Shown piece by piece: positions 1 through 64,000 of a stretch of DNA of 64,000 bases (position 1 is the first letter of the stretch; the number at the start of each line of letters is the position of its first letter). The stretch comes from an uncultured Mycoplasmatota bacterium (GTDB taxonomy: Bacteria; Bacillota_I; Bacilli_A; RF39; UBA660). A model generated the notes under the pieces. It saw only the letters and a program-made list of their open reading frames with translations. It had not been told where the DNA came from and searched no databases. Both the position numbers and the translations under genes were made by a program. Location: assembly GCA_948470005.1 (NCBI GenBank), contig CAOKNI010000003.1:1-64000 (forward strand), given 5' to 3'.

Positions 1-117
1 CTCTAATATCATTAAAACGAGTGTTTACTATTTTAATTAACAAAAGATTTAAAAAATAACTTTTTCAAAAAATAAGCTTGAAACTCATATAATATTATGA
101 TATTATTAATAAGCAAT

Positions 118-194
118 GGACCTCTAGCTCAGTTGGTTAGAGCATCCGGCTCATAACCGGGCGGTCGTAGGTTCGAGTCCTACGAGGTCCACCA
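118..194 (+). tRNA. tRNA with CAT anticodon (Met or lysidine-type Ile2)
   Basis: A full cloverleaf of 77 nt ends in an encoded CCA. The acceptor arms GGACCTC/GAGGTCC pair perfectly, the D-arm contains AGCTCAGTTGGTTAGAGC, the anticodon loop is CTCATAA and the T-loop is GTTCGAGTC. The CAT anticodon allows elongator Met or Ile decoding AUA after C34 is changed to lysidine. The GGACC acceptor and overall look resemble the Ile2(CAT) tRNAs of Bacillus and Mycoplasma as I remember them, but sequence alone does not settle this. It lies 8 nt before a tRNA-Leu and probably shares its transcript. Confidence 0.95.
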
Positions 195-202
195 TTATAT
201 TT

Positions 203-287
203 GCACTTGTGGCGGAATTGGTAGACGCACTAGACTTAGGATCTAGCGGTTAATTCCATGGGGGTTCAAGTCCCTCCAGGTGCACCA
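203..287 (+). tRNA. tRNA-Leu (TAG anticodon)
   Basis: This is an 85-nt class II tRNA with a long variable arm and an encoded CCA. Acceptor arms GCACTTG/CAGGTGC pair, the anticodon stem CTAGA/TCTAG encloses loop CTTAGGA (anticodon TAG, reading CUN leucine codons), and the T-arm is GGGGGTTCAAGTCCCTC. It follows the CAT tRNA directly and is followed by a strong hairpin terminator. Confidence 0.96.
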
Positions 288-299
288 ACTTGTATGCTA

Positions 300-320
300 C
301 CCTTAAATAAAGGGTTTTTT
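300..320 (+). terminator. Rho-independent terminator of the tRNA pair
   Basis: Stem CCCTT/AAGGG around loop AAATA, followed by six T residues, 12 nt after the tRNA-Leu CCA end. Confidence 0.8.
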
Positions 321-370
321 ATATGCAAATTTTTAAATATCTAAATAAGGACTTTTAAAGTCCAACAATA

Positions 371-403
371 AAAAATATGTAGTTAAATTATAGCTACATA
401 TTT
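371..403 (-). terminator. Putative terminator after the ylbL/phosphatase genes
   Basis: A perfect 10-bp inverted repeat (AAATATGTAG/CTACATATTT) with an 11-nt loop lies downstream of the minus-strand phosphatase gene. An A-run on the plus strand at its left gives a U-run on the minus transcript. The stem is AT-rich, so strength is uncertain. Apart from this and a GGACTTT/AAAGTCC repeat at 349-363, I see no gene between 321 and 455. Confidence 0.5.
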
Positions 404-455
404 CGCAAATTCAAATTATTTTTAAACAAAGTTATTTATATTAAAATATTTATTC

Positions 456-1007
456 TTAATCTTTTAAATTTTTAATTACATAATCCCAACCTGGCTTCCA
501 AGCTTTTGTTTTTCGCCAATCATTTAATATTACTTCATCCCAAGTTTTACCTTCTGTAATAACTTGCAAAGCTAATTGCGGAGCTTTATGTGCAACAATG
601 GCAACATGCATGCCATTAAAGTTCTCTAAAAGATTATTACAAAAATCTCTAATTCTTTTTTCAACGTCAAGCATAGACTCACCATTCGGAAACTTTTTAG
701 TAATATATTCTTCATATACTACTAGCTTACTATCCTTACCGTTAAAATCTCCGTAATTACATTCTCTTAATCTTTTATCGGCAATTATATTTTTAATACC
801 ACCAAAAGTATATTCGGCCGAATCTATTGCTCTTTTTAAATCTGAGCAAAATAACACATCAAATTTATTGATATCTGTTTGTTCTTTTAAAGTTATACTT
901 TGCTTTATTCCCTTTTCTGATAATTCTCCCGGTAACCATCCTGTTGACTTATGCTCTAAATTATCTGTTGTCGTTCCGTGCACAAAATAAGTTATTTTAA
1001 CTGCCAT
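456..1007 (-). CDS. Histidine phosphatase family protein (phosphoglycerate mutase-like)
   Basis: A 183-residue cytoplasmic protein of the histidine phosphatase superfamily, whose members use a phospho-histidine intermediate on small phosphorylated substrates. Visible landmarks are the N-terminal YFVHGTTTDN (phospho-acceptor His10), FCSDLKRAIDSAE in the middle and IVAHKAPQL with the second His. The usual RHG motif reads VHG here, so the arginine that helps bind phosphate is missing; the FVHGTTTDN form may mark its own subfamily. It starts 16 nt after the ylbL stop with an AGAGGT site and is probably co-transcribed with it. The substrate cannot be told. Confidence 0.8.
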   Translation of the reverse strand: MAVKITYFVHGTTTDNLEHKSTGWLPGELSEKGIKQSITLKEQTDINKFDVLFCSDLKRAIDSAEYTFGGIKNIIADKRLRECNYGDFNGKDSKLVVYEEYITKKFPNGESMLDVEKRIRDFCNNLLENFNGMHVAIVAHKAPQLALQVITEGKTWDEVILNDWRKTKAWKPGWDYVIKNLKD

Positions 1008-1023
1008 AATTATACCTCTATAC

Positions 1024-2031
1024 CTATATTTTTTTTAATTTTTCTAAAGCTTCTTGAAAAGTTTTAACACTAATTATATTGATATCATAATTTCGTTCTT
1101 TTTTAATAGCCATTGCTTCTTTAAAATTTTCTTCAGGACATAAAAACACTTCGGCTTTATTTTTAACGGCTCCAATAAGTTTATATTTAACTCCACCTAT
1201 TTCGCCAACATTACCATAAGCGTCAATCGTTCCTGTTCCAATTATTTTTTTGCCTTTGGTAATATCTTCTTTTACTAGTTTATTATAAATAGTAAGACTC
1301 ATCATTAAACCACCACTAGAACCCATTTCACTAGCTTTTGATTTAATATCAACCGCTGGACTTACTTCATATTGATATGTATTTATAATGCTAACTCCAA
1401 TTTTCATACCATCTTCCGTTTTAAAAGTTGTCGCATAAGCTTCTTTTTCCTTATTATCCCGTTTTATCTTAAGTTTAACTTTTTCGTTTTCTCTTAAAAC
1501 ACTTACAACTTTTTTTAAATCTTCTAAAGAACTAATTGGTGTATCATTTACACTTATAATAATATCCCCCACTAATAAATCAGTTTTTGCATCATTAGTA
1601 ATATAGCTAACGTTGTTATCCGTGCCGGTTATATTAATAAGCTTACCAGCATTTTTATATGCATTAATAACCGCTGCATCCATAGATTCTTTTAAATATA
1701 ATCTTTCTCTTGCAACCATCTCATTAGTTGTCTCACCATCAATTGTTAACTCATCTTTTTTAACAATATCCCAATCAGGAATAATTTTCGATATTAAAAG
1801 AAAGGGAATTGAACCTTTGACCATTGAAACATAGGCCATATTAAAAGAACCTTCTGTTTGAAACCCTTTTTCTATCACTATTCTCTCATTTAAATTCACA
1901 GCTCCCCCAGGTGTATAAATAGAATATGGAAGCTCAATTGTAAAAAATAAAAAAATAATTAATAATGCTATTAAAGAACGATAATTTTCCATAATAAATT
2001 CTTTTATTTTGCCATATATTTTAGTAAACAT
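1024..2031 (-). CDS. ylbL: Membrane-anchored PDZ/Lon-type S16 serine protease (YlbL/SepM family)
   Basis: One N-terminal membrane helix (ALLIIFLFFTIELPYSIYTP) is followed by a PDZ domain in the middle (GDIIISVNDTPISSLEDLKK) and a C-terminal Lon-type protease domain. Catalytic Ser lies in SSGGLMMSL and catalytic Lys in GGVKYKLIGAVKN. Family members cleave peptides or membrane proteins outside the cell; SepM processes a competence pheromone in streptococci. The ATG at 2031 is preferred because AGGTG ends 6 nt before it; an upstream GTG at 2040 overlaps that site. The neighbour on the other strand is ylbJ, and the two are also close in Bacillus, which supports orthology. Confidence 0.88.
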   Translation of the reverse strand: MFTKIYGKIKEFIMENYRSLIALLIIFLFFTIELPYSIYTPGGAVNLNERIVIEKGFQTEGSFNMAYVSMVKGSIPFLLISKIIPDWDIVKKDELTIDGETTNEMVARERLYLKESMDAAVINAYKNAGKLINITGTDNNVSYITNDAKTDLLVGDIIISVNDTPISSLEDLKKVVSVLRENEKVKLKIKRDNKEKEAYATTFKTEDGMKIGVSIINTYQYEVSPAVDIKSKASEMGSSGGLMMSLTIYNKLVKEDITKGKKIIGTGTIDAYGNVGEIGGVKYKLIGAVKNKAEVFLCPEENFKEAMAIKKERNYDINIISVKTFQEALEKLKKI

Positions 2032-2071
2032 ATTAATCACCTAGTTAATTATATCAGATAATGAGGCATTT

Positions 2072-2983
2072 ATGAAAGAAAAAATATTTGAATTTATATA
2101 TTGTTTACTATGTATTGTAAGTATCATTTTTATTTTTAGCCATAATTTAGAAGTTGCAAAAATTATATTAGAAGCTATTAATCTTTTTTTTACTAAAGTT
2201 TTTGTTTCTTTGTTTCCTATGTTTATTCTAAATGATTTATTAATAAATTTAGGATTTCCTTATTATTTTTACTGCACATTTAATAAACTATTTAAAAGAG
2301 TTTTTAAAACTAGTGGCTTATGTGCTTATGTATTTATCATGAGCTTAATTAGTGGCACGCCATCTAATGCTTACATCTTAAAAAATTTAGTTGCGGAAAA
2401 AAAATTAAGTCCTAAAGAAGCTTCACACTATTTAGCTTTTACTTATTTTTCTAATCCTTTATTTTTACTCTTGATGTTGTCACCAATTTTTTCCTCTTTT
2501 ATAACTTTTAAAATTATTATCATTCACTATCTAAGCAATATTATTATCGGAATTTTATTACGTAAAAATTCTCCTTCTATCACTAATCTAGCCTTAGAAA
2601 AAAATAACCATAAAAATATTAGTACTACTTTAATTAAAAGTATTAATAGGAGTATTACAACTCTTTTAATGGTTCTTGGAACTATTGTTTTTTATATGCT
2701 TTTGTCTTATATTTTAACAAATCTTTTCAACACAAATTTTACTATTAAATTAACCTTATCTAGTTTTTTAGAAATTACAAATGGTCTTAAAGCTTTAGCA
2801 AACTTTCAAGCAATAACTAAAATAAAAGAAATCATAGCGATTGCTACCATTTCTTTTGGTGGTTTAAGTATTAATACACAAATAAAATCTATTTTAGAAG
2901 ATACAGAAATTGATTACCAATATTTTTTAAAAGGACGTATTATGCAGGTAATTATAAGTGTTATTTTAATAACTCTAATCTAA
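2072..2983 (+). CDS. ylbJ: YlbJ/SpoVV-like sporulation membrane protein (nucleoside-recognition gate family)
   Basis: A 303-residue polytopic membrane protein, shorter than the roughly 400 residues of Bacillus YlbJ. The segment around residues 85-125 (MSLISGTPSNAYILKNLV, then an Ala/Tyr/Phe/Ser/Asn/Pro-rich helix) matches the conserved gate region of the family. In Bacillus, SpoVV (YlbJ) moves dipicolinic acid across the outer forespore membrane. It is divergent from ylbL with only about 40 bp between starts, and its 3' end overlaps the convergent pseudopilin gene by 4 bp. I infer a spore-related role, because gate-domain proteins also transport other solutes. Confidence 0.72.
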   Translation: MKEKIFEFIYCLLCIVSIIFIFSHNLEVAKIILEAINLFFTKVFVSLFPMFILNDLLINLGFPYYFYCTFNKLFKRVFKTSGLCAYVFIMSLISGTPSNAYILKNLVAEKKLSPKEASHYLAFTYFSNPLFLLLMLSPIFSSFITFKIIIIHYLSNIIIGILLRKNSPSITNLALEKNNHKNISTTLIKSINRSITTLLMVLGTIVFYMLLSYILTNLFNTNFTIKLTLSSFLEITNGLKALANFQAITKIKEIIAIATISFGGLSINTQIKSILEDTEIDYQYFLKGRIMQVIISVILITLI

Positions 2984-3492
2984 CAACTGTAATTACTTGG
3001 ATAACTTAAATTCTCACTTTTTAAATTTAAATAAGTTAAAATGATATCATCAAATTCTTTGGTATTCTCGCCTTTAATTAAAACTGGTATTGTAAGACTA
3101 ACTAAATAATAATTAGTGTCTATTTCTAAAAATTCATATTTCGGGCATAAACTATAAGAAGCATTTTTACTATTTAGCTTATGTATTATTCCTGCATATT
3201 TAATTTCATTTGCACTTACAACTAATTCTCTTTCCTCGTCTTGAAAACTAAAATTTATGACTGTCTCGTTCCCTTTTTTATTTATCTTAATCCCCTGTAA
3301 TTTTAATTTTAAAAAGTCGCTTTCTATACTTTTAATAATTTCCGCTCTTTCTATTTCATCTTTACTAGCATAATCATCATTATTATTTATATTATCTAAA
3401 ACAAATACCACTCTTAGAAGAAGTAAAGATACTATTCCTACTAAAACAATACTTACTAATAGTTCTAAGATAGTTATTCCTCTATTGCTCAT
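2980..3492 (-). CDS. Type IV pilin-like protein (ComG-type pseudopilin), larger member
   Basis: The N-terminus MSNRGITILELLVSIVLVG is a class III prepilin signal: a basic stretch, Gly at the cleavage site, then a hydrophobic helix with Glu at +5. The rest (about 135 residues) is a soluble, charged domain without a family I recognise. It lies 4 nt downstream of a second pilin-like gene, so the two form an operon. The pair may be minor pilins of a competence pilus; the prepilin peptidase and assembly ATPase are not in this window. Confidence 0.72.
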   Translation of the reverse strand: MSNRGITILELLVSIVLVGIVSLLLLRVVFVLDNINNNDDYASKDEIERAEIIKSIESDFLKLKLQGIKINKKGNETVINFSFQDEERELVVSANEIKYAGIIHKLNSKNASYSLCPKYEFLEIDTNYYLVSLTIPVLIKGENTKEFDDIILTYLNLKSENLSYPSNYSC

Positions 3493-3496
3493 CTTA

Positions 3497-3943
3497 TCAC
3501 TCCCCTAGTCCTATATTAGCATATATATTATTATCAAATTCGAAAATAAGACGATATTTAAACTCACCTTTATTACTTAAAGTATTTATATAATCATTAA
3601 AACTTTTATTATATTTTGAAGTATCAATATTTTTTAAATCATATTTTGTTATATATAAATTATTTACTTTTAAAGTCTTAAAAAGTTTAGCACAACTCGC
3701 TATTTTTAAATCTTCACACTTAACTTGTTTAATGTCTTGATTGTCTATTACTTCACTAAAACCATTTGCGAATAAATATTCTTTTAAATAATAAACTTTA
3801 TATATATCACTCACATTATCATAATAAACGTTTCTTCGGCTGTTACTAACCATCGTTGTAAATGTGCCATATAGCATTAATAATGACACAGCTAAAAAAG
3901 TAATAGCAATAATAGTTTCTAAAAGTGCAAAACCCTTTTTCAT
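3497..3943 (-). CDS. Type IV pilin-like protein (ComG-type pseudopilin), smaller member
   Basis: 148 residues beginning MKKGFALLETIIAITFLAVS, a prepilin-type signal with Gly before the cleavage point and Glu at +5, followed by a single hydrophobic helix and a soluble domain of about 110 residues. The upstream promoter at 3967-3995 reads TTGCTA-17-TATAAT on the minus strand. It is co-transcribed with the downstream pilin-like gene. The exact subunit (ComGD/GE/GF-like) cannot be assigned by eye. Confidence 0.7.
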   Translation of the reverse strand: MKKGFALLETIIAITFLAVSLLMLYGTFTTMVSNSRRNVYYDNVSDIYKVYYLKEYLFANGFSEVIDNQDIKQVKCEDLKIASCAKLFKTLKVNNLYITKYDLKNIDTSKYNKSFNDYINTLSNKGEFKYRLIFEFDNNIYANIGLGE

Positions 3944-3966
3944 TTCTTCACCTACTATATGTTTTA

Positions 3967-3995
3967 ATTATATATTACTTCTTATAATTTAGCAA
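3967..3995 (-). promoter_or_regulatory. Promoter of the pilin-like operon
   Basis: Minus-strand -35 TTGCTA (3990-3995) and -10 TATAAT (3967-3972) with a 17-bp spacer, 24 bp upstream of the first ATG. Confidence 0.6.
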
Positions 3996-4080
3996 GTTTA
4001 AAGCCCAAATTAATATTTGAAATCAAATATAATCTTAAGCATAGTAGATATCTATCAGATATTTAAAACAGTAAAAGCTC

Positions 4081-4109
4081 TTTACAAAACGCTCAAAATA
4101 TATTATCAT
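4081..4109 (+). promoter_or_regulatory. Promoter of small RNA A
   Basis: TTTACA (4081-4086), 17 bp, TATCAT (4104-4109). The same two hexamers, spacing and following sequence (TAATTTAAGCGAGA) recur at locus B (16900-16928), which argues that the promoter is real. Confidence 0.75.
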
Positions 4110-4116
4110 TAATTTA

Positions 4117-4187
4117 AGCGAGATGCTTGTACAAAGCACTTGCCAAAGTAATTGACATGTGCCATCCCTTATGGGTTGGCATTTTTT
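4117..4187 (+). ncRNA. Small antisense RNA A of a type I toxin-antitoxin-like locus
   Basis: Predicted RNA of about 71 nt starting 7-9 nt after the -10 box. It opens with a hairpin at 4118-4143 (GCGAG, bulged A, TGCTT / AAGCA, CTTGC, loop GTACA) and ends in a terminator hairpin at 4160-4181 followed by six T (4182-4187). It is transcribed towards the minus-strand peptide gene at 4214-4285. Its AGCACTTGC at 4135-4143 is the exact complement of the loop of the peptide mRNA's 5' hairpin (same plus-strand 9-mer at 4323-4331). This is the arrangement of par/Fst-type RNA antitoxins. The RNA itself is inferred, not observed. Confidence 0.65.
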
Positions 4188-4213
4188 CATGCCCGATGTC
4201 ACTACCCCCTGAA

Positions 4214-4285
4214 TTACTTAAAGATAATTAATAGGACAATTATCACGATTAATGAAGCGATTAGAAAATTTTTCTTCTTCACCAT
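4214..4285 (-). CDS. 23-residue hydrophobic peptide, likely type I toxin (locus A)
   Basis: The peptide begins MVKKKNFLIASLI, continues as an unbroken Ile/Leu/Val helix and ends IIFK: a lysine cluster, one membrane helix and a terminal lysine, like the Ibs/Fst class of tiny membrane toxins. A very strong site (GAGGAGGTGG) precedes the ATG. GGTGG of that site can pair with CCACC about 18 nt upstream in the mRNA (plus-strand 4310-4314), which would hide the ribosome site. The reading frame is open further upstream, but the strong site marks the ATG at 4285. The mRNA would run into the antisense RNA gene. No homolog can be named from memory. Confidence 0.62.
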   Translation of the reverse strand: MVKKKNFLIASLIVIIVLLIIFK

Positions 4286-4312
4286 GACCACCTCCTCATT
4301 TTCTGATTTGGT

Positions 4313-4373
4313 GGCAAATACCAGCACTTGCATCTCGCCCACTAAATATAACAGGGAAACTTTCAAAAAGCAA
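4313..4373 (-). promoter_or_regulatory. Promoter and 5' hairpin of peptide mRNA A
   Basis: Minus-strand -35 TTGCTT (4368-4373), 17 bp, extended -10 TGT-TATATT (4345-4350). The transcript would begin at about 4339 with a hairpin: GGCGAG, bulged A, TGC / GTATTTGCC, loop AAGTGCTG. The loop region exposes GCAAGTGCT, complementary to sRNA A. Locus B has the same promoter pattern (TTGCAT-17-TATATT) and hairpin position. Confidence 0.65.
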
Positions 4374-4389
4374 GCAAGAACTAACCTCA

Positions 4390-4446
4390 GGTATACAAAA
4401 ATAGATATTTTCGCCATAAGTCGACAAAACTTCGTATAATTCGCGT
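4390..4446. repeat. Shared regulatory block, copy A
   Basis: A block of about 57 bp running from GGTATACAAAAATAGA to TATAATTCG. It recurs at 17196-17255 and 63095-63155. It contains TCGCCA-N4-TCGACA (4411-4426), two half-sites 10 bp apart, and a plus-strand TATAAT 18 bp after the first half-site. On the minus strand TTGTCG-18-TATTTT could be a promoter. It lies just upstream of the peptide mRNA promoter. An operator for a tandem-HTH regulator is inferred. Confidence 0.68.
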
Positions 4447-4460
4447 TTTTCAAAGCAAAT

Positions 4461-4509
4461 AAAAAGATACTACTCTCATTTCATATTCAAGATATAAAAC
4501 AGCAGTATC
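4461..4509 (-). terminator. Putative terminator of trmB
   Basis: GATACT (4466-4471) pairs with AGTATC (4504-4509) around a long AT-rich loop, with five A (plus strand) at 4461-4465 giving a U-run on the minus transcript. It begins 7 nt after the trmB stop. Confidence 0.45.
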
Positions 4510-4515
4510 ATTTAT

Positions 4516-5154
4516 TTAATTTCTAAACCAAGCATCCACGTAATAAATAGGTCGACCTTCCTCAAAATATTTCCTTTCAAAGTCTGTCATAATATTTGGT
4601 ATAGGAATTTCATTATTATGTAAATCTAAGCTTACTCTCTCAAAAGAATACCAATATTGTGATAAACTCTCTAATGAATAAGCAAATAATCCTTTATTAT
4701 CTGTCTTTAAAACAATATGTTTATCTCTTTTAAAGATTTTATCATAAAGTCGCAAATAAGACTCATGAGTAAATCTTTTTTTCTCATCTTGCTTTTTAGG
4801 CCATGGCTCAGAAAAAGTAAGATATATCGTATGTATTTCTTTCCCAAATATTTTATCAAGTTCTCTTGCATCAGCATTAATTAATTTTAAATTAGATAGA
4901 TTTTCTCTCGCAAGTCTGTCAACAGCCTTAACCATCTGGGAAGCATAAAGTTCTAATCCCACAAAATTAATATTGGGGTATTTCTTTGCCATATTAACAA
5001 TAAAATCTCCTCTACCCATACCAAGTTCAAGATGAATAGGATTTTTATTGCCAAAAAAATCATGCCATTTATTTTTATAATTAGTAGGATTTTTAACTAA
5101 ATAAGAACTTTTACTAATTATGACATCTGCATCTTTAACAACATTATATCGCAT
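4516..5154 (-). CDS. trmB: tRNA (guanine46-N7)-methyltransferase
   Basis: Methylates G46 in the tRNA variable loop with S-adenosylmethionine. The Rossmann-type SAM motif HLELGMGRGDFIV, the post-motif LELYASQMVKAV, the active segment LTFSEPWPKKQDEKKRFTHESY and KTDNKGLF are all present. With the ATG at 5154 (GGAG 9 nt upstream) the protein has 213 residues, the usual TrmB length; an open frame upstream adds 37 residues with no family similarity. From 5155 to 5402 no gene is seen; the region holds only AT-rich leader sequence and a GAAAGAATTCTTTC palindrome. Confidence 0.95.
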   Translation of the reverse strand: MRYNVVKDADVIISKSSYLVKNPTNYKNKWHDFFGNKNPIHLELGMGRGDFIVNMAKKYPNINFVGLELYASQMVKAVDRLARENLSNLKLINADARELDKIFGKEIHTIYLTFSEPWPKKQDEKKRFTHESYLRLYDKIFKRDKHIVLKTDNKGLFAYSLESLSQYWYSFERVSLDLHNNEIPIPNIMTDFERKYFEEGRPIYYVDAWFRN

Positions 5155-5402
5155 AACAATCAACTCCAAACTAATTGTATCATAAAACGCAAAAAAACGA
5201 AAGAAAGAATTCTTTCGCATACTATAATGACTTGGATGAAAGAGATATCCAGCTTGCCTATACATAAAGTTTTAGTAGAAATTACTCATATAAATATGAA
5301 ATAACTACATAGGCAAAAACATTTGCTATTAGTAAATTTTAAAAATACTAATCAAATTTTACAATTATAATCTATCAAAAATGAAAACTAAAAAAGCATT
5401 TA

Positions 5403-5690
5403 CTATTTCTCGTAAACGCTAACTTTCTTTTTATCTCTACCTAATCTTTCAAATCGAACAACACCATCAATTTTAGCAAATAAAGTATGATCTTTACCCA
5501 TTCCTACATTTGTTCCCGGATAAATTTTTGTACCTCTTTGACGATATAAAATAGAACCTGCTGTTACAACTTCGCCATCACTAGCTTTCGCTCCTAATCT
5601 GCGACCTCTTGAGTCACGACCATTTCTAGTTGAACCTTGGGCTTTAACGTGAGCAAATAACTGGATATTTAATTTCATAAAACTCATCAT
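5403..5690 (-). CDS. rpmA: 50S ribosomal protein L27 with a cleaved N-terminal extension
   Basis: Large-subunit protein near the peptidyl-transferase centre. The body [15 protein letters not shown] and [15 protein letters not shown] is typical of L27. The N-terminus carries the Firmicute extension KLNIQLFA followed by His, the recognition sequence that Prp removes so that L27 can function; the prp gene lies directly upstream. Two ATGs are possible (5690 or 5687); AGGAGG sits 4 or 7 nt before them, so 5687 is slightly better placed. Confidence 0.97.
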
Positions 5691-5989
5691 CGTTCCTCCT
5701 CTTCTATTATTTTAATATTTTTTTTATAAGTTAATGAGAGTTCTTTTAACATCTCTACCATATTTTCCATTACTAATAAAACATTTTTATTATTGGTTTT
5801 AATTTCAATTGTAAGTTTATTATCCTCTTCCTTATAAATTAAAGAATTATCTTCTAATCTAAGGGCAGCATTTATACTTGTAATAACAATACCTGATGCT
5901 CCCGCACAAACAATATCTTTGCCATATTTATCAAAACCGGCATGACCAACAATCAAAATTGTTTTATCTTTAACATATACTTTTATCAT
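5687..5989 (-). CDS. prp: Ribosomal-processing cysteine protease Prp
   Basis: A 100-residue cysteine protease that trims the L27 extension. The catalytic pair is visible as GHAGFDKYG (His16) and DIVCAGASG (Cys28), followed by the conserved ITSINAALR helix. It sits between rplU and rpmA, overlapping the start of rpmA by about one codon and the end of rplU by one base, so the three are translationally tight. This is the same order as Bacillus rplU-ysxB-rpmA. Confidence 0.95.
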
Positions 5990-6285
5990 TAACTAATTTT
6001 CTTAACAACTAATTTAGTATAAGGTTGTCTATGACCTTGAGTTTTACGATATTTCTTCTTCGGTCTATATTTGAAAACTTTAATCTTCTTTTGTCTTCCT
6101 TGTTTTTCAACTAAACAAACAACACTTGCACCATCTACATATGGAGTACCAATTTTATTACCAACTGCTAAAACATTTGTAAAAGTGACTTCACTTCCAA
6201 CTTCATTTGGTAACTTTTCTACATAAATAACATCATTTTCACTTACGTAGTATTGTTTTCCGCCAGTCTCAAATACTGCTTTCAT
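5989..6285 (-). CDS. rplU: 50S ribosomal protein L21
   Basis: 98 residues beginning [14 protein letters not shown], with the C-terminal [17 protein letters not shown] that is diagnostic of L21, a 23S rRNA-binding large-subunit protein. An ATG two codons upstream (6291) is only one base from AGGAGG; the ATG at 6285 has the proper 7-nt gap and is chosen. First gene of rplU-prp-rpmA, with its own promoter and a leader that may be autoregulatory. Confidence 0.97.
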
Positions 6286-6384
6286 ATTCATTCCTCCTTC
6301 TTCTAAGACGCACCCTTATGGTAACAGTTAAGTTTTAGAACCATTTTAGTGTGGTTTTTTACGAATACAAAATGTGTTTCGCTA
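6286..6384 (-). promoter_or_regulatory. Leader of the rplU operon (possible L21-type r-protein leader)
   Basis: About 100 nt of untranslated leader lies between the predicted start (about 6384) and the rplU site. It holds the conserved-looking tail GGGTGCGTCTTAG just before AGGAGG, and segments able to fold (AACGTTAGCG, ACCACAC, GGTTCTAAAAC). L21 leaders of this kind occur before rplU in many Firmicutes. I assign it from position and the tail motif only; a covariance-model match would be decisive. Confidence 0.45.
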
Positions 6385-6390
6385 ACGTTA

Positions 6391-6419
6391 ATTTTAACAA
6401 ATTTATCTTTATTTGTAAA
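6391..6419 (-). promoter_or_regulatory. Promoter of rplU-prp-rpmA
   Basis: Minus-strand TTTACA (6414-6419), 17 bp, TAAAAT (6391-6396), with TG one base upstream of the -10 (extended type). Confidence 0.65.
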
Positions 6420-6436
6420 GCTTTTCTTTCATTTTT

Positions 6437-7234
6437 CTATCTCGTGCTAGGTGTTACACCATAATCACAGTCTTCCGATGTAAATACACTACTTTGATAA
6501 TAATAGCCACCACCCATTGCTTGCCCTAAAGCTAAGTCATAATCTCTAAGTACCATAGCTTCTATTGCTGTGTCATTATAATAACTCGCTAGAAAATTCA
6601 TTTTGTCTTGGAGTAATGCTCTATAATCCGTTAAATCGCCTCTAACTTGGCTTAAAGCAGTATCTACATCTTTGCTAATTCGCTCAAGTGATAATTGTCT
6701 TTTAATACTAGTCACTAAAAATCTTTGATAAATTCCTAAATTATTTAAACTAATTCCATTGATTGGACTTAGATCTTTAATTTCTTCCAAATTTCCTGGC
6801 ACTGCAAATGCTCTAATTGGCCCAGTATTTGCAGCCAAATAAGCTATTACTATATCTCCATTTGCAACTAAACTTTGTAATTCTTCCTTACTATAGATTT
6901 TATTTTGTTGCATCGCAGAGCCTTGTTTTGCATAAACTACAGCATCTAAATTTACGTTTTCCTCATCAACTCTAGCATTTATACTCGTGTTTAATCTTTT
7001 AGTTTCTAAATCTTGGCTTTTAAGGGCCATACCAGCTAAAACTGTATAATCAGCTCCATCTAATTTAAGTTCATAATAACTACTTGCGGCATCAACTAAC
7101 GCAGCATCCTTTAAATGAGGTATATTATATAACTTCGTCATTTCCTTAATACTTTTAAGAGCTGCATCAAAATAAACATCAGCATTATCTTTACTTGTTT
7201 TATAACTTTTTATTTTTTTAAATTTTAATTCCAT
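6437..7234 (-). CDS. Conserved-looking protein of unknown function (MELK family member 1)
   Basis: 265 residues, no signal peptide or membrane helix, mostly predicted alpha-helical and soluble. It begins MELKFKKIKSYK, like the two neighbouring proteins (MEFKLKEIALDS, MELKLRQLSLNL), which suggests a family with a common N-terminal strand. The C-terminus has a small GGGYYYQSS patch. A strong GAGGG site precedes the ATG. It is placed in an insert between spoIVFB and rplU, which are neighbours in Bacillus. I do not recognise a domain or function. Confidence 0.6.
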   Translation of the reverse strand: MELKFKKIKSYKTSKDNADVYFDAALKSIKEMTKLYNIPHLKDAALVDAASSYYELKLDGADYTVLAGMALKSQDLETKRLNTSINARVDEENVNLDAVVYAKQGSAMQQNKIYSKEELQSLVANGDIVIAYLAANTGPIRAFAVPGNLEEIKDLSPINGISLNNLGIYQRFLVTSIKRQLSLERISKDVDTALSQVRGDLTDYRALLQDKMNFLASYYNDTAIEAMVLRDYDLALGQAMGGGYYYQSSVFTSEDCDYGVTPSTR

Positions 7235-7390
7235 TTCTATTTTCCCTCTTTCTATTTTTACGCACAGAAAACAACTATATCACAAGCAAAACCAAAAGTC
7301 AAACATAATTCTTTTACATTATATGCAAATATTTTCAAATTAGAAAAAAAAGAAGCTAACTAACTTCTAATTTTCAAATAAGATATTTTT

Positions 7391-8110
7391 TTAGATTCTT
7401 GTTATGCTACTTTCAAGTTCACTTAGACTAGCCTCTATATCTTTACCATTCCAAGCAAGCGACTCCGCTTGTGAAATCAAAATGTCTAAATTCGCTCCTA
7501 CTATTATATTAACTGTTTTTCCAACAGCTCGTAGCATATGCACATAATGAATTATATCTTGCGTTCTTTTTTCGGGAGTAAAAACTTGTTTTAGCCCCTC
7601 TAATGCTCTATCTCCATATAATTTTAAATCAGCAAACTTATCTGGAAGCATCTGCCCTATTAATAAATGAAAAACTTCAGTAAACTCAGATGGCTCAATA
7701 TTTATCTTTGGTGTACTAATTTCTGGCGTTCCAAAGTTATCTAAATCCCATAAGACAACATTATTGCTTTTCATATATTCTTTAAATGAAGACCATGTAA
7801 AAACTTGTTTGGGAACTTCTGCTTCACTAAACATTTTCCCTGAAAAAGCCGGAGCACTAAGAACAAACTCTTGCTCTTTTGATGTAGCTCCTGAAATCGT
7901 TTGAGCAAATTCTTTTGACGTATCTTTATCCCAAGTATAAAATTCGCCCAATATTTGTAAAAACTCTTCATCTTTTAAATCGGGACTAGCTAATCTTTTT
8001 AACTTATCTAAATCACGACGCATTTTTTCATAAGCAGCAATGGCATTTTGTGTTTCATCCGCACGCATTAAATTAGAATCAAGAGCTATTTCTTTTAGCT
8101 TAAATTCCAT
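7391..8110 (-). CDS. Unknown protein, MELK family member 2
   Basis: 239 residues, soluble, mostly helical. Its last 60 residues (FTPEKRTQDIIHYVHMLRAV onwards) align with the C-terminal part of the next gene's product (LTPERIAEDIISYIRMLQTM), so the two are paralogs: Thr-Pro-Glu-Arg/Lys, Asp-Ile-Ile, Tyr and Met-Leu are shared. No catalytic motif is seen. Likely co-expressed with its neighbours; function unknown. Confidence 0.62.
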   Translation of the reverse strand: MEFKLKEIALDSNLMRADETQNAIAAYEKMRRDLDKLKRLASPDLKDEEFLQILGEFYTWDKDTSKEFAQTISGATSKEQEFVLSAPAFSGKMFSEAEVPKQVFTWSSFKEYMKSNNVVLWDLDNFGTPEISTPKINIEPSEFTEVFHLLIGQMLPDKFADLKLYGDRALEGLKQVFTPEKRTQDIIHYVHMLRAVGKTVNIIVGANLDILISQAESLAWNGKDIEASLSELESSITRI

Positions 8111-8135
8111 CGTATCACCTCTAGCTATTAACTAT

Positions 8136-8567
8136 TTATCTTCCCATTCCACTATTATTTTGTAAAGAACTTAAAGTACCATTTATATTTGAGTTCATTC
8201 CTTTTAAGACACTCATTTCCTGTTGTATTTGTTGAGTTCGAGCATTAATCATTGCTTTTATATTTAAGCCCATAGTTTGGAGCATTCTAATATAACTTAT
8301 TATATCTTCGGCAATCCTCTCTGGCGTTAAAGTTTCTTTAGATGCTTTTAATAACTCATTTCTATCTACTCTTTTTTCTTCTCCTACTACTTCATAAAAA
8401 GTGAGTACCGTTTGTAAATATACATCATCTGTTAACAGCCCAGTTTGTAGTTGTATTAAATCTTCTAATTGAGTCGCAGCCGCATTAAAATGCGTATAAG
8501 CGCTTCCGGGAAAACGGTCTTCTTGATTATATAAATTAAGTGATAATTGTCTAAGTTTAAGTTCCAT
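8136..8567 (-). CDS. Unknown protein, MELK family member 3
   Basis: 143 residues from the ATG at 8567, which has GAGGAGAG immediately upstream; a longer open frame lacks such a site. It begins MELKLRQLSLNL and contains LTPERIAEDIISYIRMLQTM, shared with the preceding paralog, then a Gln-rich helix and a Ser/Asn-rich tail ending GMGR. Shortest of the three paralogs in this insert. Function unknown. Confidence 0.6.
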   Translation of the reverse strand: MELKLRQLSLNLYNQEDRFPGSAYTHFNAAATQLEDLIQLQTGLLTDDVYLQTVLTFYEVVGEEKRVDRNELLKASKETLTPERIAEDIISYIRMLQTMGLNIKAMINARTQQIQQEMSVLKGMNSNINGTLSSLQNNSGMGR

Positions 8568-8619
8568 TGTAACTCTCCTCGCTTCATTAAGGCTATTATA
8601 GCTTATTCCCACCAAATAG

Positions 8620-9396
8620 TCAATAACGATTCTGGTGAAACTTTTGTTCTAAAATTTTCCTTTCTCCCACATAAGTATCTTTATTTTTAAAAAAATGATA
8701 TGTATCCTTTTTAAGCAAATTTAAATTTACTTCTTTTTCATTTTTAATTTTTTTATATTTTATATCAAATAAATATCTTTCTAATTGAAACTTCCATAAT
8801 TCTAATTTAAAATCTTTTAAAACCACAACCATTTTATATATTAAAAAACTAATAACCAAATAATTATTAAGTGAAAAAAAGTCTCTAAAGGTTCCAAAGA
8901 GTATCATAAAAACCCCACTAATAAAAAAGCTTAAGAAAAATGATTTTTTGAAAGGACAAAATTTTTCTATTACATTTCGCATAATAATATATCCATCTAA
9001 AGGAACTATTGGCAGCAAATTAAACATCATAATTGTTTTATTATAGTTTGCAAAAAGAGTGATAGACGAGCGTGATATAAAGCCCAATTTAAAAATAATT
9101 ATAAAAATTAGACCTAAAATAAGCTGAAATACTACTCCTGATATAGCAACAATAACTTCCTCTTTTATCGGCGTATTAACCCTTTTATCAACTGTTGTAA
9201 CCCCTCCCATAGGATAAATATCAACCCGAATAATCTTTTTTTTAAAATATTTTAGCATTATGATATGACCAAGCTCATGAACCACTACAATTAAATAAAT
9301 AAAAATAATATTTTTAATTAATCCTGTTACCAAAAAAGATACAATTAAAAAATAAGTAGCGATATTAATTTTAAATAAGCTTCTGATATTCTTCAT
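8620..9396 (-). CDS. spoIVFB: Site-2 membrane metalloprotease, SpoIVFB-like
   Basis: An M50-family intramembrane protease with several membrane helices. The zinc site HELGH (His40, Glu41, His44 from the chosen start) and the second motif NLLPIVPLDG, giving the Asp ligand, are both present. In Bacillus SpoIVFB cleaves pro-sigma-K in the mother cell and is held in check by SpoIVFA. Here it also follows a SpoIVFA-like gene and precedes rplU, as in Bacillus. The start is uncertain (9396, 9414 or 9441); 9396 begins with MKNIRSLFKI like the family, but no good ribosome site is visible and it overlaps the upstream gene. Confidence 0.78.
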   Translation of the reverse strand: MKNIRSLFKINIATYFLIVSFLVTGLIKNIIFIYLIVVVHELGHIIMLKYFKKKIIRVDIYPMGGVTTVDKRVNTPIKEEVIVAISGVVFQLILGLIFIIIFKLGFISRSSITLFANYNKTIMMFNLLPIVPLDGYIIMRNVIEKFCPFKKSFFLSFFISGVFMILFGTFRDFFSLNNYLVISFLIYKMVVVLKDFKLELWKFQLERYLFDIKYKKIKNEKEVNLNLLKKDTYHFFKNKDTYVGERKILEQKFHQNRY

Positions 9397-10006
9397 AGCT
9401 AATAAATTTACCATCTTTACTAATAGTAAGATATATTTCATTACTATTACTAATTCCTAAAATACTTCCTGCTTCTACATAATCATAAACGGAAATATCT
9501 GTATCTGTTAAATTAGAATACCAAATATCCACGCCATCTTTTCCTTGAACAATTACAGTATTTCCAAGATTTTCTTTATTCCCGATAAAAACCACAATTC
9601 CACTAGTTATTGTTTTAATACTACTTCCTTCTCCTACCGTCATTTTGGTATGATTATCACTGTATTCTATATTAGAGTATTTAATATTATCTTTAAATAC
9701 TGGCGTATCACTACTTTTATTTAATAAATCAATCTTGCCAAATAAGCTCTGATACCAATTGTCTATTTTAGTAAATTCAAGGGAATTTTCCATTATATAC
9801 TTCTTATAAAGTTCTCTATTTTTACTACTTCCATTTATATATATCACACTTACCATCACCAAAATTACACTAATTAAAAATCTCGAAATAAGGCCTTTTA
9901 TATACTTAAGTTTGGGGCTTAATTCTTCTTTATTACTTTGGCCATTATTAATATATTTTCGCCTTTTTATTTTATTTTTCCTAATAATATCTTCTAAGGT
10001 ATTCAT
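9371..10006 (-). CDS. spoIVFA: SpoIVFA-like membrane protein with a degenerate M23 domain
   Basis: 211 residues: a basic cytoplasmic N-terminus (about 45 residues), one membrane helix (FLISVILVMVSVIYING), a spacer and a C-terminal LytM/M23-like beta domain (GSSIKTITSGIVVFIG, GNTVIVQGKDGVDIWYSNL). The zinc-binding His/Asp residues of active M23 peptidases are absent, as in SpoIVFA, which inhibits SpoIVFB. Position between mreD and spoIVFB matches Bacillus, except that minC and minD are missing here. It overlaps the downstream protease gene by about 26 bp. Confidence 0.72.
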   Translation of the reverse strand: MNTLEDIIRKNKIKRRKYINNGQSNKEELSPKLKYIKGLISRFLISVILVMVSVIYINGSSKNRELYKKYIMENSLEFTKIDNWYQSLFGKIDLLNKSSDTPVFKDNIKYSNIEYSDNHTKMTVGEGSSIKTITSGIVVFIGNKENLGNTVIVQGKDGVDIWYSNLTDTDISVYDYVEAGSILGISNSNEIYLTISKDGKFISYEEYQKLI

Positions 10007-10013
10007 TAAATTA

Positions 10014-10418
10014 TCACCTAGCTAATAATATGTCTTTTTCCACTAATTTATAACATAAGAGATAAAAAAGGACATTAATTCCATAATTTTTAAAACTAAA
10101 GTTTATGATATAAATAATACTATAATGCTTAATTAATCCGAGAATTCCCACATACATAAAATAAATAATTGTGAGAGAAAGTAAATAATTAAAAAGATTA
10201 AGCTTTGTTATATGACTTATTTTATAAATAATAAAAACTATTATTAAAATTAAAGTATTAAGAAAAAAACTTTGAAAAACAATTAGGTCTAAAATAAGTC
10301 CTAAAATTATTATCGCTCCCCAATTCTTTTTGGGGGTTAAAACCATATTTAAGAGCACGAAATAAGTTGGACTAAAACTAAAAAAAGACATTATAAAATC
10401 AAGTCCTAAAAAAATCAT
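10014..10418 (-). CDS. mreD: Rod shape-determining protein MreD
   Basis: A 134-residue membrane protein with four or five helices. It has the MreD-like opening LGLDFIMSFFSFSPTYFVLLNM and a GLILDLIVFQSF helix. It overlaps mreC by 4 bp (start within the mreC stop), typical of translational coupling. MreD is part of the elongasome guiding lateral wall synthesis. Identity rests more on position and topology than on strong sequence motifs. Confidence 0.72.
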   Translation of the reverse strand: MIFLGLDFIMSFFSFSPTYFVLLNMVLTPKKNWGAIIILGLILDLIVFQSFFLNTLILIIVFIIYKISHITKLNLFNYLLSLTIIYFMYVGILGLIKHYSIIYIINFSFKNYGINVLFYLLCYKLVEKDILLAR

Positions 10419-11053
10419 GATTTTACTACTCCCACATAATTAAGATGCTTTATATTTATAGATGGTTCAATTTCCAAAATATACTCCAAATCTAAATTAT
10501 CTTTTTTGATATTTTTAACTTTTCCTATTTCTAAACCCTCGGGAATATCCGTTAGGCCTGAGGTTACAACCATAGCTCCTTCTATTATACCCTCATCTTT
10601 AATATTTTTAACAATTACCTTTTTATCTTTTCCTTCCAACATTCCATAATTATCATTAATTTTTACCGAAATATTAACATCTGGATTAGTAAGTAAACTT
10701 ACTTCACTATAATTATCTTCCACTTTTTTAATAATACCTAATACACCGTTTTCATTTAAAACAATATTACCATTTTTTAAACCATCTTTGCTTCCTTTGG
10801 AAATAGTTAAAACATCATAAAAACTATAAATATCTCTAAAAATAACTTTGCTATAAACTATATCATAATTAAAAGCTTCTAAATCAAGTATTTTATTAAT
10901 TTTCTCATATTCCTTTTTATAAAAATTTTCTTTAACTTTATCTAAACCTGCATTTAAAGAACTTAAATCATTATAATATTTAAAAAAAGTATCTTTCCCT
11001 AAAAAGAGTAAATAAATTATTATTAAACTAATTATAAATACTTTGTTTTTCAT
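10415..11053 (-). CDS. mreC: Cell shape-determining protein MreC
   Basis: 212 residues: one N-terminal membrane helix, a short coiled coil (residues about 35-60) and the beta-barrel MreC domain with ISKGSKDGLKNGNIVLNENG, VSLLTNPDVNISVKI and VVTSGLTDIPEGLEIGKV. It forms the extracytoplasmic scaffold of the elongasome with MreD and PBPs. Shorter than Bacillus MreC (about 290 residues). mreB is not adjacent here. Confidence 0.92.
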   Translation of the reverse strand: MKNKVFIISLIIIYLLFLGKDTFFKYYNDLSSLNAGLDKVKENFYKKEYEKINKILDLEAFNYDIVYSKVIFRDIYSFYDVLTISKGSKDGLKNGNIVLNENGVLGIIKKVEDNYSEVSLLTNPDVNISVKINDNYGMLEGKDKKVIVKNIKDEGIIEGAMVVTSGLTDIPEGLEIGKVKNIKKDNLDLEYILEIEPSINIKHLNYVGVVKS

Positions 11054-11089
11054 ATTACCATTTCCCTTATTTTTATTATGGCAAAAACT

Positions 11090-11527
11090 TTAATTTTTAT
11101 ATTCATTAAATAGTTTTAGAAGCGAATTATTAACACTTTGATACATATCTTTAGAACTAGTTTTAAGTAGTAGCTCATAAGAACTACTAAGCTTCTTAAA
11201 TTCACTACTAACCTTAATCTGATCCATATTAAAAGTAATTCCTGCATCATTAAAAAAGCTTTGCATGAGTTCTATACTTTCCTGCTCTATAAAAACGCCA
11301 ATGACAACCTTATAAATACCATTATCATTATAAATCATTGCCGAATTATAGCTGCTTTTTTTCTTATTAGCTTCTTCTAAATTATTGTAAGCTCCTACAT
11401 AAAAAATGGTTGCTTTATTGCCTATTGCTAAAGATGTAATAGTATTATCAAATTTATAAGCATAAATAAGGGCTACCGCCATCCCTATTAATAAAGCAAT
11501 AAAGAATATTTTCAAATTATGTTTCAT
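11090..11527 (-). CDS. Membrane-anchored SPOR-like protein at the spoIIB position
   Basis: 145 residues with an N-terminal membrane helix (IFFIALLIGMAVALIYAY) and an extracytoplasmic region that looks like a single SPOR domain: IFYVGAYNNLEEANKK, GIYKVVIGVF, then a helix. SPOR domains bind denuded peptidoglycan at division or engulfment septa. In Bacillus, spoIIB (a SPOR protein) lies just upstream of the maf-radC-mre genes, so this may be a reduced SpoIIB. That equivalence is inference. Confidence 0.6.
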   Translation of the reverse strand: MKHNLKIFFIALLIGMAVALIYAYKFDNTITSLAIGNKATIFYVGAYNNLEEANKKKSSYNSAMIYNDNGIYKVVIGVFIEQESIELMQSFFNDAGITFNMDQIKVSSEFKKLSSSYELLLKTSSKDMYQSVNNSLLKLFNEYKN

Positions 11528-11623
11528 TATATCACCAAGATATTTATATCACAATTAACTTAATTTTTTTGTCAAACCGTGTCTTCAAAATTAAAAAAAT
11601 CAAATACTTGTGTATCTAATTTT

Positions 11624-12145
11624 TCATCCAAAAAATATCGTAGTTATAATGAATGCGGCCACAATGCCCATCATATCAGCAAAAAGGCCTACTCCTAGCG
11701 AATATCTTGTTTTGGTAACCTTAATACTCCCAAAATAAAGGGCCAAAACATATATTGTAGTATCTGTGCAACCTTGTAAGGTTGAGGCAAGACGTCCAAT
11801 AAAACTATCGGGACCAAAATTAATAAAAATATCATTCATGATAGCAAGTGAAGCTGTTCCTGATATTGGTCTTAAAATAGCCATTGGTAAAATATCATAT
11901 TCGATATTACACATCGTAAATATAGGTTTTAAAAATGCTAAAGCTCCCTCTAAAAATTTACTATCTAAAAATATATTAACGGCAAAAACCATAGCAATTA
12001 TAGTCGGAGCAATATGAAAAACCATTACTAATCCTTCTTTAGCTCCCTTTAAGAAAGCATCATAAACTCCTACTTGTTTTTTAACACCATAAACAATAAT
12101 AGATAACACAAATATAGGAATTATTAGTTTTGATACAATATTCAT
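11624..12145 (-). CDS. spmB: Spore maturation protein B
   Basis: 173 residues, a nucleoside-recognition/gate-domain membrane protein. Typical SpmB features are KGAKEGLVMVFHIAPTIIAM, ILRPISGTASLAIMNDIF and STLQGCTDTTIYVLALYFGS. In Bacillus SpmA and SpmB are needed for proper spore-core dehydration. The start overlaps the spmA stop by 4 bp and the order dacB-spmA-spmB is as in Bacillus. Confidence 0.93.
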   Translation of the reverse strand: MNIVSKLIIPIFVLSIIVYGVKKQVGVYDAFLKGAKEGLVMVFHIAPTIIAMVFAVNIFLDSKFLEGALAFLKPIFTMCNIEYDILPMAILRPISGTASLAIMNDIFINFGPDSFIGRLASTLQGCTDTTIYVLALYFGSIKVTKTRYSLGVGLFADMMGIVAAFIITTIFFG

Positions 12146-12723
12146 TGCCGCCTCTTCTTTCTCATAAAATAATCTAGTATTAAGCCCGAAGCGCTAGATA
12201 CCATGGTTGCTAAAATACTTGTTACAATAATTTCGGTCGGGTTTTTACTACCATACATCATTCTAAGGGCAACTACTGTCGTAGGTATTATTGTTACTCC
12301 TCCTGTATTTAAAACTAAGAAAGTAATCATGGCCTCCGTTGCTGTATCCTTTTTCGGATTATCTTTTTGCAGTTCTTCCATTGCTTTTAACCCAAATGGT
12401 GTTGCCGCAGAACCAAGTCCAAGCATATTAGCCGCAATATTACTAGCAATATAACCTAAAGCTTTATGATCTTTATCTAAACTAGGAAATAATTTACTTA
12501 ATATAGGATTTAAAATCCGCGAAAAAATTTTTAAAAGCCCTGCCTCTTCCGCAATTTTCATGATACCTGTCCACAAAACAATTAATGGCATCATTTCCAT
12601 AATTAAATTAACTCCACTAGAGGCATGAGTTAAAATACCATTATTAATCGTATCAATATTACCTGTTACCAAAGAATATATTATTGCAATAAGTATTAGG
12701 GCCGCCCAAATAACATTTACCAT
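12142..12723 (-). CDS. spmA: Spore maturation protein A
   Basis: 193 residues, polytopic membrane protein partnered with SpmB. Family signatures include MEMMPLIVLWTGIMKIAEEAGL, YIASNIAANMLGLGSAATPFGLKA and FLVLNTGGVTIIPTTVVALR. It overlaps the end of dacB by 7 bp and the start of spmB by 4 bp, so the three genes are translationally coupled. Confidence 0.95.
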   Translation of the reverse strand: MVNVIWAALILIAIIYSLVTGNIDTINNGILTHASSGVNLIMEMMPLIVLWTGIMKIAEEAGLLKIFSRILNPILSKLFPSLDKDHKALGYIASNIAANMLGLGSAATPFGLKAMEELQKDNPKKDTATEAMITFLVLNTGGVTIIPTTVVALRMMYGSKNPTEIIVTSILATMVSSASGLILDYFMRKKRRQ

Positions 12724-13805
12724 GATTTAAACCACCTAATTATTTTAGCCCACAAGCTTTCCTTTGGTTTATTTATTTCACTTATTCTTTTCTTCACATA
12801 AATAGCTTCTGTATGAAGCAAAGTATCTTTAAGCATTACTTTTACTTCACCGATTTTCATATCATCATAAACTTTATCATATTTATATAATGTTATATTA
12901 AGTTTTAAATCTTTTTCTTCTTCTTTTTTAACCAACGCATAGTAATCATTTCTTACATAAAAATCTATATCTTTATAATAATTATCGTTAATTTTAAAAT
13001 TATTTTTATCAATTGCCATTATCGCATTATATTTAGCAAAATAAGTTTCATATAAATTCATATGGTCATTAAAATCATCCGGGTCATTAAGCGTTACGAC
13101 AACTAAATTTTTATTATCTTTACTAGCAGTTGTAACTAAAGTACGTCTTGCCGCATCCGTGTAACCAGTTTTCCCTCCTGTTGTATAAGAATACATATCA
13201 TAAAGTTTATTTTTACATTCCCAATTGTATTTTTTTAAATTACTTTCTGCTTGATAATGCTTCGTACCAAAAATCTTTTTAAAAGTTTCATTTTGCATAG
13301 CAATTTTTGTTAAAAGAGCCATATCATAAGCAGTTGATTTATTTCCAACCCCATTATTATCAAGCCCATGAGCATTAACAAAATTAGTATTTTTCATGCC
13401 AATAGTTTTGGCATAATCATTCATTAAATACACAAAGTTTTCCATCGAACCTGCAACCGCATTGGCGATACTTACAGCCGCATCATTCCCGCTTCGAAGC
13501 ATAAGGCCATAAAGCAAATCACGAAGTTTTATTTCTTCACCTACTTCTAAATAAATACTAGAACCATATGCCGCCAAAACATCTTCATCTACCACTACTG
13601 TTTTATCTAAATCACTATACATAATTGTAACTAAACAAGTCATAATTTTTGTGATGGAAGCAATAAGACGTGGTTCATCACCATTAATATTATATAATAC
13701 TCGCCCACTATTTAAATCCATTACTACTGCTTTATCAGCACTAATTGCAAATATTTTTAAAGGTGCTATTATAAAACACAAAATTAGAACTAAAATCTTT
13801 TTCAC
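12717..13805 (-). CDS. dacB: D-alanyl-D-alanine carboxypeptidase (DacB/DacF type)
   Basis: A secreted class C penicillin-binding protein of 362 residues that trims the terminal D-Ala of peptidoglycan stem peptides. Signal peptide residues 1-20 (ending IFA), SITK at 50-53 with catalytic Ser50, SGN at 105-107 and KTG at 212-214. A C-terminal beta domain is followed by an amphipathic helix (SLWAKIIRWFKSW) for membrane attachment. Its place before spmAB suggests the spore-cortex DacB role, but a vegetative role as PBP5 is equally possible for the protein itself. Confidence 0.93.
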   Translation of the reverse strand: MKKILVLILCFIIAPLKIFAISADKAVVMDLNSGRVLYNINGDEPRLIASITKIMTCLVTIMYSDLDKTVVVDEDVLAAYGSSIYLEVGEEIKLRDLLYGLMLRSGNDAAVSIANAVAGSMENFVYLMNDYAKTIGMKNTNFVNAHGLDNNGVGNKSTAYDMALLTKIAMQNETFKKIFGTKHYQAESNLKKYNWECKNKLYDMYSYTTGGKTGYTDAARRTLVTTASKDNKNLVVVTLNDPDDFNDHMNLYETYFAKYNAIMAIDKNNFKINDNYYKDIDFYVRNDYYALVKKEEEKDLKLNITLYKYDKVYDDMKIGEVKVMLKDTLLHTEAIYVKKRISEINKPKESLWAKIIRWFKSW

Positions 13806-13865
13806 ATTGCTTCACCCATTTAAATATATGTCAGAGCATCTCAAAAAAGAGCAAAGAAAAAACAC

Positions 13866-14520
13866 TTAGTTATCACTTAAATGTTTTTCGATTCGCGCTA
13901 AAGCCATAGTAGCATCGTGATTATTCTGCATTATTGCATCATCTATTTGTTCCACCATAAAAGGTGCTAAATAACTATCAATAAGACTCTCTAAAATAGT
14001 TATTTCCCTATTTTCTAGATTAACGCTCTAATTAATACTATCTATTCTTCTTAAAACACTTTTTAATTCCTGTAATAAAGCTTCTTTACGTTCTACTATG
14101 CTTTTTAATTCTTCTTGCTTTTTAGTAGTTAAAACTGTATTAGCCAAAGCCCTAGCTTTAATTTTTTGTTGTTTTGTTTTAAATATTCCATAACTCAAAC
14201 CAGTTGCTCCAAAACCCGCCAAAATAGCTCCTAGTATTACTTTAAAAATAGAAATTCCTATGCTCTTACTCCAGATAGCAATAAAAACAATTACTAAAAA
14301 AAGCATAATATTCAGCAAAAACATACCGGACGAAACTCTATCTTCCTCGTCTTCACCTTTTAAAGATATTATTTCATGATATATTCTTTTATAATCGGTT
14401 TGGACTAATAGTATTTTTTGGTCTAACTCTTTTTTTTTGCTCTTCTAGCATTTCACTCCAAGTCTCTAAATCTTTAACTTTATTTTTTTTCGCCAAATAT
14501 ATTTTATAATAATTTTCCAT
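13866..14520 (-). pseudogene. Broken coiled-coil membrane protein gene (frameshift plus in-frame TAG)
   Basis: Reading from the ATG at 14520 (AGGGG site upstream) gives MENYYKIYLAKKNKVKDLE and then fails in a run of nine T on the plus strand (14430-14438). Shifting the frame there restores a long protein: a charged segment, two membrane helices (FLLNIMLFLVIVFIAIW; SIFKVILGAILAGFGATG), and a coiled coil. A TAG at 14028-14030 then interrupts it, but the same frame stays open for 53 further plausible residues to TAA at 13866. Two independent lesions point to a decaying gene. Slippage at the homopolymer or a sequencing error could explain the first. The family is not recognised. Confidence 0.6.
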
Positions 14521-14559
14521 AATATCCCCTTAAATTACCGCTATTATAGCACACATTAT

Positions 14560-14754
14560 TCATTCAAACAAGTCATCTACAAGCATCTCTATATTCTTTT
14601 TTCTCCTCTTAGTTGCCTCTTTATCAACGATAATTTTAATAACATCACCCTCTTTAGCATTTCCTACTAATATTTTAGGAATTTCGATCATTTTCCCTAC
14701 ATCTAATTCTAAAATAGCATAATCTCCCTCAAATCTATCAAGTGTTGCTTCCAT
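14560..14754 (-). CDS. DUF3006 domain protein
   Basis: 64 residues: MEATLDRFEGDYAILELD, a small beta-rich domain ending in an acidic tail. DUF3006 genes often sit directly next to ComEC-like metallo-beta-lactamase genes, and here the gap to such a gene is only 3 nt (that gene is upstream in the same direction). The molecular function is unknown. Confidence 0.85.
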   Translation of the reverse strand: MEATLDRFEGDYAILELDVGKMIEIPKILVGNAKEGDVIKIIVDKEATKRRKKNIEMLVDDLFE

Positions 14755-14757
14755 AAT

Positions 14758-15621
14758 TTATCTCTCCGTTTCTACTAAAATAGCAACCCCATCACTTGAA
14801 ATCACTATATTACCATTTATATCAGTACGATATATATTACTTGTATATTTCTTAATTCTATCAATTACTTCTTCTTTCGGATGTCCATATTTATTATTGG
14901 CACCCACACTTATCACTGCATATTTAGGCCTAACTTTAGCTAAAAAATTCTTGCTGCTGCTGGTATCTGAGCCATGATGCCCCACTTTTAAAACATCCGC
15001 TTTAACATCACTTCTAATTTCTTTTTCGCTAGTCTCTTCTGCATCACCCGTAAATAAATAACTAATATTTCCATATGTTAATTTTAAAACTATCGAATAA
15101 TTATTATAACTTGTATATTTATCTTTGTTAGGTGCAACAATTAATCCTTTTAAGTCATTATCATTAATTACTTCCACACCAGCTTTACCAGTTTTAATTT
15201 TTAAACCTTTATCCTTTATAGTCTCTAATAGATTTTCATATGTTTTACTAGTTGCCACTACTCTTGGCATATAAATGCTACCTATATCAAAAGCTTTAAT
15301 TACTTGGCTTAAACCTCCAATATGGTCGGCATGCGGATGAGTTCCAATCACATAATGAAGTTTCTCATAACCAAGTTTTTTAATATAAGAAATAATATCT
15401 TCAATATTTTTAGCTTCTGCTCCATCAATTAACATCGCTTGCTTATTAGGAAGTTCAATAAATATCGCATCAGCCTGTCCTACATCTAAAAAGTGAACTT
15501 TCAGAATAGCTTCATTATCATTAATAAATTCTTTCTTATCTAAAATATCTGATTTTGAAAAATTAAAACTACATCCCGAAAGCAACAATATACTTAATAT
15601 TAATACTACTAACTTCTTCAT
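14758..15621 (-). CDS. ComEC/Rec2-like metallo-beta-lactamase-fold lipoprotein
   Basis: 287 residues with a lipoprotein signal (LLLSGC, Cys17 lipidated). The hydrolase domain has HFLDVGQADAIFI, the metal motif THPHADHIGG (His95, His97, Asp99, His100), LFTGDAEE and LKVGHHGSDTSSS. It corresponds to the C-terminal hydrolase domain of ComEC without the membrane channel, so it is a surface-anchored, metal-dependent phosphodiesterase or nuclease of unknown substrate. Transcribed with the DUF3006 gene. Confidence 0.87.
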   Translation of the reverse strand: MKKLVVLILSILLLSGCSFNFSKSDILDKKEFINDNEAILKVHFLDVGQADAIFIELPNKQAMLIDGAEAKNIEDIISYIKKLGYEKLHYVIGTHPHADHIGGLSQVIKAFDIGSIYMPRVVATSKTYENLLETIKDKGLKIKTGKAGVEVINDNDLKGLIVAPNKDKYTSYNNYSIVLKLTYGNISYLFTGDAEETSEKEIRSDVKADVLKVGHHGSDTSSSKNFLAKVRPKYAVISVGANNKYGHPKEEVIDRIKKYTSNIYRTDINGNIVISSDGVAILVETER

Positions 15622-15697
15622 AACACTCTACCTAATAATATTATAGTAAACTTCAAAATAAAGAACAATTAATAATCATCTAATTTACGTAAAGCAA

Positions 15698-15721
15698 AAG
15701 AGATAGAAATTAATTCTATCT
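15698..15721. terminator. Palindromic hairpin after the surface-protein remnant
   Basis: GAGATAGAA/TTCTATCTC around a 5-nt loop. A related hairpin (GAAGCAGA...TCTACTTC) follows the intact surface-protein gene near 50370. It is therefore part of the duplicated module, probably its minus-strand terminator. Confidence 0.5.
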
Positions 15722-15802
15722 CAAGCTATATAATGAGCTATAAAAGAATAGCTTTCCTTGCCCACATATGAAAGATAAGCTACGAAAGCAAGATATTAAA
15801 TT

Positions 15803-16287
15803 TTAATTTACTACAAATAGGTCAGTACCTGTTCCTGAGCCAGTAATTGCAACATCAACACGAAGATTTATTACTGGTTTCTCTGTATCTCTTATAACAT
15901 CAAAATATAAATAACACCTTGTTTTTTCTGTTATTGATACTACTGATATTGTTTTTGTATCCATATTATAATTTACTGCTATAGCTTCGTTCTCTTAAAA
16001 TCTATCACCCTTTAGTGTTGCACAATAACTTTCACTACTAAATGTATAACCACTTGTTGGTATGATGTCTACTTGCCACTTTCATTTTATTGATATATTG
16101 CTATCATGTTTAAATCGGGTACTGTATAATTTATTGTCCCATTTACTAATGGTATACTCTGGGTTAATTTATACTTAACAAAACTTCTGGCAAATATTAA
16201 GACGGATATTATGGATATAATTGCAATAATTCCTATTGCTATTTTCTTTTTATTATCTTTCTTCAATATCTCTATTTTCATAAACAT
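15803..16287 (-). pseudogene. Internally deleted, frameshifted copy of the surface protein at 50467-51795
   Basis: The start matches the intact gene closely: a lysine-rich N-terminus, a membrane helix and KYKLTQSIPLVNGTINYTVP. The frame then stops after IAIYQ (16087), resumes in another frame at IPTSGYTFSSESYCATLKGD, hits a second stop and resumes again at NYNMDTKTISVVSITEKTR. It then jumps from CYLYFD directly to the C-terminal PVINLRVDVAITGSG and ends FVVN. About 290 residues of the middle are missing. The flanking sequence on both sides, including the following hairpin and the upstream GCTAGCCAATTATATTAGAA, is also shared with the intact locus, so a whole module was duplicated and this copy decayed. 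Confidence 0.82.
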
Positions 16288-16442
16288 TCCTCCAAAATAT
16301 GCTAGCCAATTATATTAGAATTTTTTGGTTTATATTGAAATTATAATATCTACTATAATAAAACTAAAGAAAAAATATTTCTATTTTGGCAATTCAAAAA
16401 CTATAAGTTTAAGTTATGAGAAAATTATACTGGTGATATTAA

Positions 16443-16898
16443 ATGAATTATGGCGAAAAAATGAAGGAAATAAGAAGCGAAAGTAATAGCTTACAAAAAG
16501 ATATAGCTAAAGTATTAAACATATCCATATACACTTATAGCCACTATGAAACAAAAGATGCAATTATCCTTATTAAACATTTAATAAATTTTTGTAATTA
16601 TTTTAAAAACTCACTAGATTACATATTAAGCCTATCAAATGAAAAGGAATATTCTAATATAACTAAAGAAACAAATCTAAAAGTAGCTGGGCAAAGACTA
16701 AAAACCTTTCGAAAAGAGCAGAAAATCACTCAAAATAGATTAGCCAAAGAATTAAATACTACTCCAGGTGTAATTGCTAATTATGAACGTGGTAGAACTC
16801 TTATAGCTACACCCTTTTTATATACTATATGTTTAAAATATAATGTATCCGCAGATTACTTAATTGGTAGAATTGATAATCCTAAATATTTAAAATAA
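16443..16898 (+). CDS. XRE-family regulator with two tandem HTH domains
   Basis: 151 residues made of two Cro/C1-type HTH domains in the same orientation: residues about 5-65 (SLQKDIAKVLNISIYTYSHY) and about 83-145 (ITQNRLAKELNTTPGVIANYERG, NVSADYLIGRIDNPKYL). The second keeps the better consensus; the first looks degenerate. A GGTGA site precedes the ATG. It is divergent from the decayed surface-protein copy and upstream of sRNA/peptide locus B on the same strand. A near-identical architecture is found at 51959 and 63355. The target is inferred, not shown. Confidence 0.85.
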   Translation: MNYGEKMKEIRSESNSLQKDIAKVLNISIYTYSHYETKDAIILIKHLINFCNYFKNSLDYILSLSNEKEYSNITKETNLKVAGQRLKTFRKEQKITQNRLAKELNTTPGVIANYERGRTLIATPFLYTICLKYNVSADYLIGRIDNPKYLK

Positions 16899-16899
16899 C

Positions 16900-16928
16900 T
16901 TTACATTTTCTCAAAAATATATTATCAT
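16900..16928 (+). promoter_or_regulatory. Promoter of small RNA B
   Basis: TTTACA (16900-16905), 17 bp, TATCAT (16923-16928), just after the regulator's stop. It is identical in hexamers and spacing to the sRNA A promoter at 4081, and the next 14 bases are conserved too. Confidence 0.72.
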
Positions 16929-16935
16929 TAATTTA

Positions 16936-16998
16936 AGCGAGACACTTATAGTGCTTGCCGTTCTTTGGAACATCATTCTTTTGAATGATGTTTTATTT
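16936..16998 (+). ncRNA. Small antisense RNA B of a type I toxin-antitoxin-like locus
   Basis: Predicted RNA of about 62 nt. The first hairpin (16937-16958) is GCGAG, bulged A, CACT / AGTG, CTTGC with loop TAT. It is the same shape as sRNA A with compensating changes in the upper stem (TGCTT/AAGCA there, CACT/AGTG here). It ends in terminator ACATCATTC-TTTT-GAATGATGT followed by TTTATTTT. It converges on the peptide gene at 17025-17093. Complementarity between the mRNA hairpin loop and this sRNA is weaker (6 of 7) than at locus A. Confidence 0.6.
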
Positions 16999-17024
16999 TA
17001 CCAAACCCCCTAAAGGTATCTAAT

Positions 17025-17093
17025 CTAATTTAAGATTATATGTAAAATAATAATCACTAAAAGTACAAGAATTAAAATATTCTTTTTCTTCAT
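17025..17093 (-). CDS. 22-residue hydrophobic peptide, likely type I toxin (locus B)
   Basis: Begins MKKKNILILVLLV and ends with an uninterrupted hydrophobic helix and a final Asn. Same plan as the locus A peptide: lysine cluster plus one membrane helix. The ribosome site AGGTGG lies 8 nt before the ATG and can pair with CCAC upstream in the mRNA, as at locus A. Two independent copies with a conserved start, site, leader and antisense RNA, but different codons, support real translation. Confidence 0.6.
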   Translation of the reverse strand: MKKKNILILVLLVIIILHIILN

Positions 17094-17122
17094 AGCGACC
17101 ACCACCTATTTTTCTATTAAGT

Positions 17123-17179
17123 GGCAAGACTATTTGCGTCTCGCCCATTAAATATAGCAAGGAAACTTTTAAAATGCAA
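17123..17179 (-). promoter_or_regulatory. Promoter and 5' hairpin of peptide mRNA B
   Basis: Minus-strand TTGCAT (17174-17179), 17 bp, extended -10 TGC-TATATT (17151-17156). The predicted 5' hairpin is GGCGAGAC/GTCTTGCC with loop GCAAATA (17123-17145). Position and stem base match locus A. Confidence 0.62.
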
Positions 17180-17195
17180 GCAAAAACTGACTCCA

Positions 17196-17255
17196 GGTAT
17201 ACAAAAGTAGATATTTTCGCCATATATCGACAAAGCTTCGGATAATTCGAGTTTT
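17196..17255. repeat. Shared regulatory block, copy B
   Basis: Same block as 4390-4446: GGTATACAAAAGTAGATATT, then TCGCCA-N4-TCGACA, CTTCGGATAATTCGAGTTTT. The half-sites are again 10 bp apart. It lies upstream of the promoter of peptide mRNA B. Confidence 0.68.
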
Positions 17256-17264
17256 AAATGAGTC

Positions 17265-17291
17265 AAAAAAAAAACAAGTGATTATTCACTT
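17265..17291 (-). terminator. Terminator of the 17.3-17.8 kb lipoprotein gene
   Basis: On the minus strand AAGTGA-ATAA-TCACTT is followed by TG and a run of ten U; it overlaps the stop codon. Confidence 0.75.
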
Positions 17292-17832
17292 ATTCTTGGT
17301 CATAATTATAAACTCCGTGTAATTTTTCTAATACTTCATCACTTGGTTGTTCTACTTGCCATTTACCATCAACTTTTACAGTTTTCATAACAATTGTATA
17401 AGAAATAGTATCATTTATTTTTTTCATTTCTTCTAGCTTATAATCTAAATATTTACTAGCACTATAACTACCATTATCTAAAAATTCATCTTGATGTTCA
17501 TTTAAATATAAATTAGCATTTTTCTGAGCTTTATATAAATCATAAACTGTAATTTTAACAGTAACCTTCGCTGTATCACCATCATAATCTTCATTTTCAA
17601 TTGTATACATTATATCTTTATATTGTCTTTTAAGAGTTTCCTTATAAGTTTCTTTTTGCTTATCACTTAAATCTTCCTTAGCCACTAATTCATCAATTGA
17701 AGCTAAGACATTATCCGTTAACCCTTTATAATCATTAAGATATTTTTCTACTGCATCCGCGGCCTTATCATTAGTACAAGCACATCCTACTGCCATAAAT
17801 AAACAAGTTATAAAAATAATTATTTTTTTCAT
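17290..17832 (-). CDS. Lipoprotein of unknown function
   Basis: 180 residues starting at the ATG at 17832 (AAGGA 9 nt upstream; an ATG three codons earlier lies too close to the site). The lipobox MAVGC places the lipidated Cys at position 17. The mature part is a charged helical domain (residues 25-85) followed by a beta-rich region with DYDGDTAKVTVKITVYD and VKVDGKWQVEQPSDE. The latter ending resembles small NTF2/DUF4878-like domains in lipoproteins. Function unknown; single gene with its own terminator. Confidence 0.75.
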   Translation of the reverse strand: MKKIIIFITCLFMAVGCACTNDKAADAVEKYLNDYKGLTDNVLASIDELVAKEDLSDKQKETYKETLKRQYKDIMYTIENEDYDGDTAKVTVKITVYDLYKAQKNANLYLNEHQDEFLDNGSYSASKYLDYKLEEMKKINDTISYTIVMKTVKVDGKWQVEQPSDEVLEKLHGVYNYDQE

Positions 17833-17933
17833 TTTCACCATTCCTTGTTTTTATTATGGTGATTATTTGCTTTATTATACAAAAAATGTTTTTTTCCTAT
17901 TTAAAATGTAGTATAATATATTTAGGTGATAAA

Positions 17934-18251
17934 ATGGAAACATGGTTACAATACATTATAATTGGTATTGTTTTAGTTATTATTTATTTAATAGTTTTAA
18001 AATTATCCAAAAAAGATTTTAGAATAGAAGCTAACAAACTTATAAGCTACTTAGGCGGTAAAGATAATATTGTTAGTGCAGAATGCAATATGAGTAGATT
18101 TAAAGTTATTTTAAAAAACATCAGTTTAGTTAATAAAGATGCCATTGAAAAACTTGGTGCTAAAGGTATAGTTGAAATAGATAACCAGCTTAAAATAATT
18201 TTTGGTCGCGATGCTCATCAATTAAAACGTTATATTGATGATATAATATAG
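17934..18251 (+). CDS. Small membrane protein with a PTS EIIB-like domain
   Basis: 105 residues from the ATG at 17934 (AGGTGATAAA site). One N-terminal helix (YIIIGIVLVIIYLIVL), then a domain like the glucose-type EIIB: ANKLISYLGGKDNIVSAECNMSRFKVILKN, with a Cys near the phosphorylated position but one residue out of register with the classical Cys-x-Thr-Arg motif. No EIIC or EIIA partner is nearby. It may be a stand-alone regulatory protein and not a sugar transporter. Followed 9 nt later by a small unknown gene. Confidence 0.65.
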   Translation: METWLQYIIIGIVLVIIYLIVLKLSKKDFRIEANKLISYLGGKDNIVSAECNMSRFKVILKNISLVNKDAIEKLGAKGIVEIDNQLKIIFGRDAHQLKRYIDDII

Positions 18252-18260
18252 GAGATTTTT

Positions 18261-18536
18261 ATGACAAATGTAGAAAAAGTTATTACAAGTGCTATTTATA
18301 GCCTTAAGGAACGTCTATTTAATATGACGGACATATTTTTAGTTGTAGGCAGTTACTGCACTATACATGGCTATCAAATTACAATGGAACAAATATGTGA
18401 TGCGGCAGATAAATTAGGTGAAGCTGGCATAATCGAACATACCGCCACTCCTGATGGATTAGGCGCACTTAAATTATCCGAAAAAGCTATTGCTAACATC
18501 ATGGAAAATCCTGATTTAATTTCTCATGGGCGCTAG
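18261..18536 (+). CDS. Small protein, possible winged-helix-like
   Basis: 91 residues, soluble. Pattern helix (NVEKVITSAIYSLKERL), helix with YCTIHGYQITMEQICDAADKLGEAGIIEH, then a short beta pair. The spacing resembles small winged-helix proteins, but no family is recognised. Co-transcribed with the EIIB-like gene and followed by a strong terminator. Confidence 0.65.
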   Translation: MTNVEKVITSAIYSLKERLFNMTDIFLVVGSYCTIHGYQITMEQICDAADKLGEAGIIEHTATPDGLGALKLSEKAIANIMENPDLISHGR

Positions 18537-18558
18537 ACTTCATTACGAAGTCTTTTTT
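18535..18558 (+). terminator. Terminator after the EIIB-like gene pair
   Basis: AGACTTC-ATTAC-GAAGTCT followed by five or six T, overlapping the last codon. Confidence 0.85.
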
Positions 18559-18577
18559 ATTTTAATTATATCTGTAA

Positions 18578-18622
18578 TAAAAAACGACACATAACTAAAT
18601 TTTTTATGCATAGTTATATGTC
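18578..18622 (-). terminator. Terminator of the nusA-truB operon
   Basis: GACACATAACTA/TAGTTATATGTC with one mismatch, 13-nt loop, and an A-run on its left that reads as a U-run on the minus strand, 40 bp after the acetyltransferase stop. Confidence 0.7.
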
Positions 18623-18661
18623 TAAAATCATAATATCTTTTTACATTCTTATTAATAATTA

Positions 18662-19195
18662 TTAAATATTTATCCAGTATCTTTTTATTACATTACCTTT
18701 AGGGCATGTAACTATATTTTCTAAAACTCCCCCACAATTTTCAATTACTTTACTACTACCCATATTTTTAATATTACAAGTTATTAAAACTTTAGAAATT
18801 CCTAGATTTTTAGCTTCTTTTAAACCCAGTTTTAATCCTTCTGTTCCATAACCTTTAAGCCTCGCACTAGGTCTTATTGAATAGCCGATATGTCCGCCAT
18901 AATTCAACAAATATTCTGTTAAATCATGTCTCAAATTAAACATACCTACTACTTTTTCTTTTTCATCTTTTAAAATATAGGTGGATGCTGGAACTCTATT
19001 AGGCAATAAATCTTTCCCTGTACTTTCATTATTAATTTTTAATAACCAAGCATCAAAATCAGCAAACTTCTCTAAAGAAGCCATTCCTGCATATTGCCAA
19101 AGCGTTCCTTTATCCGCTTCCTTTATTTCTTCCAGCATTACTTTAATTCCTTCTTTATCATCACTTGTTACTTTAACTAACTTTAAATTATTCAT
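18662..19195 (-). CDS. GNAT-family N-acetyltransferase
   Basis: 177 residues. The acetyl-CoA-binding core is visible as HIGYSIRPSARLKGYGTEGL (the R/Q-x-x-G-x-G/A motif as RLKGYG), preceded by VVGMFNLRHDL and followed by VLITCNIKNMGSSKVIENCGG. The substrate cannot be predicted. It overlaps truB by 4 bp and is the last gene of the nusA-infB operon. Confidence 0.88.
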   Translation of the reverse strand: MNNLKLVKVTSDDKEGIKVMLEEIKEADKGTLWQYAGMASLEKFADFDAWLLKINNESTGKDLLPNRVPASTYILKDEKEKVVGMFNLRHDLTEYLLNYGGHIGYSIRPSARLKGYGTEGLKLGLKEAKNLGISKVLITCNIKNMGSSKVIENCGGVLENIVTCPKGNVIKRYWINI

Positions 19196-20058
19196 AATAC
19201 ACCATCATTAATACTAAGCATTACATATACTTTATAAACTTCGTCTATCTTAGTATAAATGGCTACCTCAACTCCTTTATACAAAAATAAAACATACTTA
19301 TCATTTAAAGAGATTTTTATTTCATTGCCATTTTTAACTTTAAAATATTCTCCATCATTTAATTCATATTCTTTTATTTCTAATAAATTTCTTATACTTT
19401 TAAGTTCAAAGTTATTATTTTTAATATCATCAATATTATAAGCTTCTTCAATAGTAAAATTCCCCTGTTTTGTTCTCACTAAACTATTCATAGTGCCAAG
19501 AGTATTTAAAGAAGTACAAATATCTCTAATTAAACTCCTTATATAAGTACCTTTTTCGACTTTCGTTCGAAATTTAATAATATCATTGTTAAATTCTAAT
19601 AATTCTAAATCATATATATGAACTTTTTTTACTGGCAATTTTACTTCTTGATTACATCGAGCATACTCATATAATTTTTTACCATTAACTTTTATTGCCG
19701 AATATTTAGGAACTTCCATCTCATATTCTCCGACAAATTTTTCAAAAACTTTTTTGATATCTTGCTCTTTTACTTTAAAATTACTTTCTTCTAAAATTTC
19801 CCCAGTTATATCCAAAGTATCGGTTTTTATTCCTAATTTAATCTCTGCTATATATTCTTTATCCATACAAGTTAACATATCAACAAGCTTTGTATATCTT
19901 CCAACACAAATAACAAGAACTCCTGAAGCTAAAGGGTCAAGAGTTCCAGTATGGCCAACTTTTTTTGTTTTTAAAGTTTTACCTACAATATTTACGACAT
20001 CACGTGATGTATAACCTGTTGGTTTATTAATAACTACTATACCATTAGTCATTTTCAT
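19192..20058 (-). CDS. truB: tRNA pseudouridine-55 synthase
   Basis: 288 residues. Makes pseudouridine 55 in the T-loop of tRNAs. The motif VGHTGTLDPLASGVLV contains catalytic Asp41; GIVVINKPTGYTSRD opens the fold, and GTYIRSLIRDI and a PUA-like C-terminus follow. Overlaps rbfA by 14 bp. Confidence 0.96.
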   Translation of the reverse strand: MKMTNGIVVINKPTGYTSRDVVNIVGKTLKTKKVGHTGTLDPLASGVLVICVGRYTKLVDMLTCMDKEYIAEIKLGIKTDTLDITGEILEESNFKVKEQDIKKVFEKFVGEYEMEVPKYSAIKVNGKKLYEYARCNQEVKLPVKKVHIYDLELLEFNNDIIKFRTKVEKGTYIRSLIRDICTSLNTLGTMNSLVRTKQGNFTIEEAYNIDDIKNNNFELKSIRNLLEIKEYELNDGEYFKVKNGNEIKISLNDKYVLFLYKGVEVAIYTKIDEVYKVYVMLSINDGVL

Positions 20059-20389
20059 GAATACTCGCTATAATTTTTTCAATGCGGTTAGCATATTCTA
20101 TCGAATCATCATAAACAAATTCTAATTCTGGTGTATGCCTAAGGTCTAATCTTTTTGCTACCTCACCTCTAATAAAAGGACTTGCTTCATTTACTTCTTT
20201 TACAAGTTCTTTTTTATCCATATCGCTAAGTGCGGTAAAATACACCTTTGCATAACTAAGGTCACTTGAAACTTTAGTTCCAGTAATAGTAATAGTTTTT
20301 AATATATCATCTCTTGCTTCACTAAATATAATTTCGCTAATTACTCGCATCATATCAGAAGATATTTTCGCAATTTTATGACTTGGCAT
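20045..20389 (-). CDS. rbfA: 30S ribosome-binding factor A
   Basis: 114 residues, KH-like fold, assists maturation of the 16S rRNA 5' end in 30S subunits. Recognisable by DLSYAKVYFTAL and VAKRLDLRHTPELEFVYDDS. It shares one base with the infB stop and overlaps truB. Confidence 0.95.
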   Translation of the reverse strand: MPSHKIAKISSDMMRVISEIIFSEARDDILKTITITGTKVSSDLSYAKVYFTALSDMDKKELVKEVNEASPFIRGEVAKRLDLRHTPELEFVYDDSIEYANRIEKIIASIHEND

Positions 20390-22491
20390 TAACGTTCCAC
20401 CTCAACCATTTCATAACACTCTATTATATCTCCTGTTTTAATATCGCTATAATTATCTAAAGTTATTCCACATTCATAACCTTTTTTAACTTCTTTAACA
20501 CTAGTCTTTTCTCTTTGTATAGAAGCAATGTGGCCATCATATATAATCACACCATCACGAATTAAACGTACACTACAATTATTTTTCACTAAGCCCTCTA
20601 TTACGTAGCTTCCCGCAATATTTCCAACTTTCGAAAACTTAAAGATTTTTCTAATTTCAGCACTACCGAGTATTTTTTCTTCAAATTCTGGGTCAAGCAT
20701 ACCTTTCATCGCTAGCTCAATTTCTTCAATACATTTATAAATTATCGTATAAAGTCTTATATCTACATTATATTCTTTAGCAATCTCTTTTGTTGTATTA
20801 GTTGGACTTACATTAAATCCAATAATAATAGCATTAGAGGCATTAGCAAGAACTACATCACTTTCCGTAATAGTTCCAATACCTGAACGAATTACATTTA
20901 TTTTAACGCCTTCCACATCTATTTTAAGCAAACTATTTTTAACAGCTTCTTCTGAACCTCTTACATCCGCTTTTAATACAACATTTATTTCTTTATGACC
21001 TTCATTTATTTTATTAAACAAATCATCTAAAGAAATAACATCTTTTTTATATTTTTTATCTTTGGCATATAAAGACCTTTTAGCTGCTACTTCTTTTGCC
21101 TCATGTTCTGTTTCAAAAGCCATAAATTTATCACCAGCACTTGGATTTTCACCTAAACCTGTAATTTCCACTGGTGTTCCTGGAGCCGCAGTTGCAATTG
21201 ACTCTCCTAAATCATTTTTCATAGTTCTAATTTTACCAAAAGTTGTCCCAACTACAATTGGATCACCTAAACGTAAAGTTCCATTTAAAATAAGTAAACT
21301 AGCTACCCCACCAATATTTTTATCTTGACGCGATTCGATAACCGAACCTACAGCATAACGACTAGGATTAGCTTTTAGTTCTGACATTTCACTTATTGTT
21401 AAAATTGTTTCTAATAATGTATCAATTCCTTCACCAGTTTTCGCTGAAATATTTATAAATGGCACATTACCACCCCAAGCTTCAGGTGTAATATTAATTT
21501 CTGCCATTTCAGTCATAATTCTATCAGGATTAGCATCAGGTTTATCAATTTTATTAACCGCTACTACAATAGGTACTTTGGCACTCAAGGCATGCTCTAC
21601 CGCTTCTTTTGTCTGAGGCATAACTCCATCATCCGCCGCAACAATAATAATAACAATATCCGTTACACTAGCTCCTCTAGCCCGCATTTCTGTAAATGCA
21701 GCATGTCCTGGAGTATCAATAAATGTTATTTTATTACCATCTTTATTAATTTGATAAGCACCTATATGTTGCGTAATTCCCCCAAATTCTCCTTCTACTA
21801 CATGTGAATTTCTAATATAATCTAAAAGAGTTGTTTTTCCATGGTCAACATGCCCCATTATCGTTACTATTGGAGGTCTTGCTACTAAATCCTCAGCATT
21901 ATCAATAATTTCATATTCTTCAAAATTGGAAACATCTTGCGTTTCTTCTCTTTTAAGAGTTTTATTATATTCTAAAGCAATAATTTCTGCATTTTCAAAA
22001 TCAATCGCATTATTTAAAGAAATCATCATCCCCATAGTCATAAGCTTCTTAATAATATCAGTTCCACTAATATTTAAGCTATCTGCAAGCTCTCCAACTG
22101 TCATTCCTTCTCTAAAAAGGATAACATTTTCGTCTTTGCTATTTTTCATAAGCTTATTCTTATGCTTATACATTTCTTTCCGCAATTTTGAATAATCTTT
22201 AGCCTCAACTTGATTTTTCTTTTTTAATTTTTGTTTCTTATCTGTAATATTTATATTTTTAGTAATATTACTTGACTCTACTATTTCATCTACTACTTCA
22301 TCAATAGTTTCTTCTTCCTCATACGAATCATCTTCAACCCCGATTAAGTTAATCGCATTATCAAGTGATATTACCTCATCATCAGTTAAAAAGTCCTCTC
22401 CACTTTTTACTTCCATTCCTAAATCATTACATTTTTTAAGTATTTCTGCCACACTTAAATTTACATCATTTGCATATTCTTTTACAGTCAT
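20389..22491 (-). CDS. infB: Translation initiation factor IF-2
   Basis: 700 residues; GTPase that places fMet-tRNA on the 30S subunit and promotes subunit joining. Two IF2_N-type domains are seen (residues 1-50 and about 128-178), then the G domain with [10 protein letters not shown] (211-220), [15 protein letters not shown] and VNKIDKP, and the four C-terminal domains. The linker is rich in Glu and Lys. In the rimP-nusA-ylxR-infB-rbfA order typical of Firmicutes. Confidence 0.98.
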
Positions 22492-22508
22492 ACTTTCACT
22501 CCTTTCTT

Positions 22509-22769
22509 TTATTTTATAAGATTTCTTGCCTCTTCATAAACACTAGCATTTATTTCCACTTCTAATATTCTCTCTAATATTTTAGTCTTTTCTGCTTTAT
22601 TTATTACTTCTTTGTCTTTTTTCAAGTAAGCACCGCGTCCATTAACTTTGCCAGTAATATCTGCGACAACTTTTCCATCTGGCATTCTTACAATTCTAAG
22701 CAAATCTCTTTTTTCACACTTTTCTTTAGTTACTACGCAAGAACGCATTGGTATTTTTTTTGTTTTCAT
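22509..22769 (-). CDS. ylxR: YlxR family RNA-binding protein (RnpM)
   Basis: 86 residues, DUF448. Conserved core PMRSCVVTKEKCEKRDLLRIVR, then NGRGAYLKKD. The Bacillus protein has been reported to bind RNase P RNA. Positioned between nusA and infB, as in most Firmicutes. Confidence 0.92.
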   Translation of the reverse strand: MKTKKIPMRSCVVTKEKCEKRDLLRIVRMPDGKVVADITGKVNGRGAYLKKDKEVINKAEKTKILERILEVEINASVYEEARNLIK

Positions 22770-22773
22770 AGTA

Positions 22774-23139
22774 TCACTTCTTTTCTAATAGTCTTTTTAC
22801 ATCTTCATCAAATGTTGAATAGTATAACATATAGCCTGCATGATTCCAATCCATTTCGGGGTTACTTTCGCATAAATTATTTAATCTTTCTTCTAATTTT
22901 TCTAAATGAGGAGGAATTTGTTCTTCAGTATCCGCATCATATATATGAATAATAATTGCTCTTGACCATTCTTTATCAAAATTAGGTATAAATTTTTGAC
23001 ACGTCAAGCAATAGTTAAATTCTTCCCATTGCTGATGACCAGTGCTCACTCGAAAGTTTGCAACTGCAAAGTCATGATAACATCCTCTCGTTCCTGCTGC
23101 TATTTGGCTTCTAGTATATTGTAAATAGCTTAAACTCAT
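22774..23139 (-). CDS. Unknown Cys/His-containing protein inserted in the nusA operon
   Basis: 121 residues, soluble, rich in aromatic residues. It has CYHDFAVANFRV, a Cys pair in FNYCLTCQKFIP and DWNHAGYMLYY; the Cys-x-x-Cys plus the first Cys and nearby His could bind a metal. It sits exactly between nusA (3 nt gap) and ylxR (4 nt gap), a junction with no gene in Bacillus. Function unknown. Confidence 0.65.
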   Translation of the reverse strand: MSLSYLQYTRSQIAAGTRGCYHDFAVANFRVSTGHQQWEEFNYCLTCQKFIPNFDKEWSRAIIIHIYDADTEEQIPPHLEKLEERLNNLCESNPEMDWNHAGYMLYYSTFDEDVKRLLEKK

Positions 23140-23142
23140 TTA

Positions 23143-24255
23143 CTATTTATTTCCTTCTTCATTTATTTCTTTCATAGTCTTTATATTAATCTTATATTTC
23201 GTAAGTCGACTAGCAAGTTTAATATTATTACCACCCTTACCAATCGCAAGTGATAACTGATCATCAGAAACTACAGCTAAAGCTTCTTTTTTTACAGGAT
23301 CTACAATACTTATAATTGCATTTTTAGCTGGGCTTAAAGCATTCTTAATATATTCCTCAAGATTTTCACTATATAAAACCACATCAACTTTTTCACCATT
23401 AAGTTCCTTTAGAACACTTGCAATTCTTGAACCTCTCTCACCAATACATGTACCAATTGCATCAATTCTCTCATTTGTAGATGATACTGCAACTTTACTT
23501 CTAATGCCAGCTTCTCTAACGCATGAATGCATAATAAGGGTGCCATCTTGGAATTCTGGAACTTCAAGTTCAAATAATCTTTTAACAAAACCATAATGTT
23601 TTCTTGATAATAAAATTAAAGGTCCTTTATTACCATTTTCAATTTTAGTTACATAAACTCTTATATTAGAACCCATTTTAATTGTTTCACCAGGAATAAT
23701 ATCATTCTTAGGTAAAATACCTCTAGTTCGTCCAAAATCTATGTAATAATTTCTAGCATCTTCCATGGCTACTAAACCAAGTAACATTTCATCTTGCTTA
23801 TCTTGAAATTCTTCAATTATACTATTTTTTTCTGCTTCTCTTATTTTTTGCGTTAATACTTGTTTAGCTGTGGAAGCTGCAACCCGGCCAAATTCTTTTG
23901 GTGTAACTTCTGTTTCAATTGTCTCGCCCACTTTAATACCTGGAACTAATTCTTCTGCTTGTTCCAAAATAATTTGAGCATCAATATTAATATCTGGAGC
24001 AACTTTTACAATATTACCTTCTGCATCTTCTTCTTCATGACCAAAATCAACATCATCCACTACTACTAGGTATGAAAATACTTTAATCTCTCCTGTTTCA
24101 CGGTTAATATCTACTCTAACATTAGTTTTAGAATCAAAGTTCTTCTTATAAGCTGTTGCTAAAGCTTGCTCCATCCCTTCAAAAACAACATCCTCACTTA
24201 TTCCTTTTTCTTTTACAATATTTTTAACTGCTTTAATGAATTCTTCACTATTCAT
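23143..24255 (-). CDS. nusA: Transcription termination/antitermination factor NusA
   Basis: 370 residues from the ATG at 24255 (AGGTG 6 nt upstream; a GTG at 24264 overlaps that site). N-terminal RNA polymerase-binding domain, S1 domain (RTRGILPKNDIIPGE) and two KH domains (GERGSRIASVLKELNGEKVDV; LAIGKGGNNIKLASRLT). It lacks the C-terminal acidic repeats of E. coli NusA, as usual in Firmicutes. Overlaps the end of rimP. Confidence 0.97.
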   Translation of the reverse strand: MNSEEFIKAVKNIVKEKGISEDVVFEGMEQALATAYKKNFDSKTNVRVDINRETGEIKVFSYLVVVDDVDFGHEEEDAEGNIVKVAPDINIDAQIILEQAEELVPGIKVGETIETEVTPKEFGRVAASTAKQVLTQKIREAEKNSIIEEFQDKQDEMLLGLVAMEDARNYYIDFGRTRGILPKNDIIPGETIKMGSNIRVYVTKIENGNKGPLILLSRKHYGFVKRLFELEVPEFQDGTLIMHSCVREAGIRSKVAVSSTNERIDAIGTCIGERGSRIASVLKELNGEKVDVVLYSENLEEYIKNALSPAKNAIISIVDPVKKEALAVVSDDQLSLAIGKGGNNIKLASRLTKYKINIKTMKEINEEGNK

Positions 24256-24514
24256 TTTTTTCACCTCTTTCTTTTGAAACTACATCTAAAATATATGAAT
24301 CATCACCTAAATCATATAAATCAACAATTGGATTTATGATATTAGTTGCTTCTACAACTGTATCTAAATCAATCCCTCCTACTTTGTCTAACACTATTGC
24401 TAAAACATTATAGTTGGCAGTATTTTTTTGATAGCTAACACTATCTACAATTATTTCTTTTTCTGCTAAAGCTTTTTGTGCTTCTACTTTTAACTTTTCT
24501 AAAGTTTCTTCCAT
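24248..24514 (-). CDS. rimP: RimP N-terminal domain only (short ribosome maturation factor)
   Basis: 88 residues instead of the usual 150 or so. It matches the N-terminal RimP domain (EKEIIVDSVSY, LDKVGGIDLDTVVEATNIINPI) up to DDSYILDVVSKERG, exactly where the family would read SPG and continue into the C-terminal SH3-like domain. The stop lies inside the nusA start region, so there is no remnant of the missing half. The ATG at 24514 is 8 nt after AGGTG. First gene of the operon; whether it still works in 30S assembly is open. Confidence 0.82.
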   Translation of the reverse strand: MEETLEKLKVEAQKALAEKEIIVDSVSYQKNTANYNVLAIVLDKVGGIDLDTVVEATNIINPIVDLYDLGDDSYILDVVSKERGEKNE

Positions 24515-24547
24515 CAATTTATCACCTCTTAAAAATTAATAATAAAA

Positions 24548-24565
24548 GCGGGTTTTTCTGCCCAC
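24548..24565 (-). promoter_or_regulatory. Leader hairpin upstream of rimP-nusA
   Basis: On the minus strand GTGGG-CAGAAAAA-CCCGC followed by TTTTATT, between the operon promoter and rimP: a weak terminator-like hairpin. Many Firmicute rimP-nusA operons carry a similar leader element, so attenuation is plausible. Confidence 0.5.
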
Positions 24566-24582
24566 TTAAATCTGTTAAATTA

Positions 24583-24610
24583 ATTATATCATAAATAACT
24601 GATTTGTCAA
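24583..24610 (-). promoter_or_regulatory. Promoter of the rimP-nusA-infB operon
   Basis: Minus-strand consensus TTGACA (24605-24610), 16 bp, TATAAT (24583-24588) with TG before the -10. Confidence 0.75.
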
Positions 24611-24642
24611 AAGCTTTTTATATATTTTACAAAAATTCATTT

Positions 24643-24664
24643 AAAAAAGTAGATTACTCTACTT
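24643..24664 (-). terminator. Terminator of the first FN3-like gene
   Basis: AAGTAGA-GTAA-TCTACTT followed by a U-run on the minus strand, immediately after the stop codon. Confidence 0.7.
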
Positions 24665-24666
24665 CT

Positions 24667-26214
24667 TTATGCAAAATCGTAAAACATAGCCCATTTTGGC
24701 ACTTTTACTGTATACTTACTACTTACGTTTTTCTTGGTACCTTTAGTAAACTTTTCATTAATATTTACTACGTAAGCTTTACTATAATCATAATTATAAA
24801 ATACCACACTCAAAGGTAAAGTTCTTTTACCATCAGACTTTTTATATTTATAATCTATTTTAAGTTCATATTTAGAGCTTGACTTTCTAGTCATTTTAAC
24901 ATTTTTTATTTCGGCATCAGCATATTCATTATAATAAATCGCCCCGCCATAATATTTACTTAAAATACTTTTATCATAGAAAGCACTATAATGAGATGTT
25001 AATCTAAAAGTCATATCTTCTTCAATATTTTTAATTTCCAGTTTTAAATTTTTAATACTACTATATTTTGATTTAGTTTTATCTAAAACTGCTCTTACTT
25101 TATAAAAATATTTCTTACCATATGTTCCTTTTACAACACACTTACTTTTCTTGGTGGTACAAACTTTTTTATATTTACCATCTTTCTTTGTTGCTTGATA
25201 AATTTCATAAGAAATATTTTTACTCATATTAGTTATTTCAATTGTTTGATTATCATTACCACTATTATAAATATTAAAAGTTGGCACTGCTAAAGTTGAT
25301 TTAATTTTAGAAGATGCACCATTGCCTGATTTAACTCCATTATACACTAATACTGACCGATAATAATAAGTAGTGCCAAGTTTTGCATCTTTAATTGTAT
25401 CTGTATATTCTGCATCACTATATAAACTTATATTTTTAAGTGTTTTAATTTTTGTCCATTTCTTATTATCAGTAGAACGATAAATATCTACATTAGCTTT
25501 TTTACCGCTTGGAAGTGAACTTCCATCATAAGTTTTAGGTGCTTTTATCACCAATTTATTTTTATCATAATTTAAAGCTTTAATTGTAATGCCTGGCGCC
25601 TCAGGTTTATATGTATAACTAATAATTTTATAATCACTATATACATCTTTATTACCATTATATTTCTTTATCCTAAGGGCATATTTATGCGTTCCATAAT
25701 CGACATATGATAAATTATATTTACTACTATGCATGGTATTAATTTTTCGATAATTATTACCTTCAATTTCATATAATTCATAATAATAATCTGCTACATA
25801 ATTAGTAATATTAATTTCTAAACCTCTTGTATAATTCTTTAATTTTTTTATTGTAAAATTAGGTGCGGCAATGGTTTTAATAGGATAAACATTTTTATAA
25901 TTATAAGAAGTAATATAATAATCTTGACCATTTACCTTTTTAACAGCTTCTACTTCATAAGCATAAGAACTATTCTTATCTAATTTTTTATCGACATACT
26001 TTAAAGTACTAACTTTAGTTATTTCTTTAAAAGTACCACCATTATCACTCCGACGTATTATATATTGATATGCTCCAACATCATTATAACTAACAGTAAC
26101 TTCCCCATTAGCAGTTACTTCTGGGTTTACTGTAATCTTATCTGCATCTTGGGCCCATACTTTTATAGGCATTACCAAAAACAATACGGCTAAAAAATAA
26201 ATAATTTTTTTCAT
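24667..26214 (-). CDS. Secreted FN3-like repeat protein, paralog 1
   Basis: 515 residues with a signal peptide (MKKIIYFLAVLFLVMPIKVWA). The mature part is a chain of beta-rich modules like fibronectin type III domains, each with a pattern such as NSSYAYEVEAVKKVNG, TYYYRSVLVYNG and KYFYKVRAVLDKTKSKYSS, and a C-terminal domain ending SKYTVKVPKWAMFYDFA. No sorting signal or membrane anchor is seen, so it is probably released or bound to the wall. It is a tandem duplicate of the next gene, with the same architecture throughout. Confidence 0.78.
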   Translation of the reverse strand: MKKIIYFLAVLFLVMPIKVWAQDADKITVNPEVTANGEVTVSYNDVGAYQYIIRRSDNGGTFKEITKVSTLKYVDKKLDKNSSYAYEVEAVKKVNGQDYYITSYNYKNVYPIKTIAAPNFTIKKLKNYTRGLEINITNYVADYYYELYEIEGNNYRKINTMHSSKYNLSYVDYGTHKYALRIKKYNGNKDVYSDYKIISYTYKPEAPGITIKALNYDKNKLVIKAPKTYDGSSLPSGKKANVDIYRSTDNKKWTKIKTLKNISLYSDAEYTDTIKDAKLGTTYYYRSVLVYNGVKSGNGASSKIKSTLAVPTFNIYNSGNDNQTIEITNMSKNISYEIYQATKKDGKYKKVCTTKKSKCVVKGTYGKKYFYKVRAVLDKTKSKYSSIKNLKLEIKNIEEDMTFRLTSHYSAFYDKSILSKYYGGAIYYNEYADAEIKNVKMTRKSSSKYELKIDYKYKKSDGKRTLPLSVVFYNYDYSKAYVVNINEKFTKGTKKNVSSKYTVKVPKWAMFYDFA

Positions 26215-26276
26215 TAATTTTTGACCTTTCTTTATTTTATTATTAAGTATAAGAATTAGGCTTAAAAGCCCAACTC

Positions 26277-27857
26277 TTAATTAATTTCAAAATATGTTGC
26301 CCATTTAGGTATTTTTACTGTATATTTACTTGTTGTATTTTTCTTTGTACCTTTACTAAATTTTTCATTTAGTGTTACTACATATGCTTTACTTTGGTCA
26401 TAATTATAAACAGTCAAGTAAACTGGCATTGTTTTCTTTGCATCAGTTTTCTTTTCTTTATAATCAATTTTAACTTCAAATTTAGACATATTGCCACCTG
26501 ATTTTTTAGTTAAAGTAACCTTTTTAATTTTAGCTTCAGCATAATTATTATAGTAAACATAACCACCATAATATTTAGTTAAAGATGTTTTACCTGTATA
26601 TCTATTGTAAGTTGAAGCAAGTAAAAGCTCTTTTTCTTCAATCAAACTTTTCATTTCTAATTTAAGATTTTTAATCTCACTATATTTAGATTTTGTACTA
26701 CCGAGTATTGCTCTTACTTTATAGAAATACTTTTTATTCATAGTTGCTTTTACATCACATTTACCATTTTTAGTTGTACAAACCTTCGTATATTTACCAT
26801 CTTTTTTAGTAGCTTGGTAAATTTCATACTTAACATTTTTACCTGTATTAGTTACTTCAATAGTTTGTTTATCGTTATAACTATTATAAATTTCAAAAGT
26901 AGGTTTTGTTAAAGCTGACTTAATATTAACAGCCTTACCATTACCAGACTTTGTTCCTTCATAATTTAAAACTGCTCTATAATAGTATTTCTTTCCTAAT
27001 TTTGCATCTTTAATTGTATCTGTATAAGTTGTTCCTGCATAAGAACTTACTTTAACAGTTTTAATTTTTGTCCATTCTTTATTATCAATAGAACGATAAA
27101 TATCTACTTTAATATTATCACTATAATTTACACTACTACCACTATAAGTTTTAGGTGCTGCAATAACAATTTCATTTTTATCATAGTTTATAGCATTAAT
27201 TTTTAATACTGGTGCTTCTGGAGCATACGTATAATTTACTTTTGTATAACCACTATATACATCTTTTAGACCATTATATAATTTTGCTCTAACCGCATAA
27301 GTATGTTTACCATAAGATGTGTTATATGCTGTAGCATTCAAATTATAAGAACTTGCAGTTGTAATCAAATTATATTTACCACTTGCATCTACTTCATATA
27401 TTTCATAAGAAGTTGCTCCTGCGACTGCTTTAATATTAAATTCTAAAGATGTGTAACCAACTTTTGATTTCTTAATACTAAACTTTGGCGCTGCAAGAGT
27501 CTTTATTGGAGTAATACCATTATTAATATAAACATTTTTTTCTGTATTACTCTTTTTTGCTGTAACATAGTAATAATATAGTCCGTCAGTTTTTAATCCT
27601 TTATCTGTATAAGTAGTCGTCTTAATTTCTGCTACTTGTTTATAGTTACTTCCATCATTACTATTTTGGCGATAAATCGTATAACTATCTGCGGTTGCAC
27701 CACTTAAAGTAAGTTTGATTTCCCCATTATTAGTTACATCAGCTTTTAATGTAAGCTTACTTAAATCTACCTCCTCTCCACTAGCTGTTGCGGCATTTAC
27801 TGTCGATGGCATCACTACTAGCATGAGTGCCATTAGAAAATAAATAATCTTTTTCAT
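26277..27857 (-). CDS. Secreted FN3-like repeat protein, paralog 2
   Basis: 526 residues, signal peptide MKKIIYFLMALMLVVMPSTVNA, then the same series of beta modules as paralog 1 (GLYYYYVTAKKSN, KYYYRAVLNYEGTKSGNG, KYFYKVRAILGSTKSKYSE) and the same C-terminal domain (SKYTVKIPKWATYFEIN). One CTTKNGKC pair may form a disulfide; paralog 1 has CTTKKSKC. Upstream gene of the pair; a GGCTT/AAGCC inverted repeat lies between the two. Confidence 0.78.
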   Translation of the reverse strand: MKKIIYFLMALMLVVMPSTVNAATASGEEVDLSKLTLKADVTNNGEIKLTLSGATADSYTIYRQNSNDGSNYKQVAEIKTTTYTDKGLKTDGLYYYYVTAKKSNTEKNVYINNGITPIKTLAAPKFSIKKSKVGYTSLEFNIKAVAGATSYEIYEVDASGKYNLITTASSYNLNATAYNTSYGKHTYAVRAKLYNGLKDVYSGYTKVNYTYAPEAPVLKINAINYDKNEIVIAAPKTYSGSSVNYSDNIKVDIYRSIDNKEWTKIKTVKVSSYAGTTYTDTIKDAKLGKKYYYRAVLNYEGTKSGNGKAVNIKSALTKPTFEIYNSYNDKQTIEVTNTGKNVKYEIYQATKKDGKYTKVCTTKNGKCDVKATMNKKYFYKVRAILGSTKSKYSEIKNLKLEMKSLIEEKELLLASTYNRYTGKTSLTKYYGGYVYYNNYAEAKIKKVTLTKKSGGNMSKFEVKIDYKEKKTDAKKTMPVYLTVYNYDQSKAYVVTLNEKFSKGTKKNTTSKYTVKIPKWATYFEIN

Positions 27858-27945
27858 AAACTCATCCTCTCTATATTTATTTCTATGCTAATTATAAAAC
27901 CAAAATTATAAAAATACAATCAGCTTTTTACTTTTTCCGAAAATT

Positions 27946-29001
27946 TTACTCGCATCTTTTACGAACTAGAAAAACACTTAAAACAGTATCTCTAATAAAA
28001 GAATGCAAATATAAAGTATAATATAATGAAGCTAAAACATCATCGCCCTTATCTACGAATTCTGTGTATCTTCTTTGGTAAACTTTTATTCTTTCTTTTA
28101 ATGGTAAAGCTATGTCAAAAGCTATATCTCTAAAAGAAATTTTTAAATTTTGTTTTCTTATTTCCTCTAAAATAATAGTTTGAAACTCATTATATAATTG
28201 AAAACTATGAAACATATAATGTCCTTTTCTAATTATTTCTTGACATAGAAAAGTAGAGCGACCCAAATCTTGTCCTTCACTATAAATACCGCGATATAGC
28301 TCTATAATATTCTTAACAGATAAACCTTTGGTATATAATTCGTCTTTATGTTTTAAATAACCATCTTCATCTTCGAGCCAAGTGGCAAGAATTCTTTCGT
28401 TATCGCTTCCATCGCTATTAAGCCATCTATGTTCTTCATCACAAAAATTAACAATCGCATCAACCATTTTTAATACTTCTTCACTTGAATAACTATTTTG
28501 CATTTTTACATATAGTTGAGTTAAAAAATCGATTACCAAAACTCCATTTTTATCTCGTAAATTATGAAATTCAAAACTTGTTTTATCCCCGGAATTAAAA
28601 CCTCTTTTATCAAGCCAAGTCCTACATCTTGTGGCCATAATTTCCTGATGTGTCATAGGGTTTTCTACAATTTCTGGCCATTCCTTATATATCCCGCAAT
28701 ATCTTTTAATATCACAAATATTATGTGTCAAAAAACTAAGTTGTGCTTTCTTATTATATTGCTCATATAATCTATCTATCACATCAATTATAAGCTCGCC
28801 ATTTTGATTTCTAATTGTATAATCTAAAAACTCTAATTCTCCTAAATAACCAATTTGAAATAAACTATTATAAAGATTTTTAGCATCTCTATCCCCTTTA
28901 TTTGCTGGTATTTCTCTATTATAAGGCCATCTTTTATATTTTTTACAAAAAAGTTCTAATTTTCTAACTATTAATAAGCATCGCTCTTGGTTGCTTTTCA
29001 T
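27946..29001 (-). CDS. Protein with repeats resembling helicase-associated (HA) domains
   Basis: 351 residues from the ATG at 29001 (AGGTG 6 nt upstream). At least three internal repeats of about 85 residues: FCKKYKRWPYNREIPANKGD, YCGIYKEWPEIVENPMTHQE and FCDEEHRWLNSDGSDNERIL. Each continues to a short Leu/Trp helix and to ILDVID/VIDFLTQLY-type segments. The pattern (aromatic-x-W, gap, L-x-x-W-L) recalls HA repeats found after DNA helicases and in stand-alone proteins. A nucleic-acid-binding role is a guess. No membrane helix. Confidence 0.65.
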   Translation of the reverse strand: MKSNQERCLLIVRKLELFCKKYKRWPYNREIPANKGDRDAKNLYNSLFQIGYLGELEFLDYTIRNQNGELIIDVIDRLYEQYNKKAQLSFLTHNICDIKRYCGIYKEWPEIVENPMTHQEIMATRCRTWLDKRGFNSGDKTSFEFHNLRDKNGVLVIDFLTQLYVKMQNSYSSEEVLKMVDAIVNFCDEEHRWLNSDGSDNERILATWLEDEDGYLKHKDELYTKGLSVKNIIELYRGIYSEGQDLGRSTFLCQEIIRKGHYMFHSFQLYNEFQTIILEEIRKQNLKISFRDIAFDIALPLKERIKVYQRRYTEFVDKGDDVLASLYYTLYLHSFIRDTVLSVFLVRKRCE

Positions 29002-29058
29002 ATTTTTCACCTTAACCATCATAACACAAAAACATTAAAAAATGAAGATAAAACCAAA

Positions 29059-29079
29059 AGAAAAGAGCATCACTGCTCT
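29059..29079 (-). terminator. Terminator of the ABC exporter operon
   Basis: AGAGCA-GTGA-TGCTCT followed by TTTTCTTTT on the minus strand, overlapping the permease stop. Confidence 0.7.
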
Positions 29080-31591
29080 AAATATTTTCTTCTCTTAAAG
29101 CTTCTAAAATATTTTCTTTTTTTATTTTTTTCGAAGCATAACTCATTGCTAATAAAACGATTAAGAATACTGCTAGAATACTTATTCCAAAACTTTGCCA
29201 TGGAATAATTACACTTGTTGTCATTACGCCATTTACGCTTAAAGCAATTAAAACATTTATTGCCATTGAAACAGGAAGCCCAAACATAAGTGATTTAAGT
29301 CCAAAAAATAAACTTTCAAAAAATAACAATTTATTAAATCCACGTGGAGTTAGTCCCACACTTCTAAGCATCGCAAACTCTTTACGCCTTAAATTAATAT
29401 TTGTATTAATAGTATTAATGACACTGGTAACCCCAATTAAGGTAACTAAAGCAATAAACCCATAAAATAAGATTTCAACTGCTAAAATAAGATTCTCCGT
29501 ATTGGCATTATCTACTTTTGGACTAAACACATAAGCCTCATTATTTAATTTCAGCTCTTTATTATTAATATCATCATATAACTTTCGATAATCACTCGTA
29601 TCCATCATAAGTGCCATATATACATCATCTTTCATTCCAAATTTTTCTTTATAAAGTGTTTCACTTATAATTACTGTTGGTTCCGATTCATATAACATAC
29701 TTTTAAGGCCATATATAACATTTTTACTAACACTTGCTTGGATTTTAATATCTTTATTATCTACTCTAAAATTAAGAAGATAATTATCTTTCATAAAAAG
29801 CTCTACATCATAAGTAATTCGCTCGTTTTCTAAATATCTTGTAATGTATTTATTACTCATAATGATAGCCTCTGAATTTGTTAAATTCTTAAATACTTCA
29901 TCTTTTAAAACTACAATATTAAAAGGTATTTCTCCACCTTCCATATCTTGACCATTTAAATATAAGTTTTGGTAATTATTTGTAAAATCTTCCTTTTTTA
30001 AATTTGTAACACTAGCCATACTTTGATTAATAAGAACCAAACTTTTCTTTGCTTTATATTTTTTTTCAATTATCGCTAAGTCCTCTTGAACACTAGCCTC
30101 TTCCCCTTTAATATTAACTCTAATATCAAAATCATAATAATCAAAAGAATTACTTGTATTTATGAAATAAGATAAAAATGAAGTAAAGGTATTAAACATT
30201 ACAATACTAATAAATAAAGATATAATTGTTATGCGATATTTCTTCTTATTTCGCTTAATATTCTTATGAGCAATAACACCTTCAATGCCAAAGAGTTTAC
30301 CAATAAGCTTTGGTGTTTTAACAGAATTTTTAGAAATCTTTATATCATCATTGCCTCTTATTGCTTCAATTGGTGTAACTTTACTACTACGCTTAGCTGG
30401 TAAATAAGCGGACAATAATATTACTATCACCATAAATATAAGTGGTATTAAAATATACAGTAATGAGGGACTAAAAATAATTTCCAAACTTAAAGAATCG
30501 TGAAGTAAATGATTAAGTATTTGAATAACGACATATATTCCTAAGAATCCTCCAAGTATTCCTAAGACTATTCCAATTGTACCCACAATAAAAGCTTCAA
30601 ATAATACTGTGTGTTTAATTTGTTTTTGCGTTGTTCCAATTGAAGCATAAAGACCAAAACTCTTTTTTCGCTCCATCGTTGAAATTGCAAACGAATTATA
30701 AATTACAATAATACATCCTACAGATATAACCGTAAGGGCAATTAAAACTAAAGGCAAAATAGTACTATTAATATTATTATAAACAGAAACACCATAATAA
30801 TATAATAAATTTGTATTAAGTTCTACCGCATTATCGCCTAAACCTAAATTATTTTTAATTTCTGCCGTAACATCATAGCTTTTACTAGGATTCTTGTATT
30901 CCACAAACGTATTATAAATATCTCTTCTTTTTTCACTTTTCGTAAATACCATAATCCCTGCCGCATCATATGCCTCATATGGCGTATTTTCTACTACACC
31001 CACTATTTTATATTTACGAGTTTCCGTAACTTTAATTTCTTCATTTAATTTATATTCTTCATCTGTCCAAGAATAGGGAATAGAATTATTATCTGCAATA
31101 GAAAGTTCTTCACCTTCACTTACACGAATTCCAATATCTAAACTTATGATATCCCCTAATTTATAAGCCTTGCTATAACTAAGAAATTCCTCACTAACTA
31201 CAATTTCATTATCATTATTAGGTAAAGTCCCATTCACCAGTTTTAACTTACTTAAAAAATCTAAATTTGCCCCGACTACATATAAATAAGGTTTGTTTAA
31301 AGCTGTATTATCATATTTAGCAAATCCCAAAGGTACATAAAAATAACTTTTTTTGACATTTAAGTTATTACTAACTATATTCTTATTTTCTGCCGTTAAA
31401 TTTTCAAAATAAGCATGGTAAGTGCCAAAACTTTTCTCGGCATTACTTCTTTCGGTTACAAGCATACTAGAAACCAGCAATCCAATCCCCACCATTAACG
31501 CTGTCGAAAGAGTAATTCCGATTATCGTAACAAGCGTCCTTTTCTTATTCATAGTAAGATGCTTAACGGTTAGTTTATTTAATATATTCAT
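29078..31591 (-). CDS. ABC transporter permease, FtsX/MacB type
   Basis: 837 residues. N-terminal helix (TIIGITLSTALMVGIGLLV), a large extracytoplasmic region, three central helices (LPLVLIALTVISVGCIIVIY; GTIGIVLGILGGFLGIYVV; IPLIFMVIVILLSAYLPAKR), a second half starting with another helix and extracytoplasmic domain, and three final helices. This duplicated FtsX layout belongs to exporters of lipoproteins, peptides or antibiotics, or to signalling complexes. Its ATPase lies 2 nt upstream. The substrate is unknown. Confidence 0.88.
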   Translation of the reverse strand: MNILNKLTVKHLTMNKKRTLVTIIGITLSTALMVGIGLLVSSMLVTERSNAEKSFGTYHAYFENLTAENKNIVSNNLNVKKSYFYVPLGFAKYDNTALNKPYLYVVGANLDFLSKLKLVNGTLPNNDNEIVVSEEFLSYSKAYKLGDIISLDIGIRVSEGEELSIADNNSIPYSWTDEEYKLNEEIKVTETRKYKIVGVVENTPYEAYDAAGIMVFTKSEKRRDIYNTFVEYKNPSKSYDVTAEIKNNLGLGDNAVELNTNLLYYYGVSVYNNINSTILPLVLIALTVISVGCIIVIYNSFAISTMERKKSFGLYASIGTTQKQIKHTVLFEAFIVGTIGIVLGILGGFLGIYVVIQILNHLLHDSLSLEIIFSPSLLYILIPLIFMVIVILLSAYLPAKRSSKVTPIEAIRGNDDIKISKNSVKTPKLIGKLFGIEGVIAHKNIKRNKKKYRITIISLFISIVMFNTFTSFLSYFINTSNSFDYYDFDIRVNIKGEEASVQEDLAIIEKKYKAKKSLVLINQSMASVTNLKKEDFTNNYQNLYLNGQDMEGGEIPFNIVVLKDEVFKNLTNSEAIIMSNKYITRYLENERITYDVELFMKDNYLLNFRVDNKDIKIQASVSKNVIYGLKSMLYESEPTVIISETLYKEKFGMKDDVYMALMMDTSDYRKLYDDINNKELKLNNEAYVFSPKVDNANTENLILAVEILFYGFIALVTLIGVTSVINTINTNINLRRKEFAMLRSVGLTPRGFNKLLFFESLFFGLKSLMFGLPVSMAINVLIALSVNGVMTTSVIIPWQSFGISILAVFLIVLLAMSYASKKIKKENILEALREENI

Positions 31592-31593
31592 AA

Positions 31594-32277
31594 TTAATCA
31601 CCAACACGTTCATCACTAACAATTACTCCATCGTTAATCGTAATAATTCTTTTTGCACTAAGTGCTAAATTTTTATCATGGGTAATCATTATAATTGTTT
31701 GACCATATTTTTCATTTGATACTTTAAGAAGTTCCATAATTTCACTACTAGCTTTCGAATCCAAATTTCCCGTAGGTTCATCGGCTAAAAGTAAGGCGGG
31801 ATGATTCATTAAAGCTCGCCCAATTGAAACTCTTTGTTGTTGCCCTCCTGATAACTCATTAGGCAAATGACTAACTCTTGCTTCTAAGCCTAAGGTATGA
31901 ATTATTTCATTTAAATATTTGGTATCTACCGTCTTATTATCAAGTAATACTGGTAAAGTAATATTTTCTTTAACATTTAATATCGGAATTAAGTTATAAA
32001 ATTGGTAAATGAGTCCAACCTCTCTTCTTCTAAAAATTGCCAAATTATTTTCATTTAATTTATAAACATCTTTCCCATTCAAATAAACATTTCCACTGGT
32101 AGGTCTATCCACTCCGCCTAAAATATGCAGTAAAGTTGACTTCCCTGAGCCACTAGCTCCAACTATTGCAACAAAGTCTCCCTTATCTACTGTAAAACTT
32201 ACATTATTAAGTGCTTTAACTTCTACACTCCCTGATTTATAAGTCTTAGTTAAATTTTGTACCTTTAAAATTTCCAT
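31594..32277 (-). CDS. ABC transporter ATP-binding protein (MacB/LolD/BceA type)
   Basis: 227 residues from the ATG at 32277 (AAAGGAG site; an upstream frame extension lacks one). Walker A GASGSGKSTLL, Q-loop, signature LSGGQQQRVSIGRAL, Walker B LLADEPTGNLD and the switch His in ITHD. Energises the adjacent FtsX-type permease. A two-component system lies about 2 kb upstream on the same strand, which is a common association for peptide-antibiotic exporters, but two unrelated genes intervene. Confidence 0.93.
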   Translation of the reverse strand: MEILKVQNLTKTYKSGSVEVKALNNVSFTVDKGDFVAIVGASGSGKSTLLHILGGVDRPTSGNVYLNGKDVYKLNENNLAIFRRREVGLIYQFYNLIPILNVKENITLPVLLDNKTVDTKYLNEIIHTLGLEARVSHLPNELSGGQQQRVSIGRALMNHPALLLADEPTGNLDSKASSEIMELLKVSNEKYGQTIIMITHDKNLALSAKRIITINDGVIVSDERVGD

Positions 32278-32355
32278 ACAATTTCTCCTTTCATACTCCA
32301 TTATATTAGAATATTGTGACACCGGAGTGACTTTTTTAATTACAATTTTGTCATT

Positions 32356-33252
32356 TTATTTTTTAGGAATATCTCCTAATATCTCTTTTATGGCTTGTTT
32401 ATTATCAGCTATTATTTTTTCAAATGTATCTTTTATAAAAGTATTAAAACTATATGATGAATGTCGCCATCCATAATTTGCGATAGTTTGACCTACTTCT
32501 AAATATTTCTTTAATATATATTTTAAAAAATCTTGATAAAACTCATTATTGCTATCGGAATATTTTTTTAATAGACTTGCAAGTTCTGTTAAAAGCAAAG
32601 TTTTCATTATACTAATTTCTAATGGTATGGGTGTATAGGATTTTCTATGCCCTGCTTCCGCATTATATATAGGTTCTAACTCGGCCAGTAAAAACGATAA
32701 TTTTTTATTTGGTTTTAATCCATTTTTATCTGATAAATTAGTTATTTCTTTCATAATCATTTGTAATAATAGATCTCTTACCACGACTTCGGAAGGATTA
32801 GGTGGAAGACAACTTTCTTTTGAAGCAATTATACTTATTTCAATTTTGATATATTTCTTATATAACTTTTCTAATTTTCGCCTAGAATTTAAATAATCTT
32901 TTAACCAATCTTCTAAATCACTTTCGCTTTCTTCTCTAGTCTTAGTATATGTTTTATAAGCACTATCATTTTTAATTTTTGCACTAGCACTTACATCCTT
33001 ATTTAAAGTTAAATCATATTCTTTTCTTTTTTCCAAATCTGATAAAACTTCATAAGCTTCATTTATTCTTTTCATAATATCTTCTGTATCGTCATCTAAA
33101 TTTAAGTCAGGATGATATTTTTTAGCTAATCTTCGATATGCCTTTTTTATTTCTTCTTGAGTAGCATTAAAACTTATTTCTAATATTTCATAATAGTCTC
33201 CACTTATACTTTTAGACAATTTTGCTTTTGCTATTTTTAGATTATCATTCAT
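32356..33252 (-). CDS. J-domain (DnaJ-like) protein with unknown C-terminal region
   Basis: 298 residues. Residues 19-80 are a J domain ([25 protein letters not shown] in [16 protein letters not shown]), which stimulates Hsp70. The zinc-finger and peptide-binding domains of DnaJ are absent. The C-terminal 200 residues are helical, without recognised family; a [11 protein letters not shown] stretch is notable. A specialised DnaK co-chaperone is likely. Confidence 0.82.
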
Positions 33253-33287
33253 ATTTTTATTACTCCTTTTATTTTTTAGTCATTTTA

Positions 33288-34390
33288 TTACTTTTTATAT
33301 ACTGTTTGTGTTTTTACTCGTCTTCTTCTTAATTCTTCCTCATATATCATAGTATGATTACGCATTTCCTCATCCGATAATTGCGGATATTTACTTAATC
33401 TTAGCATACTGGAATTAGTATATTCACATATATTAACGCTATAAGGAGCTATTTCGCCTAAAACCTCCAAAGTAGCTTTAACATCATCTATAGACTCTGT
33501 TGGTAAACCAGAAATTATATTTAAATCTAGTCTTCTTTCATAATTCATACCAATTTGTTTTACAAAATCTATAAACTCTATAGGTGCAAAACCTTTATTT
33601 ATCATTTCTAAAAGCCTAGGGCTCCCAGTTTCTAAAGAACCTGATATATACTCTATTTTAGCACAATTAGCTAAAACTGGAGCAAAACCATATCTTATAG
33701 CATTTTATAAGCAAAACCTACTAATTTAACTTCTTCTATCTCGAGCTTTTTTTCAATATAATCAAGTATATCTAAAATGTGTGGTTCTCCATCTAAATCT
33801 ATTCCATATAGACAAATATTAGTTCCAATTAACCTTATACTTTTAGCTTTATTTTCTATAAGTTTATCAATCATTTCTTTAACTTCACTTAACTCCACAC
33901 TCTTTATTGGATAATCTTGATAAGAAACTTTACAAAAAGTACAATTATTATTGCATCCATTACTAATGAATAAAACACCTTCTTCTTTAGCCATTGCCCC
34001 AAATCCAAACTCATTGGATTTAATGAACTAAAATCATCAGATACTAACTGCAACAACAAATTAGGCTTATTTTGAGGAACAACATAATGAGCATTTTCAT
34101 TAAGCCATTTTTGTAACCAAGCATTCTGTTCTGGAAATTTTAAAGGTCTTGTAATACACCCCGTTATAAAAACCTTAGCTTCTGTTTTTTTTCTCGAAAT
34201 ACAATTATAAATATAATTTAAAGTCGCATTAATTGTATTTTCAGTACAACTACAAGTAGAAGCAAACACTAATATATCAGCCTCACTAGCATCTTTAGTT
34301 ATTTCATACTTTAGAGCTAAATTAAGCCCTATTAAATTATATTGAATAGTTTAAATCACAGCCAACATTTTGACCAATAAATATTTTCAT
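33288..34390 (-). pseudogene. Broken MiaB/MtaB-type radical-SAM methylthiotransferase gene
   Basis: The gene starts MKIFIGQNVGCDLN at 34390, and its parts are spread over three frames. They include a UPF0004-like N-domain (FASTCSCTENTINATLNYIY), the radical-SAM motif GCNNNCTFCKVSY (Cys-x3-Cys-x2-Cys), and a C-terminal TIM-barrel part (RLDLNIISGLPTESIDDVK). Shifts or stops occur near 34340, 33985 and 33695, and the region around 33606-33690 is also out of frame. Such enzymes add methylthio groups to adenosine 37 of tRNA or to ribosomal protein. Four lesions make loss of function likely. Whether an intact copy exists elsewhere is not visible. Confidence 0.8.
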
Positions 34391-34464
34391 ATCCTAATTT
34401 TCCCCCTAAAATTGCTAGTATTGTATCACTTTTTGCCAGTATATTCTAGTGAAAGCTTTTAATT

Positions 34465-35652
34465 TTAAATATTTTGCTTTTTAATAAATGTTATCACAAA
34501 AGTTGTATACTCTCCCTCAACACTATCTACTTCTATTTTAGCATTTTCCTTTTCTAAAATAAGTTTTGCCATATTAAGACCAATTCCTACACTATTCTTA
34601 TTACTATTATTACTATAAAATCTTGTAAATATTTTTTTAATATCACTTTTATTAATACCACTACCATTATCAGTAATACTTATTCTTTTATAAATAGGAT
34701 TATCTTCACCCGCAATCGTAATTACGCCTTTATTATCTAAATGTTCAATCGCATTTTTTAAAATATTAGTTAGAGCTTCCCGAGTCCAATTTATATCACA
34801 CAAAATATCAAAATTCAAAGCTTCTTTAAAAACTTCAATTTCTTTTAATTCGATAGCAATCGATAAATCATCTAATACAGATTTTATCAACTCTTCTACT
34901 TCTATTTCCTCTTTTTTTAATTTAACCATACCACTATCTAATTTACTATATTTTAAAAGTGTTGTAATAAGCCACTCCATTTTCTCGAGTTCTTTTGCTT
35001 CCTTATTAAGAAAATCTTTTTGTTCTTGTTTAGTTAATTTATTATTTTTTAAAATGTCATTAGTTACCATTAAAGCTGTTAAAGGTGTCTTAAGCTGATG
35101 TGATATATCTTCTAGTGTATTCATTAAATAAATTCTTTCTTTATGTTCATATGAGCTTAATTCTTTTAGCTTTATAGCTACTTTAACAATATCATTTTTT
35201 AAAATGGAAAGTTCATCTTCATTATAATTAGCAATATTAACTTCATAAGTTCCCTTTAATATATCTTGTAAATAGCCATTTATCATTTTTATTTCTCTTT
35301 TAATTTTAAATCTATAAAAAAGATAAGCAACAAATATAATTAGCACAACTAAAAAAAAGGCTAAAGTAATACTTATTATAATTTTCGTCTGCATTTCTTT
35401 ATAATCTACAATTTCCCCTAAATTACTCGCTTTAATTCCATATTTATCTAAAATATTTGGTGTTGCCTCACCTTCTATTAATCTTATAACCGTTTTAAGT
35501 TCCAATTCCGGATAATTTTTAGCAACATTACTTATAATATTATTAACCATTTTATATGTATAATTTTGATAAATCTTAATAACCATAATATTTAAAATCC
35601 CTAATATTAAAATTGTTCCAAAGATTAAACCTAATAACTTTTTATTTTTCAT
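34465..35652 (-). CDS. Sensor histidine kinase
   Basis: 395 residues. Two membrane helices (6-28 and about 90-113) border a small extracytoplasmic domain of about 60 residues; then a linker, the HisKA domain with phosphorylated His185 (EDISHQLKTPLTALM), and the HATPase domain (NILKNAIEHLDNKG, ISITDNGSGI, VGIGLNMAKLI). It overlaps the response regulator gene by 11 bp. The trigger is unknown; the nearby FtsX-type exporter is a candidate target. Confidence 0.93.
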   Translation of the reverse strand: MKNKKLLGLIFGTILILGILNIMVIKIYQNYTYKMVNNIISNVAKNYPELELKTVIRLIEGEATPNILDKYGIKASNLGEIVDYKEMQTKIIISITLAFFLVVLIIFVAYLFYRFKIKREIKMINGYLQDILKGTYEVNIANYNEDELSILKNDIVKVAIKLKELSSYEHKERIYLMNTLEDISHQLKTPLTALMVTNDILKNNKLTKQEQKDFLNKEAKELEKMEWLITTLLKYSKLDSGMVKLKKEEIEVEELIKSVLDDLSIAIELKEIEVFKEALNFDILCDINWTREALTNILKNAIEHLDNKGVITIAGEDNPIYKRISITDNGSGINKSDIKKIFTRFYSNNSNKNSVGIGLNMAKLILEKENAKIEVDSVEGEYTTFVITFIKKQNI

Positions 35653-36322
35653 TTTCCACCTTATATCCTAGTCCTCTTACGGTTAAAATAATCGCTGGAT
35701 TAGCTGGGTCATCCTCAATCTTTTCTCTAATCCTTTTAATATAAACTGTTAAAGTGTTATCATTTACATATTCTTCCGCAGTATCCCAAATATCTGCTAA
35801 AATAGCTTCTCTTGTAAAAATTCTTCCAGGATTTTGAAACATAATAAGTAAAATTTTATATTCTAAAGCCGTTAAAAATATTTTTTCTTCATTTTTATAA
35901 ACACTCGCTTCTCTTAAATTTAAAGAAACATTTCTAATTTTAATGACATTTTGCGTATCAATCTTATTTGTTCTTCTTAACACCGAATTAATTCTACTAA
36001 TTAGTTCTCTTATTTTAAAAGGTTTTGTAATATAATCATCCGCGCCCATATCAAGTGTTTGAACTACAGTAGTCTCTAAATCATTCGCTGTTAAAAATAT
36101 CGTCGGAATATCCCTTTTATCTTTTATTTTTTTATAAAGCTCTATTCCATTAAAATCTGGCAAATTTATATCTAAGAGCATTAAATCTACCTGATTATTA
36201 TTAATAGCATCGAGCGCCTTACTCCCCGTAGTTGCAGTTACAACTCCAAAGTTCTCTTTTTCCAAACAAAATTCCAAGCCGCCTAAAATAGTTTTATCAT
36301 CTTCAACAATTAATATTTTCAT
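35642..36322 (-). CDS. OmpR/PhoB-family response regulator
   Basis: 226 residues from the ATG at 36322 (AGGTG upstream; a GTG three codons earlier overlaps it). Receiver domain with phosphorylated Asp51 (MLLDINLPDFNG), KPF motif (DYITKPFKIRELISR), and a C-terminal winged helix (NDNTLTVYIKRIREKIEDDP, VRGLGYKVE). First gene of the two-component operon. Confidence 0.95.
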   Translation of the reverse strand: MKILIVEDDKTILGGLEFCLEKENFGVVTATTGSKALDAINNNQVDLMLLDINLPDFNGIELYKKIKDKRDIPTIFLTANDLETTVVQTLDMGADDYITKPFKIRELISRINSVLRRTNKIDTQNVIKIRNVSLNLREASVYKNEEKIFLTALEYKILLIMFQNPGRIFTREAILADIWDTAEEYVNDNTLTVYIKRIREKIEDDPANPAIILTVRGLGYKVENEK

Positions 36323-36390
36323 GCGTATCACCTAAATATAGTATAACACTTCATATTTTTAGATGCTATTACAATTTTGTAATTATTTTA

Positions 36391-36413
36391 AAAAAGAAAA
36401 AGAAGAACTAATC
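36391..36413 (-). terminator. Terminator of the DUF1287 gene
   Basis: GAAGA-TTAGT-TCTTC followed by TTTTTCTTTTTT on the minus strand, overlapping the stop codon. Confidence 0.65.
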
Positions 36414-37121
36414 TTCCCAATATATAACAACATCTTTTAAATTCTTAGCATTAAACCTAAAATGTCCTGTAATTCCATCATATGCATTTCGTATTTCTAA
36501 CACATCCTCTTCCCGATTTTTTTGACCTGAATTATGAATTACATAAGGAACACCCTTTCGGTTTCTCTTATCACTTATAATCCCAATATGATTATATTCT
36601 CCAAATGTTACAATATCACCTGGCTGCCACTCTTCTATTTTTTTCATATCATTTGTTAAAACTTGTGCGTATTTAGTAAAAAATATATAAAGATTACCTA
36701 CTCTTCGAAAATCAATATTACTATCGGGATACTTTAAATGATAATCTTTAACATTATATTTACTTATATCTTGATCAACCATTTTTCTTAAATTATAACC
36801 AGCGTTCTTAAAAGCTCGCCATACCACATCCGTACAAACTCCTATATCATCTGGCGGATAACCTGTATCCCAATATCTTCCATCATAAGTTGGGTGGTTT
36901 ACTGCATCAATTCTTGCCCCAAGTAATATATCAGTATAATCATCTACCCCATTATTATTAGCATCAACTTCACTATAAATAGTCTCTATTCCAAAATGCT
37001 TTCCATCATAATAAGGTTTATATTGATTATAAATTGTAAATAAGAAAGGTGATGCCCCACCAATAACTAAAAACAAAACGATTAATAACACCCATTTATG
37101 TTTTTTTAAAAACTTCATCAT
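36408..37121 (-). CDS. DUF1287 family protein, secreted or membrane-anchored
   Basis: 237 residues: an N-terminal membrane helix (WVLLIVLFLVIGGASPFLF), then a DUF1287 domain, an NlpC/P60-like fold. The likely catalytic Cys is in DIGVCTDVVWRAFKNAG; later motifs are WQPGDIVTFGEYNHIGIISD with His, and YVIHNSG. An EF-hand-like DANNNGVDDYTD segment may bind calcium. The enzyme probably acts on peptides or the wall outside the membrane. Substrate unproven. Confidence 0.85.
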   Translation of the reverse strand: MMKFLKKHKWVLLIVLFLVIGGASPFLFTIYNQYKPYYDGKHFGIETIYSEVDANNNGVDDYTDILLGARIDAVNHPTYDGRYWDTGYPPDDIGVCTDVVWRAFKNAGYNLRKMVDQDISKYNVKDYHLKYPDSNIDFRRVGNLYIFFTKYAQVLTNDMKKIEEWQPGDIVTFGEYNHIGIISDKRNRKGVPYVIHNSGQKNREEDVLEIRNAYDGITGHFRFNAKNLKDVVIYWED

Positions 37122-37153
37122 ACCACTTCCTAATATATTATATCATAAACCTG

Positions 37154-38191
37154 TTAAAATTGCCGTAATTTTCTCACTCTATACCCTAAACCTTCTAATT
37201 CTTGAAAGAAAGCTTCTACATTTTCTTCGGGAGCATTTCTGACTTTTTCTGCCATCTCATCAATCAAATTAACTAACTCTACGTACTTACTTTCATCTTT
37301 TCCATTATTAAACAGCTCACTCATTAACTCACACAAATGTAAGTGATTATCTTTACCTACAGAATTAATAAATAAACGATCATTATGAGTTATTTCACTT
37401 TCTAAAATCAAAGACCCTAATTTTTGAAATAAGTAATCCGCAATGTAAGCATTATCTACATAATCATTACCAATATCATATTTTTTTAAGACAGTTGGAA
37501 TATAGCCACCTATACGCAAAAATTCTTTTAAGACTAAATTAGCAATATAATCATTTACTATTTCTTCGGCAGTATTGTCAGTATCTGGTCTCTGGTCATT
37601 TACACAAAATAATGTTGCTTCAAAAACCACATCATCAATATAACCAACCGCCTCACACGTAAGAGCATGATTTATTTCGTGAATAATCATTTCTAAAGTT
37701 CCAATAATTATCGGTAATATAATAATTGTAACGACTTGAGAAACCTCCTTTGTACTATCAAGTCTTGGAGTATAAAGTGGACAATCTTCTTCAATTGGCT
37801 CTACCATATTATAAGCTTTTAATTTAGCAATACTTAAATCTGACTTCGTCAAAAAATTTCGATAAATAAAAGTTAATTTTTCATCATCGCCACCTCTAAT
37901 TTTTCCATATTTATAACCTAAATGGTCAATGTATTCCAAATAATAATCTACTAACTTATTATCTTCTTCTCTTAAGTAATTATGATATTCTCTAAAAAGT
38001 TCCAAATGTGACTGCGGAATAAAATAACAATATTTAAGGTTCGCAAGTTTTCGTCTAATAAACTTTTCATGACGCTTACCATAAACATTAATAAAAGCTT
38101 CAATAACTGTCGGCATTACCATAGAAAGCGCTTTATCAAGCTGCCTTGTATACTTAGCCTTTTTCTGTTTTACATCACAAAATTTTTTCAT
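37154..38191 (-). CDS. Unknown protein with an HEXXH zinc-protease motif
   Basis: 345 residues. The motif IIHEINHALTCEAVG places His171, Glu172 and His175 as a zincin site; the following EEIVNDYIANLV (about 209-220) could give the third ligand. A hydrophobic stretch (VVTIIILPIIIGTLEMII) directly precedes the motif and may be buried or a membrane helix. No signal peptide is seen. Family not recognised; a cytoplasmic or membrane metallopeptidase is plausible. Confidence 0.65.
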   Translation of the reverse strand: MKKFCDVKQKKAKYTRQLDKALSMVMPTVIEAFINVYGKRHEKFIRRKLANLKYCYFIPQSHLELFREYHNYLREEDNKLVDYYLEYIDHLGYKYGKIRGGDDEKLTFIYRNFLTKSDLSIAKLKAYNMVEPIEEDCPLYTPRLDSTKEVSQVVTIIILPIIIGTLEMIIHEINHALTCEAVGYIDDVVFEATLFCVNDQRPDTDNTAEEIVNDYIANLVLKEFLRIGGYIPTVLKKYDIGNDYVDNAYIADYLFQKLGSLILESEITHNDRLFINSVGKDNHLHLCELMSELFNNGKDESKYVELVNLIDEMAEKVRNAPEENVEAFFQELEGLGYRVRKLRQF

Positions 38192-38247
38192 AACCCACCT
38201 GTTCCAATATTATAACGGATTTTCTAGTTTTTGCCAAGAAAAAAACT

Positions 38248-38790
38248 CTAGTTTTTAACTAAAGCTTGTTTTTTGCAATATTGATATACATAATTAGTAG
38301 TCTTACAATCATCAACACTACGATGAGACCCAAAATCCAATTTAAAATAATTTTTTAAAGTTGTAAGTTTATAATTATACGCCTTAGGTATATACTTTCG
38401 AGCTAATTCTACAGTATCTATATTCGTATTTTTAAGTTCCAATAACCCTAGCTTTATAATTTTATCTTCAATAAAAGATAAATCAAAACTAGAATTGTGC
38501 GCAATAAGCGGTAAATCTCCAATAAATTTTATAAACTCTGGCATAACTTCCCGAATAGTTGGAGCATTTTTAATCATTTCATTATCTATACCCGTAATTC
38601 CAGTAATTTCAGAACTTATTAAGCACTCTGGATTAATTAGCACACTAAATTCATCTACTAACTTATCATCTTTATATTTTAATGCTCCAATTTCAATTAT
38701 TTCATCTTTATTAGGATATAACCCTGTTGTTTCTAAATCAAAAACCACATAATCACTAACTAAATCTTTTTCTTTATTTAAATACATCAT
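38248..38790 (-). CDS. DEDDh 3'-5' exonuclease (DnaQ/PolC epsilon-like)
   Basis: 180 residues. Exo I VVFDLETTGLYPN (Asp, Glu), Exo II AHNSSFDLSFIE (Asp) and Exo III GSHRSVDDCKTT (His, Asp) are all present, so the nuclease should be active. It is a stand-alone exonuclease domain that proofreads or degrades nucleic acid ends. Overlaps engB by 4 bp. Confidence 0.93.
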   Translation of the reverse strand: MMYLNKEKDLVSDYVVFDLETTGLYPNKDEIIEIGALKYKDDKLVDEFSVLINPECLISSEITGITGIDNEMIKNAPTIREVMPEFIKFIGDLPLIAHNSSFDLSFIEDKIIKLGLLELKNTNIDTVELARKYIPKAYNYKLTTLKNYFKLDFGSHRSVDDCKTTNYVYQYCKKQALVKN

Positions 38791-39368
38791 ATTAATTCTT
38801 TTAACACCTCATAAACCTCTTCTTTTCCTTTTTTTGAAACTGTTGAAAAAGAAATAAAGTCCTCACTTTCTTCTATTTTTAAAGTATCCTTTATTAATTT
38901 ATTTTGTTTATCCCGAATACTTTTTTTAACTTTATCATATTTTGTTGCAATAACCTTTATCTTCAAATTATAAAACTTCAAAAATTCATACATTAAAACG
39001 TCATCTTCCGTTGGTTTATGCCGATAATCTACTAACAAAAAAACACATTTTAAATTATCACGACTCTTAATATAATCTTCAATCATTACTCCAAACTTTT
39101 TTTGGCGTTCTTTACTAACACTAGCATAGCCATATCCTGGCACGTCTACAAAATAAAAGTCATTATTAATTAAATAAAAATTCAATGTCTGCGTTTTCCC
39201 TGGCTTTGACGAAGTATGAGCAAAGTTCTTCCTATTTATAATAGTATTAATAAAACTTGATTTTCCTACATTACTTCGTCCTACAAGTAAAAATTCTGGC
39301 TTTTTATCTTCCGGATACTGACTAGTTCTTACCGCTATTTGTGAAAGTTCTACACTATCAATTTGCAT
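38787..39368 (-). CDS. engB: Ribosome biogenesis GTP-binding protein EngB/YsxC
   Basis: 193 residues from the ATG at 39368 (a GTG four codons earlier overlaps AGGTG). G1 GRSNVGKSSFI, G2 region KPGKTQTLNFY, G3 DVPGYGYA and G4 TKYDK. Needed for late 50S assembly in Bacillus. Confidence 0.96.
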   Translation of the reverse strand: MQIDSVELSQIAVRTSQYPEDKKPEFLLVGRSNVGKSSFINTIINRKNFAHTSSKPGKTQTLNFYLINNDFYFVDVPGYGYASVSKERQKKFGVMIEDYIKSRDNLKCVFLLVDYRHKPTEDDVLMYEFLKFYNLKIKVIATKYDKVKKSIRDKQNKLIKDTLKIEESEDFISFSTVSKKGKEEVYEVLKELI

Positions 39369-39405
39369 AATTTTAATCACCTAATTATATTATATTATAT
39401 TTTTC

Positions 39406-40701
39406 TTATTTTTGCAAATACTCGGGAAAAGCTATAACACTTGGATTACTTCTAGTGCGAGAAATTCCCTTTTTTAAGCGGCCTTCTGCATCATTTATAG
39501 CGCTCGGATATAATAAGCTACACATATTTAACGCTTCCACAAAATCATCGATGCTACATTTCTCATGATCTCTTTTATAAGAAATTGCAAAAGCATCGCC
39601 TATAATATCTAAAATAAGTCGCGGATTATACTCTTCCATATCGTATTTGCGGTGATAAGATGCTTCAATAATAACATCTAAATTGACATCACTAGCTAAA
39701 CATCTTTTATATTTTTTCTCAAAATAAGGCAGTGTTGCTAATATAATTCTTTTTAAATTAGCTCTATCAGGTTCCTTAACTGGTATTACCGCAAAACGAC
39801 TTTTAAACGCTGCATCATCTTTAAAATATTTATGAAATTCCAAATCTGTTGTTGCACCAATTATTGTAATTTCGCCTCTAGCTAAGTATGGTTTTAAAGT
39901 ATTAGCTAAATCTAATTTTTGCCCTTCCGCTGTGCCTGCTCCAAGCATCGTATGCATCTCATCAAAAAATAAAATTACATCTGTTTTTTTCTGTGCTTCA
40001 TCTATTATTTGTTTAACTTTCTCTTCAAAAGTTCCGCGGTATTGTGTTCCGGCTTCTAAACTATTAACATACATCTCGATAATTGTTTTCTTTTTGATAT
40101 CCTCACTTACTTCACCTTTTTGAATCAAATAAGAAAGTCCCTCAACCAGTGCTGATTTTCCTACTCCATGAGGTCCCGTATAAAGTATTGATTTATTTTG
40201 GAGTAATTTAATTTCTGTTCTAAATAATTCCTCTTCTCTTGTTACTGCTGGAAAATAAGGATATTCTTGCTCTGTTAAATTTCTTCCATATTTCATAATA
40301 GTTGGAAAATTCTCTTTACTAGAATCTACACTTTCACTTCTTCGCCTTTCTGCTACGGCATTTCTCTGAGCTGTAAGAATTGCCTTTTTCGCTTTATTTT
40401 TAACATTTTCACTAGTTATAGCATAAAACTTTTTACTTTTATCACTAAAAAAAGCATATAATGGAAATGAACGATAACTTTTAACCTGCTGATTCAAATC
40501 ATCATTTAAAAATTCTAAACTAACAGCACAAGGGCAAGCGATACCTCCTAAATAAGGCTGAAAATACAAATATTTCTTACCCATATTATCATTAAAATTC
40601 TCACCATATTGATCCATAGACCCCTCAATTAATTTATTAAATCTATAAACATATTTCTTCTCTGATGGAATATAAGCCGCATCTGTAGATACTGCAAACA
40701 T
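39406..40701 (-). CDS. Single-ring AAA+ ATPase related to ClpB/ClpA domain 1
   Basis: 431 residues. After a 150-residue N-terminal part of unknown fold comes an AAA+ module with Walker A GPHGVGKS (176-183), a ClpB-like pore region (YVNSLEAGTQYRGTFEEK), Walker B VILFFDEMH, a GAGTAEGQKLDLANTLKPYLARGEI stretch in two parts and sensor TIIGATTD. Only one ATPase ring is present and there is no Clp_N or D2 domain or ClpP-binding loop. The substrates are unknown; it may be a remodelling ATPase for a specific partner. Confidence 0.8.
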   Translation of the reverse strand: MFAVSTDAAYIPSEKKYVYRFNKLIEGSMDQYGENFNDNMGKKYLYFQPYLGGIACPCAVSLEFLNDDLNQQVKSYRSFPLYAFFSDKSKKFYAITSENVKNKAKKAILTAQRNAVAERRRSESVDSSKENFPTIMKYGRNLTEQEYPYFPAVTREEELFRTEIKLLQNKSILYTGPHGVGKSALVEGLSYLIQKGEVSEDIKKKTIIEMYVNSLEAGTQYRGTFEEKVKQIIDEAQKKTDVILFFDEMHTMLGAGTAEGQKLDLANTLKPYLARGEITIIGATTDLEFHKYFKDDAAFKSRFAVIPVKEPDRANLKRIILATLPYFEKKYKRCLASDVNLDVIIEASYHRKYDMEEYNPRLILDIIGDAFAISYKRDHEKCSIDDFVEALNMCSLLYPSAINDAEGRLKKGISRTRSNPSVIAFPEYLQK

Positions 40702-40782
40702 AGATTATCACCTTCATGTCTTACTATCTTAGCATTATTTTTTTAATTTTACAATAATATTGTTATAGAAAGGGGGGATTAC

Positions 40783-41151
40783 ATGAATAATATGAATATC
40801 CATGGGTTCCCTCCAAATTTTGACCCCCAAACTTTTGCTTTTTTAGCAGTCCTTATCGGTTCTGCTTGCGTAGGAGACTATTCTGTCAATGAGCAAAATA
40901 GTTTTGGCAATTGGCTTATTTTAGTCGGTCAATTTGTTTTAACCACCGCGGCCCAACAACAATTAATAGAGTCAAGACTAGAGTCTAACAATATTAATAT
41001 CAATAGCAAAGAACATAAAAGTGGTGGAAGTTATTATGCTAATGGAAGTAAAAGTAATCAAACTCAGCGTACTGAAGTAGACTTTCTACTTGATGCTGTT
41101 CAAAAATTAGAACGAGAACTAAATAATCTTAAAAACAATTCTCAAAAATAA
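40783..41151 (+). CDS. Small unknown protein
   Basis: 122 residues with a very strong GGGGGG-type site (AAAGGGGGG). The N-terminal half is hydrophobic (FAFLAVLIGSACVGDYSVNE, NWLILVGQFVLTTAAQQQLI); the C-terminal half is a polar, Asn/Ser/Gln-rich stretch and a helix (LLDAVQKLERELNNLKN). The plan (hydrophobic N-domain, polar linker, coiled tail) resembles some spore-associated or scaffold proteins, but I cannot name it. Divergent from the ClpB-like gene. Confidence 0.6.
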   Translation: MNNMNIHGFPPNFDPQTFAFLAVLIGSACVGDYSVNEQNSFGNWLILVGQFVLTTAAQQQLIESRLESNNININSKEHKSGGSYYANGSKSNQTQRTEVDFLLDAVQKLERELNNLKNNSQK

Positions 41152-41176
41152 AAAAGCTATTTTCTAGCCCTTTTTA
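41149..41176. terminator. Bidirectional terminator between 40783-41151 and 41164-41334
   Basis: AAAAAGCTA-TTTTC-TAGCCCTTTTT: a near-perfect inverted repeat with A-run at its left and T-run at its right. Confidence 0.6.
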
Positions 41177-41334
41177 TGACAATTTGATTTTTTAATAATC
41201 TTGTCTTCATTATAATACTCTTTTGGTTTTAATCCCATATTATAACCATATTCGTTTAACAAACCATATTTTAAATAATCAATTTTTTTATCAGTTTCAA
41301 AATATCCTTGATAATAAAGATTTACTTCTCTCAT
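41164..41334 (-). CDS. 56-residue unknown protein
   Basis: Begins MREVNLYYQGYFETDKKID and is rich in Tyr, Asn and Lys, with one Cys near the end (KKSNCHKKG). A good GCAGGTGATGCT site precedes the ATG. No membrane helix. It lies just upstream of a terminator and 40 bp from the stop of the penicillin-binding protein gene, so it could be its last operon gene. Coding status is based on the ribosome site and length only. Confidence 0.45.
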   Translation of the reverse strand: MREVNLYYQGYFETDKKIDYLKYGLLNEYGYNMGLKPKEYYNEDKIIKKSNCHKKG

Positions 41335-41373
41335 AGCATCACCTGCTATTATTATGCTTTAATTCTTATTATT

Positions 41374-43473
41374 TTATTCAGCTTTCAATGTTACTTCCAA
41401 TGTTTTTGAAAGATTTATTTTGGTGTTTACTTTAAAATTAAAGCTATCCACTACTCCAAAACCTTCAAACTTAACTTTAAGACCTAATAAATTACAAAAA
41501 TTTAAAACTTCACTACTACTCCATCCCTTTATATCTATCATTGTATAGTTTTTATCCGCGGTAAGTAAAAATACTTTACTCCCCTTTAATACTTCTGTCT
41601 TTTGAAGAGGGAATTGATTTATAACATTCTTCCCATTTCCTATTACTATAGGGACTAATTCTGCATTTTTTAAAGCTTCCTTACTAGTTTCTACATCTTC
41701 GCTTAGATAATTATTTAAATTTACGATTTTTGAATTAGGTTTTACCTCGTCCGCATTCATAATATTTGCATAATTAGCAATACTTTCCACGGCTTTAGTC
41801 ACAACACGTGCCAGTGCACTAGCTCCTCCATCAATTTGTTTTACGGAAGCATAAATAATGTACTCCGGATTTTCATAAGGAAATACACCAGCAAAGCTTC
41901 GGATATAATTTATATTTCCTGTTAAATAACCACCATTTGGACTAGCAATCTCACCAGTTCCAGTTTTGCCTGCTAAAGTTACATTTTTAGTTTTCCATAT
42001 CTCACTCGTACCATTATATACTACATCATACATTAACTTATTTATCTTTTTTATAGACTCTGAAGAAACCTTTTTTCCGAGCTCCTCTCTTTTACCCTCA
42101 TATGTAACATTTCCGTTCGCATCAACAATTTTATCCACTATAAAAGGTTTTAGCATAACACCATCATTTGTTAACACACTAAGAGCCTGCAAAGTTTGAA
42201 TTGGTGTTGTTGTAATACCTTGCCCAAAAGATGCACTAGCAAGTTCTGATTCATAAGTAAGCCTAATAATACCGCTTTCTTCTCCTGGTAACTCAAGGCC
42301 TGTTTTCTTTCCAAAACCTAACGACTCATAAAATTCTCGTAACTTCACATTACCAAGTTTTAATGCTAAATTAGTAGCTCCAACATTTGAGGAATAAGCA
42401 AAACCGGTATCATAGCTAATTTTACCCCAACCTTTATTATTAAAGTCTTTAATCGTTGCCCCTTTAATTTTAATACTTCCCGACATAAACTCTTCTTTAC
42501 CATCATATATGCCATTTTCCATGGCTGCGAGCCACGAAAAAATTTTCATTGTACTACCAGGTTCATAGGTATATCCAACTAAAGGATTAACATAATTTTC
42601 AAGCCCATCTAAAGTATTAGGATTAAAATTAGGGCTAGTTGCACTTCCCACGATTGCTCCAGTTTTTGCATTCATCACTGTAAAAGTAAACCAATCAAAC
42701 TCATTATTTTCTTCTAAAGTATGAACAGCATCTTCTAGAATAAGCTGTATTTGAGTATCGAGAGTTAGATATATATCACTACCACTAGTAGACTCTGTCG
42801 TATAAGCCTCTCCCATTTGATATCCTACCGCGGATACTTGATAAATAGATTCACCATTAGTTCCCTTTAAAATGTCATTATAATATCCTTCAACACCCAT
42901 TTCACCAACAATTTCTCCATCATCTCGGGCTTTTGCATACCCCACAATATAAGAGGCCATTTTTGATTTTTTATAATATCTTTTACTACCACTTATAAAA
43001 TCAATACCAGGTAAATCCAAGGCTTCAATTAAAACCTTTTGATGTTCCGATAAATTTTTCCCTGCAACCCCAAATTCCACTTGATAAGCATTCTCCGTTT
43101 TAAGACGACTTAAAATATAGTCTTTTGAAACTCCTAAAATGCTTGCTAAAGATGCAGCCGTTCGTTCTTTATCTACCACATGTTCAGGATTTTTAGGATC
43201 TGTCGTGCGAGACTCACTAAGATAAGCAATAAGTGTATAAGAATTAACATTCTGAGCAATTATTTCGCCATTTACATCATATATATTACCTCGTGAAGCA
43301 TAAAGTGTTTTTTTTACCGTATTTCGGTTTTTAGCAAACTCCGTTAAATTAATCCCATCAACATCATGACTAACTGCCACATAAAAAAGTTTAATAATAG
43401 CAATTAAAAAAGAGAAACAAAAGCAAATAGTAAAAAATCTACTAATTTTAACTCTTACACTTTTATTTCTCAT
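41374..43473 (-). CDS. Class B penicillin-binding protein with PASTA domains (FtsI/SpoVD type)
   Basis: 699 residues: one N-terminal membrane helix, a dimerisation domain (ASRGNIYDVNGEIIAQN), the transpeptidase domain with STMK at 307-310 (Ser307 catalytic), SSN in YSSNVGATN and KTG in LAGKTGTGEIA, then two C-terminal PASTA-like modules (about 590-699). It crosslinks septal peptidoglycan. In the dcw cluster after ftsL. Whether it is the division PBP or a SpoVD-like cortex enzyme cannot be decided. Confidence 0.95.
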   Translation of the reverse strand: MRNKSVRVKISRFFTICFCFSFLIAIIKLFYVAVSHDVDGINLTEFAKNRNTVKKTLYASRGNIYDVNGEIIAQNVNSYTLIAYLSESRTTDPKNPEHVVDKERTAASLASILGVSKDYILSRLKTENAYQVEFGVAGKNLSEHQKVLIEALDLPGIDFISGSKRYYKKSKMASYIVGYAKARDDGEIVGEMGVEGYYNDILKGTNGESIYQVSAVGYQMGEAYTTESTSGSDIYLTLDTQIQLILEDAVHTLEENNEFDWFTFTVMNAKTGAIVGSATSPNFNPNTLDGLENYVNPLVGYTYEPGSTMKIFSWLAAMENGIYDGKEEFMSGSIKIKGATIKDFNNKGWGKISYDTGFAYSSNVGATNLALKLGNVKLREFYESLGFGKKTGLELPGEESGIIRLTYESELASASFGQGITTTPIQTLQALSVLTNDGVMLKPFIVDKIVDANGNVTYEGKREELGKKVSSESIKKINKLMYDVVYNGTSEIWKTKNVTLAGKTGTGEIASPNGGYLTGNINYIRSFAGVFPYENPEYIIYASVKQIDGGASALARVVTKAVESIANYANIMNADEVKPNSKIVNLNNYLSEDVETSKEALKNAELVPIVIGNGKNVINQFPLQKTEVLKGSKVFLLTADKNYTMIDIKGWSSSEVLNFCNLLGLKVKFEGFGVVDSFNFKVNTKINLSKTLEVTLKAE

Positions 43474-43487
43474 GCATCTCTTCTCCT

Positions 43488-43787
43488 TTAGTCTCTAATA
43501 TTCTTGATATTACTATTATTATAAGACAATCCTGACTCACTTGCAATAGCTTGAATATTATCAATTGAAGCTAATTCGTCTATTTGCATCCCTAAGGCCT
43601 CATTTGTATCATTTTGTTTTTCAATTTTTAATTTTATTTTTTCTAATTTAATATCCGTTTCTGATAAAAGTGCTTTTGTGTAAACCCAAGAAAAAGGTAA
43701 AACAATAGCTCCCATTAAAACTACTAAAAAGGCCATAAACTTTTCTCCTTTTAATAATTTAACTCTTTTAACTTTCTTTGTTCTCAT
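43488..43787 (-). CDS. ftsL: Cell-division protein FtsL-like
   Basis: 99 residues: basic N-terminus, one membrane helix (FMAFLVVLMGAIVLPFSWVY) and a short coiled coil (DIKLEKIKLKIEKQNDTNEAL), then SIDNIQAIASESGL. Sequence is poorly conserved in this family; position between rsmH and the class B PBP is the main evidence. Part of the FtsLB complex that triggers septal synthesis. Confidence 0.8.
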   Translation of the reverse strand: MRTKKVKRVKLLKGEKFMAFLVVLMGAIVLPFSWVYTKALLSETDIKLEKIKLKIEKQNDTNEALGMQIDELASIDNIQAIASESGLSYNNSNIKNIRD

Positions 43788-43789
43788 AA

Positions 43790-44719
43790 TTATACCCTTT
43801 CTATTACTCTTAATTTTGCACTCTTACTTCTACTATTTATCTTTATTTCGGACTCACTTGGTACTATTGGTTTTTTATTTACAAGTTTTATCAATGGTTT
43901 ATATTCTAAAGGAATTTCTTCATCTCTTAACCCTTTAAAAACTTCATTTACTTCACTATATTTTTTAAAAATATTTTTAACTATTCTATCTTCTAAAGAA
44001 TGGAAAGTTATAACACATATTCTTCCGCCTTTTTTAAGCCTTTTTATAGCCGCAGGTAAAGCTATTTCAATTGCCTCTAACTCTGCATTTACTTCAATCC
44101 GAAGTGCCTGAAATATAACTCGTTCTGGATGCTTCTTATAAAAATAATTAGCTCCCACACTATTTTTAATAATTTCTACTAACTCTAGTGTTCTTGTTAT
44201 TTCTCTAATACTTCTTCTGTTAACAATTTCCTTTGCAATTACTCTACTTCTTGGCTCTTCACCATATTTAAAAAATATTTCGGCTAGCTTTTCTTCAGAA
44301 TAGTTATTAACTATATCTTTAGCTTGTATCTTACTTGTCCTATCCATTCGCATATCAAGCTCAGCATCACTCATAAAACTAAATCCCCTAGCTGCATCAT
44401 CAATTTCAGGACTAGATAATCCTAGGTCAAATAAGAAGCCATCTACAAGAGATACCTTAACTTTTTCAAGACATTCATCTAAATTTTTAAAATTATCATG
44501 AATTATCTCAAAATTCTTCCCTATCTCAAGTAATAATTGATGCGAATAGCTAATAGCTTCACTATCCGCATCAAAGGCGAATAATTTCCCTTTTTTTATT
44601 CTTTTTAAAATTTCGCTACTATGACCTGCATAACCTAGTGTGGCATCTACATAAATACCGGTCTCTTTAATATTTAAATACTCTATTGCAATATCTCGCA
44701 TTACACTATAATGCTTCAT
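43790..44719 (-). CDS. rsmH: 16S rRNA (cytosine1402-N4)-methyltransferase
   Basis: 309 residues. SAM motif DATLGYAGHSSEIL, GFLFDLGLSSPEID, FFKYGEEPRSRVIAKEI and VITFHSLEDRIVKN are diagnostic of RsmH/MraW. Begins inside the mraZ stop (4-bp overlap) and is followed by ftsL after 2 nt. Confidence 0.97.
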   Translation of the reverse strand: MKHYSVMRDIAIEYLNIKETGIYVDATLGYAGHSSEILKRIKKGKLFAFDADSEAISYSHQLLLEIGKNFEIIHDNFKNLDECLEKVKVSLVDGFLFDLGLSSPEIDDAARGFSFMSDAELDMRMDRTSKIQAKDIVNNYSEEKLAEIFFKYGEEPRSRVIAKEIVNRRSIREITRTLELVEIIKNSVGANYFYKKHPERVIFQALRIEVNAELEAIEIALPAAIKRLKKGGRICVITFHSLEDRIVKNIFKKYSEVNEVFKGLRDEEIPLEYKPLIKLVNKKPIVPSESEIKINSRSKSAKLRVIERV

Positions 44720-45147
44720 TCTTCACCATTAAATAAATGCTCTGCTACACTCTCTAAAGCATCGCTATATTCTAAGTTGAAATTATCCCAATTTTCTTTA
44801 GACCAAACTTCAACTCTATCATTAGCACCAATAATCACACATTCATGATTAAGATTTGCATAATCCGCTTGTGTAGACGTCACATTTATTCTTCCTTGAC
44901 GGTCTAAATTGCAATTCGCAGCGGCAGAAAAGAACGACCTTACAAATGTTCTGGCATCTTTTTTTGTAAAAGGAAGACTTGCTAGCTTTTCAACAATTTT
45001 TTGCCACTCAGCTTGCGTATAAATATATAAGCATTTTTCTAAGCCTCTTGTTACAATAAAAGATTCTCCAAGACTACTCCGAAAGTTTGACGGAATAACA
45101 AGTCTATTCTTATCATCTATATTATGATGATACTCGCCCATGAACAT
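44716..45147 (-). CDS. mraZ: Transcriptional regulator MraZ
   Basis: 143 residues from the ATG at 45147, which follows GGGGGATTAAA; a longer frame lacks such a site. Two AbrB/MraZ-type half domains: GEYHHNIDDKNRLVIPSNFR and CNLDRQGRINVTS. MraZ binds repeats at its own promoter and controls the dcw cluster; four such repeats lie just upstream here. Confidence 0.95.
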   Translation of the reverse strand: MFMGEYHHNIDDKNRLVIPSNFRSSLGESFIVTRGLEKCLYIYTQAEWQKIVEKLASLPFTKKDARTFVRSFFSAAANCNLDRQGRINVTSTQADYANLNHECVIIGANDRVEVWSKENWDNFNLEYSDALESVAEHLFNGEE

Positions 45148-45156
45148 TTTAATCCC

Positions 45157-45189
45157 CCACTTTCTACCACAATGTACCACTGCTTACCA
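45157..45189 (-). promoter_or_regulatory. MraZ box array
   Basis: On the minus strand four TGG(T/G) elements occur in exact 10-bp steps (plus-strand CCA at 45157, 45167, 45177 and 45187), three of them inside a GTGG core. They fill the region from the transcription start to the mraZ ribosome site. Direct repeats with 10-bp phase are how MraZ recognises DNA in E. coli and mycoplasmas. Binding would block both initiation and, since the last box overlaps the site, elongation. Confidence 0.75.
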
Positions 45190-45191
45190 TT

Positions 45192-45220
45192 ATGATACCA
45201 AATTGCCCCCTTTTTGTAAA
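45192..45220 (-). promoter_or_regulatory. Promoter of the dcw cluster
   Basis: Minus-strand TTTACA (45215-45220), 17 bp, TATCAT (45192-45197), directly upstream of the MraZ boxes. Confidence 0.7.
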
Positions 45221-45324
45221 GAAGGAAGTGTTCGCTTTAACCTCAAATAAGCATATTTTACACTAAATTGACAAACAAAAAACAGGTCCAAATTTCTTTC
45301 CTGTTTCTTTATTTTAAAAATATC

Positions 45325-45996
45325 TTAACGTCTTAATTCGTCTTTTACTTTTTTAGCATCTTCTGGTGTTATACTTTGGGCAAAAGCTAGTACTTTACTC
45401 ATTTCTTCAAGAGTTGCTTTACCCCAGTCAAAATTAGTAATCAATCCTTGTAACTTCATAAAGCTTCTAACATCATAATAACTCATTACAGAGGTGAATT
45501 CTACATTTGCAACTACACCAAATCTTTCTATAGTCCTCCCAGGTTCATAAACATGAACATCTATAAGTACAGGTCTTATTCTAGCTCCTGTGAAATCATA
45601 ATCTTTATAAAAGTTACGCACACCACCAATATTCTCAGAATCTATTCCCGAATATTTCTGTATTCTATATCTAAAATAAGAACTTTTATATTCTTTTTCT
45701 TTCATTTTATATAAGCCTATACTACCATCAACTAGTACACACATATACATCCCAAATATCAAAAGTTTTTTCTGTTTCTTGAGTTGGCAAAGAACTTGAC
45801 TCATATATAACTGCTGACATAGGTTCTGCCACTGCTGCTTCCGAATGAATTTCAGAACTTAAAGTTAGCTTTTCTCCATATCCATCATATTCATTAATTC
45901 AACCATATCTTCTAAACATTATTTCATACTAAGATATATTGCTCGTTTTTTATCCGTAGCTTGCGGAATTTTTTCTAATTCTTCACTGCTTATCAT
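45325..45996 (-). pseudogene. Frameshifted gene of unknown family
   Basis: A GGAGGG site and ATG at 45996 start MISSEELEKIPQATDKKRA, which stops after 25 codons. Coding-like text resumes in another frame (YGEKLTLSSEIHSEAAVAE, then VIYESSSLPTQETEKTFDIW) and then, after one more shift near 45725, as GSIGLYKMKEKEYKSSYFRY to the TAA at 45325. The C-terminal piece is a compact alpha/beta domain with ITPEDAKKVKDELRR at the end. The last 140 residues look well preserved, so decay is recent or the sequence has errors. Family not recognised. Confidence 0.6.
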
Positions 45997-46163
45997 CAAA
46001 ATCCCTCCAATAAAAACAATTAATGCTATTGTATCAAAAAAAGAAAAAAAACAACCAATAATCAGCTAAAACCAGTATCCCTAAGAAAAAACAAAACCTA
46101 ATTTCTATCCCTAATAAAACAATTCTTTTAAAGTTTTAGGAATAGAAAAAATTATATAACCAG

Positions 46164-46185
46164 AAAAAAAGAGGCTAAACCTCTT
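46164..46185 (-). terminator. Terminator of the YjcZ-like peptide genes
   Basis: AAGAGG-TTTAG-CCTCTT followed by a run of U on the minus strand. Confidence 0.75.
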
Positions 46186-46315
46186 AATAATATAGTATTC
46201 CGCCAAGAATTATTGCTAGTAAAATATATAAGACAATTATTAAAAATGCACTATTTTGAAGGCCAAAACCGCAATTGTTGTTATTGTGATTATTGGCTGG
46301 TTTACAACATCCCAT
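46184..46315 (-). CDS. YjcZ-like small sporulation peptide 1
   Basis: 43 residues: a Cys/Asn-rich head (MGCCKPANNHNNNNCGFG) and one membrane helix (SAFLIIVLYILLAIILGG). YjcZ-family peptides in Bacillus and Clostridium have a Cys/Gly-rich start followed by a VLFILLIIV-type helix and are usually annotated as sporulation proteins. GGAGGTG site 5 nt before the ATG. Directly downstream of a second member. Confidence 0.65.
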   Translation of the reverse strand: MGCCKPANNHNNNNCGFGLQNSAFLIIVLYILLAIILGGILYY

Positions 46316-46345
46316 ATGGCACCTCCTCTGAAATTTAGAAAAAGA

Positions 46346-46438
46346 CTAAATGAACGCTCCTACTATAATAATAAGTAAGATAAATAGTACTAAAATCATC
46401 GCAGCACTAAATCCATTTCCGCATCCGCAATTATTCAT
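46346..46438 (-). CDS. YjcZ-like small sporulation peptide 2
   Basis: 30 residues: MNNCGCGNGFSAAMILVLF, then an Ile/Leu helix and GAFI. This is the classical YjcZ pattern (Cys/Gly head, VLFILLIIIVGA tail). A strong AAGGAGG site precedes it. First gene of a two-peptide unit ending at the terminator near 46164. Confidence 0.75.
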   Translation of the reverse strand: MNNCGCGNGFSAAMILVLFILLIIIVGAFI

Positions 46439-46539
46439 AATTCATTCCTCCTTTATTTGTCTTTTCACTTATATATTACGTAAAAATTAAACTTTGGTGC
46501 TGGGCTAGTTGCTTAAAGATTTTAAATTTCTTAAAACCC

Positions 46540-46568
46540 TTGTAAATTTATTAACTTATTGCTATAAT
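46540..46568 (+). promoter_or_regulatory. Promoter of the PrsA gene
   Basis: TTGTAA (46540-46545), 17 bp, TATAAT (46563-46568), 24 bp before the start codon. Confidence 0.75.
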
Positions 46569-46591
46569 TAAACTATTAGGAGGAAAATAAA

Positions 46592-47614
46592 TTGAAGAAA
46601 AAAATTTTTATTATTGGATTATCAGCTTTTTTACTATGCGGATGTGGTAAAATACCTAAATTATCTAATGGCGATGATGCCATTGTAACATTCAAAGACG
46701 ACAAAAAAATAAGTGTTAACGAATTTTACACTCAAATCAAAGATACTTACGGTCTATCAACATTAATAAATATGATTGATAAGTACATTTATGAGGCTGA
46801 GTTTAGCGATAAAGTTAAAGATGCTAAAACATATTCAGAAGCCAGCCTTAAGCAATTAATAAACTATTATGGTAGTGAGAGTGATGCATTAAAAATGCTC
46901 CAATCATATTATAACTATCAAACATTTGATGCTTATAAGAATGCTACCTACATTAATTACTTACAAAGTGAAGCTATTGAAGCTTATGTTAAAGGTAAAA
47001 TTACGGAAGAAGAACTAAAAAAATATTATGAAGAAAGTGTTTATCCCGAAATGACTATCTCTCATATTCTTATTACTCCTAAAGTAACAGAAGATATGGA
47101 TGATAAAACTAAAGAAAAAGCCGAAAAAGAAGCCAAAGACAAAGTAACTAAAATCATTAAAGAATTAAATGATGCTAAAAATAAAAAAGAAGACATTACG
47201 AAAAAATTTGAAAGTTTAGCTAAAACTAATTCTGAAGATGATAGCACTAAGAATAAGGGTGGTTCACTTGGGGAAATTAATATTGGTTCTTTAGATAGCA
47301 AATATGACGAATTAGTAAAAAAAGCTGCTTCTCTAAAAGATGGTGAATATAGTACTGAAGTTATCACTACCGAACTTGGTTATCATGTTATTTTAAAAAC
47401 CAAAACTGGTGAGAAAAAAAGTTATGACGATTCTCTTGACTCTATGAAAGATGCAATTACTAATCAAAAATTAAGCGCTGATAATTCCAATACTTTAATG
47501 GTTGAAGCTATTAAATCATATCGTAAAAAATATGAAATGGATATTATTGATAGCGAAGTTGATAGCCAGTATGGTCGTTACATGAATAGTTTAATTAATA
47601 ATAGTAATGAATAA
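46592..47614 (+). CDS. prsA: PrsA-like foldase lipoprotein (parvulin peptidyl-prolyl isomerase)
   Basis: 340 residues with a TTG start 8 nt after AGGAGG. Lipobox LLCGC (Cys18). An N-terminal SurA-like helical domain is followed by a parvulin domain at about 150-275 (TISHILITPKV, SEDDSTKNKGGSLGEI, ELGYHVILKTKTGEKKS) and a helical tail. It folds secreted proteins at the outer membrane surface of the cytoplasmic membrane. Own promoter and terminator. Confidence 0.93.
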   Translation: MKKKIFIIGLSAFLLCGCGKIPKLSNGDDAIVTFKDDKKISVNEFYTQIKDTYGLSTLINMIDKYIYEAEFSDKVKDAKTYSEASLKQLINYYGSESDALKMLQSYYNYQTFDAYKNATYINYLQSEAIEAYVKGKITEEELKKYYEESVYPEMTISHILITPKVTEDMDDKTKEKAEKEAKDKVTKIIKELNDAKNKKEDITKKFESLAKTNSEDDSTKNKGGSLGEINIGSLDSKYDELVKKAASLKDGEYSTEVITTELGYHVILKTKTGEKKSYDDSLDSMKDAITNQKLSADNSNTLMVEAIKSYRKKYEMDIIDSEVDSQYGRYMNSLINNSNE

Positions 47615-47615
47615 A

Positions 47616-47638
47616 AGTTCCCAAGTGGGAACTTTTTT
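47616..47638. terminator. Terminator after prsA (probably bidirectional)
   Basis: AGTTCCC-AAGT-GGGAACT followed by TTTTTAT; the phosphoesterase gene on the other strand ends at the same place. Confidence 0.85.
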
Positions 47639-48545
47639 ATTTGACTTTTTTCCTTTTCAAAGTAAAAGGCATTTCATTTACTACACTAAAATCATTAATT
47701 AAAACCTGTGTAAGTAACCCTTCTGCAAAATACCCTTTTTTAAAGTTTACTTGAAGTCTTAGTAAATAAAACTTATCATTGCCATCAAAATCAACTAATG
47801 CTGAAGGCTGAACATAAAGAAATCCATTTCTATTATAATAATTCATAATATGCGTATGCCCTTTAATTAAAATACTATCTCGAACTGCTGGTATGTCAGT
47901 TATATGAATAGGATGAAACATTGTTATTCCACTATTTCTAACTACTACTCTCCCTCTTTCAAAACTTATAGGCACAATATCTGTGCGATAAATCTTTAAA
48001 ACATTAGCAATATTTTGTCGACATTTACTTAATGCATAATAATCATGATTACCAAGTATTAAAAAATTTATAATACTACTATCATATGGATAACTATTTA
48101 TTGCTGTTTCTATTTGTTCGGCTTGTCTTACTTGTAAATCTCTAAAACCTTTGCCTACTACCCCGTCAATAAAGTCACCGCCGTTAAGAATTATATGTAT
48201 TCCTTCGCGTGCACAATATTCATATACTCTATTTAAAATATCAATACGTTCAAATTGACTACCTAAATGAACATCCGAAATTATTACGGCTTCAAAACAA
48301 TTATTATCACTTTTATTGGTAATTATATTTCCATCTCTATCTTGAGTATATTTTAAATCTTTATCTATTGTAAATTTGATATCACCATTATTATAATACT
48401 CTGGTTTAAAACTAAACCCACTATCTACCAAAGTTCTAAGCCTATTCTGAAAACACGCAAAATCAATATTTAAAACATTTAAGATTTCTGCAACGCTCCA
48501 TCTAGCTAAAATACATTCTATTATCTTTAAATCCAATTCACTCAA
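47637..48545 (-). CDS. Calcineurin-like phosphoesterase with N-terminal HTH-like domain, paralog 1
   Basis: 302 residues. The first 75 or so form an HTH/winged-helix-like region (ARWSVAEILNVLNIDFACFQ). The metallophosphoesterase core has ISDVHLGS, NGGDFIDG, LGNHDYY, and KGHTHIMNY, covering the metal-binding Asp, His and Asn residues. Substrate unknown. A tandem paralog with the same architecture lies 46 bp upstream. Confidence 0.85.
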   Translation of the reverse strand: MSELDLKIIECILARWSVAEILNVLNIDFACFQNRLRTLVDSGFSFKPEYYNNGDIKFTIDKDLKYTQDRDGNIITNKSDNNCFEAVIISDVHLGSQFERIDILNRVYEYCAREGIHIILNGGDFIDGVVGKGFRDLQVRQAEQIETAINSYPYDSSIINFLILGNHDYYALSKCRQNIANVLKIYRTDIVPISFERGRVVVRNSGITMFHPIHITDIPAVRDSILIKGHTHIMNYYNRNGFLYVQPSALVDFDGNDKFYLLRLQVNFKKGYFAEGLLTQVLINDFSVVNEMPFTLKRKKVK

Positions 48546-48591
48546 AACAAACCACCCGAATTGCCAATTAGTATATCAAAAATATTTAAAT

Positions 48592-49539
48592 TTATCTACC
48601 CTTTTTTCTCGTTAAATAATTGACACTCTCACTAATTTTCCTAAAATCATGTTCAACTAAAAGTTGCTCTACTAGTAGCCTTACAAAATGTTCTTGTTCT
48701 AGCTTTATCGTAATTTTTAAAACACTCTTAAAAGCATCAAGCTCATCATCTTGATCTAATAAAGCCGGAATGTAAATATCGGGATTAGAGCCACCATAAA
48801 AATATTTCATTTTATGGGAATGCCCTTTTAAAGAAAATGAATAATACTCTCGAAGATAATCTGAATTGCTACTGTTTTTTAATTTATGTATAACTAAAAA
48901 GTTATCCTTAGCAACGTGAACTCTTCCATAGCCAAAACCCATAACTGCAATATCATGACGTCTATTATTAAGTTCCTCGACAACACTCGCTCCATAAAGA
49001 TTATAGGCATCAAAATCATGATTGCCCAGAACTAAATAAGTTATAATGTTTTTATCACTAGGATAATTTTCTATTGCATAATCTAACTGATGCATCTGTG
49101 CTAATGTTTGATTAACGCTACACTCTTGGATATCACTAACACTTTCTAAAAAATCTCCACCATTAATAATCGTATGAATACCCTCACCAGTACAATAATC
49201 AAAACATCTTTTAACTAAATCTAGTCTTTCGCCTATTCTTTTAATTGGGCTATTCATACTTCGTCCTAGATGTAAATCAGACATCACAAGAGCCACAAAC
49301 TCTGTTGCATCATCAGGCATATGTATAATAACATTATGATTACCACTTTTAGCATCATCTATATCATAATAAACACTACCATCATAATGGTAATTCCGTT
49401 TCAAATCTATACCTTTATTTTTTAAAGCCTCTAATATTTTCCATAATTCTTTCGGTGTAATATTAAGCATATTAATTATCTCATTATTACTACACCCATT
49501 ACTAATAAATCTAATAACTAAATCTTCAATCTCTCCCAT
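48592..49539 (-). CDS. Calcineurin-like phosphoesterase with N-terminal HTH-like domain, paralog 2
   Basis: 315 residues with the same plan: N-terminal HTH-like region (SNGCSNNEIINMLNITPKELW), then phosphoesterase motifs MSDLHLGR, NGGDFLES, LGNHDFDA and KGHSHKMKY. The pair suggests an old duplication with divided roles. An HTH fused to a phosphoesterase raises the possibility of nucleic-acid binding. Followed upstream by recX with an 18-bp gap. Confidence 0.85.
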   Translation of the reverse strand: MGEIEDLVIRFISNGCSNNEIINMLNITPKELWKILEALKNKGIDLKRNYHYDGSVYYDIDDAKSGNHNVIIHMPDDATEFVALVMSDLHLGRSMNSPIKRIGERLDLVKRCFDYCTGEGIHTIINGGDFLESVSDIQECSVNQTLAQMHQLDYAIENYPSDKNIITYLVLGNHDFDAYNLYGASVVEELNNRRHDIAVMGFGYGRVHVAKDNFLVIHKLKNSSNSDYLREYYSFSLKGHSHKMKYFYGGSNPDIYIPALLDQDDELDAFKSVLKITIKLEQEHFVRLLVEQLLVEHDFRKISESVNYLTRKKGR

Positions 49540-49557
49540 AATATCCCCCTAAGCAAA

Positions 49558-50310
49558 CTAATCTCTAAACTTATCTAAATTTTGATATCCTTTTTGATAC
49601 AAATAATTCCTGATTTTTAACTTTGTTGTTGCTTCATCATACTTCTTAATATATTTCTGATATAATTTATCTACTAGCCTTTTTATTTCTTCTTCATTAT
49701 CTTCTATTTCTAATGTCTCTAAATACCCTGTTATATCACTTTTATTAAAACCTTTATTCCCAAGTTCCAGTAGCATTTTTCTTTTAAATTCATTAGCACT
49801 TTTTCTATTTGCTTTAGCCTTCTTGTCTGTATATTTTCTTATTTTATCTAAATAAACATCTTTATCTATTTTATCTAAATAAACTCTTATTTCCGATTCT
49901 TTAAAACCGAGCTTTATTAAATCATTAAGAATTTTATCTTCGCCAACTACATAAAGACTTAACATATCATGAATATAAGCTTCAATATAAACGCTATTCC
50001 TTAAATATCCATCTTTCCTTAATCTCTTTACAGCATAATCAATTTCACTACTGTTATAATTCTTCTTTTTTAAAATATCTTTAATTTCCTTCTCGCATCT
50101 AAGCTTAACACTTATTGCTTTTATGGCATCATAATAAGCCTTTAAAAGATTATTAGTCTTTAATATCTCATCAAACTCTTTATCACTTATTTCTCTTTTT
50201 AAAAGTAATTCATATTTAATAATTATATCATCATAAAGTTTATATTCCCCTTTATCAGTTAAAAGTTTATATTCGTTACTCCGTCCTTTTTGATACTTAA
50301 TTAATTTCAT
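49558..50310 (-). CDS. recX: RecX-family regulator of RecA
   Basis: 250 residues made of tandem three-helix repeats (SSEIDYAVKRLRKDGYLRN, DLIKLGFKESEIRVYLDKI, LLELGNKGFNKSDITGYLE). It fits RecX length and pattern; RecX caps or inhibits RecA filaments. Good AGGTAAG-type site upstream. recA is not in this window. Confidence 0.88.
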   Translation of the reverse strand: MKLIKYQKGRSNEYKLLTDKGEYKLYDDIIIKYELLLKREISDKEFDEILKTNNLLKAYYDAIKAISVKLRCEKEIKDILKKKNYNSSEIDYAVKRLRKDGYLRNSVYIEAYIHDMLSLYVVGEDKILNDLIKLGFKESEIRVYLDKIDKDVYLDKIRKYTDKKAKANRKSANEFKRKMLLELGNKGFNKSDITGYLETLEIEDNEEEIKRLVDKLYQKYIKKYDEATTKLKIRNYLYQKGYQNLDKFRD

Positions 50311-50466
50311 ACTTACCTCACTATTAAAAGTTTAACACACGAACAAAAGTTAAGTCAACCAAAAAGAAGCAGAAATTAATCTACTTCCTAAGTTATATAA
50401 TAGACATGGAAGATGGCTCTCTAGTCTATATATGAAAGATAAGCTATATAAACAAGATATAAGATT

Positions 50467-51795
50467 TTAGTTAACAATGAATGGGTCTTTTGAGGTTCCT
50501 GATCCAGTAATTTGGACATCAGCGCGCAGATTTATTACTGGTCTGACACCCCACTGACCAGTCACAAGAGAGCCGCCGAAGTTATTTGAATTTATTAGGA
50601 ACACACGAGCAGTGCCATTAGTATCCATGTAATGCGGAGACATTGTCCAGAAGGCTTGTCCATTGTATAGATAATTATAACTATGATTTTCCGTCGTTCC
50701 ATAAAGTAATCCGGCATATACTGCTTCATCCACTGTGATAAGTCCTATTGGATATGTTAAGGCATTATTTCCTCTTGTTGCTTCTTTTACTGTATACAAA
50801 TCATTTGTATTTGGACATTTAAATGTTGGTATGAATGTTGTTTTGGGACCAGTTAAAGCTATATTTGTTGTTCTACTAAATGGACCATATGCAGTCGCAT
50901 TTGTTCCAAACCCTTTCTTAGTATCACTACTCCACCATGTTTCACTTCCTGTATTGATACTGCGATCTCCACAGAAACCGGCATTAGTATCTATTTTACT
51001 TGCATAACTTGCCAACTTATTTGTATACCACGTCCCTAGTGATATTAGTATAGTTGATTTATTGGTGTTTGTATGTGTTGCTTCATATGTACTTGCTCCT
51101 GTACTTCCATACATGAAACCTACATAGGCATTATCATTATAGTTTAAATTAAATGCACTTGTTCCTATTTGGCTATCTGTTGTTGAATGATTGTTTGAAT
51201 GATATGTTGTTCCACTATATATGATACGAATTGTTCCATCACCATTGATACGGATAATTCGCCACCATCTATTAGCAAACTTTAAATAGTTATTTCCTGC
51301 ATCTCCTCTCCAGTAATAACTATCTCCGTCGTCGTCTTTATCAGTGAATATCCCTTGATTATTTATTCTGTCCAATATTGTATCACTGGCAGTTACCTTT
51401 TTATCAAAATATAAATAACATCTTGTTTTCTCGGCTATTGGCACTACTGATATTGTTTTTGTATCCATATTATAATTTACTATTATATCTTCGTTCTTCT
51501 CAAAACTTTCACCTTTTAATGTTGCACAATAACTCTCATTACTAAAGGTATAACCACTTGTTGGTATGGTTTCTACTTTATCATAGCCACCACTATCATT
51601 TTCTTGATAGATAGCTATCATATTTAAATCTGGTACAGTATAATTTATTGTTCCATTGGCAAGTGGTATACTTTGTGTTAATTTATACTTTGCAAAACTA
51701 GCTGTAAATATTAATACTGATACTATGGATATAACTGCAATAACTCCTATTGCTATTTTTTTCTTATTATATTTCTTTAGCATCTCAAACTTCAT
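50467..51795 (-). CDS. Membrane-anchored surface protein of an expanded Firmicute family
   Basis: 442 residues. Lysine-rich start, one membrane helix (about 10-32, IAIGVIAVISIVSVLIFTAS), then an extracytoplasmic N-domain with SNESYCATLKG and KTRCYLYFD (two Cys that could pair). The large second domain has NRWWRIIRINGDGTIRIIYSG, aromatic and Asn-rich segments with GFCGDRS, and a lectin-like end: AFWTMSP, then GVRPVINLRADV. The C-terminus resembles FGE-sulfatase/C-type-lectin-like folds. Divergent from a double-HTH gene. A decayed, internally deleted copy with its own regulator lies at 15.8-16.9 kb. Binding role inferred only. Confidence 0.72.
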   Translation of the reverse strand: MKFEMLKKYNKKKIAIGVIAVISIVSVLIFTASFAKYKLTQSIPLANGTINYTVPDLNMIAIYQENDSGGYDKVETIPTSGYTFSNESYCATLKGESFEKNEDIIVNYNMDTKTISVVPIAEKTRCYLYFDKKVTASDTILDRINNQGIFTDKDDDGDSYYWRGDAGNNYLKFANRWWRIIRINGDGTIRIIYSGTTYHSNNHSTTDSQIGTSAFNLNYNDNAYVGFMYGSTGASTYEATHTNTNKSTILISLGTWYTNKLASYASKIDTNAGFCGDRSINTGSETWWSSDTKKGFGTNATAYGPFSRTTNIALTGPKTTFIPTFKCPNTNDLYTVKEATRGNNALTYPIGLITVDEAVYAGLLYGTTENHSYNYLYNGQAFWTMSPHYMDTNGTARVFLINSNNFGGSLVTGQWGVRPVINLRADVQITGSGTSKDPFIVN

Positions 51796-51958
51796 TGATT
51801 ATCCCTCCAACATATGCTAGCCAATTATATTAGAATTTTCTAGCTTATATTGAAATTATAATATTAACTATAATAAAAGTCAAGAAAAACTTTGGTATTT
51901 CTCAAGTTTTTTGGTTTGCTCCAATTTGTCTGTGATAATATTGATTGGTGAAATATTT

Positions 51959-52414
51959 ATGATAAATACTGAAAGATTAAAAGATATAAGAGAAAATTTA
52001 AACTTAACTCAAGCAGATATAAGTAAGCAATTAAATATAAGTTCAAGTGCTTACGCTAGATACGAAAATGAAAATGATATATTTCCCATAAAGCATCTAA
52101 TTAGTGTATGTGATTATTTAAATATATCAATAGACTATATTTTAGGCTTAAATGATAAAATAAAATATTCTAATGCCAAAAAAGCTATTGATAAAAAACT
52201 TGCTAGTTTAAGATTAAAAGAATTTCGCAAAGATAATAAAATTACTCAAGACAAACTAAGTTCCATTTTAAACTGTTCTTATGGAACTATCGCTGGCTAT
52301 GAAAGCGGAAGATATATTATCGCTACCCCTTTTCTTTATACTATTTGTAAAAAATATGATATATCCGCTGATTACTTACTTGGTAAAATAGACACTCCTA
52401 AATACCTAAAATAA
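51959..52414 (+). CDS. XRE-family regulator with two tandem HTH domains, beside the intact surface protein
   Basis: 151 residues from the ATG at 51959 (GGTGA 8 nt upstream; an upstream TTG start adds 16 residues without a site). Two same-orientation HTH domains: LTQADISKQLNISSSAYARYEN and ITQDKLSSILNCSYGTIAGYESG, ending ADYLLGKIDTPKYLK, nearly the same as the protein at 16443. Promoter-like TTGGTT-17-GATAAT lies upstream. The intergenic region with GCTAGCCAATTATATTAGAA is shared with the 16-kb locus. Probably controls the divergent surface-protein gene. Confidence 0.85.
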   Translation: MINTERLKDIRENLNLTQADISKQLNISSSAYARYENENDIFPIKHLISVCDYLNISIDYILGLNDKIKYSNAKKAIDKKLASLRLKEFRKDNKITQDKLSSILNCSYGTIAGYESGRYIIATPFLYTICKKYDISADYLLGKIDTPKYLK

Positions 52415-52424
52415 TAAAAAAATA

Positions 52425-52450
52425 TTAGATAGCTAATTTAAACTATCTAA
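52425..52450. terminator. Bidirectional terminator between the regulator and dGTPase genes
   Basis: TTAGATAG/CTATCTAA around a 10-nt AT-rich loop, with A-run on the left and T-run on the right. Confidence 0.75.
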
Positions 52451-53574
52451 TTTTTATTTGTAATTCTCTCGTATTCTGACAAGAAATACTCATCAGTCAT
52501 GCCTGCTATATAATCTAAGGCTATCCGTTCATGACTATTATTATTGGTATATTCTTTACCCATATTTTTTAAAAAAGAAATTATGATAGGTGATTCTTCA
52601 TTATAAGTTTTTAAATCATTTAAATATACTTCAAATAACTTATTAAACATAGTCTCTAACTTATCTTTTGCTGTTGCAGACTCACTTTTATTATAAATAT
52701 GTTCATAGTTAAATTTTTTTAAAGCTTCAATTGCTTTAAATACTTCGTCACTAAATAAAATATAATTTTTACCATAACTATTATTTACAATATCCATGAT
52801 ACAGGTATTTACTATTTCTCTCGTGGTTATGCCAAGCACATTAGCAATATCCTCGGGTATTTCTTCCCGCTTCATTTTTTTAAGTCTTACTGCATCATCA
52901 ATATCTCTACCTAAATAAGCTAGTAAATCACTTACTCTTACAACACACCCTTCTAAAGTCATTGGTTTTAAATTTATTACTTGATTTTTATCTTGATAAG
53001 TATTTTGATATTCTCTTAAAAAATCTTCTTTGGTTTTCTTTACTGGCTCATATTTTCCCAGGGTAATCTCCCCATTATGACACATTACGGCATCTAACAC
53101 TTGTACTGTAATATTAAGACCTTTCCCATAATTTTCAACAAACATTAAATCTCTCACACTTTGCACATTATGATTAAAATATCCTTCCCCATGATTAATA
53201 CTTATTGCATTTAATATTCTCTCTCCAACATGGCCAAATGGCACATGACCTAAATCATGACCAAGAGCAGCTGCTTCAATCAAATCTTCATTTAAGCCTA
53301 AAGCTCTTCCAATTGTTCTCGCAATCTTACTTACAAACTGCACATGTATCATTCTTTTAGCTACATGGTCATGTTCGGTAAAAGAAAAAACTTGCGTCTT
53401 ATCTTGATACCGAATAAAAGCTAAAGAATAAATTATTCTATCAATATCTCTAAAAAAAGGTGTTCTTATATCTTCGGTATTTTCTTTAAAATATATAGCC
53501 GCATTATCATTACAAGCATACTCTGTTAAAACATTATTATGCATCAGCATTTGTTTTTTAATATTATCTGTCAT
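52447..53574 (-). CDS. dGTPase-like HD-domain triphosphohydrolase
   Basis: 375 residues from the ATG at 53574 (a GTG four codons upstream overlaps GGTGA). Core HVQFVSKIARTIGRALGLNED, then GHDLGHVPFGHVGERIL with the HD metal site, plus MCHNGE and VVRVSDLLAYLGRDIDDA. Hydrolyses dNTPs to nucleoside and triphosphate, limiting dNTP pools. Slightly shorter than E. coli Dgt, similar to Bacilli types. Confidence 0.92.
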   Translation of the reverse strand: MTDNIKKQMLMHNNVLTEYACNDNAAIYFKENTEDIRTPFFRDIDRIIYSLAFIRYQDKTQVFSFTEHDHVAKRMIHVQFVSKIARTIGRALGLNEDLIEAAALGHDLGHVPFGHVGERILNAISINHGEGYFNHNVQSVRDLMFVENYGKGLNITVQVLDAVMCHNGEITLGKYEPVKKTKEDFLREYQNTYQDKNQVINLKPMTLEGCVVRVSDLLAYLGRDIDDAVRLKKMKREEIPEDIANVLGITTREIVNTCIMDIVNNSYGKNYILFSDEVFKAIEALKKFNYEHIYNKSESATAKDKLETMFNKLFEVYLNDLKTYNEESPIIISFLKNMGKEYTNNNSHERIALDYIAGMTDEYFLSEYERITNKN

Positions 53575-53613
53575 TATTATCACCACTTAAATTATATCAT
53601 TAATTATGCCAAG

Positions 53614-53636
53614 AAAAAAGGATGCAAATTACATCC
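53614..53636 (-). terminator. Terminator of the 53.6-55.0 kb membrane protein
   Basis: GGATG-TAATTTG-CATCC followed by a U-run on the minus strand; overlaps the stop codon. Confidence 0.7.
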
Positions 53637-55050
53637 CTGTAATTAAGTTTCCTATGTCCGTTAAACCTAATTCATTTAAAACTTCACTTAATTTTGTATA
53701 AATATTCATCATTTCAGCTTCACTAATATCTTCTACTTTAACACTATCTGTTGCATTAAAAGTTACTGGCGCTTTACTTATTTCATAAGAACCTTCTACT
53801 GTAAAATCAATTTTCTTTTCGTCATTTATTCCAATATTAAATTTAAAATCTCCGGCTGCGCTATCACTTTTATTATTATTTTTATCTATAAGCTCTACAG
53901 TTCCATCTATAATAGCTCCATTTGATTCAATTGCATAATCCATTTTAAATTTATTTTCTTCTAATTTATAAAATTTCAAATTTAAAACTTCTTTTACTTT
54001 TTCCGTATAAACTACATTTATTGCATCATTAGACTCACTTATCACTAGTTTATTACTATCATCTTTTACAGTTGCATTAAGCATTTTATCTAAATAATCA
54101 AATTCTAGTATTTCTTTTTTATCTATTTCTAAAACTCCAGCTATAACAGCTCCAAGACGATTAGTATATAAAACTACCTCAACATCTTCTCCATCATATT
54201 CTACATCTTTTAAACTTGTTTTAATATCTTCTTTATCTTCCCCGCTTAAATTAGCAAGTATAAGAAGCATTTTCTCATCTTTTAATATTTCTTCTGTAAT
54301 ATATTTTAAAGTTCTATCCATATTTTCTTTATCAAGTTTATATAAGGCTTTTTTAACATCCATTTTTTTATTTCTAATCGTTATAACCTGATCTGTAAGT
54401 TCAAATTTATCTTTATCTAAAGAATCAATTACCATATCTTTAAATTGTTTTAAAATATATTTTATATCTTCATAATTAATTTTCAAATTATTATTATTAA
54501 TAGAAATATAACTATCAAGATTTAATTCTTCTATATCATATTTTCCTAAATTAACAATTTTATTAAATAACTTTTCACTTTTTAAATAAAGGTTATTATC
54601 AAGTAAGGCAGCTAAAAGATTTACTACTTCTTTATTATTTTTCCTTATTCCTGCTTCTACGATTCCCTTTTTATTTTTACTATCAAATCCTACTTTAAGA
54701 CTATAATCTAATCCTGTAAAAGATTTAAGTTCTTTCATATTGCTATCGAACTTTAAGTTTAAACTTGCCATAACTGGTTCATTTGCAACATCAATATTTA
54801 CTGTTTTCTTTTTTAGTTCTTCGACATTTTCGCTTAAAACATTATAAACCCCATTAATTGCATTTTTATAAATAACCACAGGATTTGAAACAATTTTATT
54901 ATAACCAATATATAAACCTACTCCAATTGCGATTACCAGTAAAATACCGCCTAAAATAAATTTCCATTTACTTTTCTTGTTATTTTTTAACTCCGTTTCC
55001 TCCTCATTTACATGTTTAAATGTTAAATTTCCATTTGTTTCATCAATCAT
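53629..55050 (-). CDS. Single-pass membrane protein with a large extracytoplasmic domain
   Basis: 473 residues. Cytoplasmic N-terminus of about 28 residues, one membrane helix (FILGGILLVIAIGVGLYIGY), then about 420 residues of alternating strands and helices rich in Lys, Asn and Asp (VIYKNAINGVYNVLSENVEEL; IDFTVEGSYEISKAP). The layout recalls DUF6583-type and similar lipoprotein-like domains found in Firmicutes, but I am not sure of the family. No enzyme motif. Confidence 0.72.
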   Translation of the reverse strand: MIDETNGNLTFKHVNEEETELKNNKKSKWKFILGGILLVIAIGVGLYIGYNKIVSNPVVIYKNAINGVYNVLSENVEELKKKTVNIDVANEPVMASLNLKFDSNMKELKSFTGLDYSLKVGFDSKNKKGIVEAGIRKNNKEVVNLLAALLDNNLYLKSEKLFNKIVNLGKYDIEELNLDSYISINNNNLKINYEDIKYILKQFKDMVIDSLDKDKFELTDQVITIRNKKMDVKKALYKLDKENMDRTLKYITEEILKDEKMLLILANLSGEDKEDIKTSLKDVEYDGEDVEVVLYTNRLGAVIAGVLEIDKKEILEFDYLDKMLNATVKDDSNKLVISESNDAINVVYTEKVKEVLNLKFYKLEENKFKMDYAIESNGAIIDGTVELIDKNNNKSDSAAGDFKFNIGINDEKKIDFTVEGSYEISKAPVTFNATDSVKVEDISEAEMMNIYTKLSEVLNELGLTDIGNLITGM

Positions 55051-55098
55051 ACTCTAAACTCCTTCTATTTTTATATTTCTATTATATCAAATAATAAA

Positions 55099-56841
55099 CT
55101 ATCTGCAAATAGTTTTTCGTTTTCCACTTCTTGCAATTTTACATATTCCGTAAAAAACCACCAAAGCATCAATTGCTCCAAAAACATATATAAAGATTTT
55201 ATCATTTTTATCTTCTTGATAATTATATTTATCTATTAATATATAGGCAAGTTTTTCTCTTTCCTCTTCTTTATAATTATGATATTCCAAAAAATAATTT
55301 CTTGCCTCTAAAGTGAGTTCCTGATAATTAACATCTTCATAATACAGTTCATAAACGTTCTTTAAATCTTCCACGACCTCAGGTATTTCATATAAACTAG
55401 GTGTTAAAGGACTATTAACTATATCTAATTTTAATAAAGACTCTATTTTACTTGCTACTTCATATATAACATCTTCTGAGCCACTAACTCCCAATATTTC
55501 TAACCCATAAGGAAATCCCTCAATATAGCCCATTGGTACTGTAATAGAAGGATATCCAATTACTGAGCCTAAATAAGCTCCTGGTGCCACAAGCTCATTC
55601 TCCCCTAATTTAAATATTTTATTTTTTACAGTCGGATATATCAAAACATCATAGTCTTCTAATATTTTATCTATATATTCTTTAAAAATTTCTTTTTTTT
55701 GATAAACTTTATTACTAAGCTTTTTACCACACTGGTTTAAATATCCTTTAATACTATAAATATGTCCTTTATCATAAACTAGATCTTTAAAACTTCTAAT
55801 CGTTCCCGCCGTGTTTTTAATATATTTATTAAAGCTATCACAAAAAGTTAAACCACTCATCGTACTAGTCGCAATATTTAAATAATAATTATTAAGTAAT
55901 TCTCCAATTTCTAAGACACCTTCGCCCCCATCTTTTAAAAGTTCTATCACTTTATTCCCAAGACTTGAAATGTCTTTATCCGTTTTGCCATTTACCCCGC
56001 TTTTATTTGCATTACCTTCTAAATAACTTTTAACAACTCCTATTTTTAAATTATCTTTAACTTCTTTTTTAGAATATCCTATTTCTTCTAAAATAATTTT
56101 ATTGTCTGCTACCGTCTTGGTAAGTATTCCTACCGTATCGCGATATATATCATAAGGAATAACCCCATCTGTACTTATTATGCCAAATGTTGGCCTAAGT
56201 CCTACTAGACCGGCAGCACTAGCTGGTACTCTTACTGAAGCATTTGTATCTGTACCTAAAGAAGCTGCACCAAAACTAAGGGAAAGACCTACCGCTGAAC
56301 CTCCACTTGAGCCATAAGAAGAATAAAGAGGATTAAAAGCATTAAAAACATTACCATATGAACTTTTGGAGTCTGATGCTTTAAAAGCCATTTCGCTCAT
56401 ATTAGTCGTCGCAAGAATTATTGCTCCCGCTTCTTTTAGTTTTTTAATAACAGCTGCATCTTCTTTAGGGTAATTATCGCTTAAAGACTTAGTACCGGCA
56501 GTTGTAACCATACCTAAAACATCAATGTTATTTTTAACTAACAAAGGAATTCCATGCAAAGAACTTCTAATATGTCCATTTTTTCTTTCCGCGTCGTACT
56601 TTTTTGCCTCATTAATGGCCTCTTCATTAATTGATCTTATGGAGTTAAACTCACCATCATATTCTTCTATTCTCTCTAAATATAATTTAACAAGCAACTC
56701 ACTCGTTAAATACCCCTTTTCTAAAGCTTCATTTAAATCTCTAATACTCATATTTGTTATATCTACAACCGCATTAGTACTTCCCCAAACATTTATGGGC
56801 ACAAATAGCAACAGAAACATTAAAAACTTTAAAAATTTCAT
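55099..56841 (-). CDS. Extracytoplasmic amidase-signature enzyme
   Basis: 580 residues with a signal peptide (MFLLLFVPINVWG) and a C-terminal membrane helix (IFIYVFGAIDALVVFYGI) with a basic tail. The amidase-signature triad is visible: Lys103 in GIPLLVKNNID, the GSSGGSA loop at 177-183 and nucleophile Ser202 in TNASVRVPA. The common GatA-like order is kept, but the export signals show an enzyme outside the membrane, so not the transamidosome GatA. Substrate, perhaps a wall or lipid amide, is unknown. Confidence 0.88.
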   Translation of the reverse strand: MKFLKFLMFLLLFVPINVWGSTNAVVDITNMSIRDLNEALEKGYLTSELLVKLYLERIEEYDGEFNSIRSINEEAINEAKKYDAERKNGHIRSSLHGIPLLVKNNIDVLGMVTTAGTKSLSDNYPKEDAAVIKKLKEAGAIILATTNMSEMAFKASDSKSSYGNVFNAFNPLYSSYGSSGGSAVGLSLSFGAASLGTDTNASVRVPASAAGLVGLRPTFGIISTDGVIPYDIYRDTVGILTKTVADNKIILEEIGYSKKEVKDNLKIGVVKSYLEGNANKSGVNGKTDKDISSLGNKVIELLKDGGEGVLEIGELLNNYYLNIATSTMSGLTFCDSFNKYIKNTAGTIRSFKDLVYDKGHIYSIKGYLNQCGKKLSNKVYQKKEIFKEYIDKILEDYDVLIYPTVKNKIFKLGENELVAPGAYLGSVIGYPSITVPMGYIEGFPYGLEILGVSGSEDVIYEVASKIESLLKLDIVNSPLTPSLYEIPEVVEDLKNVYELYYEDVNYQELTLEARNYFLEYHNYKEEEREKLAYILIDKYNYQEDKNDKIFIYVFGAIDALVVFYGICKIARSGKRKTICR

Positions 56842-56858
56842 AAGCCCCCACTTTCTAT

Positions 56859-57578
56859 TTAAATTAACTTCTTTAAAAAATTTTTACTTTTCAAATATAA
56901 CCCTGTATATCTATCATAATACGTATTTAAAAAATTATTTATTTCATTTTTAACTTTTTCACTTATTTTTAATTTTGAAATACTTTTAATGTCCACATAA
57001 TAATACATTCGTAAAAGTTCAATTGTTTTTTTATCAACAATAAATTCTTGGTTATAACATTTTACACAAATATATCCCCCTTTATCGCCATCAATCGTTA
57101 AAATATTTACCTTTGCCCCACACATCACACATGCATCTAAATTAAGACCTACTCCCAAGTAATCTAAAACCTTTATTTCAAATATATTACACATAACAAG
57201 AGAATCTAAACCATCATTTATTTTTAAAATAGTTTCTATATAAAGATTATATACATTATCACTTGTTTGCTTTACTATTTGTTCTGTAAGTTCTGTTAAA
57301 TAATTTACATAACTAATTAAAATTATATCATTTTTAATATTACTTAAAAAATCTATCACATCAACACTTACTAAAATTGAAAGCTTATTCTCCTTATAAT
57401 ATATATTAAATTTTCCATAAGTAAATTTAAGTGTCGTAGCTCTAAAAGGACTTTTTAAAGATTTAGCCCCCTTACACATTATTCCAATCATACCCTCATT
57501 TGTATAAACATTTATTATCTTTGATGTCTCGCCATAGGGTGTTTCTTTAAATATAATTCCTTCAATTACTCTTAGCAT
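56859..57578 (-). CDS. recO: DNA repair protein RecO
   Basis: 239 residues: OB-fold start (VIEGIIFKETPYGETSKIINV), central helices and a zinc site from two Cys-x-x-Cys pairs (ACVMCGAK, YICVKCYN). RecO loads RecA onto SSB-coated DNA. Located near YqeY, dCMP deaminase and rpsU genes, which fits the order in many Firmicutes. Confidence 0.94.
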   Translation of the reverse strand: MLRVIEGIIFKETPYGETSKIINVYTNEGMIGIMCKGAKSLKSPFRATTLKFTYGKFNIYYKENKLSILVSVDVIDFLSNIKNDIILISYVNYLTELTEQIVKQTSDNVYNLYIETILKINDGLDSLVMCNIFEIKVLDYLGVGLNLDACVMCGAKVNILTIDGDKGGYICVKCYNQEFIVDKKTIELLRMYYYVDIKSISKLKISEKVKNEINNFLNTYYDRYTGLYLKSKNFLKKLI

Positions 57579-57630
57579 CTAAATCATCTCTTTTAAATTA
57601 TAACAATTAAGCATTTAAAAAGAAAGACTT

Positions 57631-58470
57631 TTAATGAAATCTTCCCATTGCTCTTACACGTGCCTCTCCTCTTTCTAATTCTTCTTTTATAGTATAATCG
57701 GCCAGCATATCAATGATTCTTTTTAAAATTCTCCGATTTTTTACAGGATTTGCTACCATTTCTCTTATTTTGTTTTTAGCCCCATCTGTAAGAGTCCCAA
57801 ATATATAATATTCATTACCAGCTAAAAATTCTTCTATAATTCTTGCTAAATCACTTATAATCATTTCTCTTTTAATTTGTGCATCTGTCATAAATAAATC
57901 TGGTTGTTCTGCATAATCTGGTGTCGATACCACTATTCTAAGCATTTGTTCTTCTAAAAATCTGACAGCTTCCACCACTTTAAAGGTTTTAGCTTCACCA
58001 AAAGAACACAAATTAAAAGCTAAAGCATTCTTCCCTTGGAATGTTACTCTTTCTAATAATGACTTTATCGTCGCCACATCTAAATCTTTTAGTCTATCTG
58101 CGGTTGAAATCTGTAAATTAAAAGGTGATGACACCAAAAGTTTAGCACCATTAATATATTCTTCTGCTTTATTTAATATTTGCGTATCAAAAGGTGAATT
58201 GTTATAAGCATCAAAGACAAACCTATTATCAGAAATATCACTTAAGTTAAGTTTAAATAAATATTCTTTTGCCTCTAAAAGTTTTTCTCTAAAAAATTCC
58301 ATTTGAAAATCTGGATTACCACTTAAAATAGCTTGTTCTAATTCTTCATAGTCTCTGATATTATATTTTCTAAGAACCATAGCATAACGTTCTACATGTT
58401 GTATCATATTCCGATAATATGTTCCTAATCTAATTAGACTATAAGTTGAAATATCTTTTAAAGTATACAC
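57631..58470 (-). CDS. Unknown soluble helical protein
   Basis: 279 residues, helical, no signal peptide or membrane segment. Landmarks are TYSLIRLGTYYRNMIQHVERY, SPFNLQISTADRLKDLDV and a C-terminal RRILKRIIDMLADYTIKEEL. I recognise no family. It lies 50 bp upstream of recO in the same direction. Confidence 0.65.
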   Translation of the reverse strand: MYTLKDISTYSLIRLGTYYRNMIQHVERYAMVLRKYNIRDYEELEQAILSGNPDFQMEFFREKLLEAKEYLFKLNLSDISDNRFVFDAYNNSPFDTQILNKAEEYINGAKLLVSSPFNLQISTADRLKDLDVATIKSLLERVTFQGKNALAFNLCSFGEAKTFKVVEAVRFLEEQMLRIVVSTPDYAEQPDLFMTDAQIKREMIISDLARIIEEFLAGNEYYIFGTLTDGAKNKIREMVANPVKNRRILKRIIDMLADYTIKEELERGEARVRAMGRFH

Positions 58471-58541
58471 CTAATCACTTCCCAAAGTAATGCTATTATA
58501 AATTTTTTATATAATCTTGTCAATTATTTAAGCTAAAAACT

Positions 58542-58568
58542 AAAAAGAACTTCACTCAAAAAGTTCTT
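58542..58568 (-). terminator. Terminator of the dCMP deaminase gene
   Basis: AAGAACTT-TTTGAGTG-AAGTTCTT followed by TTTTTA on the minus strand. Confidence 0.7.
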
Positions 58569-59055
58569 AATATCCCACTACTTTTTCTAAAGTCTCATCA
58601 TTATTTATAAAATCTTCTACGTCAATTACTCTATATTCTGTTTTCGTATCTCGCACAATTACTTTTTTTATTCCAGCATTAATAATCATTCTTTTACACA
58701 TTGCACAAGAATTAGCATTTTCTACATATTCTCCTGTTGCAGCTTCTTTACCTACCATATAAAGCGTACTATCTATTAAATTACTCCTTGATGCACTAAT
58801 TATAGCATTAGCTTCCGCATGTACACTGCGACACATTTCATATCTCTCACCTCTGGGAATATTCATTTCTTCTCGCATACAATAATTTAAATCAATACAA
58901 TTTTTTCTTCCTCTTGGTGCTCCATTATAACCAGTCGCAATTATCTCATCATTTTTAACAATTACAGCTCCCCATTTTTTACGAAGGCACGTTGCTCTTT
59001 CTAAAGCTACCTCCGCCATATCTAAATAATAATTAATTTTATCAATTCTTTCCAT
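58567..59055 (-). CDS. comEB: dCMP deaminase (ComEB-like)
   Basis: 162 residues. Zinc-dependent deaminase of the CDA fold: VHAEANAIISAS (zinc His and catalytic Glu) and ANSCAMCKRMIINAG (two zinc Cys). KKWGAVIVKNDEIIATGYNGAPRG matches dCMP deaminases. Converts dCMP to dUMP for thymidylate synthesis. Confidence 0.95.
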   Translation of the reverse strand: MERIDKINYYLDMAEVALERATCLRKKWGAVIVKNDEIIATGYNGAPRGRKNCIDLNYCMREEMNIPRGERYEMCRSVHAEANAIISASRSNLIDSTLYMVGKEAATGEYVENANSCAMCKRMIINAGIKKVIVRDTKTEYRVIDVEDFINNDETLEKVVGY

Positions 59056-59094
59056 AACTTCACCTAAATAAATTATAAACTATTTTTGCCAAAG

Positions 59095-59115
59095 AAAAAA
59101 GCTTATTTAAGCTTT
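59095..59115 (-). terminator. Terminator of the rpsU-yqeY transcript
   Basis: AAAGCTT-AAAT-AAGCTTT followed by TTTTC on the minus strand, at the yqeY stop. Confidence 0.6.
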
Positions 59116-59548
59116 AATTTAATTTTTCTTTAACCAGAGCACTTACTAAAGACATATCTGCATTAGTTATTTTTTCATTTAACATTTTCATAACTTTACC
59201 CATATCTTTAATACCACTAGGATTTATCTCTGCAAATACTTCTTCAATAACCGTCACTATTTCTTCTTTACTCATTTCTTCAGGTAAATAAACATTTAAA
59301 ACTTCTATTTCTTTTAATAAAGCCTCTACTTCTTCGACCTTATTATATTTTTCATACTCCGAAATAGAATCCTTACGGGTTTTTACTTGTTTTTTAATAA
59401 CACTTACAACTTCTTCATCAGTTAAATCATGTTTTTTATTAATCTTTTCTAACTGTAAAGCACTTTTAAGCATCCTAAGAACAGATAAGCTAAACTTATC
59501 GCCACTTTTCATTGCTTCTTTTAAATCTTCTGCTATTTTATTATTCAT
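59114..59548 (-). CDS. yqeY: YqeY/GatB-tail domain protein
   Basis: 144 residues, wholly helical: LKEAMKSGDKFSLSVLRMLKS, KKQVKTRKDSISEYEK, INPSGIKDMGKVMKML. Matches the YqeY family, which resembles the tRNA-contacting tail of GatB. Directly follows rpsU (9-nt gap), the usual Firmicute arrangement. Confidence 0.95.
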   Translation of the reverse strand: MNNKIAEDLKEAMKSGDKFSLSVLRMLKSALQLEKINKKHDLTDEEVVSVIKKQVKTRKDSISEYEKYNKVEEVEALLKEIEVLNVYLPEEMSKEEIVTVIEEVFAEINPSGIKDMGKVMKMLNEKITNADMSLVSALVKEKLN

Positions 59549-59557
59549 GTTATCACC

Positions 59558-59746
59558 TTAAAAATTATTTTTATGCTTTTTCGCATTTCTTATTTGCTCT
59601 TTTTTCTCATTTCTTCTTTTAACGCCTGGTTTCTCATAATGTTTTCTCTTTTTTAACTCAGAAGGGACACCACTACGTGCAACTTTAGCTTTAAATTTTT
59701 TTAAGGCACCATCAATGTTTCCATTTTGAACTATAACTTTAGTCAT
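59558..59746 (-). CDS. rpsU: 30S ribosomal protein S21
   Basis: 62 residues beginning MTKVIVQNGNIDGALKKFKA, with the basic tail KKRKHYEKPGVKRRNEKKEQ. Chosen ATG at 59746 is about 9 nt after GGGAGGG; an ATG seven codons earlier has no site. Confidence 0.96.
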   Translation of the reverse strand: MTKVIVQNGNIDGALKKFKAKVARSGVPSELKKRKHYEKPGVKRRNEKKEQIRNAKKHKNNF

Positions 59747-59778
59747 TTTACAAATCCCTCCCTTCATTTACTAGTGAT

Positions 59779-59807
59779 AGTATATCACCATTATATTTCA
59801 ATATCAA
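59779..59807 (-). promoter_or_regulatory. Promoter of rpsU-yqeY
   Basis: Minus-strand TTGATA (59802-59807), 17 bp, extended -10 TGA-TATACT (59779-59784). A GTGATA/TATCAC palindrome overlaps the -10. Confidence 0.7.
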
Positions 59808-59812
59808 GATAT

Positions 59813-60028
59813 TTACGTGTTTTTTTCATCAGTTTTAACAGTTCCATCACCTATGTTATCCCCATTATCTAAGTGATAACTTTCTAATTCCGTTTTAATA
59901 TCATTTTTTAAAGCATTTAAAAATGTTTTCTTATAATTATTAACCATCATAATTGTAAACATTCCTAATATAAATACTGAAAGAAATGTATAAACCATAT
60001 ACATTGAAAGAAAACCACGCTTTTTCAT
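59813..60028 (-). CDS. 71-residue membrane protein, pilin-like or possible immunity protein
   Basis: Starts MKKRGFLSMYMVYTFLSVFI at 60028 (GGTGA 5 nt upstream): a basic head, Gly-Phe, and a single hydrophobic helix, followed by a charged tail with DNGDNIGDGT. The head is like a minor pilin (ComGG type) but the Glu at +5 is missing. Because it lies just after the bacteriocin-like genes it could also be a self-immunity protein, yet a terminator separates it from them and it has its own TATAAT box. Function open. Confidence 0.5.
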   Translation of the reverse strand: MKKRGFLSMYMVYTFLSVFILGMFTIMMVNNYKKTFLNALKNDIKTELESYHLDNGDNIGDGTVKTDEKNT

Positions 60029-60084
60029 ATACTTCACCATATCAATTATACCAAATAAAAGCTTTTTTCTAAATACTATAATTA

Positions 60085-60109
60085 GAAAAAGTTTGGAATG
60101 TCCAAACTT
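60085..60109 (-). terminator. Terminator of the bacteriocin-like operon
   Basis: AAGTTTGG-ACATT-CCAAACTT followed by TTTCTAAT on the minus strand, 3 nt after the third precursor's stop. Confidence 0.85.
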
Positions 60110-60112
60110 AAC

Positions 60113-60277
60113 CTATCTAGCGCGGCACACATTTTTAGTGAAAGCTCGACGGAGTGTTGTTCCTACCATCTTGCCAATATCTATTACAATTGATAAAATA
60201 CGTGCGGCCGCATTTATCATCGTAGCATTAATTGCTCCACCAGAAATATTTATTAATTCTTGATTTTCTAGTAACAT
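60113..60277 (-). CDS. Double-glycine bacteriocin-like precursor 3
   Basis: 54 residues. Leader MLLENQELINISGG has the classical pattern: Leu at -12, Glu at -8, Leu at -7, Ile at -4, Gly-Gly at -2/-1. The core of 40 residues (AINATMINAAARILSIVIDI, continuing to a TLRRAF segment and CRAR) is amphipathic and cationic, with one Cys. AGGTGT site 8 nt before the ATG lies inside the end of precursor 2. Likely exported and cut by the C39 transporter upstream in the operon. Confidence 0.75.
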   Translation of the reverse strand: MLLENQELINISGGAINATMINAAARILSIVIDIGKMVGTTLRRAFTKNVCRAR

Positions 60278-60278
60278 A

Positions 60279-60416
60279 TTAATTACACCTATTAGGATTT
60301 ATAAAGCCATAGATTACCGAAGCTAAGAAAACCGCTCCCATAACTATCCCACCTAATATTCCAAAAGAAATGCCGCCATTTGTATTTTGTAATTCTTCTG
60401 TAGTTAATCTTACCAT
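60279..60416 (-). CDS. Double-glycine bacteriocin-like precursor 2
   Basis: 45 residues. Leader MVRLTTEELQNTNGG has Leu at -12, Glu at -8, Leu at -7 and Gly-Gly. The 30-residue core ISFGILGGIVMGAVFLASVI is strongly hydrophobic with Gly-x-x-Gly motifs like two-peptide (class IIb) bacteriocins, and ends NPNRCN. It starts 1 nt after the precursor 1 stop and ends 1 nt before the precursor 3 start, so translation is probably coupled. Confidence 0.75.
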   Translation of the reverse strand: MVRLTTEELQNTNGGISFGILGGIVMGAVFLASVIYGFINPNRCN

Positions 60417-60417
60417 G

Positions 60418-60549
60418 CTATCTTCTCACTTTTCTAAATGATTTAATTAATCGTGTAAGACTAATAAGGCTAATAAATAAATTTGCCGCAAAACCTATTA
60501 AACTACCTCCCTCACATTTTAATAATTTTTCACTACTTAATTTTTCCAT
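60418..60549 (-). CDS. Double-glycine bacteriocin-like precursor 1
   Basis: 43 residues. Leader MEKLSSEKLLKCEGG has Leu at -12, Leu at -7 and Gly-Gly. The 28-residue core starts SLIGFAANLFISLISL and ends in a highly basic RLIKSFRKVRR tail, an amphipathic cationic helix. AAGGGA lies about 12 nt before the ATG. First of three precursors. Confidence 0.75.
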   Translation of the reverse strand: MEKLSSEKLLKCEGGSLIGFAANLFISLISLTRLIKSFRKVRR

Positions 60550-60565
60550 TCTTATAATTCCCTTT

Positions 60566-60976
60566 CTAAAACATCATTTTTAATATTTTTAAAATTATTC
60601 TTTGTTTATTATAATAAAAATTTAAATTAACTATTTCCGAATCTTGTAATTCTAAGTCGGTTTTTAAAGTTATTTCATAATAACTAATATAGTTATCCTT
60701 ATCAACTTTTAGTTCTTTTTCTAATTCTTCATAATTAATAAAATTTTTATTTAAAGCAATTTTTTCATAAGATATACTACTCGGAATAAGCGTTGTAATT
60801 AAACACTCTTGCTCACAAGTAACAATCCCTTTTGCTTCAACATGATTATAGGTAAAATTAAAGGATATTCCTATTATAATGCTTATAAAGAAGAGGACAA
60901 ATATCATTATAGCTAAACCTATTTTACAAGGTTTAAGCTTTATAAATGCTTCCTTATTATTATACATATTAACCAT
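60566..60976 (-). CDS. Bacteriocin-export accessory protein, short HlyD-like
   Basis: 136 residues from the ATG at 60976 (AGGTG before it; a GTG three codons earlier overlaps it). It has a basic cytoplasmic head, one membrane helix (IGLAIMIFVLFFISIIIGIS) and about 90 extracytoplasmic residues with GIVTCEQECLI, two close Cys. Position between a C39 exporter and the precursor genes and its topology suggest the membrane-fusion/accessory subunit, though it is much shorter than typical HlyD proteins. Its start overlaps the end of the transporter gene. Confidence 0.6.
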   Translation of the reverse strand: MVNMYNNKEAFIKLKPCKIGLAIMIFVLFFISIIIGISFNFTYNHVEAKGIVTCEQECLITTLIPSSISYEKIALNKNFINYEELEKELKVDKDNYISYYEITLKTDLELQDSEIVNLNFYYNKQRIILKILKMMF

Positions 60977-63026
60977 TTTTTTCACCTACATTTATTATTT
61001 TACTAAATTTATCAGCTACATTTTTGTGCGTCACATAAATAAGAGTTTCTTTCTCGTAATTACGAAAAATATTATCTAATATTTCTTTTTCCATTGTCTC
61101 ATTAACTTCACTTAAAGCTTCATCTAAAATAAGAATTTTTGACTTTTTTAGTAATGCTCGGGCTAAAATAATTCTTTGTTTCTCTCCTCCACTCAAATTA
61201 TTTAAGCTAGCATTAATAAGTGTGTTATAACGATTAGGTTTCTTCTCAACTATTTCATCAATTTTACATATTTTTAAAACTTTTAAATAATCCTCTTCTA
61301 AAACTTCCCGATAGCATTTGATATTATCTATAATCGTCCCTGTAAACAAAGTTTCTTCTTGCCCAACATATAAAACGTTTTTTCTTATTGCATCTAAATT
61401 ATAATCATTTTCACTCGCATCATTAATTTTAATTTTTCCAGAATAATTGGAATAATTACGATACAATAAATTGCAAATAGTGCTTTTACCACTACCACTT
61501 GGACCTGAAAGCAAAACTTTTTCACCAGGTTTAATTTGAAAATTAATATCAGTTAAAATATTCGAAAACTTATTATAAGAATAACTAACATTTTCCATAG
61601 ATAGTAACGGATTTTCAAGTTTATTTAAACCATCATTACTACTTTCTGGTGCTATATTAATGAACTCACTAATTTTTTTAAATGCTACCTTTAAATAATT
61701 ATACTTAGGTATTAAATCAATTGTACTTTTAATAGGATCAAATAAATATAAAATAATACTATTAAAGGTTACTAAATTTAGAATTTCTAACTCTCCTTTA
61801 GCTATCAAATAAATTCCCAAAGTTGTTATCGCAAATAAACCCATTTCATAAATAAAGTTTTTTAAAGTTTCGATATTGTTAAAAAAATGTTGGAGTTTGA
61901 AATTATCCTTAAGCATTAAAATTAATTTATCTTCTAATCTTCTTAAAAACTCATTAGTTAAATTTAAATTTTTAATACTAGTATTCATCTCAATATTTTC
62001 CACTAAAACGGAATTAAAATTTGTGGACACTAAAACATTTCTTTCTAACTTCTGATAAATAAGTTTGCTAAAGACTAAACCTGCTAAAATATAAATGCCA
62101 ATTACTAAACAAAGAACTAAAAATAAACGAGCATTTATAAAATATAACACAATAGTCGCTGCAACCATCAAAATAGAATTAAGAATAATATTAGTAAAAA
62201 TATCAGCAATTAAATTTTTAAGTTCATTTAATTCTTGTGTTCTTGTAACAATTTCTCCTGTCGTTCTATTTTGCATAAATTTTAAAGGGAGAAAAAAGAT
62301 ATGTTTAAAAAAACTATAAAAAATATTAGTATCTAAATTTTTATTCAAATAATTTAAATAATAGTTTTTGGCATAATCTAATATTACTTTAAACAAAAAT
62401 AGAAAAAAGAAAATTACTACTATAAATTTAATAAAATTTATATTTGTTCCATCTTGAATACCTGAAATTGCAATCTGAAAATAAAAATTACCCAAAATTG
62501 AAATTATCATAAAAACAATACTAACTAATATAATTTTAATAAAAAGAGATTTATTTTGATTAATTAAGTTTATAAAAACATCTTTAATGGTTAAAGTATT
62601 TTCCATATTTACTATATCAGTCACAGGGGACAATAAAATTATAATATTATCCCAAATTTTTAGAAATTCAGCTAACTTTAATTTTACTTTTCCTTTGGCC
62701 GGATCCATAAGCCAAACACCAGTTTTACTAATTTTATAGATAACCGCAAAATGTTGCAATCCATTTGGCATCTGTAAATGCACAATAGCCGGTAAATAGA
62801 TTTGGGGGTCCAAAATATTATCTACCTTCATCCCTACAGCATCAAAGCCATAACTTTTAGCTGCATTGATTAAATGGTAAGCCGTTGTTCCATTTCCATT
62901 AGTAACCGTATCTTCTCTAATTTTTTCAATTGGAACGTAACCTTTATAATATTTAATAATACAAGATAAAGAACACGCCCCACAATCTTTTAGATCTAAC
63001 TGTTTTTCAATGTCAATTTTACTCAT
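60969..63026 (-). CDS. Bacteriocin-processing ABC exporter with C39 peptidase domain
   Basis: 685 residues from the ATG at 63026 (GGGAG 8 nt upstream). Residues 1-130 are the C39 peptidase that cuts after Gly-Gly: Cys15 (LKDCGACSLS), His92 (GLQHFAVIY), Asp108 (WLMDPAKGK). Then six membrane helices and an ATPase with Walker A SGPSGSGKST, signature LSGGEKQRI and Walker B ILILDEALSE. Such proteins remove the leader and export the peptide in one complex. First gene of the operon with the accessory protein and three precursors. Confidence 0.93.
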   Translation of the reverse strand: MSKIDIEKQLDLKDCGACSLSCIIKYYKGYVPIEKIREDTVTNGNGTTAYHLINAAKSYGFDAVGMKVDNILDPQIYLPAIVHLQMPNGLQHFAVIYKISKTGVWLMDPAKGKVKLKLAEFLKIWDNIIILLSPVTDIVNMENTLTIKDVFINLINQNKSLFIKIILVSIVFMIISILGNFYFQIAISGIQDGTNINFIKFIVVIFFFLFLFKVILDYAKNYYLNYLNKNLDTNIFYSFFKHIFFLPLKFMQNRTTGEIVTRTQELNELKNLIADIFTNIILNSILMVAATIVLYFINARLFLVLCLVIGIYILAGLVFSKLIYQKLERNVLVSTNFNSVLVENIEMNTSIKNLNLTNEFLRRLEDKLILMLKDNFKLQHFFNNIETLKNFIYEMGLFAITTLGIYLIAKGELEILNLVTFNSIILYLFDPIKSTIDLIPKYNYLKVAFKKISEFINIAPESSNDGLNKLENPLLSMENVSYSYNKFSNILTDINFQIKPGEKVLLSGPSGSGKSTICNLLYRNYSNYSGKIKINDASENDYNLDAIRKNVLYVGQEETLFTGTIIDNIKCYREVLEEDYLKVLKICKIDEIVEKKPNRYNTLINASLNNLSGGEKQRIILARALLKKSKILILDEALSEVNETMEKEILDNIFRNYEKETLIYVTHKNVADKFSKIINVGEKNG

Positions 63027-63094
63027 ACCAATTTCTCCCTTCACCTTTATATATTACCAGTACCACCTCGATTTCCTTTATTTTTTTTGCATCA

Positions 63095-63155
63095 GGTATA
63101 CAAAAATAGATATTCTCGACACGTCTCGACAAAACTTCGTATAATTCGAGTTTTA
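63095..63155. repeat. Shared regulatory block, copy C
   Basis: Same block as at 4390 and 17196: GGTATACAAAAATAGATATT, a perfect TCGACA-N4-TCGACA direct repeat (63116-63131), and CTTCGTATAATTCGAGTTTT. It lies 70 bp upstream of the bacteriocin exporter start. Plus strand TCGACA-18-TATAAT and minus strand TTGTCG-18-TATTTT are possible promoters towards the regulator and towards the exporter. The rest of 63045-63354 is AT-rich without a gene. Confidence 0.72.
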
Positions 63156-63286
63156 TAAGGCAAAAAAATAAATGGTTATTTTCTACCATCAAGTTATTAT
63201 TTTTAAACTTAAAATCTTTTCTTATCTAAATATTAAACTCCTAAAAAATCAAAAAATAAGCTTTAAAGAAAAAAAATTAAACCTTA

Positions 63287-63328
63287 TCGACACCATTCGA
63301 CAAGATTTCAGAAAATTTAGTATATAAT
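63287..63328 (+). promoter_or_regulatory. Promoter and operator of the third double-HTH regulator
   Basis: TCGACA (63287-63292) and TCGACA (63297-63302) are 10 bp apart; TATATAAT (63321-63328) follows 18 bp after the second. The repeat overlaps the -35 region, so autoregulation by the downstream gene is likely. Confidence 0.65.
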
Positions 63329-63354
63329 ATGCTATTTAAGAAAGGAGGACTACT

Positions 63355-63816
63355 ATGCAAAATGGAGAATTAATCCAAACTTTACGCATCAAAAACAAAT
63401 TAAAACAAAAAGATATGGCTGATCTATTAAATGTTAAAGTCGGAACTTATAAAATGTATGAAAATAATATTCGCCTAATGAAACTTTATGAATTAAACAT
63501 TATCAGTAATTATTTCCATGTTTCTATAGATGCCTTATTATCACTAAAACGAAACCAAATTTTAACTAACGTTTGTGACAGAATTAATTATAAATTCTTA
63601 AAATTTAAATTAAAACTTATTCGTAAAAGCAACCATTTAACTCAAAAAGAATTAGCCAAAGAATTTAATATAGCTGTCAACTTAGTTTCTAAATATGAAA
63701 ATAAACCCCAATTTATTAGTTTAAATTATCTTTATTTATTTGCAAAAAAATTTGATGTATCTGTCGATTATATGTGTGGTAAAACCACAAAAAAAGAAAT
63801 TTTTAGTCTGATTTAA
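63355..63816 (+). CDS. XRE-family regulator with two tandem HTH domains, beside the bacteriocin-like operon
   Basis: 153 residues with a strong AAAGGAGG site. Two same-orientation HTH domains: LKQKDMADLLNVKVGTYKMY and LTQKELAKEFNIAVNLVSKYEN, ending VSVDYMCGKTTKKEIF. Same architecture as the regulators at 16443 and 51959 but more diverged. It faces the bacteriocin operon head to head, and both promoters carry the TCGACA direct repeat. Convergent overlap of 14 bp with the transporter gene at its 3' end. Confidence 0.87.
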   Translation: MQNGELIQTLRIKNKLKQKDMADLLNVKVGTYKMYENNIRLMKLYELNIISNYFHVSIDALLSLKRNQILTNVCDRINYKFLKFKLKLIRKSNHLTQKELAKEFNIAVNLVSKYENKPQFISLNYLYLFAKKFDVSVDYMCGKTTKKEIFSLI

Positions 63817-64000
63817 AAACTTCTTTTAATAATACATCATCATCCTTAAACAAATCGTATTTCTTAATAATAAACCTAAATATTACTTTTAACAAAGACA
63901 TACAAGGAGTTGCTATAATCATTCCTACAATTCCAAAATAATATGAGAATATCAGCAAGCCTACAATAATTGTCACTGGATGTAGCTGAGTAGTTTTACT
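63803..64000 (-). CDS. AI-2E family transporter, C-terminal part (runs off the window)
   Basis: 65 residues visible plus stop; the 5' part lies outside. The ending TQLHPVTIIVGLLIFSYYFG and IVGMIIATPCMSLLKVI is the typical last part of AI-2E/TqsA/YtvI-type permeases, followed by a charged tail. Polytopic membrane protein; substrate unknown. Confidence 0.85.
   Translation of the reverse strand, partial: SKTTQLHPVTIIVGLLIFSYYFGIVGMIIATPCMSLLKVIFRFIIKKYDLFKDDDVLLKEVFKSD

Follow-up and report, generated by a model that had tools for sequence, protein, structure and literature searches.

The window, by which we mean the whole stretch of 64,000 nucleotides that was analysed, carries on its minus strand an operon that runs, 5' to 3', from a C39-peptidase ABC exporter through a one-helix accessory protein to three short double-glycine precursors, p1, p2 and p3 (Table 1). 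In our opinion there is roughly an even chance that p2 and p3 form a class IIb-like two-peptide bacteriocin, which is a core trait, tied to a sigma-H/competence programme and functionally comparable to CibAB. The original prediction had considered a multi-peptide bacteriocin or a set of signals. The first idea is still plausible, but the three peptides are not equals: the unit that extends over a whole order is p2 plus p3, while p1 is an addition that we saw only in the window's genus.

Table 1. Parts of the operon and its surroundings, with positions in the window
Feature	Position	Strand	Remarks
Divergent regulator, two tandem helix-turn-helix domains	63355..63816	+	
Putative operator copy 1	63287..63302	read on -	direct repeat TGTCGA..TGTCGA, 10-bp spacing
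Putative operator copy 2	63116..63131		same TGTCGA direct repeat; upstream of promoter
Sigma-H-like promoter (basis: conservation)	63079-63052	-	AAAGGAAAT, then GGTAATA
C39-peptidase ABC exporter (PCAT), 685 aa	63026-60969	-	alternative start 63044
Accessory protein, 139 aa	60985-60566	-	between exporter and precursors
p1, double-glycine precursor, 43 aa	60549-60418	-	leader MEKLSSEKLLKCEGG, 28-residue cationic core
p2, double-glycine precursor, 45 aa	60416-60279	-	hydrophobic 30-residue core, ending in YGFINPNRCN
p3, double-glycine precursor, 54 aa	60277-60113	-	cationic 40-residue core, GKMVG (GxxxG), C-terminal Cys
Terminator-like hairpin	60109-60089	-	directly 3' of p3

That three adjacent small genes, with stop-to-start gaps of 1 nt at p1/p2 and at p2/p3, lie in one operon with a C39 exporter is confirmed by the coordinates of the open reading frames. 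The leaders are as had been described, i.e. all three end in GG and have Leu at -12 and -7, and those of p2 and p3 have Glu at -8; the core lengths given for p1, p2 and p3 (28, 30 and 40 residues) hold as well, with net charges of +6, +1 and +6. Two features had gone unmentioned: the window's p2 has a GxxxG besides its GxxG, and p2 and p3 each have a single C-terminal cysteine. Pfam C39, ABC membrane and ABC ATPase domains, all over cut-off, lie in one chain of the exporter. Aligned to the solved PCAT1 protease, presumably that of Clostridium thermocellum, it keeps not only the Cys, His and Asp already pointed out but also Gln, and these four we take to be the catalytic residues. It is homologous over its full length to PCAT1 and ComA (E about 1e-102 and 1e-89), whereas against TIGR01193 it reaches 389.1 bits, below the cut-off of 523.85. 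The accessory protein, absent from the original prediction, has one transmembrane helix and a beta domain that resembles the barrel of membrane fusion proteins such as MacA, MexA, BesA and CusB. Its probable role is that of a mini adaptor to the exporter; with Foldseek, no fold could be assigned to it confidently. Terminator-like sites number 2 in the whole window, against 0.9 expected in shuffles.

Within one order, 359 of the 385 genomes sampled have a match to the p3 profile, and beyond the order this profile gives weak matches only (26-28 bits). p2 followed by p3 was found in 109 of the 111 loci read (in L038 the contig end cuts p3) and in 20/20 wide-context loci at varied chromosomal sites, five of these 20 genomes being also among the 111 loci. 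Of 36 genomes from the window's genus, 34 have the exporter; in a family sample of 145 genomes, 2 have it at E <= 1e-200. A genome scan with the exporter protein alone returned no ortholog but 19 distant loci, whose best segments show 23-32% identity; the relatives were reached by way of the genome with locus L006. Among the 5000 best records from a plasmid collection, all exporter relatives were under 60% identity. One in-frame stop was flagged in each of three exporters read (G009, G148 and G243). Some copies of the operon adjoin genes that look, by eye, sporulation-like or pilus-like.

Near-universal conservation is unusual for bacteriocins, and hence the distribution within the order counts against our reading, as does the absence of a recurring immunity gene. 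No such gene was seen beside the operon in 20 contexts inspected by eye with frames of at least 80 aa listed, and the earlier statement that no recognisable immunity gene lies inside the operon is borne out. A 75-aa pilin-like gene 3' of p3 was rejected for this role, as it has the appearance of a prepilin and is separated from the operon by a terminator-like site. According to a part of PMC8538875, immunity proteins can be 42 aa long with one membrane segment. The one-helix accessory, where present, could be an immunity protein.

The proposed tie to sigma-H comes from the promoter. With at most one mismatch, AAAGGAAAT precedes the exporter in 92 of 109 loci, against 2.6% in shuffles; judged on the window by itself, its single match lacks significance, since 11 of 100 shuffles reach that count. 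The exact element stands before comEA in 13/28 cases versus 1/976 other reading frames, and near dnaG in 16/30, of which 15 share a single distance, compared with 0.8% in shuffles, the dnaG loci having been chosen independently of the promoter pattern. Judged by these patterns, the element is common to the exporter, comEA and dnaG. For dnaG the claim rests on the 16/30 count, because a genome-wide pattern search in 12 genomes gave 23 matches, barely above the 17 of the reversed control. In Listeria, an excerpt of PMC4754846 names comEABC and dnaG-rpoD as sigma-H targets and includes AAAGGATTT, AAAGGAATT and GAAGGACTT among the -35 signals; a term search in the accessible part of PMC3364868 found no consensus. 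Near-full-length matches to the sigma-H model (E <= 5.2e-17) occur in 38 of 40 genomes of the order; TIGR02859 matches in 40/40, over cut-off in 0/40, and also in 10 of 14 control genomes. The sigma factor that reads this promoter may be of sigma-H type. Besides the window-only result, the genome-wide search and the scores below the TIGR02859 cut-off, two further results count against the tie to sigma-H and competence: the element was found in 0/7 comEA genes of the window's own genus (one with only 67 upstream bases) and in 0/6 GspE/ComGA-like genes.

A promoter element in common with comEA and dnaG would also suit a housekeeping factor whose target is the envelope of the producer itself while it undergoes sigma-H development (competence or sporulation); making a pore or helping DNA uptake would be examples. 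The near-universality of the p2/p3 pair in the order, the spread of the exporter in the genus, the want of a visible immunity gene and the sporulation-like or pilus-like neighbours of some copies would also agree with such a role. However, the chromosomal position is variable, while export with leader removal and the similarity of p2 to a bacteriocin family (see below) point outward, and no comparable factor is known to us from either competence or sporulation. We regard this as a serious alternative, though an unlikely one.

We give a similarly low chance to the possibility that the peptides serve as extracellular signals (pheromones) in a circuit that includes the divergent double helix-turn-helix protein, with no killing. 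In favour of this, the regulator adjoins the operon in all 31 genus loci read, the window included, and the TGTCGA site at the operon is conserved in the genus; the pheromone exporter ComA is among the relatives of PCAT, no immunity gene recurs, and conservation and purifying selection extend over the order. On the other hand, the regulator was seen at the operon in the genus while the peptides are order-wide, no histidine kinase was noticed in the 20 contexts read by eye, and a membrane heterodimer is a better fit than a pheromone for cores that are some 30-40 residues long, have GxxxG helices and show a joint cysteine pattern.

The case for p2 and p3 as one unit comes from the peptides themselves, whose families were separated by their cores, as common leaders pull both together in profiles. 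Among 155 distinct p2/p3 pairs, a strict GxxxG is present in 154 of the p3 and 128 of the p2 peptides, and a GxxxG-like motif in all. In 134 of these pairs both peptides have the cysteine, in 20 neither does, and one (L095) is split. Paralogous pairs within one genome switch cysteine state together. On the exporter tree there are three independent joint changes, all concordant, and with only three such events the sign test (p = 0.25) falls short of significance; a Fisher test on the pairs ignores relatedness and is not taken as proof. From the joint keeping and loss of the cysteines we infer a disulfide between p2 and p3, while the discordant pair and the small number of independent changes count against our explanation. 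Two p2/p3 pairs in each of five loci, an extra GG peptide in L044 and L054 and the variable p1, seen only in the genus, might instead suggest independent one-peptide bacteriocins with a common exporter. Given the ordered, adjacent p2-p3 pair at nearly every locus and its joint cysteine state, we consider that very improbable.

The prediction had found none of the cores recognisable. This stands for p1, which matches no bacteriocin family model, and for the window's p3, which at 15.1 bits is below the cut-off of 21.5 for NCBIfam TIGR03949 (class IIb, lactobin A/cerein 7B), but not for the window's p2, which passes it with 23.3 bits, in a match that spans residues 3-30, leader included. At E <= 0.1, 52 of 62 p2 members match TIGR03949. 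The lactococcin G/enterocin 1071 models NF038034 and NF038035 match, at the same threshold, 43 and 16 of 62 p2 members and 21 and 8 of 63 p3 members; the window's p3 scores 12.6 bits against the NF038035 cut-off of 37. Profiles of p2 and p3 found nothing below E 0.2 among solved structures. Two traits of class IIb are present, namely a side-by-side pair of different GG-leader peptides (109/111 loci) and GxxxG or GxxxG-like motifs in both.

The closest functional parallel is, we believe, with streptococci. Excerpts of PMC5295010 and PMC13059744 describe the two-peptide CibAB as ComX-induced, place CibAB/CabAB under ComX/SigX with expression alongside late competence genes, and state GxxxG motifs for CabAB. 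Compared by function, p2 and p3 are likewise a small, presumably exported pair with GxxxG, and their promoter element is shared with comEA where CibAB depends on a competence sigma factor. In contrast to CibAB, the p2/p3 operon has its own exporter, no CibC-like immunity gene was recognised, and single C-terminal cysteines are jointly kept or lost. Conservation here extends across an order, whereas the available part of PMC13059744 gives cibABC as universal within S. pneumoniae and S. mitis Cab variants as each under 10%. Our literature search found no description of this p2/p3 exporter system; the IIBacFinder survey, to judge from part of a commentary (PMC12648078), may include these peptides among its hits.

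p1 was present in 29 of 30 genus loci read, and a protein search with it returned 2 relatives. Pooled dN/dS values are 0.15/0.67 over 639 codons for p2 and 0.085/0.73 over 900 codons for p3, and in pairwise comparisons dN is likewise well below dS for p1. By this measure all three frames are under purifying selection. Poorly conserved frames in related strains, which had been named as a refuting result, were looked for and did not appear, dN being well below dS at the same place. Short frames in an AT-rich genome may be spurious, but homologues under purifying selection, in constant order and place in many genomes, refute that reading for practical purposes.

Our preferred explanation, the two-peptide bacteriocin, would then work as follows. 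A sigma-H-type sigma factor would transcribe the exporter, the accessory, p1 where present, p2 and p3; the exporter would cleave the leaders behind Gly-Gly and export the cores, and the accessory would serve it as a minimal adaptor similar to membrane fusion proteins. Together, p2 and p3 would act as one class IIb-like membrane-permeabilising agent, two membrane helices packing via their GxxxG faces and joined via their single C-terminal cysteines, and p1 may be a genus-specific third component. Since production would set in upon entry into a sigma-H state (starvation, competence), neighbouring cells would probably be killed or made leaky, and DNA or nutrients freed, as with CibAB in pneumococcus; this killing and ecological role is our suggestion.

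Bacteriocins are usually viewed as accessory traits of patchy distribution. The bacteriocin-like pair described here belongs to a peptide family that may be missed when genes are called with a length filter, and it is nearly universal in an order whose genomes are small. Its promoter type is shared with the replication primase and with a gene for DNA uptake, and its joint cysteine pattern suggests a covalent two-peptide toxin. We would only tentatively, and with some doubt, go as far as an order-wide core trait in which a disulfide-joined heterodimeric pore former belongs to the sigma-H/competence programme, has no dedicated immunity protein and is inherited vertically, rather than being a mobile weapon. 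If the two-peptide toxin reading is right, it would offer a concrete test of the effect on neighbours and of the link between competence and killing in poorly studied lineages.

The three short double-glycine precursors of the original prediction (p1, p2 and p3) are indeed real, lying on the - strand, 1 nt apart and downstream of the C39-peptidase ABC exporter (PCAT). The prediction had left out a 139-aa one-helix protein, which sits between exporter and precursors, and a terminator-like hairpin stands immediately 3' of p3. Pooled over 17 close pairs of loci, and restricted to comparisons with a located start codon, dN/dS is 0.23 over 639 codons of p2 and 0.12 over 900 codons of p3. A p1 frame was found in 29 of the 30 loci read from the genus of the window (it is missing from L040), with dN below dS in close pairs, one identical pair excepted. 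Across the window and the genus loci, the residue at -4 of many p1 leaders is Cys (..KCEGG), and several p1 cores start with Cys. Behind the terminator-like site of the window lies a gene for a one-helix protein of 75 aa that begins like a prepilin (KRGF..) and may be a minor competence pilin; at least six genus loci have a similar short gene 3' of the operon.

Features of the window, with strand where recorded
Feature	Positions	Strand	Remark
p1, p2 and p3	60113-60549	-	double-glycine precursors
139-aa accessory protein	60566-60985	-	one helix
PCAT exporter	60969-63026	-	C39 peptidase
75-aa protein	59813-60040	-	prepilin-like start
TGTCGA direct repeat	63287-63302		full repeat
TGTCGA direct repeat	63116-63131		full repeat
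Double-HTH-like regulator	16443-16898		like the operon's one by eye
Double-HTH-like regulator	51911-52414		like the operon's one by eye
Secreted-looking protein, ~520 aa	24667-26214		similar to its neighbour; by eye, apparently a tandem duplication
Secreted-looking protein, ~520 aa	26277-27857		similar to its neighbour

Locus L006 comes from genome G001, whose IF-2 is 62% identical to that of the window; a search for the exporter covered 385 genomes of its order. Matches at E <= 1e-60 occur in 325 of them, and many of these may represent PCATs of any kind; 21 matches are set apart at 56-65% identity, the next ones having 47% and lower. In the genus to which the nearest genome belongs, the exporter is present in 34 of 36 genomes at E <= 1e-120; in two of the 34 it is cut. 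We read 111 loci: the window, 30 from the exporter search and, leaving out G286, 80 of the 81 that ranked next. Of these, 109 have p2 followed by p3, and L105 and L131 have p2 alone. The pair also adjoins a PCAT in each of 20 wider regions (10-18 kb), of which 15 belong to genomes not represented among the 111 loci, while the flanking genes vary. A p3 profile of 63 rows matches 359 of the 385 order genomes. It matches 52 of 395 genomes in a class-wide sample, where 51 are members of the order and the remaining match (G440) is weak, at 27.7 bits over profile positions 2-30; in a phylum-wide sample it matches 22 of 392, comprising 19 order members and three weak matches at 26-28 bits, two spanning positions 2-30 and one (G821) 2-46. 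Therefore the pair is about universal in one order and, as far as sampled, nearly confined to it; since all profile rows come from order members, relatives of p3 far outside could go undetected. Small genomes and genes that look sporulation-related hint that this order may be RF39, RFN20 or ML615J-28, which are referred to as uncultured orders in PMC10868615.

Most p2 cores, and likewise most p3 cores, end in a short Cys-bearing tail. Among 113 complete pairs (L038, in which p3 ends at the contig end, is omitted) the C-terminal Cys is present in both peptides in 97, in neither in 15, in p2 only in one (L095) and in p3 only in none; with further loci the 155 distinct pairs divide into 134, 20, one and none. 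Cysteines within an internal (I/V)FCG motif of some p2 are excluded from this count, and in 116 of the 134 pairs each core has exactly one Cys. Five loci have one exporter followed by two p2-p3 pairs in tandem. In L052, L059, L064 and L074 both cysteines are present in the first pair and absent from the second, and in L068 both pairs lack them. On the exporter tree three changes of Cys state are needed for p2 and four for p3; three independent contrasts are concordant, too few for significance. We infer from this pattern that p2 and p3 may be joined by a disulfide. It is possible that both peptides lost the tail together for some other reason. Disulfide formation by single cysteines is said to be unreported in bacteriocins, going by what PMC10059821 states on the matter. 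Three loci (L051, L057 and L063) have no C-terminal Cys in either peptide and an internal one in both, within GIFCG or GVFCG in p2 and DIGCQIG or DIGCQVG in p3, which may represent a cross-link that has moved.

The element AAAGGAAAT is found 74-100 nt upstream of the exporter's DCG codon. Allowing up to one mismatch, it precedes the exporter in 92 of the 109 loci that could be tested out of 111 (66 exact), compared with 2.6% in shuffled sequences and 3 of 108 in a control stretch, and GGnAATA or a variant follows, in consensus, about twelve bases past it. This element also lies 25-75 nt upstream of comEA in 13 of 28 order genomes versus 1 of 976 other ORFs; this comparison uses 28 of 30 fetched comEA loci and omits exporters and loci chosen by the pattern itself. 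Of 30 dnaG loci fetched, 16 have an exact copy nearby, and in 15 of these it lies at one and the same distance. In the genus of the window it is absent from comEA (0 of 7) and stands at that shared distance from dnaG in 5 of 7 loci; GspE-like genes in the loci are without it (0 of 6). In L248 and L250 a genome-wide pattern search found this promoter-like element also before nuclease genes, which we take to be PD-(D/E)XK/Rpn-like. All 40 genomes tested contain a match to a sigma-H model, which in 38 is nearly full length at E <= 5.2e-17; every match is below the curated cut-off, and 10 of 14 control genomes are matched as well. ComEA is above its cut-off in 36 of 40 genomes. In Listeria, according to PMC4754846, comEABC and dnaG-rpoD depend on sigma-H; their -35 signals are similar, and GGCGAAT is an example of their -10 signals.

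The genus also has a local regulator: divergently encoded and bearing two HTH domains, it faces the operon in the window as well as in all 30 genus loci read. TGTCGA occurs at a fixed position in every one of the 30 upstream regions covered (L041 was dropped), and in part of them it recurs 10 bp further on. A direct repeat would suit recognition by two tandem HTH domains. In one sub-lineage (L045, L046, L047 and L050) an extra ORF of 50-52 aa lies immediately 3' of p3; it encodes a membrane helix and then LGRIVGT or a variant, like the GxxxG segment of p3, and is a candidate immunity peptide or decoy.

As to novelty, by score the p2 of the window is a member of a described bacteriocin family, and one p2 relative carries that name from its source; among the p3 matches listed, the single one named by its source bears the label hypothetical. 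Our literature search found no description of this system, and a large published mining survey may include the peptides without this context. Several features appear to be new: the pair is a core trait throughout an order, its two cysteines come and go together, its promoter is of sigma-H type and no immunity gene can be recognised.

The lack of an immunity gene, together with the near-universal conservation, makes the strongest case against a bacteriocin-like role and keeps two other explanations alive, although cibABC too is described as universal within S. pneumoniae (PMC13059744). In our opinion it is unlikely that the peptides are signals, and we hold action of the pair on the producer's own envelope to be similarly improbable. 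What can be read from the DNA itself is an export signal, a protease, paired peptides and a common promoter element. We favour a scheme in which sigma-H would drive secretion of p2 and p3, which would form a disulfide-joined two-peptide membrane agent. Once secreted, this agent may act on neighbouring cells, as the two-peptide bacteriocin CibAB does in pneumococcus (PMC5295010).
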